From an uncultured Terriglobales bacterium (GTDB lineage Bacteria > Acidobacteriota > Terriglobia > Terriglobales > Acidobacteriaceae): 52,777 nt of DNA. Below the pieces are notes generated by a model. The model searched no databases. It was not told where the DNA came from and saw only the letters and a program-made list of their open reading frames with translations. The translations under genes were made by a program, and so were the position numbers. Location: positions 1 to 52,777 of the forward strand of contig CATPBJ010000102.1 in the NCBI GenBank assembly GCA_955652395.1, written 5' to 3'. Numbering within the stretch: position 1 is the stretch's first letter; every line of letters begins with the position of its first letter. Shown piece by piece: positions 1 to 52,777 of this stretch.

Positions 1-1056
1 CCAACCAAGAATGTCGGTTTCCCTAGTGGAATTCGTCAACGCAACGCCAATCTTCTCCAACGTGCGATTCTTTTTGCCGTCGTCTAAAGCCCGCTTTACG
101 TCGACCAAAACCAGCACGAAACGCTTTTGGGCACGCTCAGCCCGCCTGCGTTCCAGGTACAACATGGAGACGAACGCGTCCTCACTCAAAAGAGCCCGCG
201 CTTCTCCCTGCGAAATCGCGCCAGTTGCGATTACCAGGATGGGACCAGTGCGCTTGTCGAAGATCGGCCCTGCAATCGCGATCGGACTTCCGGCCTGCGC
301 GTGCGCGTTTGTCTGGTTGGCAGCATCGATCCTTCGCAGATGTTCCGCCGCCAATTGCGGCGTCGGATACGCGATCAGCATCAGCGTAGCCGCGCCGTCG
401 GAGGATTGGTAGTTGCCCAAGGCCACTTCAGCGCTGGAATTGAAATCCACCAGTTGCGCGGACAGCGGCGCGTTGATCTTTTCGAGGCCCACCGGCCCCA
501 CCACGTATTTCGCGGTGTTCTTCACATAACCCGACTTCGGAAGATACTGCGGCAGGCTGGGAAGATTTCGTGTGTTCCCGGTGGGCAAGGGCAAAGCTTC
601 CGCCAGTTCCCGTAATTCGGCGGCGGACATGGCGCTCAGTTTCTCGAAGACTGCGTCGACCAAAATGTTGCCCCGATAGAACAACACACGCTCGTTCAGC
701 GACGCGCCCTGGTCCGGGATCGACTCCTTGAGCATCTGCGGCATCTTGTAGTAGGTGAATGCGCCATAGGCTCCGCTGGCATCAGCGAACCGGATGGCTT
801 TCAGGGCGACCTTGCGTCCGTCCTCGAGTGTGTAGGTGCAGGATTCAAAGTCGGTCAACCCGTATTCCTTGAGCAGAGCTGCGTTCACGGAATCGGCGAC
901 TTCTGGATCTTTGCTGGTCTGGGCTGAGCCGGAAATCTGCCACCCGGCAAATTGCGGAGGAAGAATGGATTGCGTGGCCGAGATCGGCTCGCCCGCGAAC
1001 GCAGTACCAACCCCCCCAAATGCCAGAATCAGAACGGATGTGAATTTGGTAACCAT
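1..1056 (-). CDS. Secreted DUF6599-like protein, cut by the window edge, with a foreign-looking C-terminus
   Basis: The frame starts at ATG 1056 and stays open to base 1 (352 codons, no stop). The N-terminus has a short signal-peptide-like segment. Residues about 25-290 follow a pattern I know from secreted acidobacterial proteins of unknown function (DUF6599): a 'FAGW' start, 'LKEYGLTDFESCTYT', 'YGAFTYYKMP', 'LSAMSAAELRELAEALP' and 'YPTPQLAAEHLRRID'. From about base 190 down (residue about 290 on) the character changes to 'LYLERRRAERAQKRFVLVL' and 'STRETDILGW', which resembles the N-terminal regulatory module of acidobacterial exopolysaccharide or GGDEF-like proteins. It is either a real fusion or an assembly chimera. 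No function can be assigned. The gene is monocistronic in this window. Confidence 0.6.
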   Translation of the reverse strand, partial: MVTKFTSVLILAFGGVGTAFAGEPISATQSILPPQFAGWQISGSAQTSKDPEVADSVNAALLKEYGLTDFESCTYTLEDGRKVALKAIRFADASGAYGAFTYYKMPQMLKESIPDQGASLNERVLFYRGNILVDAVFEKLSAMSAAELRELAEALPLPTGNTRNLPSLPQYLPKSGYVKNTAKYVVGPVGLEKINAPLSAQLVDFNSSAEVALGNYQSSDGAATLMLIAYPTPQLAAEHLRRIDAANQTNAHAQAGSPIAIAGPIFDKRTGPILVIATGAISQGEARALLSEDAFVSMLYLERRRAERAQKRFVLVLVDVKRALDDGKKNRTLEKIGVALTNSTRETDILGW

Positions 1057-1190
1057 AAGACGAATCGGGCCGGGAGCGGAAAAGCCCTGTACCACTTAGA
1101 CTACAGACGGGACCGGAAAGTTTCCATCGGTCGTGGACCGAGGAGCCTGATTCACTGGTTTTCTTTGTGCACTCTGCGGCCCTCAGCGTA

Positions 1191-1246
1191 CTTTGCGGTT
1201 AAGGGGTTGATCTGGCCACACCAAGGCAAAATCTTAAACCGCAAAG
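1191..1246. repeat. Imperfect inverted repeat in the spacer
   Basis: Arms CTTTGCGGTTAAG (1191-1203) and CTTAAACCGCAAAG (1233-1246) are near-exact inverted copies about 30 bp apart. The surrounding bases (CTTTGTGCACTCTGCGG, GCAAAGGGCGCAAAG) belong to the same degenerate theme, which is common between genes in acidobacterial genomes. It lies between the stop of the amidase gene and the start of the DUF6599-like gene and contains no gene of its own. Confidence 0.6.
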
Positions 1247-1285
1247 GGCGCAAAGACTTCTTGGGGCCCGCGCAGGAGTGTCGTA

Positions 1286-3466
1286 CTACTGGCTCTCACC
1301 CTTATCAATCTTGCTGGCGACTCTAACCCCGCTCAAGCCGCTCACATACTTCGAAATTCCCCGGTAAAGCGATTCTGCAATGCGCTGGCGATAGTCGGGA
1401 GTCCGCAATCTGCGTTCGTCCCCTGGATTGCTGACGAATGAAATCTCGGCCAGAATCGACGGCATGTTGGCCCCGATGAGCACGATGAACGGCGCCTTCT
1501 TGACCCCGCGGTCGCGGACTCCAGGGCTCTTGGCTGCCAGTCCGCTGTGCAGGGCGCGCTGCACGTTAGAAGCGAATTCGCGTGATTCCTCGATCTTCTC
1601 TTTTAACGCGATCTTCTTCACCAGATCCTGGAGTTCATGGATGGATTTGTCCGAGGCCGCGTTTTCGCGCGCGGCCACATCCAGCGCTTCGGCGGACGAG
1701 GTGAAGTTCAGGTAGTAGGTCTCGACGCCGCGCGCATCCGGATCTCGACTGGAGTTAGCGTGAATCGAAACGAACAGGTCCGCCTGCTCCTGGTTGGCGA
1801 TCGAGGTGCGAGTCTCGAGCGGAATGAAAGTGTCATCCTTGCGAGTATAGACGACTTCGGCGCCCAGCCTTGCCTGCAGCAGCTTGCCCAGCCGCCGGCC
1901 GACGTCGAGCACCAGATCTTTCTCCTCCAGACCATTGGGGCCGATGGTACCGGTATCGTGTCCGCCGTGACCGGGATCGATGACGATCCTACCGATTTTC
2001 AATCCTAGGGCCCGGATCAACGAGCGATCGCCCCTCGCCGTCGGAGAGGCTTCGCGGACATCCGGAAAAGTCGCTGCCGGCTGGCGCTTGCTCCGGCCGG
2101 AGGTTCTCGAAAGCGTGGGCCAGATCAGAGCAGGCGGAGGCAGAGTGATCGGCGCCTTGGTCGCAGGCTTGATCTCTGGAGGATCGAGTTTGGCTACGGC
2201 GACAGCGCTGTCGTCGTCATCGTCCGCTTCCACCACCGTTTTCCTGGCACCATGGCTGGTCGTGACCAACGCCGACTTAGCAGGTCCCTTGACTTGTGCC
2301 TTTGCTTCTGCGGCCGCAAGCGGCTTGGGGGTGGAGGTGGCAGCGGCATCAAGTGTCTTCGGATTCTCCAGACTCACCGTGGCGGATTCTTTCACCGGCG
2401 TTTGTGGTGCCTCTTTTAGAGTCTGACTATCCTTGCTGTGAACGTCGTTGCTACGAACATCCTTGCTGTGAATATCAATAATCAGCCGTGGCGGATCGGT
2501 GAGCAGAGAGGTGGTGTATTCGGAGCGATCCGCTACCTCCAGTACAATCCGCGCTTTCCCGGGCTGGAACTGCGCCACCCGGATCTTTTTCAGCAGACCA
2601 TCATCCACGTCGAAAGTTTTGCCTAGCAGCGACGACGTCAAATTGGTGTCGAGCAAATCAAAAAAAATTCGCTCGGGATGATCAATGCGCTGGGACTCGA
2701 ACTCTACGTCACTTTCCAGACCAATGGAGATCCTGCTGTACTCCGGGTTGGACCAATGGCGGATGCTGGTGACGTGCGATGGCCTCCGGCTTTCGTGCGA
2801 GTCCTCCACGTCGGGGGCTTCGGCGGCAGAGGGATTCGGACGCTTGCTGGAAACCTCTTTTCCGGCGCGTCCTTGGGGGGCGCTGGAATTGTCATCCGAA
2901 TCATTCTCGTCTTTTGATCTCAAGCCAGCTTGCTGCACCGTTTCACTGAGCGCCTTGCGCGCCTCATCGGCCAGGCGGTGGTGAGGATAGCGATGGAGAA
3001 ACTCCTCGAATGCCAGCTTGGCCTGGGCGGGGTCTTTGAGATCATCCTGGTAGATCTGGCCGATGGTGAACAACGCGTCGAAGCGGTCACGGCTGCCGGG
3101 ATATTCCCGTCGCAAAAACTTGTATTCACCGATGGCTGCATGCAGCATCTTGCCATCGTTAAACCGCCGGCCCATTTCCGCCAGCACTTCGGCCACGGCA
3201 ACGACACTGGGGTCCGCTTTGGAAGAAGCCGGCGAGCCGTAGTACACGCGGCGGTAGGCGGAAATCACGCGTTGATATTCATTGCGACTCTGTTGGGCGG
3301 AGGGAAGGCTGTTCAGGGACTCTCGCATACGTTCTGCCGCGGAGTATTGCGTGCGCGCCCACGCCTCGGACTTACCCCGTGCCTGCAGGGGCAATGCCGG
3401 GAGCAAAAGCAGGAGCAGAGCCGCACCCAGACGCCTTGCGCGTTGGCCTCGATCGGAGTTCTTCAA
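1286..3466 (-). CDS. amiC: N-acetylmuramoyl-L-alanine amidase (AMIN + Amidase_3) with N-terminal TPR region
   Basis: This is a predicted secreted zinc amidase that cuts the lactyl-peptide bond of peptidoglycan during daughter-cell separation. A signal peptide (residues 1-30) is followed by TPR-like helices (about 60-175), an acidic linker, an AMIN domain (about 236-335, 'SRISIGLESDVEFESQRI'), a low-complexity linker and the Amidase_3 domain (about 490-712). Zinc and catalytic residues are visible: H500 in 'IDPGHGGHDTG', E515, H569 in 'SIHANS' and E674 in 'ILAEISF'. At 726 residues it is longer than E. coli AmiC because of the TPR region and the linkers. The linker includes a short 'HSKDV' tandem repeat. 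The start is TTG. It lies about 75 bp downstream of the lytic transglycosylase on the same strand, which suggests co-transcription of two wall hydrolases. Confidence 0.93.
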   Translation of the reverse strand: MKNSDRGQRARRLGAALLLLLLPALPLQARGKSEAWARTQYSAAERMRESLNSLPSAQQSRNEYQRVISAYRRVYYGSPASSKADPSVVAVAEVLAEMGRRFNDGKMLHAAIGEYKFLRREYPGSRDRFDALFTIGQIYQDDLKDPAQAKLAFEEFLHRYPHHRLADEARKALSETVQQAGLRSKDENDSDDNSSAPQGRAGKEVSSKRPNPSAAEAPDVEDSHESRRPSHVTSIRHWSNPEYSRISIGLESDVEFESQRIDHPERIFFDLLDTNLTSSLLGKTFDVDDGLLKKIRVAQFQPGKARIVLEVADRSEYTTSLLTDPPRLIIDIHSKDVRSNDVHSKDSQTLKEAPQTPVKESATVSLENPKTLDAAATSTPKPLAAAEAKAQVKGPAKSALVTTSHGARKTVVEADDDDDSAVAVAKLDPPEIKPATKAPITLPPPALIWPTLSRTSGRSKRQPAATFPDVREASPTARGDRSLIRALGLKIGRIVIDPGHGGHDTGTIGPNGLEEKDLVLDVGRRLGKLLQARLGAEVVYTRKDDTFIPLETRTSIANQEQADLFVSIHANSSRDPDARGVETYYLNFTSSAEALDVAARENAASDKSIHELQDLVKKIALKEKIEESREFASNVQRALHSGLAAKSPGVRDRGVKKAPFIVLIGANMPSILAEISFVSNPGDERRLRTPDYRQRIAESLYRGISKYVSGLSGVRVASKIDKGESQ

Positions 3467-3540
3467 TTTTCCAGCCCGTAGTTGCCTAGCCCGTAATTCG
3501 CGTAACTCGCCAGGAGCTAATGTTCGAGATGCCGATCTCT

Positions 3541-4359
3541 CTAGTCGGTGTTGCTAAATGACAGCACGCCCCGGTCATCCCGCTTCACCCGCACCGGCTC
3601 ATGCACGGGACTGCTCAGGATGCGATCGCCCGAAGCCGTGTCGCCGTAATACAATTGGGTGATTCGTTTCACGTAGTTGCGGGTCTCGCGGAAGTGCGGC
3701 ACTCCCGCGCTTCTCGCCACTGCTCCCGGGCCTGCGTTGTAAGCAGCCAGGCTCAGTTTGACGTCGCCACCATAGCTTTCCATCAACTTCTTCAGATGGC
3801 GGACGCCCGCATCCACGTTCTGCTGCGGATCGAACGGGTTGACAACGTTCAGTTGCCGCGCCGTCTGTGGCATCAGTTGCATCAGCCCCATCGCTCCGGT
3901 TCGGGAGACTGCGTTAGGGTTGAAGTTCGACTCCACCTTGATAACCGCGCGTACCAGACTGGGGTCCACGTTATGCCGGGACGCAGCCTGGTCAATCGCG
4001 GCATCGATCTCCTGCTGCGTGAATGGCTTCCCACGCACGAAGCTGGAAACCTGCTGCGAGGTGCTGACTTCAGCCGCGGCCGAACGCGCCGCCCGCATAT
4101 TGGCCGGTGGGACCGATTTCCAGCGGTGTGCGGTAGGGCTCCAGTACATGAGGCCACTGCTTCGCATCGCAGGAGTTGTCGAGAGCCTGGGTGGTGCTAC
4201 CGGCGCCTCGTCGTTGACGTAAACTTTTCGTCCAAAGCTGTCGATGTTGGCGGTGATGCTTGCGGAACCGGCTTGTGCCCGCAGATATGGCGTTGTGAGA
4301 GAAAGGAAGGTCGCGAGTACGGGACTAGCCATCAGGGCGACTTGCAGGCGTTTTCGCAT
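3541..4359 (-). CDS. Secreted lytic transglycosylase (SLT/MltE-like)
   Basis: This is a predicted murein lytic transglycosylase that cleaves MurNAc-GlcNAc bonds. The start at 4359 gives 272 residues beginning with a clear signal peptide (MRKRLQVALMASPVLATFLS). The frame could extend to a TTG at 4476, but that region contains the promoter hexamers, so the longer start would not be transcribed. The catalytic domain (about 125-245) shows 'VIKVESNFNPNAVS' with the catalytic Glu, 'GAMGLMQLMPQTA' and 'AAYNAGPGAV', the signature motifs of SLT family 1. A short linker lies before the domain. It is the first gene of a likely operon with the amidase gene downstream. Confidence 0.92.
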   Translation of the reverse strand: MRKRLQVALMASPVLATFLSLTTPYLRAQAGSASITANIDSFGRKVYVNDEAPVAPPRLSTTPAMRSSGLMYWSPTAHRWKSVPPANMRAARSAAAEVSTSQQVSSFVRGKPFTQQEIDAAIDQAASRHNVDPSLVRAVIKVESNFNPNAVSRTGAMGLMQLMPQTARQLNVVNPFDPQQNVDAGVRHLKKLMESYGGDVKLSLAAYNAGPGAVARSAGVPHFRETRNYVKRITQLYYGDTASGDRILSSPVHEPVRVKRDDRGVLSFSNTD

Positions 4360-4447
4360 AGCCGGGTTTAGCGCTTGCACGCGGACAGACAAGTCCCCCG
4401 CGCTACCTACCCGGAACCTGACGGAGAAAACCAACCAGAGTGAACTC

Positions 4448-4476
4448 ATTATAGGCTGGCGGTCAGGAGGTAGCAA
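4448..4476 (-). promoter_or_regulatory. Sigma-70-type promoter for the wall-hydrolase pair
   Basis: On the minus strand TTGCTA (4471-4476) and a perfect TATAAT (4448-4453) are separated by exactly 17 bp. Transcription would start near 4440, giving a leader of about 80 nt before the ATG at 4359. Confidence 0.7.
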
Positions 4477-4650
4477 TTGAACTGAAGACCAATAGAACCA
4501 CCGAAGTAATACAGCAATTCATTGAAAATATAGATATTTACAAAGCCGATTGGTTACCTTGCGCGACCCGCCTTGGGCCGATCCTAAAGGGGTAGACGCC
4601 GGCGCGACTTTTACCTCCTTTGTCGGCTGTAGTAGGCTGCCTGCGTCACC

Positions 4651-5766
4651 ATGAACGACCTCTCCCTGCCGCAAGGTGAAGCTCCGGACTCGCTGATGCT
4701 CTACGGCTTCTGGTATCGCGCCCTGCCCAGCCAGCAGGTGGGTGGGAGCCAACTGCAGAAGGCCACGTTGCTCGAGACCCCGCTGGCCATCGGACGCGAT
4801 CGTCAGGGTCGTCCGTTTGCGCTGCAGGACGCCTGCCCGCACCGTGGCATGCCGCTTACCCACGGCCACTTCGACGGCCGGCAGGTGGAATGCAGCTACC
4901 ACGGCTGGCGGTTCGATGGACATACTGGCCAGTGCCAGCTCATCCCGTCCCTCACTGCGGACCAGAAGCTGAAGATTGACCGAATTTATGCGGGCAGTTA
5001 TCCCTGCGCAGAACATGACGACTTCATCTGGGTCTTCATTCCTGAACCGCCGCCGCCGGGAGCCGGATTCACCAAAGCCGCGGACGCGCCCACTCCAGCC
5101 CCCCGAGTGCCCACCTTCAGCGAGAAGTACAAACTGGCCTACCTGAGCGCCGATCTGCCCTGCAGCGTCGATCACGGAATCATCGGGCTGATGGATCCCG
5201 CGCACGGGCCGTTCGTTCATCAGGCCTGGTGGTGGCGCAGTCGCTGCAGCATTCACGAGAAGCAGAAAAATTTCGAGCCCATTCCTAACGGCTTTCGCAT
5301 GAGCGCGCACACGCCCAGCTCGAATAGCGCACCCTACAAGCTGCTGCGGCTGTACGCCGATGCCGAATCCATCAGCACGACCATTGATTTTGTTCTGCCC
5401 AACCTGCGGCTGGAGACCATCCGCGCCGGCAAATACTGGTTCTCGTCATTGACCACGGTGACGCCCATCACCCGCAGCCACTGCCGCATCGATGTGGTAG
5501 CGGCGTGGAACATTTTTCGCTGGGTGCCGCTGGGGCCTCAGCTTCTCAAATTTGTCTTCGCGAAGTTTGTGGAACAGGATCGGCAGACGATGGAACAGCA
5601 GTCGGAAGGCCTGAAGCACAATCCACACCTGATGCTGATCGATGACGCCGACCGTCCCGCCAAATGGTATTTCGGATTGAAGTCGGCGCTTCTGGAGTCG
5701 CGGAAGACGGGCGCCGAGATGAAGCATCCGCTGACGGGCCCACTCACCTTGAAGTGGCGCAGCTAG
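4651..5766 (+). CDS. Rieske [2Fe-2S] non-heme iron oxygenase, alpha-subunit type
   Basis: This is a predicted ring-hydroxylating or O-demethylating oxygenase of 371 residues. The Rieske domain (about 20-125) carries both cluster-binding motifs: 'CPHRGMPL' and 'CSYHGWRF'. The catalytic domain has the mononuclear iron site 'DPAHGPFVH' (D-x2-H-x4-H) near residues 188-196, followed by a long hydrophobic C-terminal pocket domain. The architecture resembles the single-component family of vanillate demethylase and pheophorbide a oxygenase relatives, and the substrate cannot be told from sequence. No reductase or ferredoxin gene is adjacent, so the electron donor must be encoded elsewhere. ATG 4651 is the only sensible start, although no strong ribosome-binding site precedes it. 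Confidence 0.88.
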   Translation: MNDLSLPQGEAPDSLMLYGFWYRALPSQQVGGSQLQKATLLETPLAIGRDRQGRPFALQDACPHRGMPLTHGHFDGRQVECSYHGWRFDGHTGQCQLIPSLTADQKLKIDRIYAGSYPCAEHDDFIWVFIPEPPPPGAGFTKAADAPTPAPRVPTFSEKYKLAYLSADLPCSVDHGIIGLMDPAHGPFVHQAWWWRSRCSIHEKQKNFEPIPNGFRMSAHTPSSNSAPYKLLRLYADAESISTTIDFVLPNLRLETIRAGKYWFSSLTTVTPITRSHCRIDVVAAWNIFRWVPLGPQLLKFVFAKFVEQDRQTMEQQSEGLKHNPHLMLIDDADRPAKWYFGLKSALLESRKTGAEMKHPLTGPLTLKWRS

Positions 5767-5773
5767 TAGCGCC

Positions 5774-5812
5774 GGCGTCCCGCCCGCTGTCGTGAGGCGT
5801 CCCGCCCTCACT
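5774..5812. repeat. Dispersed repeat, two GGCGTCCCGCCC units
   Basis: GGCGTCCCGCCC occurs at 5774-5785 and again at 5796-5807. The second lies in GTGAGGCGTCCCGCCCTCAC, which can fold into a hairpin. Related copies lie at 31662-31673 and about 33813-33826. This one fills the spacer between the convergent oxygenase and STAS-like genes and may also act as a weak transcription stop. Confidence 0.6.
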
Positions 5813-5832
5813 TCGACCAGGCACAACCGAAC

Positions 5833-6195
5833 TCACTCCTCCACCAACCAGTCCAAAGCTTCCTCGCGGGTCTTGAACGTCGGCAATTCCCTCTGCGAAA
5901 AGGTCTTCAGGTGCTGGTAGAACACTTTGGGCATGGCCTCCGTACCCACCCACGCGGAACGCTTCAGATACGGCCGGTCGAAGACCAAGGCGGGTTTAAT
6001 ACTCTCCAGGCTCTTCTTTTCGATTTTCGAGCCCGTGAAATCCGCAAGCAGCAGCACCGATCCGCGAGGTTCAGCAGTAACCCGAGTGGGAACCAGGGCG
6101 GCGAGTTCTTCCAATTGCTCCGACGAGCAGCCGGAACCATCCACCAGAAGAATTTTCTTGTGCTTGTGGCTGATGAAACGGATGCGATTCTTCAT
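5833..6195 (-). CDS. Small STAS/SpoIIAA-like protein
   Basis: This protein of 120 residues has an alternating strand-helix pattern ('KKILLVDGSGCSSEQLEELA', 'RGSVLLLADFTGSKIEKKS', 'TFKTREEALDWLVEE') typical of the SpoIIAA-like/STAS-fold proteins related to the UspA-sized 'STAS/SEC14' family. The ending 'F.T.EEALDWL' is characteristic of that group. The open frame runs upstream to 6411, overlapping alaS, but ATG 6195 has an ideal AGGAGGG ribosome-binding site five to six bases ahead and removes the overlap. The role is unknown. It sits just downstream of alaS on the same strand and may be co-transcribed with it. Confidence 0.7.
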   Translation of the reverse strand: MKNRIRFISHKHKKILLVDGSGCSSEQLEELAALVPTRVTAEPRGSVLLLADFTGSKIEKKSLESIKPALVFDRPYLKRSAWVGTEAMPKVFYQHLKTFSQRELPTFKTREEALDWLVEE

Positions 6196-6307
6196 TCGCC
6201 CTCCTTTTGCCGCGGAGTGTAGCAAACACGGCAAAATCGTGCGCGGACTTTCGTTCGGTCGGCGAATCGCCGGTTGAGAACCGGGAACTGATATCTGACA
6301 ACCGGAG

Positions 6308-9300
6308 TTAACTTGCCAGCAAAGCGTCCACCACGCCGTACACCTCGCCCAGCGCAGCATCCAGCGCGCCCGGATCCTTGCCGCCGGCCTCGGCAAGATC
6401 AGGTCTGCCACCTCCCTTGCCGCCGACTTTCTGCGCCACCGGCCCGATGACTTTGCCCGCCTGGATTTTACTCGTAAGGTCTTTGGTCACGCCCACAATG
6501 AGCGCGACGCTGCCGTTCGTGGCCGAGCCCAGGACGACAACGCCTGATCCCAGTTTGTCGCGTAGTTGGTCCACCAGAGTACGCATCTGCGCGCGCGCGA
6601 GATTGTCCACCCGGTGCGCCAGCACCTTTACGCCGCGAACATCTTTGATCTGGTCGGTTACCGAAGCCACGGTGGAGGAGGCTGATTTCATCCGCGCCTG
6701 ATCGAGTTCGCGGGCCAGCCGCTTGATCTCTGCGTCTTTCTTTTCCAGCTCCGCTTTGAACGCTTCAGCGGGCGACAGGGAGTCTCCGGGGGCGGGTGCC
6801 CCATCCTTTCGCGTTCTTTGCGAAAGGGTGGGACCAACGAAGCTTGACACCACACTCTCCAGTTCATGATCTTTCTGGAAATGATGCAGCGAGCCTTCTC
6901 CCGTGACGGCCTCGATGCGACGCACGCCGGATGACACGCTGCCTTCCTTCAGGACTTTAATCAGGCCGATCTCGCCGGTGGCGTTGGTGTGCGTGCCCCC
7001 GCAAAGTTCGGTTGAGAAGTCTCCGATTTTGATCACGCGAACCTTGTCGCCATACTTCTCTCCGAACAGCGCCATGGCCTTGTATTCGTTGATGGCGACA
7101 TCAATCGGGACGTCTTCGATGACTTCGATCTTCCGGTTGCGCAGCACTTCCTTGTTGATCAGATCTTCGATATCCTGCAATTCTTCATCCGCGACTCCGG
7201 TGAAGTGCGAGAAGTCGAAGCGCAGATGATCGGGCGCCACCAGCGACCCAGCCTGTTTTACATGCTTGCCCAGAACTTCGCGCAGCCCGGCCTGCAGTAA
7301 GTGCGTGGCGGTGTGATTGCGCATCGTGGCCTGGCGGATTTCGGTGTCGACGACGGCATCGACCTTTTGACCCACGCGAATCGGGTGTTTTGCGGTGACT
7401 TGATGCGCACGCACGCCCTGAATCGGGGAGTAGCAGCCTTTCACTTCGGCGACGAGGGTATTGTGATCGTCACTGTAGAGCCATCCCCGGTCGCCGACCT
7501 GTCCGCCGGATTCGGCGTAGAACGGGGTGTGGTCAAGGATGATCTCGCCTTCTTCGCCGGGCTTGAGCGCTGGCGCGCCTTGGCCCTTGTGGATGATAGC
7601 GAGCACTTCGCAGCCGTCGGAGCGAGTTTGGCGGTAGCCCTCGAACTCGGATTTCGGGAGTGGCTGGTACGCGGGATTAGCAGTTTGCTTGGCCGCGCCT
7701 TTCCAGGAGGCGCGAGCACGTTCGCGCTGCTCGGCCATTGCGAGATCGAAACCTTCTTGATCGAAAGCGATACCTTGATCCCGTGCGGCGTCTTGCATGA
7801 AGTCGAGAGGCATACCGAAGGTGTCGTAGAGCTTGAACGCATCCTTTCCCGAATAAATTGGGAGATCGAGGGTTCGCACTGCTCCCATTGCTCTCCGAAA
7901 CCTGTCGTCTGGTATCTCAGCCGCGAGCTTTGTCGCCTCCGTGATTTGCGAGTTGATGTCGTGAACTCTCCAGTAGAAATCTGCGCTGGTGGCGCTCTGC
8001 TCTTCGCCAGCATCGCTAAGAGCCTTCTCGAGGCCCTTTAGTCGAGAGGCCATCTCTTGCTGACGGGCATCGCGTGGGCCATCAATCCGTCCGAGATCTT
8101 CTTGGACCTCACGCGTCATCACGCTCAATGAAACAATTCTGTCGCCAATTTCTTCGTTCCGCGCATCCATTTCACGGAGATTTCTTTGGAGATCTTCCTC
8201 TAGCTTAGCCAGGCCTATGTCCAGCGTGCGCGCAAACCGAGTTTCCTCTGCCGATACTGTTTTGAAGACTCGTTCAACGGATTCCATCAACTCGGGATAG
8301 GCATCTTGCATCAGATCGCGTACTGCGTAGACCATCTCGCACAGAAAAAGTTTCTTCTGTCCGAGTAGCCTCCCGTGGGTGATCGCTCGCCGGATAATCT
8401 TTCGCAGCACATATCCGCGACCTTCGTTTGCAGGCAGCACTCCATCGGAGATCAGGAATGTTGCGGCACGCGAGTGGTCGGCGATCACGCGCAACGATGC
8501 TGCCGACTTGGAGCTAGCCGAGCCTTGCTCGGCTTGGACGGAGCCCCTGGTGGCTCCTGTCAATTCCGCCGCGCGTTTGATCAGTGGCGTGAACAAATCC
8601 GTGTCGTAATTCGAAATCACGCCCTGCAGCACCGCGGTCACTCGCTCCAGCCCGATGCCGGTATCGATTGACGGCTTCGGCAGCGGATTCAGCTTGCCGC
8701 TGGCGTCGCGGTCAAACTGCATGAAGACGAGATTCCACAGTTCGACGTAGCGGCCGCAATCGCAGCCGAATTTGCAGTCGGTGTGGCCCTGATCGGACGC
8801 AGCGATGCCCATGTCATAGTGCAGTTCGCTGCAGGGACCGCATGGGCCGGTGTCGCCCATTTGCCAGAAGTTGTCTTCCAAGCCGAACTCAAAGATTCGG
8901 TCTTTGGGCACGCCCTGGCCGAGCCACAGGTCGTGAGCTTCGGCATCACGTGACATCCCGCCTTCGCCGTTGAAGATGGTCACGTACAGCCTGTCTTTTT
9001 CTATGGCAAACCATTGCGGCGAGGTGATCAGTTCCCAGGCGTAAGCGATGGCGTCTTTCTTGAAATAGTCGCCGAAGGAAAAATTTCCCAGCATTTCGAA
9101 AAACGTGTGGTGGCGGTTGGTGAATCCGACGTTTTCCAGATCGTTATGTTTGCCGCCCGCGCGCACACATTTCTGTGACGTTGTGGCCCGGGTGTAGTCG
9201 CGCTTTTCCAGCCCGAGGAAGATGTCCTTGAACTGGTTCATGCCTGCGTTGGTGAACAGCAGGGTAAGGTCGTTCTGCGGGACGAGCGATGAGGAATGCA

Positions 9301-9367
9301 CCTCGCGATGTCCCTTCTGAACGAAATAGTCCAGAAATTTGCGGCGGATTTCAGAGCCGGTCAGCAT
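6308..9367 (-). CDS. alaS: Alanine--tRNA ligase with internal insertions
   Basis: The enzyme attaches alanine to tRNA-Ala and edits mischarged tRNA. All domains are present: the class II catalytic core (1-380, with '[14 protein letters not shown]', '[19 protein letters not shown]' and '[11 protein letters not shown]'), the tRNA-binding region, the editing domain ('[16 protein letters not shown]' about 688-703 and '[13 protein letters not shown]'), and the C-terminal glycine-rich C-Ala domain ('[15 protein letters not shown]'). It has 1019 residues against about 870-900 normally. The excess is a roughly 105-residue coiled-coil-like segment (about 395-503), about 16 residues from a double-hairpin DNA element (about 274-291), and a palindrome-encoded stretch (about 845-862). 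ATG 9367 gives the canonical '[13 protein letters not shown]' start. The reading frame is intact. Confidence 0.97.
6794..6833. repeat. Palindromic element (family A) in frame inside alaS
   Basis: CCCATCCTTTCGC (6800-6812) and GCGAAAGGGTGGG (6820-6832) form a 13-bp hairpin with one wobble pair, preceded by GGGTGCC. The same design, with the wobble at the same place, occurs inside pheT at 37069-37103. It encodes the linker '[16 protein letters not shown]' of AlaRS without breaking the frame. Confidence 0.75.
8512..8557. repeat. Double-hairpin element in frame inside alaS
   Basis: Two adjacent perfect hairpins: AGCCGAGC/GCTCGGCT (8516-8523 and 8527-8534) and GGAGCC/GGCTCC (8540-8545 and 8552-8557). 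They encode '[16 protein letters not shown]' at a point where other AlaRS proteins have only a few residues before 'SLRVIADH'. Confidence 0.6.
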
Positions 9368-9605
9368 GGAATGGTTGGGAACCCGTTGATTTCCAACTCG
9401 ATTCTAGCATCGGCGAAAGCGTGTCGTGAACGTGTCGCTTTCAGCCGGGGGTCTCGGGTTCCGCGAGAGACACGCGATCGACCACGATCCGAGCTACATG
9501 CGGGGATAAGCTTCCGATGGCGCGGTCTCTTGGCGAAGCTGGCCCGGCTCTGAAACGCCGGGCTGCTCTGAGAGTGTCTTTCCAGCGCCAAACTGGTTTG
9601 CGAAA

Positions 9606-10049
9606 CTATTTCACTGCGTCTGCTGTTTTCTCCGCGCCTTCTTTAACCCCGTGGCCAACATCCTTTGCGCCCTTTTTTATACCGTGCCCAGTCTTCTTGG
9701 CTACGTGTTTAGTGTCCTTGGCCGCGTCCTTGGTGGCGTCGGCGGTCTTGTCGGCTGCCTTATCGACGCCATGTTCGGTTTTCCTGGCGGCCTTCTTTGT
9801 CGCGTGGCCCGTATCCTCGGCCGCGTCCTTGGTCGCATCGGCCGTCTTGTCGACCGCTTTGTCGGTAGCATGCGCAGTTTTCTTTGCTGCCTTTTTGGTC
9901 GCGTGCGCCGTGGCTTTGGCTGCGTCCTTAGTGGCGTCGGCAGTCTTGTCGGCCGCTTTGTCGACGTCAGATCCGACGCCTTGCGAGTAGGCGAACGAGG
10001 CCAGACCGAGTAGCATCGCTGCGATAACCGTTGTCCATCTTGCTCTCAT
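9606..10049 (-). CDS. Secreted LEA-like protein with 33-residue repeats
   Basis: The protein has 147 residues. A signal peptide (about 1-22, ending 'ASFAYSQ') precedes a body made almost wholly of Lys, Ala, Asp, Thr and His. A 33-residue unit (three 11-mers) occurs twice in full and then partially a third time, each copy beginning 'DKAADKTADATKDAAK' or a close variant. The 11-residue period, lack of hydrophobic residues and charge pattern match group 3 LEA proteins, which stay disordered in water and form amphipathic helices on drying. The function (desiccation or osmotic protection in the periplasm) is an inference. ATG 10049 is chosen over the upstream extension to 10151 because AGGAGGAAGT directly precedes it and the signal peptide begins there. 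It lies downstream of recX. Confidence 0.72.
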   Translation of the reverse strand: MRARWTTVIAAMLLGLASFAYSQGVGSDVDKAADKTADATKDAAKATAHATKKAAKKTAHATDKAVDKTADATKDAAEDTGHATKKAARKTEHGVDKAADKTADATKDAAKDTKHVAKKTGHGIKKGAKDVGHGVKEGAEKTADAVK

Positions 10050-10154
10050 ACTTCCTCCTGTCGAGTGAAACGGGTGAAAGGGAGTATCCAGCATTTGGAG
10101 CGCAAACGCAACGCTGGGTTCGGCCGAGGCATGACGCGCACCAGGGTTCATCCT

Positions 10155-10688
10155 TTATTCTAGTTCTCCCTCCAGCGCGGTCAAAGTCTCGTCATCCACA
10201 TCCCATTTTTTCAAAATGGCGAAAATAGTCTTGGTCCCGAAACCGGCGCACATCAATTGGCGGAAGATGCGGGCTGCGTCTTTCTGGGTCTTTGGCTTCT
10301 GCAGTCGCTTTCGGTGCAGATAATCGTGGGCCTGCTTCTCTTCGTTCACCTCGTGGTAGACCGAATTCACCGCCTTGTCGATCACTTCGCCATGCACTCC
10401 CTTGGCCTTCAGGTCGGTGATCACGCGCCGGCGCCCGAACTTTTCATTGTCGCGGCGGAATGACGAAAATGCGGCGGCGTATGTGGCGTCGTTCAAATAC
10501 CCCTGGTCTTTCAGTCGGCGAATGACCAGTTCAACCAGCGTCTTGCCGGATTCGGTATCGGCTTCGACGCGCGGCCGCAGTAGGCGTTTGAGTTCAGCCA
10601 CCGAACGCATGCGGCGAGCCAGCGCACCGAGTGCGTATTCATAGAGCACGTCTTCAGAATCGGTCTTCTTGGGGCGGGGAAACGGCAT
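10155..10688 (-). CDS. recX: RecX family regulatory protein
   Basis: The protein has 177 residues, the usual size for RecX, which binds RecA filaments and limits their activity. The three-helix repeats are recognisable: 'YALGALARRMRSVAELKRLL', 'VIRRLKDQGYLNDATYAAAF', 'KFGRRRVITDLKAKGVHGEV' and 'RIFRQLMCAGFGTKTIFAIL'. No recA is in the window. The start ATG 10688 gives a short leader downstream of unusual TGTAAA direct repeats. Confidence 0.9.
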   Translation of the reverse strand: MPFPRPKKTDSEDVLYEYALGALARRMRSVAELKRLLRPRVEADTESGKTLVELVIRRLKDQGYLNDATYAAAFSSFRRDNEKFGRRRVITDLKAKGVHGEVIDKAVNSVYHEVNEEKQAHDYLHRKRLQKPKTQKDAARIFRQLMCAGFGTKTIFAILKKWDVDDETLTALEGELE

Positions 10689-10708
10689 ACGGCCGACTTT
10701 GTTTCGGT

Positions 10709-10739
10709 GATGTAAATAGTTGTAAAAGTGTTGTAAAAA
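10709..10739 (-). promoter_or_regulatory. Three phased TTTACA direct repeats upstream of recX
   Basis: On the plus strand TGTAAA recurs at 10711, 10721 and 10732, about one helical turn apart, within an AT-rich stretch immediately upstream of recX. Read towards recX this is TTTACA three times. It may be a regulator site or contain the -10 region. No SOS box of known consensus is visible. Confidence 0.4.
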
Positions 10740-10900
10740 TTGCGGTTAGGGATCACCCCTGCCGAGCACGGAACTCCTGTACTGCCAACTACGTATACAC
10801 CAGGGAAGGCTGGAATTCACGAAGTGAGCAGATAGACCGGCTGGTGACGTTCCTCCAATCGTGTCGTCTATTCATGTAAAAGAAGATCAGGGAGTCAGTC

Positions 10901-11302
10901 ATGCTTACTATCGATGTGGAGAAGAACAGCGAAGTGGCGGTGGTGCACTGCAGCGGACGATTGGTGCGCGGCGTGGAGGTCTGCACGCTGAGGAAAGCAG
11001 TGGTTTCGGAGAAGACCACGCGCGCCGTGGTGCTGGACCTTTCGCAAGTGGAGTTCATGGATGGGGGCGGGCTCAATGCACTGGTGTCGCTACATCACTG
11101 GACGCGTAACCATGGGATCCAACTCAAACTGGTGAATCCCTCGCGGCTTGTCCTCGAGATGCTGACGCGTACCCACTTGAACCGGGTGTTCGATATTTCG
11201 TCGCTGCACGATGTCTTGATGATCCTCAGTGGCGGTGAATGTCCGCACGCGAAGTACGGAGCCGGGTATTTGAGCCGGGCACAAGCCTTGGTGGCCAAAT
11301 AG
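10901..11302 (+). CDS. STAS-domain protein lacking the phosphoacceptor serine
   Basis: The protein has 133 residues with a full anti-sigma-factor-antagonist STAS fold: 'VAVVHCSGRLVRGVEV', 'RAVVLDLSQVEFMDGGGLN', 'GIQLKLVNPSRLVLEMLTRT' and 'VFDISSLHDVLMIL'. In SpoIIAA/RsbV proteins the segment is 'DSSGLG' or 'DSAGL', with a Ser phosphorylated by the anti-sigma kinase. Here it reads 'MDGGGLNALV', so that Ser is Gly. It probably works as a non-switchable STAS module. No kinase or sigma factor lies alongside. GGGAG six bases before ATG 10901 supports the start. The C-terminus extends about 20 residues past the domain. Confidence 0.85.
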   Translation: MLTIDVEKNSEVAVVHCSGRLVRGVEVCTLRKAVVSEKTTRAVVLDLSQVEFMDGGGLNALVSLHHWTRNHGIQLKLVNPSRLVLEMLTRTHLNRVFDISSLHDVLMILSGGECPHAKYGAGYLSRAQALVAK

Positions 11303-11341
11303 CGATTCGCTCCGAGCGCACGTTTACGGTGTGGCAATGAG

Positions 11342-11376
11342 AAAAAAGGGCGCGCATTGAGCGCGCCCTTGGTTTC
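11342..11376. terminator. Bidirectional Rho-independent terminator
   Basis: GGGCGCGC (11348-11355), loop ATTGA, and GCGCGCCC (11361-11368) form a perfect 8-bp stem. It is flanked by AAAAAA on the left and TTGGTTTCTT on the right, so it can stop both the STAS gene and the convergent pilT. Confidence 0.88.
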
Positions 11377-11391
11377 TTAAGAAAGAAAACC

Positions 11392-12519
11392 TCAGCGCCC
11401 GCCGCTAAAGCCCGTTTGCTGCATGGCGTTGCGGGAAATGTCGCTGGTGGAAGAAACACCCTGCATCCGCAACTTGAAGTCGTCCGCGTTGGATGCGTTC
11501 TCCAAAGCGGTTTCGTAGTTAATCAACCCTGCCTGGAACAGATCCCATAACGACTGATCGAAGGTCTGCATGCCGTACTGCGAAGTTCCGGCTGAGATGG
11601 CGTCGCGGACAGCACGCGTCTTTTCTGGAACCAGAATACATTCCCGGATATATGCGGTGTTGATCATTACTTCCACCGCGGGCACACGGCCGTCGCCATC
11701 GCAGCGTCGCACCAGGCGTTGGCTGATAACGGCGCGCAGTACCGCGGCCAGCTGCAGGCGAATCTGCTTCTGCTCCGGCGGCGGGAAGATGGCGATGATA
11801 CGGTTGATGGTTTCCACCGCGTCCAGCGTGTGCAACGTAGAGAACACCATGTGGCCGGTTTCCGCGGCGTGCAGCGCCGTGCCGATGGTTTCCAGGTCGC
11901 GCATTTCGCCCACCAGGATGACGTCGGGATCCTGACGCAGGGAAGCCCGCAGGGCGGCACCGAATGACGGCGTATCCACTTCCACTTCGCGCTGGTTTAC
12001 ATAGCCCTTCTTGTCGCGATGCAGAAATTCGATGGGGTCTTCGATAGTGATGATGTGTTCGGCGCGGGTGGAGTTGATGCGATCCACCATGGCCGCCAGT
12101 GTCGTGGACTTACCAGAGCCGGTGACGCCGGTGACCAGAATCAGGCCGCGCGGCATTTCGCAAACCTGCTCCACAATCTTGGGCAGATAGAGTTCGTCGA
12201 GGGCGCGAATCTTGGTGGGAATGACGCGCAGCACCAGTCCCACGTTGCCCCGTTGCTGGAAGACGTTCACACGGAAGCGGCCCAGTCCGGCCACACCGTA
12301 GGCCATATCGATTTCCGTGGTCTCTTTGAACTTCTGCTTCTGGCGTGCGGACATCATGCTGAACGCCATGGTCAGCATATCTTCGGCGCTGACGCGCGGC
12401 TGGTCGGTCAGCGGAGTCAAGTCGCCATCGATGCGCAGATGGGGATAATTGCCTACCTTCAAATGCAAGTCGGAGGCCCGGCGCTCCATGGCGATGCGCA
12501 GCAAGTCATCAATATTCAT
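11392..12519 (-). CDS. pilT: Type IV pilus retraction ATPase PilT
   Basis: This hexameric ATPase of the cytoplasmic membrane depolymerises pili for twitching motility and DNA uptake. It has 375 residues from ATG 12519, which follows GGGGGAAGGG and yields the typical 'MNIDDLLRIAMERRASDLHL'. Signatures: Walker A 'GVTGSGKST' (about 131-139), the aspartate-box region 'EDPIEFLH', Walker B 'DVILVGEMRD', the His box 'GHMVFSTLHT', and the PilT-type 'AIFPPPEQKQIRLQLA'. The frame extends upstream to 12615, but that part has no resemblance to the family. No other pilus genes are in the window. Confidence 0.96.
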   Translation of the reverse strand: MNIDDLLRIAMERRASDLHLKVGNYPHLRIDGDLTPLTDQPRVSAEDMLTMAFSMMSARQKQKFKETTEIDMAYGVAGLGRFRVNVFQQRGNVGLVLRVIPTKIRALDELYLPKIVEQVCEMPRGLILVTGVTGSGKSTTLAAMVDRINSTRAEHIITIEDPIEFLHRDKKGYVNQREVEVDTPSFGAALRASLRQDPDVILVGEMRDLETIGTALHAAETGHMVFSTLHTLDAVETINRIIAIFPPPEQKQIRLQLAAVLRAVISQRLVRRCDGDGRVPAVEVMINTAYIRECILVPEKTRAVRDAISAGTSQYGMQTFDQSLWDLFQAGLINYETALENASNADDFKLRMQGVSSTSDISRNAMQQTGFSGGR

Positions 12520-12635
12520 TCGACCCTTCCCCCAAATGACCTCCGTATGATGAACCGAAAAGTCACTCCGCCCAAGATGACCTAAGTAACGACGCGGGGG
12601 CGGCCGCAGGGACAAGCCTTTGGGGGATCGCTAGG

Positions 12636-12660
12636 GGCGGGTGTCCTCACCTGCCCGGCG
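12636..12660. repeat. Dispersed repeat, family C
   Basis: GGCGGGTG (near 12637-12644), loop TCCT, CACCTGCC: an 8-bp hairpin with one wobble. An almost identical stretch lies at 18283-18304 and a relative at 35104-35125. It sits between pilT and the toxin-antitoxin operon; I see no gene in the rest of that spacer. Confidence 0.6.
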
Positions 12661-12762
12661 ATACCCGTTGTGCTGGGCGCGCTGGCTGCTTTTGTGGCCT
12701 GGGGGCGGTTCCGCGCCGCCGATCAGCTCTGCGCGCGGCTAAACGCGATCCCATTGGATATA

Positions 12763-12792
12763 TTGACTTAGTCCACAGACTTAGTCTAGTCT
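12763..12792 (+). promoter_or_regulatory. Promoter and operator of the Phd/PIN operon
   Basis: GACTTAGTC, itself a near-palindrome, occurs twice (12765-12773 and 12778-12786) on a 13-bp spacing, followed by a half-site TAGTC. TTGACT (12763-12768) serves as a possible -35, with a weak -10 around 12785-12790, so the two operators lie over the promoter. This is the expected layout for autoregulation by the antitoxin encoded 12 bp downstream. Confidence 0.6.
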
Positions 12793-12798
12793 AAAGGC

Positions 12799-13077
12799 GT
12801 GGAAGTTAACATTCATCAGGCCAAAACCCATTTCTCGCGTCTCCTGCAACGGGTGGCGGCGGGGGAAGAAGTCATTATTGCGCGGGCCGGGGTGCCGGTC
12901 GCTCGCCTGGTGGCCGTGGAACCAACGAAGCCGGAGGCCCGGCCCCTGGGTTTCGCGCGTGGTGAAGTCTGGGTGGCCGACGATTTCGACGCTCCTCTGC
13001 CGGATGAGTTGCTCGCCCAATTCTATGGCGGCACACTGCCCAAAGAGATTAAACCCCGTCGCCGCAAGCGCAAATGA
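12799..13077 (+). CDS. Phd/YefM-type antitoxin
   Basis: The protein has 92 residues. The N-terminal half is a typical Phd/YefM fold ('VNIHQAKTHFSRLLQRVAAG', 'EEVIIARAGVPVARLV'), which binds operator DNA as a dimer. The C-terminal half ('DDFDAPLPDELLAQFYGG') is the toxin-neutralising tail, common in antitoxins paired with PIN toxins ('G.L.G...V.DDFD.PLP'). It starts with GTG at 12799. The stop overlaps the toxin start by four bases (ATGA), so the pair is translationally coupled. It is probably autoregulated through the GACTTAGTC repeats upstream. Confidence 0.92.
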   Translation: MEVNIHQAKTHFSRLLQRVAAGEEVIIARAGVPVARLVAVEPTKPEARPLGFARGEVWVADDFDAPLPDELLAQFYGGTLPKEIKPRRRKRK

Positions 13078-13469
13078 AATACTTGTTGGACACAGTCGCT
13101 TGGCTATGGAGTATCTATTCTGTGGAACGCCTCGGCGACGAGGCACGCTCCACCCTAGAGAACGGCGGGGAAGAAATTTATCTTTCCGCTGCTACATCCT
13201 GGGAAGTGAGCATCAAGATGGGTCTCGGGAAATTGCATCTTCCCGGAACACCGGCGCATATCGTCCCCGCTTACATGGCCAAGCAGGGGCTGCTTCCGTT
13301 GCCTGTCACCCATCGTCATGCCGTTAAGGTCTACGACCTGCCGGCGCATCATTCCGATCCCTTTGACCGCATTCTCATCGCCCAGGCAATGGTCGAAGAA
13401 ATGACGGTGCTCACGGCCGACCGCGTCTTCACCAAATATCCCATTGACGTGATGTGGTGTGGAAAATGA
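13074..13469 (+). CDS. vapC: PIN-domain ribonuclease toxin (VapC-like)
   Basis: The protein has 131 residues, the size of a single PIN domain. The metal-binding acidic residues are visible: D6 in 'LLDTVAWLW', E in 'SWEVSIKMGLGKL', D in 'HHSDPFDRILIAQA', and D in 'VLTADRVF'. It belongs to the branch with 'LP..H.DPFDR.L.AQA', usually paired with Phd-type antitoxins, as here. VapC toxins cleave tRNA or rRNA; the target of this one cannot be predicted. No defect is visible, so the module looks functional. Confidence 0.93.
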   Translation: MKYLLDTVAWLWSIYSVERLGDEARSTLENGGEEIYLSAATSWEVSIKMGLGKLHLPGTPAHIVPAYMAKQGLLPLPVTHRHAVKVYDLPAHHSDPFDRILIAQAMVEEMTVLTADRVFTKYPIDVMWCGK

Positions 13470-13505
13470 AGGCAGCCTTTCTGTAGCGTGAGCCACTTCA
13501 AGCCA

Positions 13506-13653
13506 CGTGGGGACAGCCGCCCTCGGCTGTCCAGGCGAGCCTGGCAAGGCGGTCTTGTCGCTTTCCGACTTCAGAAGTCGGTTGAAGCGTGTTTCTGATG
13601 TTACAATTGCGGCGCTGCGCTCCACCGGACAGCCGAGGCGGCTGTCCCCACGC
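13506..13653. repeat. Pair of inverted palindromic units (family B), BIME-like
   Basis: GGACAGCCG/CGGCTGTCC hairpins lie at 13511-13532 (loop CCCT) and 13627-13647 (loop AGG), in opposite orientation, each flanked by the GTGGGG signature (13508 onwards, and CCCCACGCGG near 13645). About 95 bp lie between them, including the palindrome CCGACTTC-A-GAAGTCGG. Single copies occur at 32926 and, in coding DNA, at 47290. The structure resembles a two-REP mosaic element. It separates vapC from ilvE. Confidence 0.75.
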
Positions 13654-13669
13654 GGTTCGTTGTACTGAC

Positions 13670-14617
13670 TTAAACGCCTACCGGCTGCTTGCTCCCTACC
13701 GCCACCGGCGTAAGCCACTTGTACTTGTCGGCCTTGGCTCCGTTGACGATTGCGTAGAACTCTTTCTGGATGGCCTTGGTGATAGGGCCGATCGCGCCCT
13801 TGCCAACGCTGATCTTGTCCACTGACCGAATCGGCGTGACCTCGGCAGCGGTGCCGGTGAAGAAGACCTCATCCGCGATGTAAAGCAGTTCGCGGGGAAT
13901 GCCCTGCTCGGTTACGGGGATACCCAGATCGCGGGCGATCTGCAGGACTGAGTCGCGGGTGATCCCAGGCAGCACTGAATTTCCCAGAGGCGCCGTATTC
14001 AGCACGCCGTTGCGCACTACGAAGACATTTTCCCCCGAACCTTCGCTCACGTAGCCGTTGGCGTCAAGCGCAATACCCTCGACATAGCCGTTAACGATGG
14101 CTTCCATCTTGATGAGCTGCGAGTTCATGTAGTTCGCGGCCGACTTGGCCATCGCAGGCAACGTATTGGGCGCAATGCGGGTCCATGAAGAAACACAGAT
14201 GTCGGCGCCGGTCGTCGAATCCGTTCCCAGGTACTTGCCCCACGGATAATTGCAGATATAAACCTCGGTGGGCGAGTTGAACGGATTCACTCCGGCCTCA
14301 CCATAGCCACGCAACACGATAGGGCGGATGTAGCAGGGCCAGACTCCATTGTTTTTCACCACTTCAGCCATGCCGGCAATCAGTTCATCGACCGTGAAGT
14401 CCACATCAATACGATAAATCTTGGCCGAATCCAGCAGCCGCTGCATGTGTTCCTTGGCGCGAAAGATCGCGGGGCCACTGGGCAGGGCATAGCAACGGAC
14501 TCCTTCGAACACGGACGAACCGTAGTGGACAACGTGCGACATTACGTGAAGCTGGGCGCTATCCCAGGGAATGAGCTTGCCGTTGTGCCAGATTTTCTCC
14601 GTCTTTTGTATCGCCAC
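13670..14617 (-). CDS. ilvE: Branched-chain amino acid aminotransferase
   Basis: This PLP enzyme interconverts Leu, Ile and Val with their 2-oxo acids and carries out the last step of their synthesis. It has 315 residues. The fold-type IV class IV signatures are clear: 'SSVFEGVRCY', 'IRPIVLRGYGEAGV', the PLP lysine K158 in 'AMAKSAANYMNSQ', 'EGSGENVFVV' and 'TGTAAEVTPIRSVD'. It starts with GTG, with AAGGAG six bases before it. It is monocistronic, and other ilv/leu genes are not in the window. Confidence 0.95.
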   Translation of the reverse strand: MAIQKTEKIWHNGKLIPWDSAQLHVMSHVVHYGSSVFEGVRCYALPSGPAIFRAKEHMQRLLDSAKIYRIDVDFTVDELIAGMAEVVKNNGVWPCYIRPIVLRGYGEAGVNPFNSPTEVYICNYPWGKYLGTDSTTGADICVSSWTRIAPNTLPAMAKSAANYMNSQLIKMEAIVNGYVEGIALDANGYVSEGSGENVFVVRNGVLNTAPLGNSVLPGITRDSVLQIARDLGIPVTEQGIPRELLYIADEVFFTGTAAEVTPIRSVDKISVGKGAIGPITKAIQKEFYAIVNGAKADKYKWLTPVAVGSKQPVGV

Positions 14618-14754
14618 AGGTACTCCTTGAAGGCAATGTTCAACCTAATTATAACCGACCTCGATTCTTGAAGATGCTGCTTGGCCTGCGCGAATGCGCC
14701 GAACTCTCCAATCCTCCCGCCGGCGAGCAGCCCGGCGGCGGCGAGTGCTCGGGC

Positions 14755-15099
14755 AATCCCTTCGATCCGTTGCCACGCCAAGCTCCTATGCCCCGCCTTG
14801 GCGGCGGATCCAACCGGCCCCTATCCGGCGTCTTGCTCCAGTTTCGACCAATTGGGAGTCAGAGTTGCCTTTATCGGCGGTTTCACCGTTTTCGAAACCA
14901 GGTTACGTCTCGCATGCGGTCGGCGATCACACATCGCTGCTGGCCCTGATCGAGAAGGGTTTCTAGGGTTCCCTTGCACCTTACCAAACGCGATCAGCAA
15001 GCGGATACGCTCGAAGACCGGTTCGACTTCAACCACTCGCCTTCGCTCAACACCACCGTAGGTCTGGCAGCGCCGCCGGCTGTGGATTTAACGCCATGA
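14755..15099 (+). pseudogene. Decayed 3' end of a phospholipase C (phosphoesterase family)
   Basis: The pieces of one protein are spread over three frames in the correct order. They are 'FDPLPRQAPMP' (about 14760), 'PTGPYPASCSSFDQLGVRVAFI' split across a shift (to about 14875), 'AVSPFSKPGYVSHAVGDHT' then 'SLLALIEKGF' and a stop (to about 14966), and finally 'LTKRDQQADTLEDRFDFNH' and 'SPSLNTTVGLA' ending at TGA 15097-15099. These match the C-terminus of the secreted non-haemolytic phospholipase C/acid phosphatase family (PF04185) of acidobacteria. At least three frameshifts, a stop and loss of the 5' part mean it is dead. It fills most of the 570-bp gap between ilvE and the DUF4015 gene. Confidence 0.72.
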
Positions 15100-15120
15100 T
15101 CGTGGGATGAATCACGGAAC

Positions 15121-15150
15121 AGAACGGCTGGGCCTCTCACAGCCGTTCTT
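15121..15150. terminator. Perfect 10-bp hairpin, probable transcription stop
   Basis: AGAACGGCTG (15121-15130) and CAGCCGTTCT (15140-15149) are perfect inverted copies with a 9-base loop. Only a weak T tract follows. It lies between the phospholipase relic and the convergent DUF4015 gene stop. Confidence 0.6.
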
Positions 15151-15185
15151 GTGTGGCGCCGCTCGGACAAGAAGTGAAGCCTTAG

Positions 15186-16661
15186 CTACCGAGGTGCCGG
15201 ACCGGCTTCTTTGAGTTCCGCTTGTGCCGGTGTCTGCAACTCGTCGCCGCGGAAATATTGGCCTTTGGTAGCTTTCATTTCAGGCATGGCCGCATAAGGC
15301 TTGCTGTAATCATTGGCCGCATTCCAGAACAGGAAGCCGATCCCACCCTTGTTCTTCGCGGTTATGACCTGGGCTTCGATGTATTTCGGCGAATAACTCT
15401 TGGTGCGCCAGCGGAAGGCCTGCAGCCAGGGACGGATGACCACCCCGCTGCCCTCAGTGATCTTTTCAAAGCGGACCATGGACTCACCGATGAAATGTTC
15501 CGGCGCATCGCCGGGATGGGCAATTCCATCCATGCCGAAGAAATGCGACGGGTAGATCATGGGCGAAAGCACGTCGCAATACTTGGCCATGCGCACGATG
15601 TCCTGACCGGTGTGAGCCAGGTCGACAGGGCGCTGCCAGGCCATGATGCCAAATACGTCAAGCGACAACAACACGCCGGTAGGGTGAAGCTCGGCGTAGG
15701 CGTGCTTCAGGAAGTCAGCAATCACGTCGGAGCGATGCCACTCAGGGTGCTCGGTCTGGAAGTAAAAGCTGGCGTCTTTCTGGTCGCCCTCGGCGGGGAA
15801 GCGGACGTAATCGAACTGGATTTCGTCGGCCCCCGCTTCGGCCGCCTTCTTGGCCAGCGCGATGTCATATTCCTGCACTTTGGGTTGGGAAGGATCGGTC
15901 CATACCAGCTTCCCGTTCTCGCGCCACGCCTGGCCGGTCTTGTGCGACTTCACCGCCAGTTCGGGATGGGTCTCTACCAGTCGCTGGTCACGGAAGATGG
16001 CGATTCTGGCGATGGCGTGCATGTTCTGTGAATGGAGAAAGCGGAGGAACTTGGGCAAGTCGTGAAAAGAGGAGTGATGGCTGCCCAGCAGCGGATGATC
16101 AAAGGGAATGGTCACGCTGCCGTCGCTGTCTTTGATATCGAATACAACGGCGTTCCCACCCACTTCGCGCCAGTGACGAATGATGCGGATCCCGTGGTCG
16201 CTCGCGGCCATGATTCCTGTGAGGTACACGGCCCGTACCTCAAAGTCGCGCTCGACCGGGATCGATTTTTCCACAATTGGCGCGGGCAAGAGCCCGGGAA
16301 TGATCACGGGCTGACCCAGCTTCAAGAATGTGCTGTGGAAATCGTCGTTTGCCTTGTGAATGGCTTCACCCAGCTCCGAGGAAGTCAGGTAAGAGGTCTG
16401 AGAAAGATATCGCCGGGCCACCAATGGGATACTGTCGCCGCGCTTGGCTACATACAACGCGCTCCCCGGCGGCGCAACTGGCAGGACCAGCGACGGTTCC
16501 GGCGCTTTCGGCATGCCCGGCGTGGAAGGCTTGGAGGTAGGCAACAGTTTCGCATGCCCCGTCTGTCCTGAAGCGGACGGAATGGTAGCGATTTCGATAA
16601 CCACCAGGCTGAAAGAAATGAAAAGGATGCTGGCAAGTGATGCGGGGCCCATTGGACGCAA
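15186..16661 (-). CDS. Secreted LysM + DUF4015 putative glycoside hydrolase
   Basis: The protein has 491 residues. A signal peptide (to about 32) and a Pro-rich linker are followed by a LysM-like module (about 68-125, 'YVAKRGDSIPLVARRYLS' to 'GQPVIIPG'). A DUF4015/GHL13-type TIM barrel follows (about 140-455), with 'RAVYLTG', 'GGNAVVFDIKDSDGSV', 'GADEIQFDYVRFP', 'LLSLDVFGIMAW' and 'VLSPMIYPSHF'. The Asp and Glu residues in these strands resemble the active sites of related glycosidases. A role on peptidoglycan or an exopolysaccharide is suggested by LysM but not shown. The start is TTG 16661 with GGAG six bases before it. The ATG three codons in is too far from that site. Confidence 0.85.
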   Translation of the reverse strand: MRPMGPASLASILFISFSLVVIEIATIPSASGQTGHAKLLPTSKPSTPGMPKAPEPSLVLPVAPPGSALYVAKRGDSIPLVARRYLSQTSYLTSSELGEAIHKANDDFHSTFLKLGQPVIIPGLLPAPIVEKSIPVERDFEVRAVYLTGIMAASDHGIRIIRHWREVGGNAVVFDIKDSDGSVTIPFDHPLLGSHHSSFHDLPKFLRFLHSQNMHAIARIAIFRDQRLVETHPELAVKSHKTGQAWRENGKLVWTDPSQPKVQEYDIALAKKAAEAGADEIQFDYVRFPAEGDQKDASFYFQTEHPEWHRSDVIADFLKHAYAELHPTGVLLSLDVFGIMAWQRPVDLAHTGQDIVRMAKYCDVLSPMIYPSHFFGMDGIAHPGDAPEHFIGESMVRFEKITEGSGVVIRPWLQAFRWRTKSYSPKYIEAQVITAKNKGGIGFLFWNAANDYSKPYAAMPEMKATKGQYFRGDELQTPAQAELKEAGPAPR

Positions 16662-17037
16662 GGTATTCTCCGTTATAACCGCGGTTTCCGGGGATGCTAG
16701 CCGCGGTCAAACGGAAGCGCCAGATAACGTCGGACCAGTGCCGGCCGGTTTTGCTCCGTCGAGGTTGCGCTCGGAAACTTCCGGCAAGTGGCAAACTATT
16801 TCCCTTTCCTCTAAACCCGGTGCGGAGTAACCCGTGCCTTTTCGCCCGCTGCCAGCATCTAACCTATACAGGCAATTAGGAATTAGCGGTTTGCCGGGGA
16901 TGGAGAGTCGTTTGCAGTAATCGTAGTGCCGAGTTGAGAGAGTGACAAAATTTGTCCTTCTCTCATTACGAGACGGCGGACCCGCTCTTCCAGAAGTACA
17001 GGGGCCCAGGAAAGGAAAAAGCAGGGCCAGACCCTAT

Positions 17038-18195
17038 ATGAAAACCGTCGTCAACACCATGCTTGACCCCACGCGCCGCTCCAATGATGCCAGAGAGTTT
17101 GAAAGCTCCCTTCGCCGCAGAATCGTCGGTCAGGACCAGGCCGTCGAGAAAGTGGTTGAAATCTATCAGATGTTTTTGGCAGGACTGAATCCTCCTGGCC
17201 GTCCGGTTGGAAATCTCCTGTTCCTCGGGCCCACCGGCTCGGGAAAAACCCGGGTAGTCGAAGCTATGGCCGAATCGCTGTTTGGCGACGCCCGCGCCTG
17301 CATTAAGATCGACTGCGCCGAATTTCAGCACTCGCATGAGATCGCCAAACTGATCGGCTCGCCTCCGGGATATCTGGGACATCGCGAAACGCATCCCTTG
17401 CTGACCCAGGAAGCGTTGAACCAGTGGCACAGCGAGACTCTCAAACTTTCGATTCTGCTGTTCGACGAAATCGAAAAGGCCTCCGACTCGCTCTGGCAAT
17501 TGCTGCTGGGCATTCTGGATAAAGCCACGTTGACCCTGGGCGACAATCGCCGCGTGGACCTGTCGCAATGCATCATCATCATGACCTCGAATCTCGGGGC
17601 CGGAGAGATGAGCCACATGGTCGATGGCGGCCTGGGGTTCGTGCAAAAAGCTACCCAAGTGGACGCGGCTTTCGATGACAAGATCAACCGCACCGCGGTC
17701 GACGCGGCCCGGCGCAAATTCAGCCCGGAATTCATGAACCGCATCGACAAGTCGGTCGTGTTCCGGACTTTGCGTTCGGAGCACTTGCAGCAGATCCTGG
17801 AAATCGAACTGGGCATGGTGCAGCAGCGAATCTTGATGGCATCGGCCGTGAACCAGTTTGTCTTCAGCTGCACGCCTAAAGTGAAGAGCTTTCTGCTGCA
17901 CGAGGGGACCGATCCGAAATATGGCGCACGACACTTGAAGCGCGCCATCGAGCGGCACATCGTGTTCCAGCTGGCCAACCTGGTCGCCACCGGACAGGTC
18001 AAGCTGGGGGACTTCATTCGCATCGACATGAGTCCCGAAGGCAAGCTCATGTTCGTCAAGGAAGCGGAGAATGCCATGGTTCCCATGTTGTTGGAACGTC
18101 ATGGCGCAGCCGCTGGTGCGCTTCCCATGGCCCGGCCAGCGCGAACCGTGGCCCGGCGCGAGTTCGGCGCCACCGGAACCTTGGACGGCAAGTAA
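17038..18195 (+). CDS. Single-ring Clp/Hsp100-type AAA+ ATPase
   Basis: The protein has 385 residues and corresponds to the second AAA+ ring (D2) plus C-terminal small domain of ClpB/ClpC, standing alone. It shows 'RIVGQDQAVEKVVEIYQMFL', Walker A 'GPTGSGKT' (about 64-71), the pore-loop region 'GSPPGYLGHRETHPLL', Walker B 'ILLFDEIEKA' (about 140-149), sensor 'IIIMTSNLGAGEM', the arginine-finger region 'RKFSPEFMNRIDKSVVF' and 'DPKYGARHLKRAIERHI'. There is no N-domain, D1 ring, ClpP tripeptide or zinc finger. The frame also allows a GTG start at 16942, but the conserved part begins after 17038. Its job is probably protein unfolding or remodelling; the partner is unknown. A strong terminator follows it. 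Confidence 0.85.
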   Translation: MKTVVNTMLDPTRRSNDAREFESSLRRRIVGQDQAVEKVVEIYQMFLAGLNPPGRPVGNLLFLGPTGSGKTRVVEAMAESLFGDARACIKIDCAEFQHSHEIAKLIGSPPGYLGHRETHPLLTQEALNQWHSETLKLSILLFDEIEKASDSLWQLLLGILDKATLTLGDNRRVDLSQCIIIMTSNLGAGEMSHMVDGGLGFVQKATQVDAAFDDKINRTAVDAARRKFSPEFMNRIDKSVVFRTLRSEHLQQILEIELGMVQQRILMASAVNQFVFSCTPKVKSFLLHEGTDPKYGARHLKRAIERHIVFQLANLVATGQVKLGDFIRIDMSPEGKLMFVKEAENAMVPMLLERHGAAAGALPMARPARTVARREFGATGTLDGK

Positions 18196-18216
18196 TTCTT
18201 CACCAATAGCTTAGAC

Positions 18217-18242
18217 GGTGCCGGGAAGCCGGCACCTTTTCC
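18217..18242 (+). terminator. Rho-independent terminator after the AAA+ gene
   Basis: GGTGCCGG (18217-18224), loop GAAG, CCGGCACC (18229-18236), then TTTTCC. The stem is perfect, and it lies 20 bp past the AAA+ stop codon. Confidence 0.92.
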
Positions 18243-18249
18243 TATTGGC

Positions 18250-18330
18250 GTAGGGGCAGAGCCTGCCCTGATCGAAGTCGAAGGGTGTCCTCACCTGCCC
18301 GGCGGAGCGCAGCTCCGCGATTTTCTTCAC
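18250..18330. repeat. Dispersed repeat cluster, family C plus a GGAGC hairpin
   Basis: GGGTGTCCTCACCTGCCCGG (18283-18302) repeats the sequence at 12639. GGAGCGCAGCTCC beside it is a small palindrome, like GAGCGCAGCTC near 35128. Further left, GGGGCAGAGCCTGCCCTGAT forms another hairpin. Nothing coding is visible between 18243 and the M48 gene start. Confidence 0.6.
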
Positions 18331-18492
18331 GCAGAGCCGAACCTGGTCTCGCGCTTCCACTGCCTTCCGGTCAGCTCCTCTCACAGTCCCAGGCGGACGT
18401 CTGGGCCTACGTCTTCTTCGTGTTACAACATTGAGCTTGCTCTGGCAGAAAACGGCAGGGCTCGGGCATCTGAAATAAGCATCAGAGGAACT

Positions 18493-19863
18493 ATGCGAAG
18501 CAATTTGGTCGCAGCCCGCATGGCAGTGCTGCTCGTCCTCTCGGTCATTCGACCTCACGTGCTCGAAGCCCGTGTCACGCCCTCGCATGGCTTCAACATG
18601 TTTTCCGCCCAGGAGGAACTTCAGGCCGGGCAGCAGTCGGCGGCCGAGGTCGTCAGACAGCTGCCGGTCCTTCCGGACACCGACCCGGTCGCGATTTATG
18701 TGCAGCGCCTGGGGCAGCAACTGGCGGCGCATGCTCCGGGAGAAAAGTGGCCGTACACCTTCCACGTCGTGAACCAGAAAGAGATCAATGCCTTTGCTCT
18801 TCCAGGCGGGCCGATCTTTGTGAATCTGGGGACGATCCAGGCCGCGGACAACGAAGCCGAACTGGCCGGCGTGATAGCGCATGAAATCTCCCATGTAGTG
18901 CAGCGGCATGGCACGCGAGCCGCCAGCAAACAGATGGCGGCACAACTCCCGCTGGCAATTTTGGGTGGGGTCATGGGACAGGGTGCGCTCTCGCAAATGG
19001 CCCAAATGGGGCTTTCGTTCGGCGTTGGCTCCTACTTTCTGAAGAACTCCCGGAAATCCGAATCCGAAGCTGACCTGCTCGGCACTGACATCATGTATGA
19101 CAGCGGCTTCAATCCTCGCGCCATGGCGGATTTCTTTACCAAGATTCAACAGGAAGGCGGCGCGCGCGGTCCCCAGTTCTTTAGCGACCACCCCGATCCC
19201 GGAAATCGCGCTCAGGGGGTCGCGGCGGAAGTCGCTACTTTGCCCCGAAAGACCAGCTATCGCAGTGATAGCGTTGAATTTCGCGACATCAAACAGCGGG
19301 TTTCCGGCATGAGGCCGCTTACCGCGCAACAGATCGCGGAACGCCAACCGGCTATGAATGCTTCTTCTGGCAGCGTGCAACCCGGCGGCAACCTGCGTAG
19401 TCTCAGCCATCGTGATTTTGTAATTTCTTATCCCGAGAACTGGCAAGTCTTCGGAGACCAGAACTCGGCCCTCACGATTGCCCCGCAAAGCGGGATCTCA
19501 CAGAACGCCGTTGCCTACGGGGTGATGATCAACACCTACCAGCCGGAAGATGAAAACGCCAGCCTCGACCAGGCCACACATGAACTGCTGGCATCGTTGC
19601 GCCAGTCCAATCCCGATCTGCGGCAGATTGGGCACGACGAGAACATCCGGCTGAACGGGGTTTCAGGAAAGTCCGTGGATCTGATCGGAACCTCTCCCCT
19701 GAGGGATCAGAGCGGACGCCCCAGCCAGGAGCGGGACTGGTTGGTCGCAGTCAGGCGCCGGGATGGCAGCCTGTTGTACGTAGTGTCGATTGCCCCAGAC
19801 CAGGATTTCGAGTCTCTGCGCCCGACATTCGAGCAGATGCTGAAGTCAATGCGGGTGCGATAA
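18493..19863 (+). CDS. Secreted M48 family zinc metalloprotease (BepA/LoiP-like)
   Basis: The protein has 456 residues. A signal peptide (to about 27) is followed by an M48 peptidase domain (about 40-240). The zinc site is 'HEISH' (130-134), and the third ligand lies in 'ESEAD' (190-194). The loop 'INAFALPGGPIFVNLGTI' is typical of the family. A second domain (about 295-456, 'HRDFVISYPENWQVF') looks like a beta-rich PsbP/DUF1795-like fold. Family members act in outer-membrane protein quality control. Unlike E. coli BepA there is no TPR tail. GAGG before ATG 18493 supports the start. Confidence 0.9.
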   Translation: MRSNLVAARMAVLLVLSVIRPHVLEARVTPSHGFNMFSAQEELQAGQQSAAEVVRQLPVLPDTDPVAIYVQRLGQQLAAHAPGEKWPYTFHVVNQKEINAFALPGGPIFVNLGTIQAADNEAELAGVIAHEISHVVQRHGTRAASKQMAAQLPLAILGGVMGQGALSQMAQMGLSFGVGSYFLKNSRKSESEADLLGTDIMYDSGFNPRAMADFFTKIQQEGGARGPQFFSDHPDPGNRAQGVAAEVATLPRKTSYRSDSVEFRDIKQRVSGMRPLTAQQIAERQPAMNASSGSVQPGGNLRSLSHRDFVISYPENWQVFGDQNSALTIAPQSGISQNAVAYGVMINTYQPEDENASLDQATHELLASLRQSNPDLRQIGHDENIRLNGVSGKSVDLIGTSPLRDQSGRPSQERDWLVAVRRRDGSLLYVVSIAPDQDFESLRPTFEQMLKSMRVR

Positions 19864-19906
19864 GGCGGGCGTCGGACTTCAGGGTCTCAGCATCGCAGCC
19901 CGGCAT

Positions 19907-20413
19907 TCAGTCGTGACCGACCCACTCGGTCTGCAGTCTCGGCGGTTGCATCAAGGTCTGCATCACCACGCAATACTGTTCCGTTTTCTCTCGCAATCCG
20001 CGTAGTTGTTCCGGCGTTGCCTTAGGCGCAGCAACATCGAAAAGAAGGTGAATGCTCTCAAAGCCGACCGGCAGGCCTTTTGATATGCCGAGGGTGCCTC
20101 GAAGATCCAAGTCTCCCTCCACGTTGACCTCGATGCGTTCGGTGGGTACGCCCATTGCCGCAGCCACCATCTGACAAGTGATCTGCGCGCAAGCCGCCAG
20201 AGCCCCCAGCAACAGATCGCCGGAACAAGCGCCAGTGCCGGCGCCTCCGACTCCCTGGTGGGCCTCGGCTTGGTAGATGGCACGTCCAATATCGACTGAG
20301 CATGCCACTGGAACTTCAGTCTGCCCCCCTTTCGCCCGGAGCGTGATTCGCGAGGCACTTGGGTCATTGCGGTAGTGCTCTTTCAGGGGTTTCTGTAGTG
20401 AACGAAGATCCAT
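19907..20413 (-). CDS. OsmC/Ohr family protein
   Basis: The protein has 168 residues and the OsmC fold. OsmC and Ohr proteins reduce organic hydroperoxides with a Cys pair. Here 'GACSGDLLLGALAACAQIT' supplies C63 and C75, the second lying in the usual 'ALAAC' helix. The spacing of the first Cys and an extra Cys (C80) put it nearer the YhfA-like OsmC group than Ohr, so the peroxidase role is tentative. It is cytoplasmic with no signal peptide. It is convergent with the M48 gene and divergent from the DUF4242 gene. Confidence 0.87.
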   Translation of the reverse strand: MDLRSLQKPLKEHYRNDPSASRITLRAKGGQTEVPVACSVDIGRAIYQAEAHQGVGGAGTGACSGDLLLGALAACAQITCQMVAAAMGVPTERIEVNVEGDLDLRGTLGISKGLPVGFESIHLLFDVAAPKATPEQLRGLREKTEQYCVVMQTLMQPPRLQTEWVGHD

Positions 20414-20543
20414 GGCAAACTCACTCTCCTAATTTTTGTCCATGCTTCTTTTGGTCATTTTGCGCTGGCCGGCGCAGGGTCGGGTCGGCTGTGTTGAAGC
20501 CCCTTCATCGGATTGCTAGTATATTCACGCATGAGGGGCGTAC

Positions 20544-20816
20544 ATGCCAAAATTCGTCATCGAACGCGAAATCCCGGGAGCCGGAAATCTATCCGATGCC
20601 CAAGTGCGGGAAGTCTCCCAAAAGTCGGTCCACGTTCTTAGCGGAATGGGTCCGGGGATACAGTGGCTCCATAGCTACATAACCGGCGACAAGGTGTACT
20701 GCGTTTACCTTGCTCCGGACGAGGCGACGATCCGGGAACACGCCAAGCGGGTGGGCATTCCTGCAAATCGGGTCTCGGCCGTGCGCCGACTCATCGACCC
20801 ATCGAGCGCGGAGTAA
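20544..20816 (+). CDS. DUF4242 family protein
   Basis: The protein has 90 residues with a ferredoxin-like alpha/beta pattern: 'PKFVIEREIPGAGNLSDAQV', 'GIQWLHSYITGDKVYCVYLA' and 'DEATIREHAKRVGIPANRVS'. It belongs to DUF4242, whose studied member SCO4226 of Streptomyces is a nickel-binding protein. Metal binding by this protein is inference. It is a single gene read outward from the shared spacer with osmC. Confidence 0.87.
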   Translation: MPKFVIEREIPGAGNLSDAQVREVSQKSVHVLSGMGPGIQWLHSYITGDKVYCVYLAPDEATIREHAKRVGIPANRVSAVRRLIDPSSAE

Positions 20817-20878
20817 ACGCGCGGAAGCAGCTTCCGGGCGAATCCAGATTTCCACCACCACCGGCGTCAGCCCGTGCG

Positions 20879-23800
20879 CTAATACGAGGAAGAAGCAGCC
20901 TCGGACATCAGCACCTCCTCAACCGCTTTCTCAACCGGCATGGCCCAACCTTCTAACCAGGCCGTCGCACCTACTGTGTTGCTCAGCGCTTGCCGCGCCG
21001 AGTCCAGACTGGCTTCCAGTTTGGCCTGTTCCGCCGGCGTAAGCGGAGCGCCGATGTTTTGGCGCAGCGCAGCAGCGGCCCCGGCCAGCCGCAGCGAACG
21101 CTCGGCATCGAGTTGAGCAGCTGCTGAGCACGCGAAACACTCCAGCAGGCGGGCAATTCCCCGTTTATGTTCCAGTTGCTGGAAATTTCTTATGCTTTCC
21201 CGGTACCGAGAATGCGCTGCGGGATAATCCCCCTCTGCCCTCGCCAAGCTTCCCAGATCAGCCAGCGTGCCCGCAATGCCCCAGCGGTCGCCGAGTTCCC
21301 GGAAAAGTGCCAGGCTCTGCTCGTACAACGTCCGCGCGGCTGCGGAGTCACCCTGATCGCGCGCGACATCTCCCTGGTAGTTGATCGACCAAGCGACTCC
21401 GGTGCGATCTCCCAGTCCTTGGAAGATCGAGAGGCACTCCGCGTATAGCGAGCGTGCGCGGTCATGGTCGCCTTGCAATTTGAACACATTCGCCAGGTTA
21501 CTGAGAGAACGAGCCACAGCCTGACGGTCCCCCAATTCTCTCCACAGCCCCAGGCTCTCTTCGAACAGAGAGCGCGCCACCGCAATCTCACCCCGGCCGC
21601 GAGAAACGACCGCCAGAGCGTTTAGCGAGACCGCGACGCCACGCTGATCGTGCAACTGACGCGCGATCTCGAGACTCTGCCTGTGGAGCGCATCCGCCGA
21701 GGCGTAATCTCCCTGCACTTCTGCGAGTACGCCCGCGCCAAAAAACGCGCGTGCTCCCGCTTTCGTGGCTCCGGCCGCGCCTGCGAATTTCAGCAGCTTG
21801 TCCAGCCTGTCCCTGCCTTCGGTGAGATACTCACCCGCCTCCCAAAAGCGAAACAGGGCAGCGCCAAGACGCAGGCCCCAATCCACATCCCCGGTTTCTG
21901 TCAGCCACTCGAGGGCCGCGCGAAAATTGTCATGTTCGATGGTGAAGCGTTCCAGCCATCCTCCTTCCGTGCTGCTCTCCTCTGTGGTCTCCTCCTCCGC
22001 CAGGACCAGAAAGTAGGCGGCATGGGCGCGCTTCGATGCGGCCTGTTCCCCGCTTGCCACCAGCTTTTCCAGAGCGTACTCGCGAATGGTGTGCAGCATC
22101 ACGAAGCGGGACTCTCCCTTCACCGGCTCGACCTGCTGCATCAGGCTTTTGTCCACCATGGATGCCATTCCGTCGAGCAAGTCCAGGCCTAGATCACCCC
22201 TGGTGTCGCACACAGCTTCCACGCCTTCCAGTGTGCATCCACCCACGAACACCGACAGTCTTCGGAAAAGCTTCTGCTCGGCAGCGTTCAGCAGATCATA
22301 GCTCCAATCGATGGCTGCGCGCAGGGTCTGCTGCCGCAGTGGGAGGTCTCGGGCTCCACCCGTCAACAGTTGCAACCGGCTTTCAAGGCGTGTCCGCAGG
22401 GACGCAGGCGAAAGGACTTTGACCCGGGCGGCTGCGAGCTCAATCGCGAGAGGCAAGCCATCCAACCGGGAGCAAATCTCAGCGACGGCGGATGCGTTGT
22501 CAGGCGTAAGTTCAAAATCTGGTTTCGCAGCGATGGCTCGTTCCACGAACAGCGCGACCGCAGCGTACTGGGATAGGACGTCAATGGGAGGCAAGGAGCG
22601 CGCATCCGGCAGAGCAAGCGCCGGCACCGGAAATTCATGTTCTCCGTACACGCGCAGCGCGGCGCGACTGGTTACCAGGATTTTGAGGTTGGAATCCATG
22701 GCCAGGAGTTCGGCCACGGTCGGCGCCGCCTCAACCAGGTGCTCGAAATTGTCCAGCAGGATCAGCATGGGGGTGCGCACTGAATCCTGTAACTCTTTCT
22801 TGAGCATTTCGAGCGGCGGCTTACCTCCCGCTTCTCGGATCCCCAGCGTCTGAAGGATCATGGCAGCGATCAGGTCCGGATCGCTGACCGGAGAAAGCGG
22901 GACAAAATGAGTGCCTGCTGGAAAACACTCGACCAGGTCGCTTGCCACCTGCACCGCAAGACGTGTTTTGCCGATCCCGCCCGGACCCGTGACCGTGACC
23001 AGGCGCACATCTTGACGCAGCAAGAGTTCTTTGGCAGCGGCTACATCTTTCTGCCGCCCCACCAGGCCAGTCCGCGGCACAGGAAGATTGGTCGGTCGGA
23101 TCTCTACCTGCCTCGGCGGCCTCTCCGAGAAACGGTCGCGTATGGCTGCAAGTTCTCGCGCGAGCTCTCGGGTGGAGACATAACGCGTATCGGGCTCTTT
23201 GGCCAGGCAACGCTCGATAGCCCAACACAGAGGAGCGGGGGCGTTGGGGTTTTGCACAGCAACCGGTTCGGCCTGTTCCCGGAGAATGGCCACCACGGTC
23301 TCCGCTGCCGTATTTCTTTGAAAGGCGCGCCTGCCGGTTACCATCTCGTAGAGCACTAAGCCAAACGAAAACTGGTCTGACCGAAAATCCAGCCGACCGC
23401 CGCGGGCCTGCTCCGGTGACATGTATTCCAACGTTCCTAGAACCAGGCCTGCCCGGGTCTGGAACCCCAGCGTAGTGAACTTATCCGCACCCTCTCCACT
23501 GGGCGACACGAGCTTGGCCAGGCCAAAGTCGAGAATCTTGACGAATCCATCATCAGAGACCATCAGGTTCTCTGGCTTCAGGTCCCTGTGCGTGATGCCC
23601 GCTTCATGCGCCTTGGCCAGTCCCTCCGCAACCTGCGTCGCGATTTCAATGGTCTTTCGTATTGGCAGCAAGCCGGAACCGAGGAGCTCGCGCAGCGTCT
23701 TTCCCTCTACCAGTTCCATTGCAATGTAACGAGTGGAAGCGTCCTGTCCGAGTTCGTAGATGGTCACTATATTGGGGTGGTTGAGGGCGGAGGCCGAGCG

Positions 23801-23983
23801 CGCTTCCTGCTCGAAGCGGCGTAACCGGTCACTATCTAAGGACAATGCGGCGGGAAGAATTTTGATCGCTACACTGCGATCCAAGCGCGTATCCCGCGCC
23901 CCGTAGACCTCGCCCATCCCGCCCGCGCCAAGCGGAGCGGCGATTTCATAAGGCCCGAGTTTAGTGCCCGGAGCCAGAGTCAT
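20879..23983 (-). CDS. Ser/Thr protein kinase - STAND/NB-ARC ATPase - TPR regulator (PknK-like)
   Basis: The protein has 1034 residues. The N-terminal eukaryotic-type kinase (about 10-270) has the glycine loop 'GAGGMGEVYGA', VAIK lysine, 'HRDLKPEN' and 'DFGLAK'. Then comes a STAND-type NTPase (about 310-640) with P-loop 'GPGGIGKTRL', 'LLDNFEHLVEAAP' and 'DGLPLAIELAAARV'. A long TPR array follows (about 700-990), with the repeated theme 'R.LYEQSLALFRELGDR.G.A'. This is the kinase half of PknK/MalT-like sensors but without a LuxR DNA-binding end. There are no membrane segments, so it is probably a soluble signalling scaffold. The frame opens to a GTG at 24013, but a TATAAT lies between that GTG and ATG 23983, so the shorter start is preferred. 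The kinase looks active. Confidence 0.9.
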   Translation of the reverse strand: MTLAPGTKLGPYEIAAPLGAGGMGEVYGARDTRLDRSVAIKILPAALSLDSDRLRRFEQEARSASALNHPNIVTIYELGQDASTRYIAMELVEGKTLRELLGSGLLPIRKTIEIATQVAEGLAKAHEAGITHRDLKPENLMVSDDGFVKILDFGLAKLVSPSGEGADKFTTLGFQTRAGLVLGTLEYMSPEQARGGRLDFRSDQFSFGLVLYEMVTGRRAFQRNTAAETVVAILREQAEPVAVQNPNAPAPLCWAIERCLAKEPDTRYVSTRELARELAAIRDRFSERPPRQVEIRPTNLPVPRTGLVGRQKDVAAAKELLLRQDVRLVTVTGPGGIGKTRLAVQVASDLVECFPAGTHFVPLSPVSDPDLIAAMILQTLGIREAGGKPPLEMLKKELQDSVRTPMLILLDNFEHLVEAAPTVAELLAMDSNLKILVTSRAALRVYGEHEFPVPALALPDARSLPPIDVLSQYAAVALFVERAIAAKPDFELTPDNASAVAEICSRLDGLPLAIELAAARVKVLSPASLRTRLESRLQLLTGGARDLPLRQQTLRAAIDWSYDLLNAAEQKLFRRLSVFVGGCTLEGVEAVCDTRGDLGLDLLDGMASMVDKSLMQQVEPVKGESRFVMLHTIREYALEKLVASGEQAASKRAHAAYFLVLAEEETTEESSTEGGWLERFTIEHDNFRAALEWLTETGDVDWGLRLGAALFRFWEAGEYLTEGRDRLDKLLKFAGAAGATKAGARAFFGAGVLAEVQGDYASADALHRQSLEIARQLHDQRGVAVSLNALAVVSRGRGEIAVARSLFEESLGLWRELGDRQAVARSLSNLANVFKLQGDHDRARSLYAECLSIFQGLGDRTGVAWSINYQGDVARDQGDSAAARTLYEQSLALFRELGDRWGIAGTLADLGSLARAEGDYPAAHSRYRESIRNFQQLEHKRGIARLLECFACSAAAQLDAERSLRLAGAAAALRQNIGAPLTPAEQAKLEASLDSARQALSNTVGATAWLEGWAMPVEKAVEEVLMSEAASSSY

Positions 23984-23993
23984 GTTGGACAAG

Positions 23994-23999
23994 ATTATA
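23994..23999 (-). promoter_or_regulatory. -10 element with nearly leaderless start
   Basis: A perfect TATAAT on the minus strand ends 10 bases before the kinase ATG (23981-23983). Transcription would start about four bases before the ATG, giving a leaderless or near-leaderless mRNA, and there is no ribosome-binding site. The -35 region is poor. Confidence 0.45.
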
Positions 24000-24083
24000 A
24001 CTCTGGGGCCCACCGGCTTTCTTCAGTGGTCGCGTCCACGCATACCAGAAGTACAGCAGTCGGAGTCCGGGTCCGACGCCGCT

Positions 24084-24671
24084 CTACCCACCCTGCTTCA
24101 GGTCGGTGAGCACTTGGCGCGCGATTTCTTTCAGCGTCTCAAAAACTCCGGGACCCTGGAAGGCCACGGCTTCAATTAGGGGTTCGTTCTTTCGGCGAAG
24201 TTGTTTGGACAGGGCATCTACAGAGAGGACGTTCGGCAGATCGCGCTTGTTGAGTTGCAGCACGTACGGAATCTTGTTGAAGTCGTAGCCGTGTTCTTTG
24301 AGGTTGGCCATCAGGTTGTCGAGGGCTTCGACATTTGCGTCCATGCGCTCTTCCTGCGAGTCGGCGACGAAGACAAGGCCATCCACGCCGCGCAGAATCA
24401 GTTTGCGGCTGGCGTCATAGAACACCTGGCCGGGAACCGTGTATAGGTGGATGCGAGTCTTGAAGCCGCGGACAGAACCCAAATCGAGCGGCAGAAAATC
24501 GAAAAACAGGGTCCGTTCCGTCTCCGTGGCCAGCGAGATCATCTTGCCCTTCTGCTGCTCGGCGGTCTTCTGGTAGATGAACTGAAGATTCGTCGTCTTG
24601 CCGCCCAACCCGGCGCCGTAGTAAACGATCTTGCAGTTGATCTCGCGGGCTGCGAAGTTGATGAAACTCAA
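24084..24671 (-). CDS. mglA: MglA-type Ras-like GTPase
   Basis: The protein has 195 residues. MglA is a polarity switch that controls motility and the placing of type IV pili and other polar machines. G1 is '[10 protein letters not shown]' (19-28), G3 sits in the MglA-style '[15 protein letters not shown]', and G4 is 'LNKRDLP'. The opening '[16 protein letters not shown]' is typical. The third G1 residue is Gly where many MglAs have Cys or Ser. The start codon is TTG 24671 with GAGGGA ahead. No mglB gap-activating partner is adjacent. pilT is in the same window but 12 kb away. Confidence 0.93.
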
Positions 24672-24750
24672 GACTTCCCTCAGAACCGGTGGCGGCGCCC
24701 GTCTGGACGCAAACCTATCACCGGTTGAAATTTGGCTTGATGCTGCTGGT

Positions 24751-24775
24751 TTTATACCACACGGCCCAGTGTCAA
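24751..24775 (-). promoter_or_regulatory. Candidate mglA promoter with short spacer
   Basis: Exact TTGACA (24770-24775) and TATAAA (24751-24756) on the minus strand, about 80 bp upstream of the mglA start. The spacer is only 13 bp, too short for classical sigma-70, so one of the two hexamers may be chance or another sigma factor is used. Confidence 0.35.
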
Positions 24776-24958
24776 CGGCAGGTTACTCAGGTTACTTGGG
24801 GAACACCGTCCTGGTTCAGGACTCAATTTCTAAGGAGTTTTCCATGTAGGTCGTGGGAGCAAGAGCGATTTGAGATTGTCGATTCTAGGTGTCAGATTGA
24901 CAATAGCGGCCAGAGACGAGGTGAAAAATCTGCAATCCAAAATCCGCAATCTCCGGGG

Positions 24959-26284
24959 TCACCGCGCCAATCCAACTGGATAGTAGCCTTCCTTTGCGGT
25001 CACCTTCAGGTCGGGACGAGCCACGTGCACGTCGATTTCGCGGTGGGCGCTGCTGGGAGTCGCATGGGTGAGATAGCCCAGGGTGTAGAGGTTGCGCGCA
25101 TCCCCCAGGGTACGGGCATATGTGCTCTCGATGGCATCACGGGAAAACCCTGCGAGAATCTCGCCTCCGGTCGCATTGGCGTATTTGGGCAGAATGTCGC
25201 TGTAACCCAATCGCGACCCTGTGAGCGGCACATGCAGCTTCTGCAGCTGTCCGTATCCCGGGATGGCCGATCCCTCGACCGCGACGCCGTACACCAGAAT
25301 TCCTTGCGACAGCAGGAGCTTCAGAGTATCGCGGTAGCTGGCGTTGCTGCCGTATTCGCGTCCATCGCTGATGATGAAGATAACTTTCCGCCTGGCCCGG
25401 TCGCGTTTGCGCAGGTCCACAGCCGCGGCTACGATGGCGTCGTTCAGCACGTGGGACTCTTTGGGTGGGTTGATGGTCCGCGGCGCGCCGGCATCGATAG
25501 GGACGCCGTTGACAATCGGCCCCTGCGGCCCCATCGGCCCGCTGACCACGGGAGGCCCGTTATTTCTGCCAGTGACGGTCTTGAGGTTGTCCAGCGCCGC
25601 GGTCAATCTCCGGCCGACCGCCGCGAAGTCGGTCACCTTGGTTACGCTGCTGCTGTAGGTGTAGAGGGAGACTTCATCAAACTGACTGAACGCACCTTCC
25701 AGAGCCGAGAAGGTCTGGATGACCTTCTGAACCGCCACGTCCTGCATACCTGTGTCGAAGATCACGGCCGCCGAGAGAGCAAACGGATCGGTGGTAAAAA
25801 AATTCAGATTCTGCTTCTTTCCGTCCTCAAAAACCGAGAAATCTCTCGACAACAGCCCATTTACCAGACGCCCGGAGTCGTCCTGCACCCTGACTGGAAC
25901 CAGTACCTGGTTAACGTTGGTCACGATTTTGTACAGTTCCTCACTCCCGGGGCCCCGTTTCGCCGTGACGCTGCCCGCAGGCACAGTCGTCACCTTGGAT
26001 GAGGGCTCAGGAGAGACCCCGGGCGCATAAATTGGGTCTTCCGCGGGAGTGGAACTGGAGGGCGGCGCTTGATTCGGAGGCGGTGCCTCTTGAGAGGGAG
26101 GGGCCTGGTTCGGCGGTGCTTGGTCCGGCGGAACCTGGCTCGGTAGCGGCGCACTGGGAAAGGGCCGCGAGGCCGAAGGGGCATCCGGAATGCCCTGCTT
26201 CGGTTGTTCCTGCTGGGCGGCAATCGTCCCGGAAGACAGGCAAAGAGCCACCGCCACTGCAAGGGCCTTGGACGTTCTACCCAT
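24959..26284 (-). CDS. Secreted VWFA-related domain protein, Pro-rich
   Basis: The protein has 441 residues from ATG 26284, where a signal peptide begins ('ALAVAVALCLSSGTIAAQQ'). A Pro/Gln/Ser-rich linker (about 30-95, with repeats of 'PPNQAPP') leads to the acidobacterial 'VWFA-related' domain: 'VPVRVQDDSGRLVNGL' (Ig-like strand pair), 'DFSVFEDGKKQNL', then a von Willebrand A fold ('SAAVIFDTGM', 'KVIFIISDGREYGSN') and the usual end 'YTLGYL' to 'AKEGYYPV'. The MIDAS 'DxSxS' is replaced by 'DTGMQD', so metal-dependent binding is doubtful. The family is widespread in this phylum; its function is unknown. It is divergent from the next VWFA gene. Confidence 0.82.
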   Translation of the reverse strand: MGRTSKALAVAVALCLSSGTIAAQQEQPKQGIPDAPSASRPFPSAPLPSQVPPDQAPPNQAPPSQEAPPPNQAPPSSSTPAEDPIYAPGVSPEPSSKVTTVPAGSVTAKRGPGSEELYKIVTNVNQVLVPVRVQDDSGRLVNGLLSRDFSVFEDGKKQNLNFFTTDPFALSAAVIFDTGMQDVAVQKVIQTFSALEGAFSQFDEVSLYTYSSSVTKVTDFAAVGRRLTAALDNLKTVTGRNNGPPVVSGPMGPQGPIVNGVPIDAGAPRTINPPKESHVLNDAIVAAAVDLRKRDRARRKVIFIISDGREYGSNASYRDTLKLLLSQGILVYGVAVEGSAIPGYGQLQKLHVPLTGSRLGYSDILPKYANATGGEILAGFSRDAIESTYARTLGDARNLYTLGYLTHATPSSAHREIDVHVARPDLKVTAKEGYYPVGLAR

Positions 26285-26409
26285 CGCTGAAAACACTGGG
26301 AACCTCTCCGTCTGACCGCTGCTCCCGATATTTGGGATGCTGAAACCTGTAATTTCGTGCATCTAACCCTGATGGAATAGACTAACAAAAAGTGCGGGAG
26401 AATATCTGG

Positions 26410-27507
26410 ATGCCGATAGTCCGCAGGTTTCGGGGGTTTGCTGTCCCCATTTTGGCCACCGCCTGCTTGGCCAGTCCGCTCGCCGCCAGCCTGTTCTCCC
26501 CGGCTCTGGCCGTGGCCCAGCAGCTTCCGCACCTTGCCGGCACTCCAGATTCGGACAATCAGACCCAAGAAGACCAGCCCCAGGAGCGAGACCAGTCCGT
26601 CGGCACGCTGAAAGTCAACGTCAACGTCGTCCAGCTATTTTTCAACGTCAAAGACAAGAAAGGCGGGTTGATTCCGAGTCTGACCAAGGACGACTTCCAG
26701 GTCCTCGAAGACAGCAAACCTCAGACCATCAAGTATTTCACCGCCGAGTCCGATCTTCCCCTGACCCTGGGCATCCTGATCGATTCCAGCGGCAGCCAGC
26801 AAAGGGTCCTGGAGATGGAAAAAGAGGTTGGCGCCAACTTCCTGAGCGAGATTTTGCGGCCCAAGGACCTGGCGTTTGTCATCAGCTTTGACGTCGATTC
26901 CAACCTGTTGCAGGATTTCACCAACTCGTCACGCCGGCTGCGGGAGGCCCTCAACAGCGCACGCATTAATGCTCCTCCGTCCAGTTGCGGCGGTCTCCCC
27001 GGAGCGGGAGGCGGACCGTTGCCGTGCAGTTCCAATCCCAAAGGCACGGTGCTCTACGACACGGTCTATCTGGCCGCCCACGATCAACTCGCCAAAGAAG
27101 TAGGACGCAAGGCCATGATCCTGCTCACCGACGGAGAAGACCAGGGCAGTCAGCTCAAGATCAACGACGCGATTGAGGCCGCACAGAAGGCGGACTCCAT
27201 TTGCTATGTCCTGCTGATCGCCGATCGGGGCTTTTACGGCTTCGGTGGATACTCTGGCGACCGCGAAATGAAGAAGCTGGCGGCCGAGACCGGAGGCCGG
27301 GTCATCGATGTAGGGAACAAGTCCGACAAACTGAAGGAAGCCTTTGACCAGATCGCGCACGAACTGCGCAGCCAGTACAATGTCGGCTACACTCCCACCA
27401 ACGCTGCCCTGGACGGAACTTTCCGCAAAGTGGAAATCCACACCACCAAGAAGGACTACAAGATCCAGGCTCGGACCGGCTACTACGCGGTGCCAAAGAG
27501 GGACTAG
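26410..27507 (+). CDS. Secreted VWFA-related domain protein with intact MIDAS
   Basis: The protein has 365 residues. The start ATG 26410 follows GGGAG; a GTG at 26392 would add six residues. The signal sequence runs to about 36. The domain follows the family plan: 'VNVNVVQLFFNVKDKKGG', 'DDFQVLEDSKPQTIKYF', MIDAS 'LIDSSGSQQ', 'AMILLTDGEDQGSQ', and the terminal 'SQYNVGYTP' to 'ARTGYYAVP'. A Cys pair loop ('SSCGGLPGAGGGPLPCSS') is inserted before 'GTVLYDTVYLAA'. It is one of four paralogues here; the probable role is binding partner proteins or surface ligands in the cell envelope (inferred from VWA folds). It starts 125 bp from its divergent paralogue. Confidence 0.87.
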   Translation: MPIVRRFRGFAVPILATACLASPLAASLFSPALAVAQQLPHLAGTPDSDNQTQEDQPQERDQSVGTLKVNVNVVQLFFNVKDKKGGLIPSLTKDDFQVLEDSKPQTIKYFTAESDLPLTLGILIDSSGSQQRVLEMEKEVGANFLSEILRPKDLAFVISFDVDSNLLQDFTNSSRRLREALNSARINAPPSSCGGLPGAGGGPLPCSSNPKGTVLYDTVYLAAHDQLAKEVGRKAMILLTDGEDQGSQLKINDAIEAAQKADSICYVLLIADRGFYGFGGYSGDREMKKLAAETGGRVIDVGNKSDKLKEAFDQIAHELRSQYNVGYTPTNAALDGTFRKVEIHTTKKDYKIQARTGYYAVPKRD

Positions 27508-27957
27508 AAGCTCACTGCCCATCACTGCCCATCGGGTAAGAGTCGCCAGGTCGTGTAATCCGCGTTTACATCATTATGGGAGTTGCCGCGGCCGGCAAAC
27601 CAACAGATCCCTCTGCCTGCCGCTTCTCAGGGCCCACCCCTTTTGCCCGCCCATGCGGGTTATGTCCGGGTAGGTCGTCGGGCACAATCTTGAGGTGCCC
27701 GCGCAGCTTACTCGATGTGGATTTCGTTCAGGCTAGCCGCAACTCGGCGACAGGGATTGCGGTACAATCGCCAGCACTATTTGGGAACCTGCTGCACGAG
27801 TACACCGTGTAGAGAAATTTCTCTCAGGACGAGGGATGCGCCGGCTCCACTCGATCCGGGAAGTGGGCGCAACCTGGCTGCCGGTGCCGAAGAAAAGACT
27901 AGACTGTCCCGTTAGTGTCACCTTCTCACCTTCAGGGCCCGGAAGCTGGGAAAATAC
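27508..27957. other. 450-bp spacer, no intact gene; possible P-loop gene debris
   Basis: No convincing coding frame. At about 27568-27600 a plus-strand frame reads 'VYIIMGVAAAGK', like the P-loop start of a gluconokinase, and near 27690-27730 fragments such as 'NLEVPA' and 'DVDF' could be its end. The middle would have to be deleted, so this is only a weak suggestion. GAGAAATTTCTC near 27813 is a perfect palindrome. No terminator or promoter stands out. Confidence 0.3.
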
Positions 27958-28974
27958 ATGAAGATCGCCATTCTGGTTTTCAGCCTGGTCATCGCATTTT
28001 CGTCTGCGGTTTTTGCACCGACTCCGGCCAACATTATCTTTGACACCGACATGGGCAACGACGTCGATGACGCCCTGGCTCTCGCCATGCTGCACGCTTT
28101 CCAGAACCGTCATGAAGTCAACCTGCTGGCGGTGACCGTTACCAAGGACAACCGCTGGGCCGCGCCCTATGTGGACTTAGTCAATAGCTTCTACGGGCGT
28201 GCTGAGATCCCGATCGGCGCCGTGCGAAACGGAAAAACGCCAGAGTCGAATCCGATGATTCAGGTTCCCTCGGAGCGGCGCCGCCCGGACGGCAATTTCG
28301 TCTACCCGCACCGCATTTTGGATGGCGCCCAGGCGCCGGAGGCAGTTTCTCTCCTCCGCCAGACGCTTGCGAGGCAGATGGATGGGAGCGTCGTGATTGT
28401 GCAAGTGGGGTTCAGCACAAATCTCGCCCGGTTGCTCGAAACGAAGCCCGACGCGTCCAGCCCGGATGATGGGCCGACGCTTATCAGGAAGAAAGTCTGC
28501 TTACTGTCGGTGATGGCGGGGAATTTCGCCAACGGACAGCCCGAGTTCAACCTGGCGAAGGATGTGCCTTCCGCGGTAAGGCTCTTTCATGATTGGCCCA
28601 CTCCGATCGTGGTGAGCGGATTTGAAATCGGCACTGCCCTGCCGTTTCCGGCGGAGCGCATCGAACACGATTTCGCCTACGTGCAGGATCATCCCGTAGC
28701 CGAGGCCTATCGGTCCTACATGAAGATGCCTTACGACCGGCCCACGTGGGACCTGACAGCCGTGCTTTACGCGGTGCGTCCGGATGAAAAATATTTCTCG
28801 CTCTCACCCTCTGGAACGATCACCGTACTGCCCGACGGCAGTTCGCATTTCGAGCGGTCTCCGGGCGGACATCACCGCTATCTTGTTCTCAAGGATGAAC
28901 AGCGGGCGAGAACGCTGGAGGCGATGATCCTGCTCGCCAGCCAACCGCCTGCGAATTGCGGCCATCACCAGTGA
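27958..28974 (+). CDS. Secreted nucleoside hydrolase (IUNH family)
   Basis: The protein has 338 residues. Family members cleave the N-glycosidic bond of ribonucleosides. The calcium/ribose signature 'DTDMGNDVDDALAL' is exact at about residue 28-41, and the family end 'TWDLTAVLYAV' carries the late Asp of the calcium site. A signal peptide (about 1-20) points to the periplasm, and secreted versions are known from plant-surface and soil bacteria. It probably salvages nucleosides or sugars. GGGA precedes ATG 27958. It is a single gene. Confidence 0.9.
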   Translation: MKIAILVFSLVIAFSSAVFAPTPANIIFDTDMGNDVDDALALAMLHAFQNRHEVNLLAVTVTKDNRWAAPYVDLVNSFYGRAEIPIGAVRNGKTPESNPMIQVPSERRRPDGNFVYPHRILDGAQAPEAVSLLRQTLARQMDGSVVIVQVGFSTNLARLLETKPDASSPDDGPTLIRKKVCLLSVMAGNFANGQPEFNLAKDVPSAVRLFHDWPTPIVVSGFEIGTALPFPAERIEHDFAYVQDHPVAEAYRSYMKMPYDRPTWDLTAVLYAVRPDEKYFSLSPSGTITVLPDGSSHFERSPGGHHRYLVLKDEQRARTLEAMILLASQPPANCGHHQ

Positions 28975-29036
28975 CCCAATTACACCGGCAATCGCGGGAC
29001 AGCGGATTCATGGGGAAATTTTGAGGACAGAGGAAA

Positions 29037-29474
29037 TTACTCTTGCACGCGAGGGGTTTTCGCCCGGTCTTTCACTCTTATCACGAACTTCAGGCCCGAC
29101 CAGACTTCAGTCACCGCGCATACTTTGACATGCGCTAGACCTGCCCCCAAGCCGATCCTCATCACATCATTCTCGTTCAGGTCTGTGACTACGCCGGAAG
29201 TTTTCTTGGGCCAACTCACCCACAGCATTCCCGCTGGCGCTAACCGGCGCGCAAACCTGGGGAACTGTTCCTTCATGTCCGCCTGGCTCTTGAGGAAGAT
29301 CATGGCGAAGTCGAGCTGATCCTTACCATCCTGGCTATCCTTCACCAGCAGGCAGTCGGAAAGAGTTTCTTTCAACGCCGCCTTTACGTCGGCGGGCAAC
29401 TGGAAAAACGCGACCCGGAATTGCGGCTTGAGGCCAAGTTTTTTAGGAAGCGGGGTGCCGGAGTATCCTGCCAT
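29037..29474 (-). CDS. DUF3052 family protein
   Basis: The protein has 145 residues from ATG 29474. The sequence matches the small DUF3052 family: 'MAGYSGTPLPKKLGLKPQ', 'LDFAMIFLKSQADMKEQF', 'PAGMLWVSWPKKTSG' and 'LNENDVMRIGLGAGLAHVKV' with 'VWSGLKFVIR'. Function unknown; the pattern resembles a truncated nucleotide-binding alpha/beta fold. The open frame upstream (to 29777) overlaps the VWFA gene and is not used. The start lies 10 bp after the VWFA stop codon, so the two are probably co-transcribed. Confidence 0.85.
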   Translation of the reverse strand: MAGYSGTPLPKKLGLKPQFRVAFFQLPADVKAALKETLSDCLLVKDSQDGKDQLDFAMIFLKSQADMKEQFPRFARRLAPAGMLWVSWPKKTSGVVTDLNENDVMRIGLGAGLAHVKVCAVTEVWSGLKFVIRVKDRAKTPRVQE

Positions 29475-29484
29475 GCCAGGCGCC

Positions 29485-30636
29485 CTATCGCGTCGGCGCA
29501 TAGTACCCGCGCCGGCTGCGCACGCGCAGGCCTTTGTGGTTTTGCGCCAGGATCTCGATGGTGTGGAAACGGCCATCCGTCCGCAGGTCGACGGGGTTGT
29601 ACGAAAGGGCGTACTGGCTGCGCAATTCATCCTGGATTTCGACGAAGGCGTTGGCCACGTCGTTGAGCTGAAAGGGAAAGAAAGGGCGTCCACCAGTAGC
29701 GTCGGCGATGCGTTCCAGAACTTTGTCCCCGCTATGCCGGGCGCCGCCCGAGATATTGGTGCTGATGGTGTAGACAATCACTTCCGCGCGCTGCGCCATC
29801 TCGATAGCTTCCTCGCGGGTGACGTGGCTCATGTTGTCGTCACCATCGCTGAGCAGGATGATGGCGCGGCGTACCGGCCCGTTTCGTTGCTCCTTCAGCA
29901 GCTTGTCCCGGCAGGCATAATACAGCGCGTCGTACATGGCCGTACCGCCGCCCGGCCTGAGCGCGCGAACCCCGCGAGAAAGCGCTTCCGCATTGTCGGT
30001 GAAGTCCTGGGTGACTTCCGGTGTGACGTCGAAACCGACCACGAAGGCCGTGTCGTATCGAGGCCGTACTGTTTGGTTGAGGAACTCGATGGCCGACTCC
30101 TGCTCGAACTTGAAGCGGTCGCGCACCGAGTTACTGGCGTCCAACAGCAGCCCGACTTGAAGCGGCAGATCGGTCTCGTTGTGAAAGCTCCGGATTTGAC
30201 CGGCCGGTTTGCTATCGTCGAGTACCGAGAAATCGCTCTTCGCCATGTTCTTCACATAGCGGCCATGCCTGTCGGTAACTGTGAACACGACGTTCACCTC
30301 GTTCACCGTCTTGGTAATTGTGGTGGCAGCCTCATCAGGCGGATTTGGATCCTGGTCTGCCCTCCCCTGGGAAGAAGTGTTCGCTTGAGCAGTTCCGCCT
30401 TTGGCGGCGGGCTCGGCCGGAGGTGTGGTTTGCGATTTGGCCGACGCAGATGTGGTCGAGGTCTGCGGCGCGGCGCTCGCTGGTGGCGTGGCGGGCGCAG
30501 GTGGCTTGGGCTTGGTACGCTCTTGCTGGACCGCCGAGGGTGCTGAAGGCAACTCATTCGACCCGGTATTCTGGGCCAATACCACTGCCACGAACAAAAT
30601 GCTGCCCAGCAACAGGGTGATGCCGCGGAACTTCAT
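29485..30636 (-). CDS. Secreted VWFA-related domain protein
   Basis: The protein has 383 residues. A signal peptide ('ITLLLGSILFVAVVLAQ') leads into a Lys/Pro/Ala/Thr-rich linker to about residue 95 and then the VWFA-related domain: 'VNEVNVVFTVTDRHGRYV', 'DFSVLDDSKPAGQIRSF', MIDAS-like 'LLDASNSVRD' (DxSxS kept), 'RAIILLSDGDDNMSHV', 'RSQYALSYNP' and a terminal 'RSRRGYYAP'. It is the third paralogue within 6 kb. A DUF3052 gene follows it in the same transcript. Confidence 0.87.
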   Translation of the reverse strand: MKFRGITLLLGSILFVAVVLAQNTGSNELPSAPSAVQQERTKPKPPAPATPPASAAPQTSTTSASAKSQTTPPAEPAAKGGTAQANTSSQGRADQDPNPPDEAATTITKTVNEVNVVFTVTDRHGRYVKNMAKSDFSVLDDSKPAGQIRSFHNETDLPLQVGLLLDASNSVRDRFKFEQESAIEFLNQTVRPRYDTAFVVGFDVTPEVTQDFTDNAEALSRGVRALRPGGGTAMYDALYYACRDKLLKEQRNGPVRRAIILLSDGDDNMSHVTREEAIEMAQRAEVIVYTISTNISGGARHSGDKVLERIADATGGRPFFPFQLNDVANAFVEIQDELRSQYALSYNPVDLRTDGRFHTIEILAQNHKGLRVRSRRGYYAPTR

Positions 30637-30670
30637 GAGGCCTCAATTATAGCCTCAACATCGTCCCAGT

Positions 30671-31640
30671 TCACCCACTGAGTCTTCGCCGGAAATCGTC
30701 GAGTTCCGCAGGCAATGGGGCGGAGAAAGACAGCGGATCGCCGGTCCGCGGATGCTGAAACTGCAGCGTTGCCGCATGCAGAAAATTTCTGGAGAGAGAG
30801 AGGCGGCCGGCCTGTTTGCTCCAAAGTTCACGGGGGGCGCCGTACAGCGTGTCTCCCACGACCGGATGGCGCAGCGATGCGAGATGGACTCGAATCTGGT
30901 GGGTCCGGCCGGTGTCGATCCCCACTTCCAGCAGCGTGAATTTTCCATACTTGGAGTCGAGCCGGCGCTCGACCGTGTAGTGCGTGATGGCTTCGCGTCC
31001 ACCCGACCGCAGTGTCGTCATGCGAGTGCGCCGCACGCGGTCACGGCTGATACTGCTGCCGATGGTTCCGTGGTCCTGCTTCAACCAGCCATGCACCAGC
31101 GCGATGTACTTTTTCTTCACCTGCCGCCGCACGAACTGACTGGCCAGCCGGCGATGCGCTTCGTCGCTCTTGGCCACGACGAGCAGTCCGCTGGTGGCTT
31201 TATCCAGCCGATGCACGATCCCGGGACGCAGTTCTCCACCTACCGACGATAGCTGGCCAAAATGATGGAGCAGCGCATTCACCAGCGTGCCGCGATTACG
31301 TTCTTCTTCGGTCGCACCCGCCCCGGCATGCACCGTCATACCTGCCGGCTTGTTTACTACGGCAAGCTCGGCGTCTTCGAACACAATATCCAGCGGAATG
31401 TTCTCAGCCATGGCCCGCGGGGGGGGGCGACGCCGAAGCGAGCACAGTGACGCGCTCGCCACCGCGCAGCCGCAAAGATGCTCTGGCGGCCGAGTCATTG
31501 ACCAGCACCATTTGTTGAGCGATGAGTTGCTGCACCCGGGCGCGGCTGGTTTCGGGAAGCTGCGCCACTAGAAATTGGTCCAGCCGTTTACCAGCATCCT
31601 CCGCAACCGTGGAAATCAGGAGTGGAAATTGTTGAGGCAT
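30671..31640 (-). pseudogene. rluD: Large-subunit pseudouridine synthase RluD with frameshift in a C9 tract
   Basis: RluD modifies three uridines in helix 69 of 23S rRNA. The N-terminal S4 domain (31640 to about 31425, 'DAGKRLDQFLVAQLPETSRA') and the catalytic domain (31411-30671, with 'GIVHRLDKATSGLLVVAK' carrying the catalytic Asp, and 'GRTHQIRVHL') lie in different frames. The switch is at a run of nine C on the minus strand (31419-31427). Eight C would join them as '...SPPPRAMAENIPLDIVFEDAE', a normal RluD. An ATG at 31411 could allow internal initiation of the catalytic part. Either a sequencing error in the homopolymer or slippage-based on/off switching would explain it. It lies downstream of lgt. 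Confidence 0.88.
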
Positions 31641-31654
31641 GGAGACGCAAATGT

Positions 31655-31680
31655 AGGCGCGGGCGTCCCGCCCGTGCTCG
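31655..31680. repeat. Dispersed repeat (GGCGTCCCGCCC family)
   Basis: GGCGCGGGCGTCCCGCCCGT forms a GC hairpin (GGCGGGACGCCCGC on the other strand). It lies between lgt and rluD. Other members are at 5774, 5796 and about 33813. Confidence 0.6.
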
Positions 31681-31715
31681 TCGCCGCAGGGGACGATGGT
31701 TTTCTCGCTTAGCTG

Positions 31716-32519
31716 TCAGCGCTGCGCGTGGGCCGGAACCACTCTGGCGGACGACTTCAACCACCAGATCAGGCCGCCCGTGATCACCAGTGCGATAGAG
31801 ATCAACTGAGTTCCGGTCATGACTCCGCCGAAGACCTCACCGCGCCCGGGATCGTCGCGAATGAATTCCAGGAAATAGCGGGCGATGCCATAAAGAATGA
31901 AATAGGCCGCCAGCACCTGTCCATCGAACTTCTTGCGTTTGAAGAGCCACATCAGAACAAAAAAATTCGCCAGTTCCACCGCCGCTTCGAAAAGCTGAGT
32001 GGGCTCGAGCGGTATTCCCAGAGGCGTGTAGGAATTCAAATTGGCAATGGGGTTGGTGAAAGTCACGCCCCAGAAGTGATTGGTGGGCTTGCCATAGCAA
32101 CAGCCGGCGGCAAAGCATCCCACTCGTCCGATGGCGTGTCCCAAGGCAAGCCCGGGCGCGAAAGCATCCCAGGTCGCCAGCGGTGGCATATTGTGCTTGC
32201 GGATGTACCACACCGCCGCCACGGCCGCGCCGATCAGCCCTCCCGAGAAGACGCCCCCGGCTTGCATCGTCGACCAACTGAAGATGTCGCCTGGATGGGC
32301 GGAGTAGTAACCCCAGTCGTTGACGATGTACAAAATCTTGGCGCCGATAATGCCGCAAAGCACGACCAGAACGCCCAGGTTCCAGGCGTCGTCCGGATTG
32401 ATCCCTTGCCGGCTCGAGTTGCGGACGCTGATCCAGAGCCCGACCAGCACTCCGGTGGAAACCAACAGCCCGTAAGTGGGCAGGAAGAACTTGCCGATAT
32501 GAAAAAGTTGGGGAAACAC
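31716..32519 (-). CDS. lgt: Prolipoprotein diacylglyceryl transferase
   Basis: This inner-membrane enzyme transfers diacylglycerol from phosphatidylglycerol to the lipobox Cys of prolipoproteins, the first step of lipoprotein maturation. It has 267 residues and about seven membrane segments. The signature 'HAIGRVGCFAAGCCYGKP' (128-145) holds the essential Arg. Further family motifs are 'LPTYGLLVSTG', 'EPTQLFEAAVELANFF' and 'YGIARYFLEFIRDDPGR'. It starts with GTG. It lies upstream of the rluD gene and downstream of the 6S RNA candidate. A lipoprotein substrate is encoded at 41932. Confidence 0.96.
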   Translation of the reverse strand: MFPQLFHIGKFFLPTYGLLVSTGVLVGLWISVRNSSRQGINPDDAWNLGVLVVLCGIIGAKILYIVNDWGYYSAHPGDIFSWSTMQAGGVFSGGLIGAAVAAVWYIRKHNMPPLATWDAFAPGLALGHAIGRVGCFAAGCCYGKPTNHFWGVTFTNPIANLNSYTPLGIPLEPTQLFEAAVELANFFVLMWLFKRKKFDGQVLAAYFILYGIARYFLEFIRDDPGRGEVFGGVMTGTQLISIALVITGGLIWWLKSSARVVPAHAQR

Positions 32520-32602
32520 TAATGATCTAGATGCACGCCAAAGAGATTTTGTTACAGCTCAAGTTTAGCAGGAGCAGGCAGGGCGGGTGATTGGGAGATG
32601 AG

Positions 32603-32797
32603 AAGCCGACCCACTGTGCCGTGTGACGGGCCGAGAATGAACCCGTCGGTAGACGTTGGGCGCCCGCCGAGACCCTTTAGGCATCTCCGCATGGCGGAGC
32701 GCTGCACACCGGATCCTAGTTCGAGTCGAGCTCCCGTTCATTCAGCATTGGTTCAAAAATCGGTAACCGCCATCACCAACCCGGCAGGTCGGCTTTC
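32603..32797 (-). ncRNA. ssrS: Candidate 6S RNA
   Basis: A transcript of about 193 nt is closed by a long terminal stem: AAGCCGACC (32795-32787) pairs with GGTCGGCTT (32611-32603), extended by TGCCG with CGGCA after a small bulge. The central part is a loose region holding TTGAACCAATGCTGAATGAA, and GCGCTCC with GGAGATGCCTAAAG matches the 3' side pattern of proteobacterial 6S RNAs. The size (180-200 nt) and the position directly downstream of zapB-zapA, as with ygfE-ssrS in E. coli, agree. 6S RNA binds housekeeping RNA polymerase as an open-promoter mimic. No protein frame fits the region. Confidence 0.72.
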
Positions 32798-32804
32798 AGT
32801 CAGG

Positions 32805-32834
32805 ATGCTAGGGGAAACATCCCCGCATTGGCAA
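32805..32834 (-). promoter_or_regulatory. Promoter of the 6S RNA candidate
   Basis: On the minus strand TTGCCA (32829-32834, five of six consensus) and TAGCAT (32805-32810) are 18 bp apart. The predicted start falls at about 32797, exactly where the terminal stem begins. The spacer contains the palindrome GGGGATGTTTCCCC. Confidence 0.6.
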
Positions 32835-32923
32835 TAGGCAGGACGTAAAAAGATGGCAATCAGCTTGCCAGCGACTTTCGTAAGGGGGAACCTTCGAGCG
32901 GAATGGCCAGCCAGCAAGAATCA

Positions 32924-32958
32924 GGTGGGGACAGCCACCCTGATGGGGTGGCTCGAAG
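32924..32958. repeat. Palindromic unit (family B)
   Basis: GTGGGGACAGCC followed by AGCCACCC/GGGTGGCT arms about a short TGAT loop. It shares the GTGGGGACAGCC signature with the units at 13511 and 47303. It sits just past the zapA stop codon. Confidence 0.6.
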
Positions 32959-32978
32959 CGCCGCAAAAGTTTTACACT

Positions 32979-33314
32979 CTATCCAGCTCGCCGCTTTTCT
33001 TCCAGCACTTCATCCAGCGCGCGCGCGAGATGCTGCGCGCGGCGCAGATAGTCGCCCGATCCCACATCCTGGTTCCGTTTCACCAGGTGATACTCGTCGG
33101 CAATATTCAGCGCCGCCAGCACGGCCAGGCGTGCGGTATCCACGGTATGGGTCTGTTCCGCGACGGCCCGCATCTTGCCATCCACGTACTCAGCCAGCTT
33201 GAGAATGTATTCCGCATCCGAGCCCCGGAGATTGTAGGGCTGGTCGAAAATCTCCACCCGAACGGGATTATTGCTGGGATCCTTGATCGCGGTCTGCTTG
33301 GTGGCCGTTGCCAT
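32979..33314 (-). CDS. zapA: Cell division protein ZapA
   Basis: ZapA cross-links FtsZ filaments in the Z-ring. The protein has 111 residues: an N-terminal beta/alpha head ('VRVEIFDQPYNLRGSDAEYI') followed by a coiled-coil ('EYVDGKMRAVAEQT', 'LAVLAALNIADEYHLVK'). A short Lys/Thr-rich N-terminal tail precedes the head. It starts 34 bp after the zapB-like gene, and both are read towards the 6S RNA candidate. Confidence 0.9.
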   Translation of the reverse strand: MATATKQTAIKDPSNNPVRVEIFDQPYNLRGSDAEYILKLAEYVDGKMRAVAEQTHTVDTARLAVLAALNIADEYHLVKRNQDVGSGDYLRRAQHLARALDEVLEEKRRAG

Positions 33315-33348
33315 ACTGGTTTCTCCTCAGGACGGAGGTCGGACCGGA

Positions 33349-33645
33349 TCAGCTGACCGCCTGCTCCTCGGATATCGATTCGATTTGCGCCAACATCTTC
33401 TCGACCCGCCCACGGATTTCTTCCCGTTCCTTCCGCAAGCGCACCATTTCTCGGCGTAAACCTTCTACTTCTTCTTCGCGTTCCTCCAATTGCTGGCGCA
33501 GCCGCTGAGAATCCCGCTCCGCAACCGACCGGGCCTCTCGCGCCGACTTGTACAGCTCAATGGTGCGATAGACTTTCTCCTCGAGCGCCTGAAAATCGTC
33601 AGCCGGAACCTGGGCAGATACCCCTTCAGCCATTCTCACAGACAT
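33349..33645 (-). CDS. zapB: ZapB-like coiled-coil cell division protein
   Basis: The protein has 98 residues, almost all predicted coiled coil and very rich in Glu and Arg ('LRQQLEEREEEVEGLRREMV', 'EEIRGRVEKMLAQIESI'). The ending '...RV..ML..IE' is typical of the ZapB-like proteins found next to zapA. Its role is likely stabilising the Z-ring through ZapA. GGAGG lies upstream of ATG 33645. First gene of zapB-zapA-6S RNA. Confidence 0.8.
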   Translation of the reverse strand: MSVRMAEGVSAQVPADDFQALEEKVYRTIELYKSAREARSVAERDSQRLRQQLEEREEEVEGLRREMVRLRKEREEIRGRVEKMLAQIESISEEQAVS

Positions 33646-33769
33646 GGTGCCACCGCTTCCTCCAGAGAAATTGGGAACTTCAGCGCAGTATACCGCAGAA
33701 ACCTGTGAATGAATCAGATGCTTGCAGGGGTCTTGCCGGTTGGTTTGCCCGGTCAGTGGAGCGTTGCGT

Positions 33770-33838
33770 TCCTTCGACTTCGCTCAAGGACAGGCTCGCC
33801 GGTTGTCACCAGGCGCGTCCCGCCCTCACCGGGTAGCT
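33770..33838. repeat. Dispersed repeat between zapB and an aminotransferase gene
   Basis: CTTCGACTTCGCTCAAGGAC (33774-33793) is a widespread intergenic motif of GC-rich environmental genomes. It is followed by GCGTCCCGCCCTCACC (33815 onwards), a member of the GGCGTCCCGCCC family. Confidence 0.5.
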
Positions 33839-33845
33839 CGAGCTT

Positions 33846-35048
33846 TTACTTCCGCGCTCGCAACTTTCGCAAGCGCCTTCCGGCTTCGTCCAACGTCTCG
33901 TCGCGCTTGCAAAATGCAAATCGCACTTGCTGCGCCCCGTCCCGCGCGTCGTTGTGGAAGCTCGATCCCGGGACCGTCGCCACTCCAATGTCTTTCACCA
34001 GATATTTCGTAAACTCGAGATCATTCGCGAAGCCGAACCCGCTGATGTCAGTCATCACGTAGTACGCGCCGCGCGGAAGAAAGCAGCGGAACCCAGCTTC
34101 GGTCAGAACCGGGACCAGCCGGTCGCGCCGCTTGCGGTACCCTTCAGCCAATCCCTGGTAATAGCTCGGCGGCAGACCGAGTGCCGATGCTCCCGCCTCC
34201 TGCAATGGCGCCGGAGCGCCCACGGTCAAAAAATCGTGCACCTTGCGAATCGCATCCGTGATGGCGGGCGGAGCCACGGCCCATCCCACCCGCCAACCGG
34301 TCACGCTGTAGGTCTTCGACAAGCCGTTGATCGTGATGGTGCGCTCGCGCATGCCGTCGAGTGCTGCCATGGAAATGTGCTGCGTGCCGTCATAGAGAAT
34401 GTGTTCGTAAATTTCATCCGTGATGGCGAGCACGTTGAACTCCACGCAAAGGTCGCGGATCAGTTCGAGTTCGCTTCGCGTGAACACCTTGCCGGTGGGA
34501 TTGTTCGGCGTATTTACGATGATGGCCTTGGTGTGATTGTGAAACGCGGCCCGCAGTTCGCGTTCGTCGAACGTCCATTCGCCGTCCGGCGTGGCCGGCG
34601 GACGCAGCCTCACAAAGCGTGGCTGGGCCCCGGAAAGAATCGCATCGGGCCCGTAGTTTTCGTAGAACGGTTCGAAGATGACGACCTCATCGCCGGCGTT
34701 GCACACCGCCAGCAGGGTCGAGATCATGGTCTCGGTCGAACCGCAGCAAACCGTGATTTCGCGATCCGGATCGACCGCGATGCCTTGCCACACTTGCATC
34801 TGCCGGGCAACGGCCTGGCGCAGGTTCTTCGCGCCCCAGGTGATGGCGTACTGATTGATGTCGGCCGCAATCGCGTCCTGCGCCGCAAGCTTGATCTCCG
34901 CCGGAGCGGGGAAATCGGGAAAGCCCTGCGACAGGTTCACGGCGCCCTGCAGCATGGCCTGGCGCGTCATCTCGCGAATCACTGACTCAGTGAAGTGTGC
35001 GACCCGCCCACTGAGAAAAGATTTCTGCTGGATGGCCGTGTCTGCCAT
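33846..35048 (-). CDS. Class I/II PLP-dependent aminotransferase
   Basis: The protein has 400 residues of fold-type I. Signatures: 'LSQGFPDFPAPAEIKLAAQD', 'GSTETMISTLLAVCNAGDEV', 'IIVNTPNNPTGKV', the PLP lysine in 'INGLSKTYSVTGWRVGW', and the C-terminal 'RFAFCKRDETLDEA'. The 'QGFPDF' opening and 'FEPFYENYGPD' match the kynurenine/methionine aminotransferase group (YbdL/KAT-like). The exact donor is uncertain. It probably feeds amino-acid or methionine salvage metabolism. Single gene with ATG start. Confidence 0.9.
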   Translation of the reverse strand: MADTAIQQKSFLSGRVAHFTESVIREMTRQAMLQGAVNLSQGFPDFPAPAEIKLAAQDAIAADINQYAITWGAKNLRQAVARQMQVWQGIAVDPDREITVCCGSTETMISTLLAVCNAGDEVVIFEPFYENYGPDAILSGAQPRFVRLRPPATPDGEWTFDERELRAAFHNHTKAIIVNTPNNPTGKVFTRSELELIRDLCVEFNVLAITDEIYEHILYDGTQHISMAALDGMRERTITINGLSKTYSVTGWRVGWAVAPPAITDAIRKVHDFLTVGAPAPLQEAGASALGLPPSYYQGLAEGYRKRRDRLVPVLTEAGFRCFLPRGAYYVMTDISGFGFANDLEFTKYLVKDIGVATVPGSSFHNDARDGAQQVRFAFCKRDETLDEAGRRLRKLRARK

Positions 35049-35099
35049 AAAGCGTCAGCCTAGCACAGTCGGCAAGAACCATTGGGGCGACCACGGCCC

Positions 35100-35153
35100 A
35101 CGTGGGGTCGGGTCTCCGACCTGCCCGCCCGAGCGCAGCTCGGCAAATGCCGG
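35100..35153. repeat. Dispersed repeat, family C relative
   Basis: GGTCGGGTCTCCGACC forms a hairpin, followed by TGCCCGCCCGAGCGCAGCTC. The order (loop hairpin, TGCCCG, then GAGCGCAGCTC) is the same as at 18283-18315. Confidence 0.6.
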
Positions 35154-35155
35154 GA

Positions 35156-36460
35156 CTAGTGCTCTCTTTGCCCGCGAACAAAAAACTGCTCCTTATTCAT
35201 GTTTGCCGGCACGGCCACATCGAAAAACCCGACCATCATCTCCTGATAAGTCTGGTCACCCCATGTCACCGTCGCATTCGGATCCGGATTATGCGGATTA
35301 TTGCGCGAGTTGTCGTACCACGCCACGGCTCGCAGCTTGGTTCCAGCCTTCAGCGGCCTCGGCTCGGCCAGCCGGTAGCTCAACTGCCAGTGAAAGTGAT
35401 AGTTCACACGCAGCAGAGTCTCGATCGAGCCATCAGACCGCACGATGTCGTACTCAAAACGTTTCCCGCGCAGATGCATGTGCGGAAACAGGCTGAGCAG
35501 CGTGGCATCATTTGGCAGCGTGCCCTGCACTTCCACCCGAAAATCATCGGCGCCGGGTGGAATAATGAATGCATGATCGTTCAGCTGTAGAGTGAAGATA
35601 CGCTGTTGCGGTGGGGCCTCAGCGAACGCCAGTCCGATGCTTGTCCGGTCGTTTCCTGCCTTGCCATTCGTCGTGTAGTGTATCTGGAAGATCAGGTCTG
35701 ATCCCGCCGGAACGAACTTTGCCATCCCGTCCGGCCAGCGGTCCGGCGAGCTGCCCGGCGCGTACACCAGCAGTAAATCACTCGTCGTTCCGTGCGCCTG
35801 GAGCCTGTCCTGCGGATCGCTGAGTGTCGAGGCCGTAAACGGCACGCCGATCGGCGCATGCCGCAACCATTTGGAATCCGGCGGCCGAATGTAGACCACA
35901 GCATGATGAACGTACTGCGGGCTGGAAGGATGGACTTCAGCCATGTGTATCCATTGATCCTCTCTGAAATGCGTGGGCACGATTTCGTAGGTGTACTCGA
36001 CGTCGCCATCTGCTGGGATCGTGACCGGCTTGGGCATCGGCAAAACGACATCCGGCTGCGCGATGTTCCATCCTTCGGCCCACTGCGGCGGCGCAGGCGC
36101 GTCGTGCGGATTACCCGCTGGAGTGCCGGCCGCGACCCACGCCAGCAGAGTCGCAATCTGTTGAGGAGTGAGCGAAGGATCGTTGGAGAAATGCCCGAAT
36201 CGCGGATTTGCAAACCACGGCGGCATCATCCCGCTTTGAACTGCTTTCACGATCGCCGGCGCCCATGGCCGGATCTGCTGGTACGTCACCAGCGACATGG
36301 GAGCGACCTCGCCCGGCCGGTGACAACTCTGACAGTGGTCCTGCAGAATTGGCAGGACATCTTTGTAGAAAGTGGCTTGTCTGGTCGACGATTGTCCGGC
36401 AGCGAGAGCCGAAGTGAAGAGGAGACCGGTGAGCAGAAAAATGATGAACCGCATCCGCAT
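35156..36460 (-). CDS. Secreted c-type cytochrome with copper-monooxygenase-like (PHM fold) domain
   Basis: The protein has 434 residues. A signal peptide (to about 22) is followed by a small haem domain with 'CQSCH' (43-47) and a distal Met candidate in 'GMMPPWF'. Then comes a large beta-rich region (about 130-420) resembling the copper type II ascorbate-dependent monooxygenase fold, with His clusters 'YVHHAVVYI', 'IHYTTNG' and 'FPHMHLRGKRFEYD'. This cytochrome-plus-PHM layout is common in acidobacteria and planctomycetes; its reaction is unknown. It is likely periplasmic. It follows pheT on the same strand by 48 bp. Confidence 0.82.
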   Translation of the reverse strand: MRMRFIIFLLTGLLFTSALAAGQSSTRQATFYKDVLPILQDHCQSCHRPGEVAPMSLVTYQQIRPWAPAIVKAVQSGMMPPWFANPRFGHFSNDPSLTPQQIATLLAWVAAGTPAGNPHDAPAPPQWAEGWNIAQPDVVLPMPKPVTIPADGDVEYTYEIVPTHFREDQWIHMAEVHPSSPQYVHHAVVYIRPPDSKWLRHAPIGVPFTASTLSDPQDRLQAHGTTSDLLLVYAPGSSPDRWPDGMAKFVPAGSDLIFQIHYTTNGKAGNDRTSIGLAFAEAPPQQRIFTLQLNDHAFIIPPGADDFRVEVQGTLPNDATLLSLFPHMHLRGKRFEYDIVRSDGSIETLLRVNYHFHWQLSYRLAEPRPLKAGTKLRAVAWYDNSRNNPHNPDPNATVTWGDQTYQEMMVGFFDVAVPANMNKEQFFVRGQREH

Positions 36461-36507
36461 GAATGGTGCAGAGCCGGGTCGGAACTCGTGCTCAGCGACC
36501 GCCAGAC

Positions 36508-38544
36508 CTATGCTCTCAGTTTCCCGCCCAATCCTTCGAGCGCCTTGAGGATTTGTGCCGACCAGTGTGCCACCTCATCTTCCCGAAGCGTACGCGCGTA
36601 CGATTGAAACCTGGCCCGCAGCAGCAGCGAATAATTGCCCGCAGGAACGTTGCCTCCCCGGAAAATCTCTACCGGAACAAAGCTGCGCAACTCGGTCAGG
36701 CCGAGCCCGATGACCGCCGTCTGAATTTTCTCGAAGGTCACGCCATCCTCGAAGACAAATGAAAAATCACGCTCCACTGCCGGATAACGGGGCAAAGCCT
36801 GGTAACGAACCGCACGCAGACCCTGCGGGAATAGCCGGTCGAGATAGAGTTCCGCGATAAAAACATTCTGGCGCAGCCTGCGGACGGCAGAAATGTTAGG
36901 ATGGATCTGCCCAAACTGGGCCACTAATGCGCCATCCATCAGCGCCCGCGCCGAGCGCCCGGGATAGTAGTAGTCAGCAGTCTGCGCATCGTACTTCAAG
37001 GACTTGTGCTCAAAGGCGCGCAGCAAATTCTCCACATCGCCTTTCAGATCAAAAAATCCCCCGTCGTGGGTGCCCCATCCTTGCGCGTTTTGCAAGGGTG
37101 GGGAGGTCGCCCCCATGCATATGCGCTTGGGTTCGCTAGTTCCGTCGTCGGTCGCTTCGAAGACGCTTCCCGCTTCAAACAGACGCACGCTATCCGTGCC
37201 CCGGTTGAGGTTGTACGCCAGCATATTGAGCATGCCGGGAACCAGAGAGCTCCGCATGACCGACGCCTCTTCGCTCTGAGGATTGGCCAGTTCGATGACC
37301 GGCGCCGAAGAAAATGTTTCGGCATCTTCATGCGAGATGAAGGTCAGCGACACGGCCTCGTCATAGCCGAGGGCGAGCAGCGCGGTGCGAAGCTTGTTAT
37401 CCTTTTCAGCGTCGGGAGCTTCGACCACGGCCCCGGCATAGGCCGGCAGAGTGTTGGCGAATTTGTCGTAGCCATGCAGGCGCGCAATTTCTTCGACCAG
37501 ATCAATCTCACGTTCCACATCCAGACGCCAACTGGGAATGTGGACGGTGAAATCAGGATCGCCGCCTCTTTCCGGCATCAGCTCAAAGCCCAACTGCTGC
37601 AGAATGCGAAAAATCTCGTTGGTCTCCAACCTCTCGCCGAGAATGCGGTGAACGTCCGAAAGGTGCAGAGCCACGGGAGCCAGATCAACCTGGCGCGCGA
37701 CTGCGTCGATCGCAAGGCCGGCGAGTTTCCCTCCGGCTGATTCAAGGATGAGCGCCGCCACCCGGTCGCAAGCCTTGGTCGTAGCGTCAAAATCGGCGCC
37801 GCGCTCGAAGCGGTGCGATGCGTCGGTGTGCAGCGCGTGGCGGCGCGAACTCTTGCGGATGGTCGCCGGATCAAACCAGGCCGCCTCGATCAGGACGTTG
37901 CGAGTCTTGTCCGTGATCATGGTGTCGAATCCGCCCATGACTCCGGCCAGCGCAACCGGTTTCACGGCATCGGCGATGACCAAGTCTTCCGGCGTAAGCT
38001 TGCGCTCCACTCCGTCAAGAGTTTTGATGGTTTCACCAGTAAACGCCCGCCGCACCAGAATCTTGCCGCCTTCAAGCAGATCGAGATCGAAAACGTGCGT
38101 GGGATGACCCATCTCCCAGAGGGCGTAATTGGTGGCGTCGGCGGCGTTGTTGATAGTTCGCTGATCCACCAGTATCAGCCGCTTTGCGATCGCATCGGGG
38201 GAGGGTTTGATGCTCACATCGCGAACGATGCGGGCCGTGTAGCGGGCGCAGCCGCCCTGGTCCGCGATTTCGACGGTGAACTCCGCGTTGCCTGGTGTCG
38301 CCGGCAGCTTGGAGTCGACGGCCCGCAGCGGCAGGTTGTATATCGCCGAAGCTTCGCGCGCGACGCCGTAGTGGTTCATGGCATCAGGACGGTTGGTACC
38401 AATCTCCATCTCGAACACGGCGTTCTTGCCTTCGCCGCTGATATTCTCCACGGCGATTCCAACCGAGCTGAGGTCCTGGGCCAGGCGGCGGTCGTCCACC
38501 TTGGCATCTACGAACTCACGCAGCCATGTGGGAGAAAGTTTCAT
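36508..38544 (-). CDS. pheT: Phenylalanine--tRNA ligase beta subunit
   Basis: The protein has 678 residues, slightly short of the usual 780-800 because it lacks the N-terminal EMAP/tRNA-binding-like domain. Domains: B1/B3/B4 editing core ('GTNRPDAMNHYGVAREASAI', 'ITDKTRNVLIEAAWFDP', 'HRFERGADFD'), B5 ('HIPSWRLDVEREIDLVEEIA'), the catalytic-like module ('YPAVERDFSFVFEDGVTFEK') and the C-terminal anticodon-binding domain ('ARFQSYARTLREDEVAHW'). ATG 38544 follows AGGTGA; the TTG one codon earlier is not needed. 'TSPPLQNAQGWGTHDG' near residue 485 is encoded by a palindromic repeat. It sits 18 bp downstream of pheS. Confidence 0.95.
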   Translation of the reverse strand: MKLSPTWLREFVDAKVDDRRLAQDLSSVGIAVENISGEGKNAVFEMEIGTNRPDAMNHYGVAREASAIYNLPLRAVDSKLPATPGNAEFTVEIADQGGCARYTARIVRDVSIKPSPDAIAKRLILVDQRTINNAADATNYALWEMGHPTHVFDLDLLEGGKILVRRAFTGETIKTLDGVERKLTPEDLVIADAVKPVALAGVMGGFDTMITDKTRNVLIEAAWFDPATIRKSSRRHALHTDASHRFERGADFDATTKACDRVAALILESAGGKLAGLAIDAVARQVDLAPVALHLSDVHRILGERLETNEIFRILQQLGFELMPERGGDPDFTVHIPSWRLDVEREIDLVEEIARLHGYDKFANTLPAYAGAVVEAPDAEKDNKLRTALLALGYDEAVSLTFISHEDAETFSSAPVIELANPQSEEASVMRSSLVPGMLNMLAYNLNRGTDSVRLFEAGSVFEATDDGTSEPKRICMGATSPPLQNAQGWGTHDGGFFDLKGDVENLLRAFEHKSLKYDAQTADYYYPGRSARALMDGALVAQFGQIHPNISAVRRLRQNVFIAELYLDRLFPQGLRAVRYQALPRYPAVERDFSFVFEDGVTFEKIQTAVIGLGLTELRSFVPVEIFRGGNVPAGNYSLLLRARFQSYARTLREDEVAHWSAQILKALEGLGGKLRA
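37067..37103. repeat. Palindromic element (family A) in frame inside pheT
   Basis: GGGTGCCCCATCCTTGC then a short loop then GCAAGGGTGGGG: arms 37073-37084 and 37092-37103, 12 bp with one A/G wobble. The same layout, including the GGGTGCC lead and wobble position, occurs in alaS at 6794-6833. The frame of pheT is preserved. Confidence 0.78.
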
Positions 38545-38565
38545 CAAGCTCTCACCTGATAGCTT

Positions 38566-39759
38566 CTATCCAAACTGTTCCAGAAATCTCACATCCCCGT
38601 TGAAGAACAACTGAATGTCATCCACGCCGTATTTCAGAATCGCGATGCGGTCGGCTCCCATGCCGAACGCGAAGCCGCTGACTTTTTTGGGATCGTAGTC
38701 CACAAAGCCGTACACGTTCGGATCCACCATGCCGCAGCCGAGAATTTCGATCCATCCCGTCTGCTTGCAGGGGCGGCAGGGCTCCGCGCCGCGCTTTCCG
38801 CTGCCTCCACAGATAAAGCACGAGACCATCATCTCGGCACTCGGCTCCGTGAAGGGAAAGAAGGACGGCCGGAAACTGGTCTTCACACTCGATCCGAACA
38901 GCGCCTTCATGGCGTGGTCAAGCGTGCCTTTCAAGTCGCAGAAAGTGATGTTCGTATCCACGGCCAGACCTTCGACCTGATGAAACATGGGAGAGTGACT
39001 GGCGTCCGGGGGATCGTTACGGTGTACTTTGCCCGGAATCACAATCCTGACCGGCGGCTTCATGTTCTCCATGGTGCGAATCTGGACCGGCGAAGTGTGT
39101 GTGCGCAGCAGCAGGCGCTCGCGTTGCGGCTTCGATTCTTGACAGGCGATGAACAAGGTATCCTGAGTGTCGCGTGCCGGATGATTGGGCGGAAAATTTA
39201 GGGCCTCAAAGTTGTAGTAGTCAGTCTCGATGACCGGGCCTTCCTGAACCGAGTAGCCGAGATTGCGAAAGACCGAGACGATCTCGTGTATCGTCTTGAT
39301 TACGGGATGCTCAGACCCGAGCGGGCGGCGAATGCCGGGGAGGGTGATGTCGAGCGACTGACTCGCGATCAGTCCATGCTTGAGGTCTCTCGCAAACGCG
39401 TCTAAATCGATGGTTTCGACTTTGATTTTTTTCTTGCTCTTGACGTGCTTAGCGGGCAACTGAGCAAACAACAGTCTCTTGTTGGTAACTTCAACCATCC
39501 CTTCTACGTGCTTCTTAAGCCAGTTAACTTTTTGCCCGAAAACAGGCTTCGCTTCAACCGGAGCAGCCTTGAGCCATAAATCATTGATCTGAGTGAGCAC
39601 CCCGTTCTTGCGTGCCATCCATCGATCACGGAAAATTTTCCATTCTTCTTCATTCTTCACTGCCTTCGATTCCTTTTCGAGAGCAGCAAGAAGGTTATCC
39701 GAGGCCTTATCCAAGGCCTTCGCCGAATGGTCTTTCAGCTTGGGAACGGTGTACGCCAC
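38566..39759 (-). CDS. pheS: Phenylalanine--tRNA ligase alpha subunit
   Basis: The protein has 397 residues against about 340-350 usually. An N-terminal coiled-coil ('SDNLLAALEKESKAVKNEEE') binds tRNA-Phe. The class II core shows 'HPVIKTIHEIVSVFRNLGYS', 'HTSPVQIRTMEN', 'DASHSPMFHQVEGLAVD', 'PSFFPFTEPSAEMMVSC' and 'GFAFGMGADRIAILKYGV'. A four-Cys zinc knuckle ('CFICGGSGKRGAEPC' then 'RPCKQTGW') is inserted in the core, as seen in several phyla. A Lys-rich stretch (about residues 102-132) is extra and AT-rich at the DNA level. The start is GTG 39759. First gene of pheST. Confidence 0.95.
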   Translation of the reverse strand: MAYTVPKLKDHSAKALDKASDNLLAALEKESKAVKNEEEWKIFRDRWMARKNGVLTQINDLWLKAAPVEAKPVFGQKVNWLKKHVEGMVEVTNKRLLFAQLPAKHVKSKKKIKVETIDLDAFARDLKHGLIASQSLDITLPGIRRPLGSEHPVIKTIHEIVSVFRNLGYSVQEGPVIETDYYNFEALNFPPNHPARDTQDTLFIACQESKPQRERLLLRTHTSPVQIRTMENMKPPVRIVIPGKVHRNDPPDASHSPMFHQVEGLAVDTNITFCDLKGTLDHAMKALFGSSVKTSFRPSFFPFTEPSAEMMVSCFICGGSGKRGAEPCRPCKQTGWIEILGCGMVDPNVYGFVDYDPKKVSGFAFGMGADRIAILKYGVDDIQLFFNGDVRFLEQFG

Positions 39760-39819
39760 GTTTTCTTTCGAAAAATTGTCGAGGGTGCGGAACTAGTGCG
39801 GCGAGATGAAGAAGCAACC

Positions 39820-39962
39820 CGCAGCGGCTAAAGCCGGACTCTTGGGCGACTTACGGGACTGAAGTCGTGCCCTCCCCAAAGCCCTATGTCGGTCGGCGTT
39901 TACGCAGCCGCTGAAGCCATGCACACCGCACACTGGCTAAAAGCTAAATGCCAAAAGCTAAA
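39820..39962. repeat. Intergenic repeats (ACTGAAGTCGTGCCC and GCTAAATGC themes)
   Basis: GCAGCGGCTAAAGCCG (39830-39845) and GGGACTGAAGTCGTGCCCT (39856-39874) form the two-part motif well known between genes in acidobacterial genomes. It is followed near 39936-39965 by GGCTAAAAGCTAAATGCC and AAAAGCTAAAGGC, a simple degenerate repeat echoed at 40743-40770 in the infC-rpmI spacer. Confidence 0.55.
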
Positions 39963-39970
39963 GGCAGGTT

Positions 39971-40336
39971 CTAAGCGGCCCCGCCGAGAGCACCCTTCGC
40001 CTGCTCGGCGAGGCTCTTAAACGCGCTGGGATCGTTCACCGCCAGGTCGGCCAGGATCTTGCGATCCAGTTCTACGCCACCTTTTTTGAGGCCGTGGATG
40101 AACTGGTTGTAGCTCATCCCGTTCAGCTTGGCGGCGGCGCCGATGCGTACGATCCATAGCGAGCGGTACTGGCGCTTCTTCTGCTTGCGGCCAGAGTAGG
40201 CGAACTTGAGCCCGCGTTCAACGGCTTCTTTGGCGGACCGGTAGAGTTTGGATTTTGTGAGGAAATAGCCGCTGGCGCGGTGGAGTATCTTTTTGCGCTT
40301 GGCGCGGCGTTTGGTTCCCCGTTTTACACGAGGCAT
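39971..40336 (-). CDS. rplT: 50S ribosomal protein L20
   Basis: The protein has 121 residues, the usual length. It binds 23S rRNA early in assembly and in many bacteria represses its own operon. The signature '[20 protein letters not shown]' and '[20 protein letters not shown]' are typical, as is '[20 protein letters not shown]'. AAAGGAG precedes ATG 40336. It is the last gene of infC-rpmI-rplT. The 146-bp leader between rpmI and rplT is longer than usual and holds GGGCGACTCGCCC, a palindrome that may be a repeat or a regulatory stem. Confidence 0.97.
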
Positions 40337-40482
40337 GCTTGGCTCCTTTTTGCTTTCGTAACGGCGGCTGGAGGTAGGAGACTCGAAGGTCTGGGTGCCT
40401 CTTCACACGCCTGGGCCGCAGTTAGCAAAAATTTGCAGCCACCAACGGGGGCGAGTCGCCCGCGTCCACACAACACAAACTT

Positions 40483-40677
40483 CTAGTATGGAATCATTCG
40501 CTTGATCTTGGGTGTATCCGCGTCGCTTACCAGGACGGCCTGGCGCAGCTTGCCTTTGCGCTTCTTGTCTTTGGACGTCAGCATATGGCGCAAGTGGGAA
40601 TGATGGCGCTTGACCTTGCCGGTGGCGGTCTTCTTGAAGCGCTTCGCGGCACCCTTGTGTGTTTTCAGCTTGGGCAT
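40483..40677 (-). CDS. rpmI: 50S ribosomal protein L35
   Basis: The protein has 64 residues. The sequence '[20 protein letters not shown]' followed by '[17 protein letters not shown]' and '[20 protein letters not shown]' is diagnostic for L35. It is the middle gene of the infC operon, about 100 bp after infC and 146 bp before rplT. Confidence 0.97.
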
Positions 40678-40778
40678 AAATCCTCAGTACAGCAATCGGC
40701 AATGAGCAATTGGCATTGGGCCGCACTGGCATGTGCCTCGTCTGACTAAATGCTAAGGGCTAAGTGCCAATTGCTTGG

Positions 40779-41351
40779 TTAAGCTTGGTTTGCCCGGCCT
40801 GGGACCGCTTGTGACTGCGCGGGCTGCTTCTGTCCCGCATCTTTCTTGGGCGCCAGGATTGCGTGCAGCGTATTGCCTTCCTGTCGCGGCCGGAACTCCA
40901 CGATGCCTCTGTCGGCGATATCCTTGATCAGCCGCTCCAGGATTTCGCGCCCCAGGTTGGTGCGCGTCATCTCTCGTCCGCGGAAGAAAATCGTCGCTTT
41001 GACTTTGTCTCCGTCGTCCAGAAAGCGCAGCACGTGGTTCTTTTTAGTTTCGTAGTCGTGGTCGTCCACATTGATGCGGAACTTTACTTCCTTCACCACG
41101 ATTACTTTCTGATGTTTCTTGGCTTCGCGCTCTTTCTTTTCCTGCTGGTACAAGAATTTCCCATAATCCATGATTCGGCATACGGGAGGAGTCGCGGTGG
41201 GCGAAATCTCGACCAGGTCCAGGTTTTTCTCGCGGGCCATCTTGAGCGCATCGTAAGGAGTCAAAATGCCAATCTGCTGGCCTTCGTCATCAATCACGCG
41301 GATTTCCCGCGCCCGAATGCGCTCGTTTGTGCGGATAAAGCGTTTATCGAT
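40779..41351 (-). CDS. infC: Translation initiation factor IF-3, AUC start codon
   Basis: IF-3 binds the 30S subunit and checks start-codon/initiator-tRNA pairing. The conserved reading frame contains 'RTNERIRAREIRVIDDEGQQ', 'PPVCRIMDYGKFLYQQEKKE' and 'FFRGREMTRTNLGREILERL'. No ATG, GTG or TTG lies at the expected N-terminus; the first GTG (41297) would cut off the conserved 'TNERIRAREIRV'. An ATC at 41349-41351 has GGAGG (41357-41361) five bases ahead and gives 190 residues beginning '(I)DKRFIRTNERIR'. infC of E. coli uses AUU and is autoregulated through it, because IF-3 discriminates against rare start codons. AUC here would do the same. Confidence 0.93.
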   Translation of the reverse strand: MDKRFIRTNERIRAREIRVIDDEGQQIGILTPYDALKMAREKNLDLVEISPTATPPVCRIMDYGKFLYQQEKKEREAKKHQKVIVVKEVKFRINVDDHDYETKKNHVLRFLDDGDKVKATIFFRGREMTRTNLGREILERLIKDIADRGIVEFRPRQEGNTLHAILAPKKDAGQKQPAQSQAVPGRANQA

Positions 41352-41391
41352 ACAATCCTCCGTCGGCTAACCAGGCAAATGAGATCAAAAA

Positions 41392-41400
41392 AGTATAGCA
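41392..41400 (-). promoter_or_regulatory. Extended -10 promoter of infC
   Basis: TGCTATACT on the minus strand: the TGn extension and TATACT (five of six). No good -35 is present, as often with extended -10 promoters. Start near 41385, leader about 34 nt to the AUC codon. Confidence 0.6.
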
Positions 41401-41470
41401 TGGCAGTCGCCGGCCGTCTTGACGGGCAGGATGCAAGCCCGCAGGTTCCCAGTAAAACGAAACTTCGGAC

Positions 41471-41500
41471 GGAAAAAGACCACGGCAATGCCGTGGCTTC
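41471..41500 (-). terminator. Rho-independent terminator of the small disordered-protein gene
   Basis: On the minus strand CCACGGC-ATT-GCCGTGG (41496-41480) is followed by TCTTTTT (41479-41473). An outer GACGGAA/TTCCGTC pairing extends it. It lies just after the stop of the gene at 41524 and upstream of the infC promoter. Confidence 0.85.
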
Positions 41501-41523
41501 CGTCTCTCTGGCCGCGATCCCGT

Positions 41524-41742
41524 TTAGGATGCGCGGCGCTTTTCAACGTCTTCCGACCCTTCTCGGTCCGGGCGATCGGTTGTGCCGCTGTCCTGGCCCG
41601 GCTTCTTCGTGGTCGGATCCTGCGGGTTGTAGACGTGCTCTCCGCTCTGATACGGATTCTTCTTGTTGGGGTCGCTCTGGTTCCCAGGGTTGTTCTGCTG
41701 CTGTCCCGGGTTCTGCTGGTTCCTTTCAGTTTCGTTTCCCAT
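41524..41742 (-). CDS. Small Gln/Asn/Pro-rich disordered protein
   Basis: The protein has 72 residues. It is almost devoid of hydrophobic residues: 'NETERNQQNPGQQQNNPGNQ' then charged residues. Similar short 'QNPGQQ' proteins occur in many soil bacteria without known function. ATG 41742 follows AGGAGGCGCAATC and is chosen over the upstream extension to 41850. Own terminator downstream. Divergent from the ComEA-like lipoprotein gene. Confidence 0.65.
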   Translation of the reverse strand: MGNETERNQQNPGQQQNNPGNQSDPNKKNPYQSGEHVYNPQDPTTKKPGQDSGTTDRPDREGSEDVEKRRAS

Positions 41743-41931
41743 GATTGCGCCTCCTAGAAAGTTAAGTCGCAACACGCTATTTCGTGTAACGTCGGAACTT
41801 AGGTGCAGACACGCCCTGCGGGGTAGCTTGGTGGAAAATTTTCTTTGCACATCGCGCGGGAAGCGGAGAACGCCCGAGTCCGGCCAACCGGGGCTGAAAG
41901 AAATTCATCCAAGGTCCGAGGTGAACAGACA

Positions 41932-42294
41932 ATGCGCTTTCGCCGACACTTTTCTGTTTTCGCGATCGGGCTGCTATGCGGACTTGCGGCGTGCACTCCG
42001 AATCAAAATCCTCAAGAACTGAAGGAGAAGACTGCCCGCGCTACCGCTGAACTGAAAGTTGATGCCAAAGCGGTCGCGGCAGGAGTCCGCGAAGGCTGGA
42101 GCCGCGACAAGCCGCTCAATGTGAACATCGCGACCAGAGAGCAGTTGACCAGCTTGCCAGGCGTGACCGGTGGGGAGGCGGATCGAGTGATTGCGGGCCG
42201 TCCTTACGATGATCCGGGCCAACTCGTAACTCGCCGCATCCTGCCGCAAAGCAAGTACGACAAGATTGCGGACCGGCTGACCGCAAAAAAATGA
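41932..42294 (+). CDS. Lipoprotein with ComEA-like helix-hairpin-helix domain
   Basis: The protein has 120 residues. The lipobox 'LAAC' near residue 22 follows a short hydrophobic signal, so it should be a substrate of Lgt. After a charged helix ('QELKEKTARATAELKVDAKA') comes a ComEA/HhH_3 motif: 'LNVNIATREQLTSLPGVTGG' then 'EADRVIAGRPYDDPGQLV'. Family members bind DNA at the cell surface, sometimes during transformation, although many HhH lipoproteins have no proven role. ATG 41932 has GAGGTGAAC upstream; the longer frame from 41845 adds nothing recognisable. Confidence 0.82.
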   Translation: MRFRRHFSVFAIGLLCGLAACTPNQNPQELKEKTARATAELKVDAKAVAAGVREGWSRDKPLNVNIATREQLTSLPGVTGGEADRVIAGRPYDDPGQLVTRRILPQSKYDKIADRLTAKK

Positions 42295-42316
42295 CAAAGC
42301 GCTGCGTGGCTCGATT

Positions 42317-43813
42317 CTAGCCGGCGATTCCCAGCAGCGCTCCGTCTGAAACTCTCTCGATCCTCGCCGAAATCCAGCAGTTGGGAGAGTGATTTCCTTG
42401 CAGGCGTACCGGCAGGTAGTTGTCGGTCAATCCCTTGGTGTAACTGCCTGCGTCATCGCTGCCGGTGACGTTCAAGGTGATGACTTCAACCGGCTTGTCA
42501 ATAAATCCGCACATGAAGGCCAACTTTTTCTCGGCGGCGAGATCGCGCAGGGTGCGGTTGCGTTCGCGGGCAACCTGTACGGGAACCTGTTTGCCCAGCG
42601 CAGAAGCCGGAGTCCCGGGACGCGCGGAGTAAGTAAAAACGTGTAAGTAGGTGAATGGCAGAGCTTCCACCACGCGGCGCGTCTCGTCGAATTCTGCTTC
42701 GGATTCGCCGGGAAATCCCACCATCACATCTGCCCCGATGGCGGCGGTGGGCATGGCGGCGTGGATTTTTTCAATCTTCTCGCAATAATGCCAGGGACGA
42801 TATTTGCGGCGCATGCGCCGAAGTACGGCATCGCTGCCGGACTGCAGGGGCACATGCGCGTGCTTTGCGACGCGTGGGGACTGGGCCATCATTCGGATCA
42901 GTTCGTCACTCCAGTCCATAGGTTCGACCGAACTGATGCGTAGTTTTTCCAGGGCGGTTTCGGACAGGATGGCACCTACCAGGTCTTCGAATACCGGCCG
43001 TTGGTCGTTGGTCGATCCTTGGCTGGCTTTTTCGAGGGCGGACGTCCGGGTACTGACGCTCAAATCCCTTCCCCAGCGGCCCAGGTTGATGCCTGAAATT
43101 ACTACTTCGCGATAACCCGCGGTCACCAGCGTTTCGACTTCGCGAATGACTTCGTCCAGGGGCAGAGAACGGCTCTGTCCCCGGACATAGGGAATCACGC
43201 AAAACGAGCAGCGGTTGTCGCAGCCGTCCTGGACCTTCAAGTTGGGACGCGTGCGTTCGTTGGCGGCGTCGAAGACCGGTACAGCCTGCAGTTCGGTGTG
43301 GGCGAAGATGTCGGAAACGAAAATCGGGCTTGGACGGTCGAGCATCGGGCGTCGGACCTCAGACCTCGGACCTTGGACATCCGATGTGAGCTGCGTGAGT
43401 GGGACGAATCCTCTTACCTGCGGTCTGGTATGGCAGTCGAGATCGTCAATCCGAAGTCCGCGGACCGAAGTCTGACGCCCGATCCCCGCGATGTCCGCCA
43501 GTTGATGTTTGTGCGAGTTGCCGATCACCTGGGTCACACCGGGCAGGGCAGCGATTTCTTCCGGGGCGCGTTGCGCGTAGCAACCGGTGACCACGATCTG
43601 CGCTTCGGGATTTTTGCGGTGAATGCGGCGGATGGCGGCGCGGGCGTCCTGGTCAGCTGCGGCGGTCACAGTGCAGGTGTTGAGAACTACGAGTCTGGCT
43701 TGCGTGGGCCTTTGGGCGCGCTCCAGGCCGCGCTCGCGCAACTGGCGTTCGATGGCAGCACCGTCCGCTTGCGTAGCCCGGCAACCGAAATTTGCCACGT
43801 AGAAAGTTGCCAC
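42317..43813 (-). CDS. mtaB: tRNA N6-threonylcarbamoyladenosine methylthiotransferase MtaB
   Basis: This radical SAM enzyme adds a methylthio group to t6A37 of tRNAs. It has 498 residues, about 50 more than usual. The N-terminal MTTase domain has Cys in 'NFGCRATQADG', 'NTCTVTAAADQDAR' and 'VVTGCYAQRAPEE' (second cluster). The radical SAM motif is 'CDNRCSFCVIPYVRGQSRS'. The C-terminal TRAM-like region ends at 'GNHSPNCWISARIERVSDGA'. The extra length is mostly the stretch 'LTSDVQGPRSEVRRPMLDRP', encoded by a degenerate repeat. The start is GTG. The first codons lie in a tandem 15-bp duplication (ACGTGGCAA.TTTC). Confidence 0.93.
   Translation of the reverse strand: MATFYVANFGCRATQADGAAIERQLRERGLERAQRPTQARLVVLNTCTVTAAADQDARAAIRRIHRKNPEAQIVVTGCYAQRAPEEIAALPGVTQVIGNSHKHQLADIAGIGRQTSVRGLRIDDLDCHTRPQVRGFVPLTQLTSDVQGPRSEVRRPMLDRPSPIFVSDIFAHTELQAVPVFDAANERTRPNLKVQDGCDNRCSFCVIPYVRGQSRSLPLDEVIREVETLVTAGYREVVISGINLGRWGRDLSVSTRTSALEKASQGSTNDQRPVFEDLVGAILSETALEKLRISSVEPMDWSDELIRMMAQSPRVAKHAHVPLQSGSDAVLRRMRRKYRPWHYCEKIEKIHAAMPTAAIGADVMVGFPGESEAEFDETRRVVEALPFTYLHVFTYSARPGTPASALGKQVPVQVARERNRTLRDLAAEKKLAFMCGFIDKPVEVITLNVTGSDDAGSYTKGLTDNYLPVRLQGNHSPNCWISARIERVSDGALLGIAG
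43349..43384. repeat. Microrepeat (GGACCTCAGACCTCGGACCT) in frame inside mtaB
   Basis: A degenerate 8-bp unit recurs four to five times as GTCGGACCTCAGACCTCGG followed by ACCTTGGACATCC. It encodes part of the insertion that lengthens MtaB. Similar 'GGACTTCAGGGTCTCAG' sequence occurs in the spacer at 19873. Confidence 0.6.
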
Positions 43814-43985
43814 GTTTCTATACTAACGTAGCCGGGGCGGGTCCGGCTGGGCCGCGAACACAAGAAATCCTTTCACCGCCGCCCGCACTTGGCACGGGCA
43901 GACGAGATTCGACTCGGAATCGGGAAGCAGGAGGAAGGTGAGCTAGCCGCCGACTCTGGAATCGTCTACAGGTCCTGGTTCAAAA

Positions 43986-44300
43986 TCAAGCCGAGGCCAC
44001 TTGTCGCTTCTGCTGAAAACACTCCCGGCAGAATACCGGACGACCCTGTGTTGGCTTGAAAGGCACGGTGGTTTCCTTGCCGCACTCCGAGCACGTTGTC
44101 CGCGTTTCTACTTTGGCGAAGCCATTGCCTTGCCCCGAAGGCGCGGCCCCCAATACTGACACACGCTTGGTCTTGCAAGCCTTACAGCGTTTGGGTTCGT
44201 TTTTGAACTGCTTGTCGTGAAAGAACAACTGTTCGCCCGCAGTGAAGATAAAATCTGCGCCGCAGTCAATGCACTTCAACACCTTGTCCTGAAATTCCAT
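43986..44300 (-). CDS. Zinc-ribbon protein with CxxC motifs
   Basis: The protein has 104 residues. Four CxxC pairs: 'CIDCGADF', 'CKACKTKR', 'CSECGKET' and 'CRECFQQK'. The first pair, with 'FIFTAGEQLFFHDKQFKNEP', is the probable zinc-ribbon family of the 'zf-trcl/CxxC-x17-CxxC' type, doubled here. DNA or RNA binding is inferred only. GGGAGC lies upstream of ATG 44300. It lies 230 bp downstream of rpsU on the same strand; that spacer contains no gene I can recognise. Confidence 0.82.
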   Translation of the reverse strand: MEFQDKVLKCIDCGADFIFTAGEQLFFHDKQFKNEPKRCKACKTKRVSVLGAAPSGQGNGFAKVETRTTCSECGKETTVPFKPTQGRPVFCRECFQQKRQVASA

Positions 44301-44530
44301 TGAGAGATGCTCCCTTCAGCCCATCCCCTGAGACCTCGCAGACGAGTTGCGTGACGCGCGTGGACTCAGGACCATTGCCCCCTCAAGCTATCGCCTGGAA
44401 TACTTGCCCTGGATTCGGCCCCACCTTGTCAGCTTGCGACATGGTTCGCTTCGTTGTGATCTTCGGTTCGAAACGGGACACCGGCAGATAAGGAAATGGG
44501 CCACCACGTGGCGCGGCAGCCCACTGAACC

Positions 44531-44728
44531 CTAGTCTTGTTCTTTGCGTGCTTTCTTTCGGCTGCGCTTGCGCGCCAGTGCTTCCTTTACGCGCTTCTTC
44601 TCGCCCGGCTTCAGGTAAAAGGAGTGCCGCTTGACCTCCTTGATGATGTCTTCCTGTTGTACCTTGCGCTTGAAGCGACGCAATGCATTTTCGAGGGACT
44701 CGCCCTCTTGAAGTCTTACTTCTGCCAA
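44531..44728 (-). CDS. rpsU: 30S ribosomal protein S21
   Basis: The protein has 65 residues: 'EVRLQEGESLENALRRFKRK', 'VQQEDIIKEVKRHSFYLKPG' and a basic tail. It aids recognition of Shine-Dalgarno sequences on the 30S platform. It starts with TTG (44726-44728). The leader just before it (GGGGGTGTAGTTCAGTTGG) closely resembles the first 20 bases of a tRNA, overlapping the start codon, but no complete tRNA can be drawn. The GGGGG may act as ribosome-binding site. Confidence 0.95.
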   Translation of the reverse strand: MAEVRLQEGESLENALRRFKRKVQQEDIIKEVKRHSFYLKPGEKKRVKEALARKRSRKKARKEQD

Positions 44729-44769
44729 CTGAACTACACCCCCAAACCGGTCCCGTTTGGACGGGGATA

Positions 44770-44798
44770 GTTATTGCAAGGTTCCCATCGCAAGTCAA
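44770..44798 (-). promoter_or_regulatory. rpsU promoter
   Basis: TTGACT (44793-44798), 17-bp spacer, AATAAC (44770-44775) preceded by TGC, so an extended -10. The transcription start would be near 44763, about 35 nt before the TTG start. Confidence 0.55.
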
Positions 44799-44863
44799 GG
44801 GGTATATGGCATTTCCGTGCCGAGAAAATGCGGCGAGATGCTTATTCATCACACAATTCATCC

Positions 44864-45352
44864 CTAATAAATCAGCTTCAGAGCCAGCTGTATCTGCCGT
44901 GGAGCGTAGGCATCGGTAGCGCGCACAACGCTCGAGGGTACGCGGTATTGGACTGGAAAAATATTGATTCCAATGGTCTTAGTCGTTTGGACAAACCGGG
45001 CCGAATTGCTCACGAAACCATCCTGCGCGATCTGCACGCGCCGGTTGTCGCGGTTCAGCAGGTTGAAGGACTCCGCCATCAGTTCCAGCTTGATGCGGTC
45101 GCCCACAAAAATGCGGCGGGTGAGTCGCAGGTCGGTGGTGGCGTAGTCAGGTCCGACCAGCGAATTACGGGAAACCCCGGGGAGCGGTCGTTGGTGTTAT
45201 TGCCATCCTGATTCGCATCGCCGGTCACGGTGGCGCATCATAGCGCGCGCCCAGGCTGAGCGCGAAGTGGTCGGAGACGCGGATCGTATCCTGCACAAAT
45301 CCGGCATACTCGTTCGCGTCCACTTCGCTGAGGATGACAAAGGTAGAGGTCC
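44864..45352 (-). pseudogene. Relic of an Oar-like TonB-dependent receptor
   Basis: Only the C-terminal part survives. A piece near 45340-45245 reads 'SEVDANEYAGFVQDTIRVSD' and 'HFALSLGARYD', then a stop. Next 'TGDANQDGNNTNDRSPG' (to about 45178), a frameshift, and 'NSLVGPDYATTDLRLTRRIF' joined to 'VGDRIKLELMAESFNLLNRD' ending in 'QIQLALKLIY' at 44864. This order is the end of the acidobacterial carboxypeptidase-regulatory/TonB receptor family. The large middle and N-terminus are missing. It abuts the kinase stop codon at 45354. Confidence 0.8.
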
Positions 45353-45353
45353 G

Positions 45354-48305
45354 CTACTTCGACAGGTTCGCATAAGCTGCCTTGGCCTGCTTCAGGACGG
45401 GGACATCTGCGTCGCCATCTTTCCACAAACTGAGAAAGTCCTGGTACGCAGTCTGAGCTTTGGCAGTGTCTCCTGCAAGCGCGTAGGCGCGGGCCGACTC
45501 GAGGCGGGCCAGGGCGCCGGTCCAGCAGTTCCAGACGATCCCGTTGTGATCAATAATTTTCTGAAACTCGCCGGAGGCCTCTCTTCCCTTGCCCGCCGCC
45601 AAAAAGGCCTGACCCCGGATGTACACAGGATACAGGCAGGAAATATTGTTGATGAACTGGATTTGCCCCAGGTCGATGCGGGAGGGAGCTTCCAGGCGAT
45701 CGATGGCAGCAGCCGGATTCTTTCGGTTCAACTCCAGTTGCGCTTGAATGGTCGGAAGCCAAAGTGATTGCACCTGCGTATCGAGAGGGAAGTGACGGTC
45801 CAGGTCTCGCGCCAGGGATTCTGCCCGCGCACTCTCGCCGGCCATGGCGAACGCCAGAGCGCCTTCGAGCTGCACGCTTTGACTGCCCGGCTCCAGCTTG
45901 AGCGCTGCCTCGGCGTTGGTTCGCGCTTCCGCCAGGTTGCCGAACGCGGCTTCGCGCAGGGCCTGATTTTCCTGCCAGATCGCTGCGTTCTCCCTGCTGT
46001 CGGTCCGCACCGCGGATTCCATGGCCTGCCGGGTGAGGTCTCGCGCCTTGCTCAAATGGCCGGCATACGCCTGGGTGTCAGATTCCAGTGCCAAGCCGAA
46101 GTGTTCCGAATCCGGCTGGCTCCGAAACCACGCAGCCTGTTCCGCCATGCCGGGCGCATCCTGTCCGATAAAGGCGAGAGCGTAGAGCTCATTGCGCAGG
46201 ATGTAGTCGTCGAGGTTCTGGGCCAGGGCGGCCTTAGCGGTCTGGCGCACCTCGTCGAAGCGCTGCAGGGCCAGCAGACAGTTACCCAGGTTCATGTAGG
46301 GAGCGCCCACGTCAGGCGCGAGGCGGAGATTCTGGCGGTGGGCTTCCGCCGCTTTCTCGTATTGCGCCAGAGAGGCGTACGTGATGCCAAGGGCGCTATA
46401 AGCGGCATCGTCGCGAGGATAGTTCTCAATCCACTCTTGGTACGTCTGGGCTGACTTGTCGAGCTCGCCGGTCACGAAACGATAGTAGTCAGCCGCAATC
46501 GCAAGTTTTTCCCGCTCACTGGAGTGGGAACGAAACTCGAAGGCCTTGCCTTGATATTCGCTGGCCCGTCCGAGTTCAGCCAGGCTGGCATAGCTATTGG
46601 CCAATCCCCGGTAAGCCGCGGCAAAACTCGGGTCCAGTTCGACGGCACGTTGATAGTAAGCGATGGATTGAGTCGTGCTCTTTTGCATGCCCGCCCGGAC
46701 TCCGAGACTGAACGCTTTCAGAGCCTCGAGCGACGAAGTAGTTGCCTGGCTGAGCGGCACATCGAATTTCTGCACTGTGGACAGTGACTCCCCCAGTTCG
46801 CCGCGCAACCTGGCTGCGGCATCGCCCAGGCTGTCGAGCACTTTTTCCTTGCTGGCAGCGGTGACCTGCTCTTGGGCCAGAGTGTCTCCGCTGCGGCAAT
46901 TCACCGCGTCCAGGCCAATCACATATCGATTGCCGAGGGGAGCGATCTGTCCCGCGATATAGGCTTTACTGCCGGCGCGCTGGCAAACTTCGCGTGCGAC
47001 TTCGGGAGTGAGAGGCGTCTCTTCGGGGCGAGTCATCAGCTTGAGCGTCGCGGCCACTTTGCTGCCGGAAACCACGTTGAGAAAGGGCGACTGGCGCAGA
47101 GCAACGCTGAGGGTTTGCTTGAGAGTGTCGTCGAAGACGGGATCGCGCGTGGAGTTGGCGAAATCGGCCAGCACGATAGTGTCGCGTTCGCTAAGGGCTT
47201 TCGGGCGGTGAGATCTGTAGTAGAGGGATCCGCCCAGCCCGAGCAACACGATGATAGGAAGAAAGAGCCAGCCAAGTTTTGCTGGGCTTGGACGGCCGAG
47301 GACGGCCGTCCCCACGTGGCCGGTGGCCGCGCTCTGCCACGTCTCTACGTCACCAATGGTTTCTTCACTTACTGCCGAAGGGATTGGTGGATTGACAGCG
47401 ACTGGAGTGTTGACTGGCGAAGCGGTGCCCGCCGACCGTCCGGAATCCGTCTCGCGCTTCAGCTTCTGCAGGTCGTTTCGCAACTCGGCGGCGGACTGGT
47501 AGCGCAGCTTGCGGTTCTTTTCCAGGGCCCTATTGATGATGGCTTGCAGTTGCGCCGGCAGTTGACGGTTCAAGCGCACGGGCGGAACTGGCGCCTCGTA
47601 CAGGATGGCCCCGAAGGTCGATCCTGTGGTTTCGCGCTCAAACGGTTGGCGTCCGGTGGCCATTTCATAGAGCACGACGCCGAAAGAAAATATGTCAGTT
47701 CGGCCATCGAGCGGTTTGCCGGAAACCTGTTCCGGCGACATGTAGGCCACGGTGCCCATCATGCTTCCGACCATGGTCAAATCCTTAAGCACGGTAGGAC
47801 TGTCCGAGTCCGGCACATTCGCGGGGCGCTGCCCCCTGCTCATTTTCGCCAGACCGAAGTCGAGAATCTTGGCCAGGCCGCGTTTGGTGACGAAAATATT
47901 GGCCGGCTTCACATCGCGGTGGACAATGTCCTGAGCATGCGCCGCGTCCAGCGCATTGGCAATCTCGGTACCGATGGAGAGCAGGGCCTCAAGCTCCAGA
48001 GGGTGCCCGCCGATGCGGTGTTTCAAAGTATCGCCATCCAGGAACTCCATGACGATGAACCACTGCCCATCGTGGCTGGCAATCTCGTGGATGGTGCAGA
48101 TGTTGGGATGACTAAGGGCCGAGGCAGCCCGCGCTTCACGGCGAAAGCGCTCCAGCGCCTGCGGATTGTGGGCAACGTCGTCAGGCAGAAACTTTAAAGC
48201 CACGAACCGGCCGAGCATGATGTCCTCGGCCTTGTACACCACGCCCATGCCCCCGCCCCCGAGCTTTTCCAGGATGCGATAGTGCGAGATGGTTTGACCG
48301 ATCAC
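45354..48305 (-). CDS. Transmembrane Ser/Thr protein kinase with TPR extracellular region
   Basis: The protein has 983 residues. Kinase domain (about 5-275): glycine loop '[13 protein letters not shown]', VALK lysine, 'HRDVKPAN' (catalytic Asp about 132), 'DFGLAK' (about 149). A linker follows, then one membrane helix (about 345-364, '[16 protein letters not shown]'). The extracytoplasmic part has a conserved module ('[19 protein letters not shown]') that in the family is a TolB-like/periplasmic alpha-beta domain, then TPRs (about 500-950). The membrane-proximal '[15 protein letters not shown]' is encoded by a palindromic repeat. The frame begins upstream at a TTG that is the -35 box itself, so GTG 48305 ('[15 protein letters not shown]') is the start. 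Confidence 0.9.
47288..47319. repeat. Palindromic unit (family B) in frame inside the kinase gene
   Basis: GGACGGCCG (47290-47298), loop AGGA, CGGCCGTCC (47303-47311), then CCACGTGG. The same GTGGGGAC lead and 9-bp stem occur at 13511 and 13627, there in spacers. It lies just before the membrane helix codons. Confidence 0.75.
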
Positions 48306-48327
48306 AGGGAAGGCGCGCCGTGGAGCG

Positions 48328-48356
48328 ATGTTAGGAGCAGCACGAAAGCAAGTCAA
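48328..48356 (-). promoter_or_regulatory. Promoter of the TPR-kinase gene
   Basis: TTGACT (48351-48356), 17-bp spacer, TAACAT (48328-48333). The leader to GTG 48305 is about 17 nt, with no ribosome-binding site. Confidence 0.6.
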
Positions 48357-48439
48357 TCAGGTAGGGGGAGAGCTATTGGACCGGGAAAATCCGTACACCC
48401 CGGGTTCTGGGCCTGGGGCGCGGGGCGCGAGGCGCGAGG

Positions 48440-48995
48440 CCTGACGCACGCTCGCCGACGTTTCTACCAATCGCTGCAGGAATCCTTCCCCGAAGCACTT
48501 TGGTTCATTCGCCAGATTCGGCGACTGTATCACATCGAAGACCAGGTGCGGTTCCTCGCACCGGAGCAGCGCTACCAGATTCGCCAAGAGCAAGCGCCCT
48601 CGATCTGGAAAGCTCTGCTAGAACGGGCCGAGGAACTGCAACCCAAGCTCCTACCCCAAAGTACGCTGGGCAAAGCCGTCCATTACTTTGTTAACGAGTA
48701 CGAGGCTCTGCTCGGATATCTCGAGAACGGACGCTTTGAGATCGACAACAACCTGGTGGAGAACAACATTCGCCCCACCGCGGTCGGCCGCAAGCGATGG
48801 TTGTTTATCGGTCATCCTCGAGCGGGATGGCGCAGCGCGGTTATTTACTCGCTGCTGATCAGCGCTCGGCAACGGGGCCTGAATCCTCAGGCTTATTTAA
48901 CTGACGTCCTGGCCCGCTTGCCCTCTATGAAGATCACTCAAATCCACGAACTACTCCCAGGCCAGTGGAAGCGCTCATCGGCGAACGCCTCGTGA
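48440..48995 (+). pseudogene. 5'-truncated IS66 family transposase
   Basis: About 185 residues remain, from 'THARRRFYQSLQESFPEALW' to the end. They include 'GKAVHYFVNEYEALLGYLEN', 'EIDNNLVENNIRPTAVGRK' with the last catalytic Glu, and 'HPRAGWRSAVIYSLLISARQ'. These are the C-terminal DDE_Tnp_IS66 region and IS66_C. The normal 'GCWAHARR' has become a junction with GC-rich repeats (GGGCGCGGGGCGCGAGGC, 48414 onwards), so the first two catalytic Asp residues are lost. No terminal inverted repeat is visible. The open frame upstream of 48440 is chance. Confidence 0.85.
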
Positions 48996-49035
48996 ACTCA
49001 GCGCCAGCGGGTTCGACTTACAATCTTTCCAGATC

Positions 49036-49275
49036 ATGAAGAAATCCTATACTGACAAGCAAGGCCAGTACTTGGCATACCTTTACTACTACACCAAGAT
49101 CCACGGGTACCCACCGTCGGAGGCCGAGATGCAGCAATACTTTCGCGTCTCCCCGCCTTCCGTACACCAGATGATCTTGACGCTCGAAACTCATGGCTTC
49201 ATCGAGCGATCCCCTGGGCAGGCTCGATCGATTCGTCTGCTGCTCCCGCCTGAAGAGCTGCCGGATCTGCTCTAG
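49036..49275 (+). CDS. Solitary LexA-type winged-helix DNA-binding protein
   Basis: The protein has 79 residues. It consists only of the LexA N-terminal domain: 'KQGQYLAYLYYYTKIHGYPP', 'SEAEMQQYFRVSPPSVHQMI' (recognition helix) and 'LETHGFIERSPGQARSIRLL'. There is no peptidase (S24) domain, so it cannot be a self-cleaving SOS repressor. It probably represses or activates nearby genes. It begins 41 bp after the IS66 relic, and its stop overlaps the convergent gene's stop by four bases. Confidence 0.82.
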   Translation: MKKSYTDKQGQYLAYLYYYTKIHGYPPSEAEMQQYFRVSPPSVHQMILTLETHGFIERSPGQARSIRLLLPPEELPDLL

Positions 49276-49571
49276 CTTGCCATGCGCGACCTCGAGGAGT
49301 CGTTTACATAGAGAAGCTCTTTCAGCTTCTTCCTCTTCGAAGGCTTAAGGCTACTCAGATACCCAGCAAGCTCGTACGGGTTGAAGATGTTCCACACCGC
49401 AGCTTGAAAACGGGGAAGCTCGGTGGCAAACTCCGGATGTTGTTCTGCCGCATCATCGAAGTTCATGAGCTTCTCCCCGATCAGATAGTCCAGCGCGCTC
49501 TTGACGCCGAATCGCCTTTTGATGCCGCGGGTCGCTCGGCACTGCTGTACCCAAATCTTGTGGAATTGCAT
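49272..49571 (-). CDS. Conserved small protein of unknown function
   Basis: The protein has 99 residues. 'FHKIWVQQCRATRGIKRRFG', 'KSALDYLIGEKLMNFDDAAE' and 'ELPRFQAAVWNIFNPYELAG' resemble a family of small proteins I have seen in scattered bacteria, with no assigned role. Charged and mainly helical, with a basic tail (KPSKRKKLKE). It is convergent and overlapping with the LexA-domain gene; the neighbour upstream on the same strand is another unknown (49691). Confidence 0.65.
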   Translation of the reverse strand: MQFHKIWVQQCRATRGIKRRFGVKSALDYLIGEKLMNFDDAAEQHPEFATELPRFQAAVWNIFNPYELAGYLSSLKPSKRKKLKELLYVNDSSRSRMAS

Positions 49572-49690
49572 GCGGCTACTATATATCGGTTGGTTTCAGC
49601 AGAACGCAAAAAAGGGGGCGTTTCGCCGGCCCCCGAGCCATTCGCTGGATGTACGCCGTGGAATGTACTTGCATACGGTGGATTGCGGAC

Positions 49691-50053
49691 TCAGCTCAAG
49701 GTCGGCTCGTTCCAACGAGGCAAAAGGTCTCGTTGAGCTAAGATCTTGATCAATTCGCCGCCCAGTCCGTCGTCGAACAGGGCGATCAGAGTGCGGTACG
49801 TCTGGTTCACGACATCGATCATCAGCGCCTTCATTTCCTGATCGCTCAGCCGCGATAGTCTTGGCCAGGGAATCTCCCCGTAGGGCGACCGCACCACCAC
49901 GTCTGTATAGTCGCCGGTCTGCGAGTTCGGAGTAATCCCGGCATGCAGATTCTCGAGCATGGTATTCCGGAAGCACTGCTGCGCGAGATACTTCGCGAGC
50001 CTCTTGAGCACTTCGGGATTGGTAGAAATCTCCCGCACGGTTTGGACGGTCAT
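49691..50053 (-). CDS. Conserved hypothetical protein
   Basis: The protein has 120 residues from ATG 50053 (GGAG six bases ahead). The frame runs up to 50125 without further similarity. The sequence 'RLAKYLAQQCFRNTMLENLH', 'TGDYTDVVVRSPYGEIPW' and 'MKALMIDVVNQTYRTLIALF' recalls a small conserved family from proteobacteria and plasmids with no known role. It has no membrane segment. It lies in a three-gene group with the LexA-domain gene and the 49272 gene. Confidence 0.65.
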   Translation of the reverse strand: MTVQTVREISTNPEVLKRLAKYLAQQCFRNTMLENLHAGITPNSQTGDYTDVVVRSPYGEIPWPRLSRLSDQEMKALMIDVVNQTYRTLIALFDDGLGGELIKILAQRDLLPRWNEPTLS

Positions 50054-50185
50054 GTTGAGCTCCAGGCTTATTGAAAAAATAGGCGGGAAAATGACGTTGC
50101 GCAATGAATCTTGCATACTCTTCACACGCCGTGGTCTCGTCGCGAAGTGCCGGGCACCCGGGGGTGTACCTCGCTTAACGCTTAC

Positions 50186-50302
50186 TTAATGAGGTGGCTT
50201 TTTGTTCTCTTCCCCTTGATCCTGGGCAGTCACCCGAACCGGGTTCGCCAGCGCAGCGAATACTGCGATAGCAGTAACGCACATCAGTCTTACGGATTTC
50301 AT
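50186..50302 (-). CDS. Small secreted peptide, probably a truncated HAF-repeat protein
   Basis: It has 38 residues and begins with an excellent ribosome-binding site (AAGGAG, then ATG 50300-50302). The sequence is a complete signal peptide ('MKSVRLMCVTAIAVFAALAN' then 'PVRVTAQ') plus a charged tail 'DQGEENKKPPH' and TAA. The signal peptide matches the start of acidobacterial extracellular HAF-repeat proteins, whose next residues would be 'YTVTDLGTLGG'-like. The gene therefore looks like a truncated start kept as a small secreted peptide. It lies 40 bp after the VWFA-related gene on the same strand. Confidence 0.6.
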   Translation of the reverse strand: MKSVRLMCVTAIAVFAALANPVRVTAQDQGEENKKPPH

Positions 50303-50341
50303 TTGGTTTTCTCCTTAGTAGCGGTGGCGTATTTAGAACCT

Positions 50342-51634
50342 CTATTTTTTCTTTCTTGGTGGCTTAGGGGCGAAGTAGCCTTTGCGGGACTGTAGTGTCA
50401 AGCCGTCCTGGTTTACTTTCACTTTCAGTCGGTGGTAGCTGCCATTCTGCTTCACATTTCCGGCGGAAAACTCGAGCAGGTAAAGATACTCCGGCGCTGC
50501 CGTCAGTCGTTCGAACCCGGCCTCCAGATCGTTGCTGTTGTGGAAGTACGTTCCTCCGGTACCGGCGGCCAGTTCGGCCATGACATTCTCGTTGAGTGAC
50601 ACGGAATTGCGACGATATTCAGACTTGAGGCGGGTTGAGAAAGACGAACTCCCGCCTCGTTCACTGGCGTCGATTTCGCTGACGTACAGGCCACGCGCGT
50701 CGAGAGCACTGATGGTTACATTGGCCTCGGCGGCGGCGTCCATGATCTGCGATTCGTCGGCGAGGGCTTGAGTTGTGAGGGTCAAGAAGCCGGGCGATAC
50801 CAACATCAGGGTGCGCTGACCCGGCAGAGCCGCCATCTTGCGCACATTTTCTTTGAGCGAGGCCAGCGACACCTGAACGTCCTGTTCACCGGCCACCAAG
50901 GTCTGGACTGCGGCGGACTCCGCCAGTCGCTGCGCTGTGTCGCGGAGTTGCACGCCGGGCGAACAGCTCATTACTTCCTGGATTGCGGCTTCGAGCGCGT
51001 TGCTATTGTGCTTATTTTCAATCAGGTCAGCATGGTAGTAATCCATCGGCGGACACTCGCTACCCGTCGTGCGATAGAGATTCTGCGGCTGGAGTTTCAT
51101 GATGGCGTCTTGTAACGGGAAGCCATCAGTAGTCAGGCCGCTGTTGATCTTGCCCGACAGGGAAGCTACCGCGGCCATGTCGGTATCGGCCAGTGATGCA
51201 CCCAGGATTCTCGTGCCGGCCTTCTGGGCTTGCGCCAGATCGCCGAGGGTCAGGTGCATGTCATCGAAGAGGAAAACAATGAAGCGCTCCGGGGCGGATG
51301 GTGGTCGCGGAGAGGGAACAACTGGGTCGACCGGGGATGATCGAGTACCGTTCGGAACACGTTCAGCTTTCGCGCGCGTCTGGATGGTGAAGGCAGAAAT
51401 AACCTGGGGCTTGTCGTTGTCGAAGACCTGTAGGTCTTCCCTCTTGAGGTTGCCCCCGGCGCGGCCTTGTTTGTCGCGGACCAGAACTGGGACTAGCACC
51501 ACGTTCACATTGCTTTTGAAGGTATAGGTGCCGCCTTGCGTTGGTGCCTCGTTCGTCTGCTGCGCCGCCGTGTGCGGGGACGAAATGACGGATAGGCAGA
51601 ATAGGGCAATCGTCGGAAGCTGTCTCACGTTCAT
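50342..51634 (-). CDS. Secreted VWFA-related domain protein, large variant
   Basis: The protein has 430 residues from ATG 51634; a signal peptide ('LPTIALFCLSVISSPHTAAQ') starts there. The family plan is 'VNVVLVPVLVRDKQGRAGG', 'DLQVFDNDKPQVIS', then a VWA-like domain with 'FIVFLFDDMHLTLGDL' where the MIDAS motif is 'DDMHL' rather than 'DxSxS', 'LMLVSPGFLTLTTQALADES' and the end 'YLYLLEFSAGN' to 'QSRKGYFAP'. This 'FDDMHL' branch differs from the three paralogues at 25-30 kb and probably lost classical metal binding. It is upstream of the small secreted peptide gene. Confidence 0.85.
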   Translation of the reverse strand: MNVRQLPTIALFCLSVISSPHTAAQQTNEAPTQGGTYTFKSNVNVVLVPVLVRDKQGRAGGNLKREDLQVFDNDKPQVISAFTIQTRAKAERVPNGTRSSPVDPVVPSPRPPSAPERFIVFLFDDMHLTLGDLAQAQKAGTRILGASLADTDMAAVASLSGKINSGLTTDGFPLQDAIMKLQPQNLYRTTGSECPPMDYYHADLIENKHNSNALEAAIQEVMSCSPGVQLRDTAQRLAESAAVQTLVAGEQDVQVSLASLKENVRKMAALPGQRTLMLVSPGFLTLTTQALADESQIMDAAAEANVTISALDARGLYVSEIDASERGGSSSFSTRLKSEYRRNSVSLNENVMAELAAGTGGTYFHNSNDLEAGFERLTAAPEYLYLLEFSAGNVKQNGSYHRLKVKVNQDGLTLQSRKGYFAPKPPRKKK

Positions 51635-51714
51635 ATCCGTCTTCGTCCGACGAGACATCCCTCAAAGTGGCGTTGGCCACACTCGCTGCGATCCGACTGG
51701 GTGCCAGATGCAGT

Positions 51715-52338
51715 TCAAGGCTTCTGCTGGTGCTGCTTTTCCGACTCCTCGATTGCGTTGCGGAACTGTTCAACTGCGGCGACCTGCGGAGTACTCAGTG
51801 CATCCTTCGCTACGTATCGCCAGACGGGCGATGTATCCAAAGGGTACTCCCCACCGCCCAGATACACTTCAAAGGTATCGTCAGATGAAGCAATTTGGCT
51901 TCCGAGCTGCGGGCCTCTATCCCCAACCGCGCGCGGCAGTGGCTCCGTCAGCGGGGGATAGCCTGGTAGCTGACCGACGCGAGCATCTCCACCACTGGGA
52001 AGGGTCATAACAGGCCGGTCGTCCACCGGGGAATGGCTAATGATCGGACCGCTCTTGTTTCCTGTTCGAACGGCAATGATTAGTTGCGCGGTATTCGCGT
52101 CCATCACCAGTTTGAATCTGCCCCATTTCGTGATTGCTCTTTCCACTTCATCCCGCGCCGTAAAATTGGCCCGGGGATTGGTCACAGCTTCGCTCGCGTC
52201 GGGATGAATAACGACCAGCACTCTCTCCGCCCGCAGCACGTAGTCCGGCAACAACTGCTTTTTCTTGTTCTTTGCATCGACCTGGGGAACGACTAGAAGA
52301 AGAAGTGAGAGGAAAACCGTCGACATCCGAGTGGACAT
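51715..52338 (-). CDS. Secreted acidobacterial protein of unknown function
   Basis: The protein has 207 residues. The signal peptide ('TVFLSLLLLVVPQVDA') is followed by 'ERVLVVIHPDASEAVTNPRA' and 'RDEVERAITKWGRFKLVMDA', a pattern that recurs among secreted proteins in acidobacterial genomes. There is a Gly/Pro-rich middle and an acidic end. The opening resembles a TolB-N/PEGA-like strand pair, but I cannot name the fold. It is 80 bp upstream of the VWFA-related gene on the same strand and may share a transcript with it. Confidence 0.72.
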   Translation of the reverse strand: MSTRMSTVFLSLLLLVVPQVDAKNKKKQLLPDYVLRAERVLVVIHPDASEAVTNPRANFTARDEVERAITKWGRFKLVMDANTAQLIIAVRTGNKSGPIISHSPVDDRPVMTLPSGGDARVGQLPGYPPLTEPLPRAVGDRGPQLGSQIASSDDTFEVYLGGGEYPLDTSPVWRYVAKDALSTPQVAAVEQFRNAIEESEKQHQQKP

Positions 52339-52495
52339 GATCGCTCCAGCACAGGCTCACGAACCCACCATTGTAAACGGGACGAGCTACTGGCTTCATA
52401 AGTATTGTAATCAGACAGATTACGCTCCCCGCTCTCCCCGCTCGCGCGCGGCGCTCGCACCCTCGATCCGCTCGCCGATCGGACGCTCGTATTAA

Positions 52496-52777
52496 TCAAC
52501 TAGTACATGGTGGAGTACCCTGGGGCAAACCCGTAAAGCTAAGGACCAGATAGGCGAAGCCGTTGATGATGAGCCAGACGCCCAGGAAGCGGGGCAGGAA
52601 GCGCGACTATACGTCAGGACCGCCAAGGGAAAGAGCCATAGACCATAAAAGATCTCGCCGGCAACGAATCCCTGGCCATGCAGATTGAGGAACAGCATGG
52701 CGAGAGCGTCCCGCTGAGGTTTTTCGAATGCGGACAAGAAATCGGCACCGCGCACGAGCATCAGGGCAGCAGCGCCG
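52496..52777 (-). pseudogene. Frameshifted DUF4386 membrane protein, cut by the window end
   Basis: The open frame from the window edge reads 'ALAMLFLNLHGQGFVAGEIF' and 'YGLWLFPLAVLTY', a membrane protein typical of DUF4386. It then loses one base near 52610. The rest is in another frame: 'FLPRFLGVWLIINGFAYLVL' and 'SFTGLPQGTPPCTS' to TGA at 52496. Only the C-terminal half is in the window. A sequencing indel could also explain it. Confidence 0.75.

Follow-up and report, generated by a model that had tools for sequence, protein, structure and literature searches.

A predicted 6S RNA gene between zapA and lgt in an uncultured Terriglobales bacterium and the linkage of 6S RNA to zapA across bacterial phyla

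What occupies the space between zapA and lgt in a 52,777-nt stretch of contig CATPBJ010000102.1 from an uncultured Terriglobales bacterium (the window), and how widely does such an element lie beside zapA? An earlier note had read the element from its sequence as a 6S RNA and suggested a covariance search with Rfam RF00013 as a check. That search returned RF00013 as the sole Rfam match in the window (32793-32604 on the minus strand, 57.7 bits, E 6.2e-9, model positions 1-187 of 187), above the gathering score of 46.4 bits, and the 4.4-Mb assembly held only this match, i.e., one copy. The proposed closed 193-nt fold was also recovered, as the minus-strand segment from 32795 to 32602 forms a single closed, hairpin-like structure (-86 kcal/mol, z = -2.6; 2 of 200 shuffles folded equally well) and the RF00013 match runs from end to end; the closing stem reaches 32795/32603, and the mature RNA is predicted to be about 190-195 nt long. 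The Rfam score is moderate and falls below that of many other Acidobacteriota, which reach up to 117 bits, and the family model R1, whose training set includes the window, gives it 189.8 bits. A moderate score might be expected of a decayed, non-functional 6S gene, but the window sequence has kept its promoter as well as the paired columns and invariant positions of the RNA, and we consider decay extremely unlikely.

Table 1. Coordinates and supporting observations for the predicted 6S RNA gene and its neighbours in the window.
Feature	Position	Strand	Observation
-10 element TAGCAT	32805..32810	-	exact TAGCAT in 27/30 same-family loci
-35 element TTGCCA	32829..32834	-	18-nt spacer to -10
6S RNA (ssrS) gene, predicted	32604..32793	-	RF00013 57.7 bits, family model, covariation
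Predicted product-RNA template start (position 47)	32747	-	third nucleotide after invariant GAACC
zapA	32979..33314	-	Pfam ZapA PF05164, E 2.1e-19; upstream of 6S
zapB-like coiled-coil gene	33349..33645	-	PF06005 weak, E 9.5e-4, below Pfam cut-off
lgt (prolipoprotein diacylglyceryl transferase)	31716..32519	-	PF01790, E 5e-59; downstream of 6S

The fold was assessed by aligning the window RNA with 29 same-family RNAs (n = 30). RNAalifold predicted 50 base pairs, of which 22 showed at least one compensated double change, and such changes, whose absence between relatives would have counted against a 6S RNA, were found in helices 1, 2, 4, 6, and 7. The closing stem, the large central bubble, and the terminal arm were all present and backed by covariation. 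With this structure, 96.1% of cells were paired, versus 33-50% when the partner was slid by 1-3 columns, a control that retains the relatedness of the sequences, although the structure came from the same alignment and is therefore favored over its slid versions; in 500 shuffles, the observed value was not attained even once on any one of the five measures used, a count that is not a probability because the sequences are related. The same alignment bears on a coding alternative, in which the element would be a small protein of 79 aa encoded on the plus strand (32598-32837). This frame stays open across the whole element, but relatives differ by indels beyond multiples of three and by changes that compensate within base pairs, and a protein here is barely conceivable.

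The earlier note had also described a promoter with its start at the base of the stem, and this held among the relatives: TTGCCA, an 18-nt spacer, and TAGCAT occur in the window as described, and 27 of the 30 same-family loci have a perfect TAGCAT that precedes the first 6S position by 10-14 nt. At these 27 loci, (C)TTG precedes the -10 element at a spacing of 17 nt in 20 and 18 nt in seven; the relatives' -35 element reads CTTG(C), and the window has ATTG at this position. From where the two elements lie in the window, transcription should start at about 32798, at the stem base. Elements similar in kind (CTTGA with TAGGAT or TAGATT) precede 6S in two other sampled phyla. At the opposite end, no obvious intrinsic terminator was seen 3' of the 6S RNA in the window; in several relatives a T-run immediately follows the closing stem.

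All four genes of the locus lie on the same strand, in the order zapB-like, zapA, 6S, and lgt. The earlier note had named a zapB-zapA pair upstream; zapA was clearly identified, whereas the zapB assignment is weak and falls below the Pfam cut-off (Table 1), and a zapB-like gene also lies upstream of zapA at many related loci. Neither fau nor an EVE gene is present downstream of the window 6S, and lgt stands directly there. Elsewhere in the window, positions 9715-9965 hold a tandem repeat of a 99-bp unit in 2.5 copies, which suggests a repetitive protein because the period is divisible by three.

To place the locus in a wider context, gene neighborhoods were counted for the best-scoring 6S matches of each phylum, which are not a random draw; phylum names rest on the labels of the seed genomes, and the names rny, thiL, and rarA for downstream genes come from reading translations and from similarity within the set rather than from a Pfam scan. 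Of the 30 best-scoring Acidobacteriota 6S loci, 28 have zapA as the direct upstream neighbor in the same orientation. Within the window's own family, 19 of 29 loci show zapA upstream on the same strand inside the flank that was stored, and 26 of 29 are followed by lgt; in other Acidobacteriota a rny, thiL, or ymdB-like gene comes after 6S. Beyond this phylum, zapA was directly upstream of 6S on the same strand in 20/20 Krumholzibacteriota loci (rny following in 19/20), in 20/21 loci from the phylum of a Nitrospirae-labelled genome (rny in 19/21), in 13/15 Elusimicrobiota loci (rarA in 15/15), and in 11/11 loci from the small phylum of a Pseudomonadota-labelled genome (rny in 11/11); in the phylum of a Bacillota-labelled genome, zapA was directly upstream in none of 20 loci. 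A scan of named genomes anchored on ZapA placed 6S directly after zapA at loci labelled Elusimicrobia, Latescibacterota, Krumholzibacteriota, Gammaproteobacteria, and Pseudomonadota. The earlier proposal that zapA-ssrS synteny extends to Acidobacteriota was thus borne out but drawn too narrowly, as at least three further sampled phyla show the linkage.

Several loci departed from the common arrangement. Most of the sampled Elusimicrobiota loci leave only 2-10 nt between the zapA stop codon and the start of 6S, so that any 6S promoter would have to lie inside zapA, or else the 6S RNA is cut from the zapA transcript. One Gammaproteobacteria-labelled genome carries two 6S matches, each directly downstream of a zapA-like gene, through either duplication of a zapA-6S module or mixing of genomes in one bin. 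A local rearrangement at one further locus has put zapA on the other strand, downstream of 6S.

These neighborhoods bear on whether the fold might instead be a long zapA 3' UTR or a cis-acting lgt leader, with no free 6S RNA. The fold does sit between two same-strand genes, the window has no clear terminator, and the short gap to zapA in Elusimicrobiota would suit a UTR; against this, a conserved promoter of its own lies just upstream of the stem, RF00013 is matched over its full length, and the RNA persists while the downstream gene varies by lineage (lgt, rny, thiL, rarA). We regard a UTR or leader as highly unlikely. The small-protein, cis-leader, and pseudogene readings were accordingly set aside on the indels, the compensatory changes, the element's own promoter, and the retained invariant positions. 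Because the covariance match, the compensatory changes, the conserved promoter, and the phylum-wide zapA linkage all support the original 6S claim, the element between zapA and lgt is, judged from its sequence, almost certainly a genuine 6S RNA gene that has a sigma-70-type promoter of its own. As 6S RNA has long been known, this zapA-adjacent locus adds another member to an existing class.

RF00013 matched 199 of 297 sampled Acidobacteriota genomes and 47 of 60 genomes from the window's family. A family-tuned covariance model, built from same-family 6S sequences, recovered 6S in 11 of 16 Rfam-negative same-family genomes at 112-182 bits; Rfam therefore under-detects 6S in this family. A TAGCAT-type promoter likewise precedes 6S at the 11 recovered loci, with TAGTAT at one of them, and at most of them the downstream flank that was stored includes lgt. 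No match to the family model was obtained in 16 Rfam-negative Acidobacteriota of other families, which is compatible with loss or divergence. At E values of up to 5, no 6S was found beside zapA in eight Candidatus Aminicenantes loci, one Blastocatellia locus, two other Acidobacteriota loci, and one Bacillota-labelled locus, and two whole Aminicenantes genomes yielded no 6S match; in these Aminicenantes 6S may have been lost or may have diverged strongly.

The mechanism of 6S RNA, sequestration of polymerase followed by release through product-RNA synthesis, is carried over here from E. coli and B. subtilis. By analogy, the RNA would imitate an open promoter, and its central bubble would bind the RNA polymerase holoenzyme containing the housekeeping sigma factor (sigma-70/A), sequestering the enzyme as growth slows; once nucleotides return, polymerase would copy the bubble from about U47 onward, and synthesis of the short product RNA would be followed by release of the 6S RNA. 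6S RNAs typically form an abundant transcript of about 190 nt that peaks in stationary phase; the window gene carries a conserved promoter. By alignment with the E. coli RNA, the product-RNA start U44 presumably corresponds to position 47 (U47; Table 1). This position on the 5' side of the central bubble, the third past the invariant GAACC, is a pyrimidine (C or T) in all 30 same-family sequences, as a purine-initiated product RNA requires; such a product would begin AUUGGUUCAAAAAUCGGU, and product RNAs templated from U47 would start AUUGGUUCAA. The conserved pyrimidine is consistent with the release mechanism and is no proof of it. Expression, polymerase binding, and product-RNA synthesis of the window 6S are inferred from the studied systems, whereas its family membership, fold, promoter, template-start pyrimidine, and locus conservation were read from sequence comparison.

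The locus places a 6S gene in a little-studied lineage, and zapA-6S linkage as a multi-phylum feature means that 6S genes which are unannotated or divergent can be sought simply by their position. Its persistence raises the testable question of why both genes remain together; shared regulation, transcript maturation, and slow decay of gene order are possible reasons. One tentative proposal, which we consider rather unlikely, is that zapA and 6S, in most cases with rny after them, form an ancient block (in Acidobacteriota, Krumholzibacteriota, the Nitrospirae-labelled phylum, other diderm phyla, and Proteobacteria) whose linkage is functional: ZapA-dependent division would be co-regulated with the shutdown of transcription by 6S and with RNA turnover by RNase Y, or 6S would be partly matured from the zapA transcript.

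Among known systems, E. coli ssrS and B. subtilis 6S-1 share with the window RNA its length, closing stem, central bubble, terminal arm, own promoter, and single gene; relative to known 6S RNAs, its sequence is family-specific, of a kind scored moderately or missed by Rfam. E. coli ssrS likewise lies downstream of zapA, but is followed by fau (ygfA) where the window has lgt. A zapB-zapA-ssrS-(fau)-EVE array has been reported for beta- and gammaproteobacteria (PMC7641849); the order and strand of its zapB-like gene, zapA, and 6S are those of the window, which lacks fau and EVE, while most other Acidobacteriota and related phyla have rny, thiL, or rarA after 6S. According to a 2022 article that summarises Wehner et al. 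and Barrick et al. (PMC9130861), no 6S synteny is universal in bacteria and ygfA is the frequent 6S neighbor. In the literature covered, to which the surveys by Wehner et al. (2014) and by Barrick et al. (2005) do not belong, no earlier report of zapA-6S linkage in Acidobacteriota or the other sampled phyla was found; the multi-phylum linkage goes beyond the Proteobacteria-centred reports in that literature, and we leave priority undecided. The Ms1 RNA of Actinobacteria offers a further likeness, being 6S-like, polymerase-associated, and conserved in gene context, but it binds the core polymerase and has different neighbors (PMC9130861), whereas the window RNA matches RF00013 itself.
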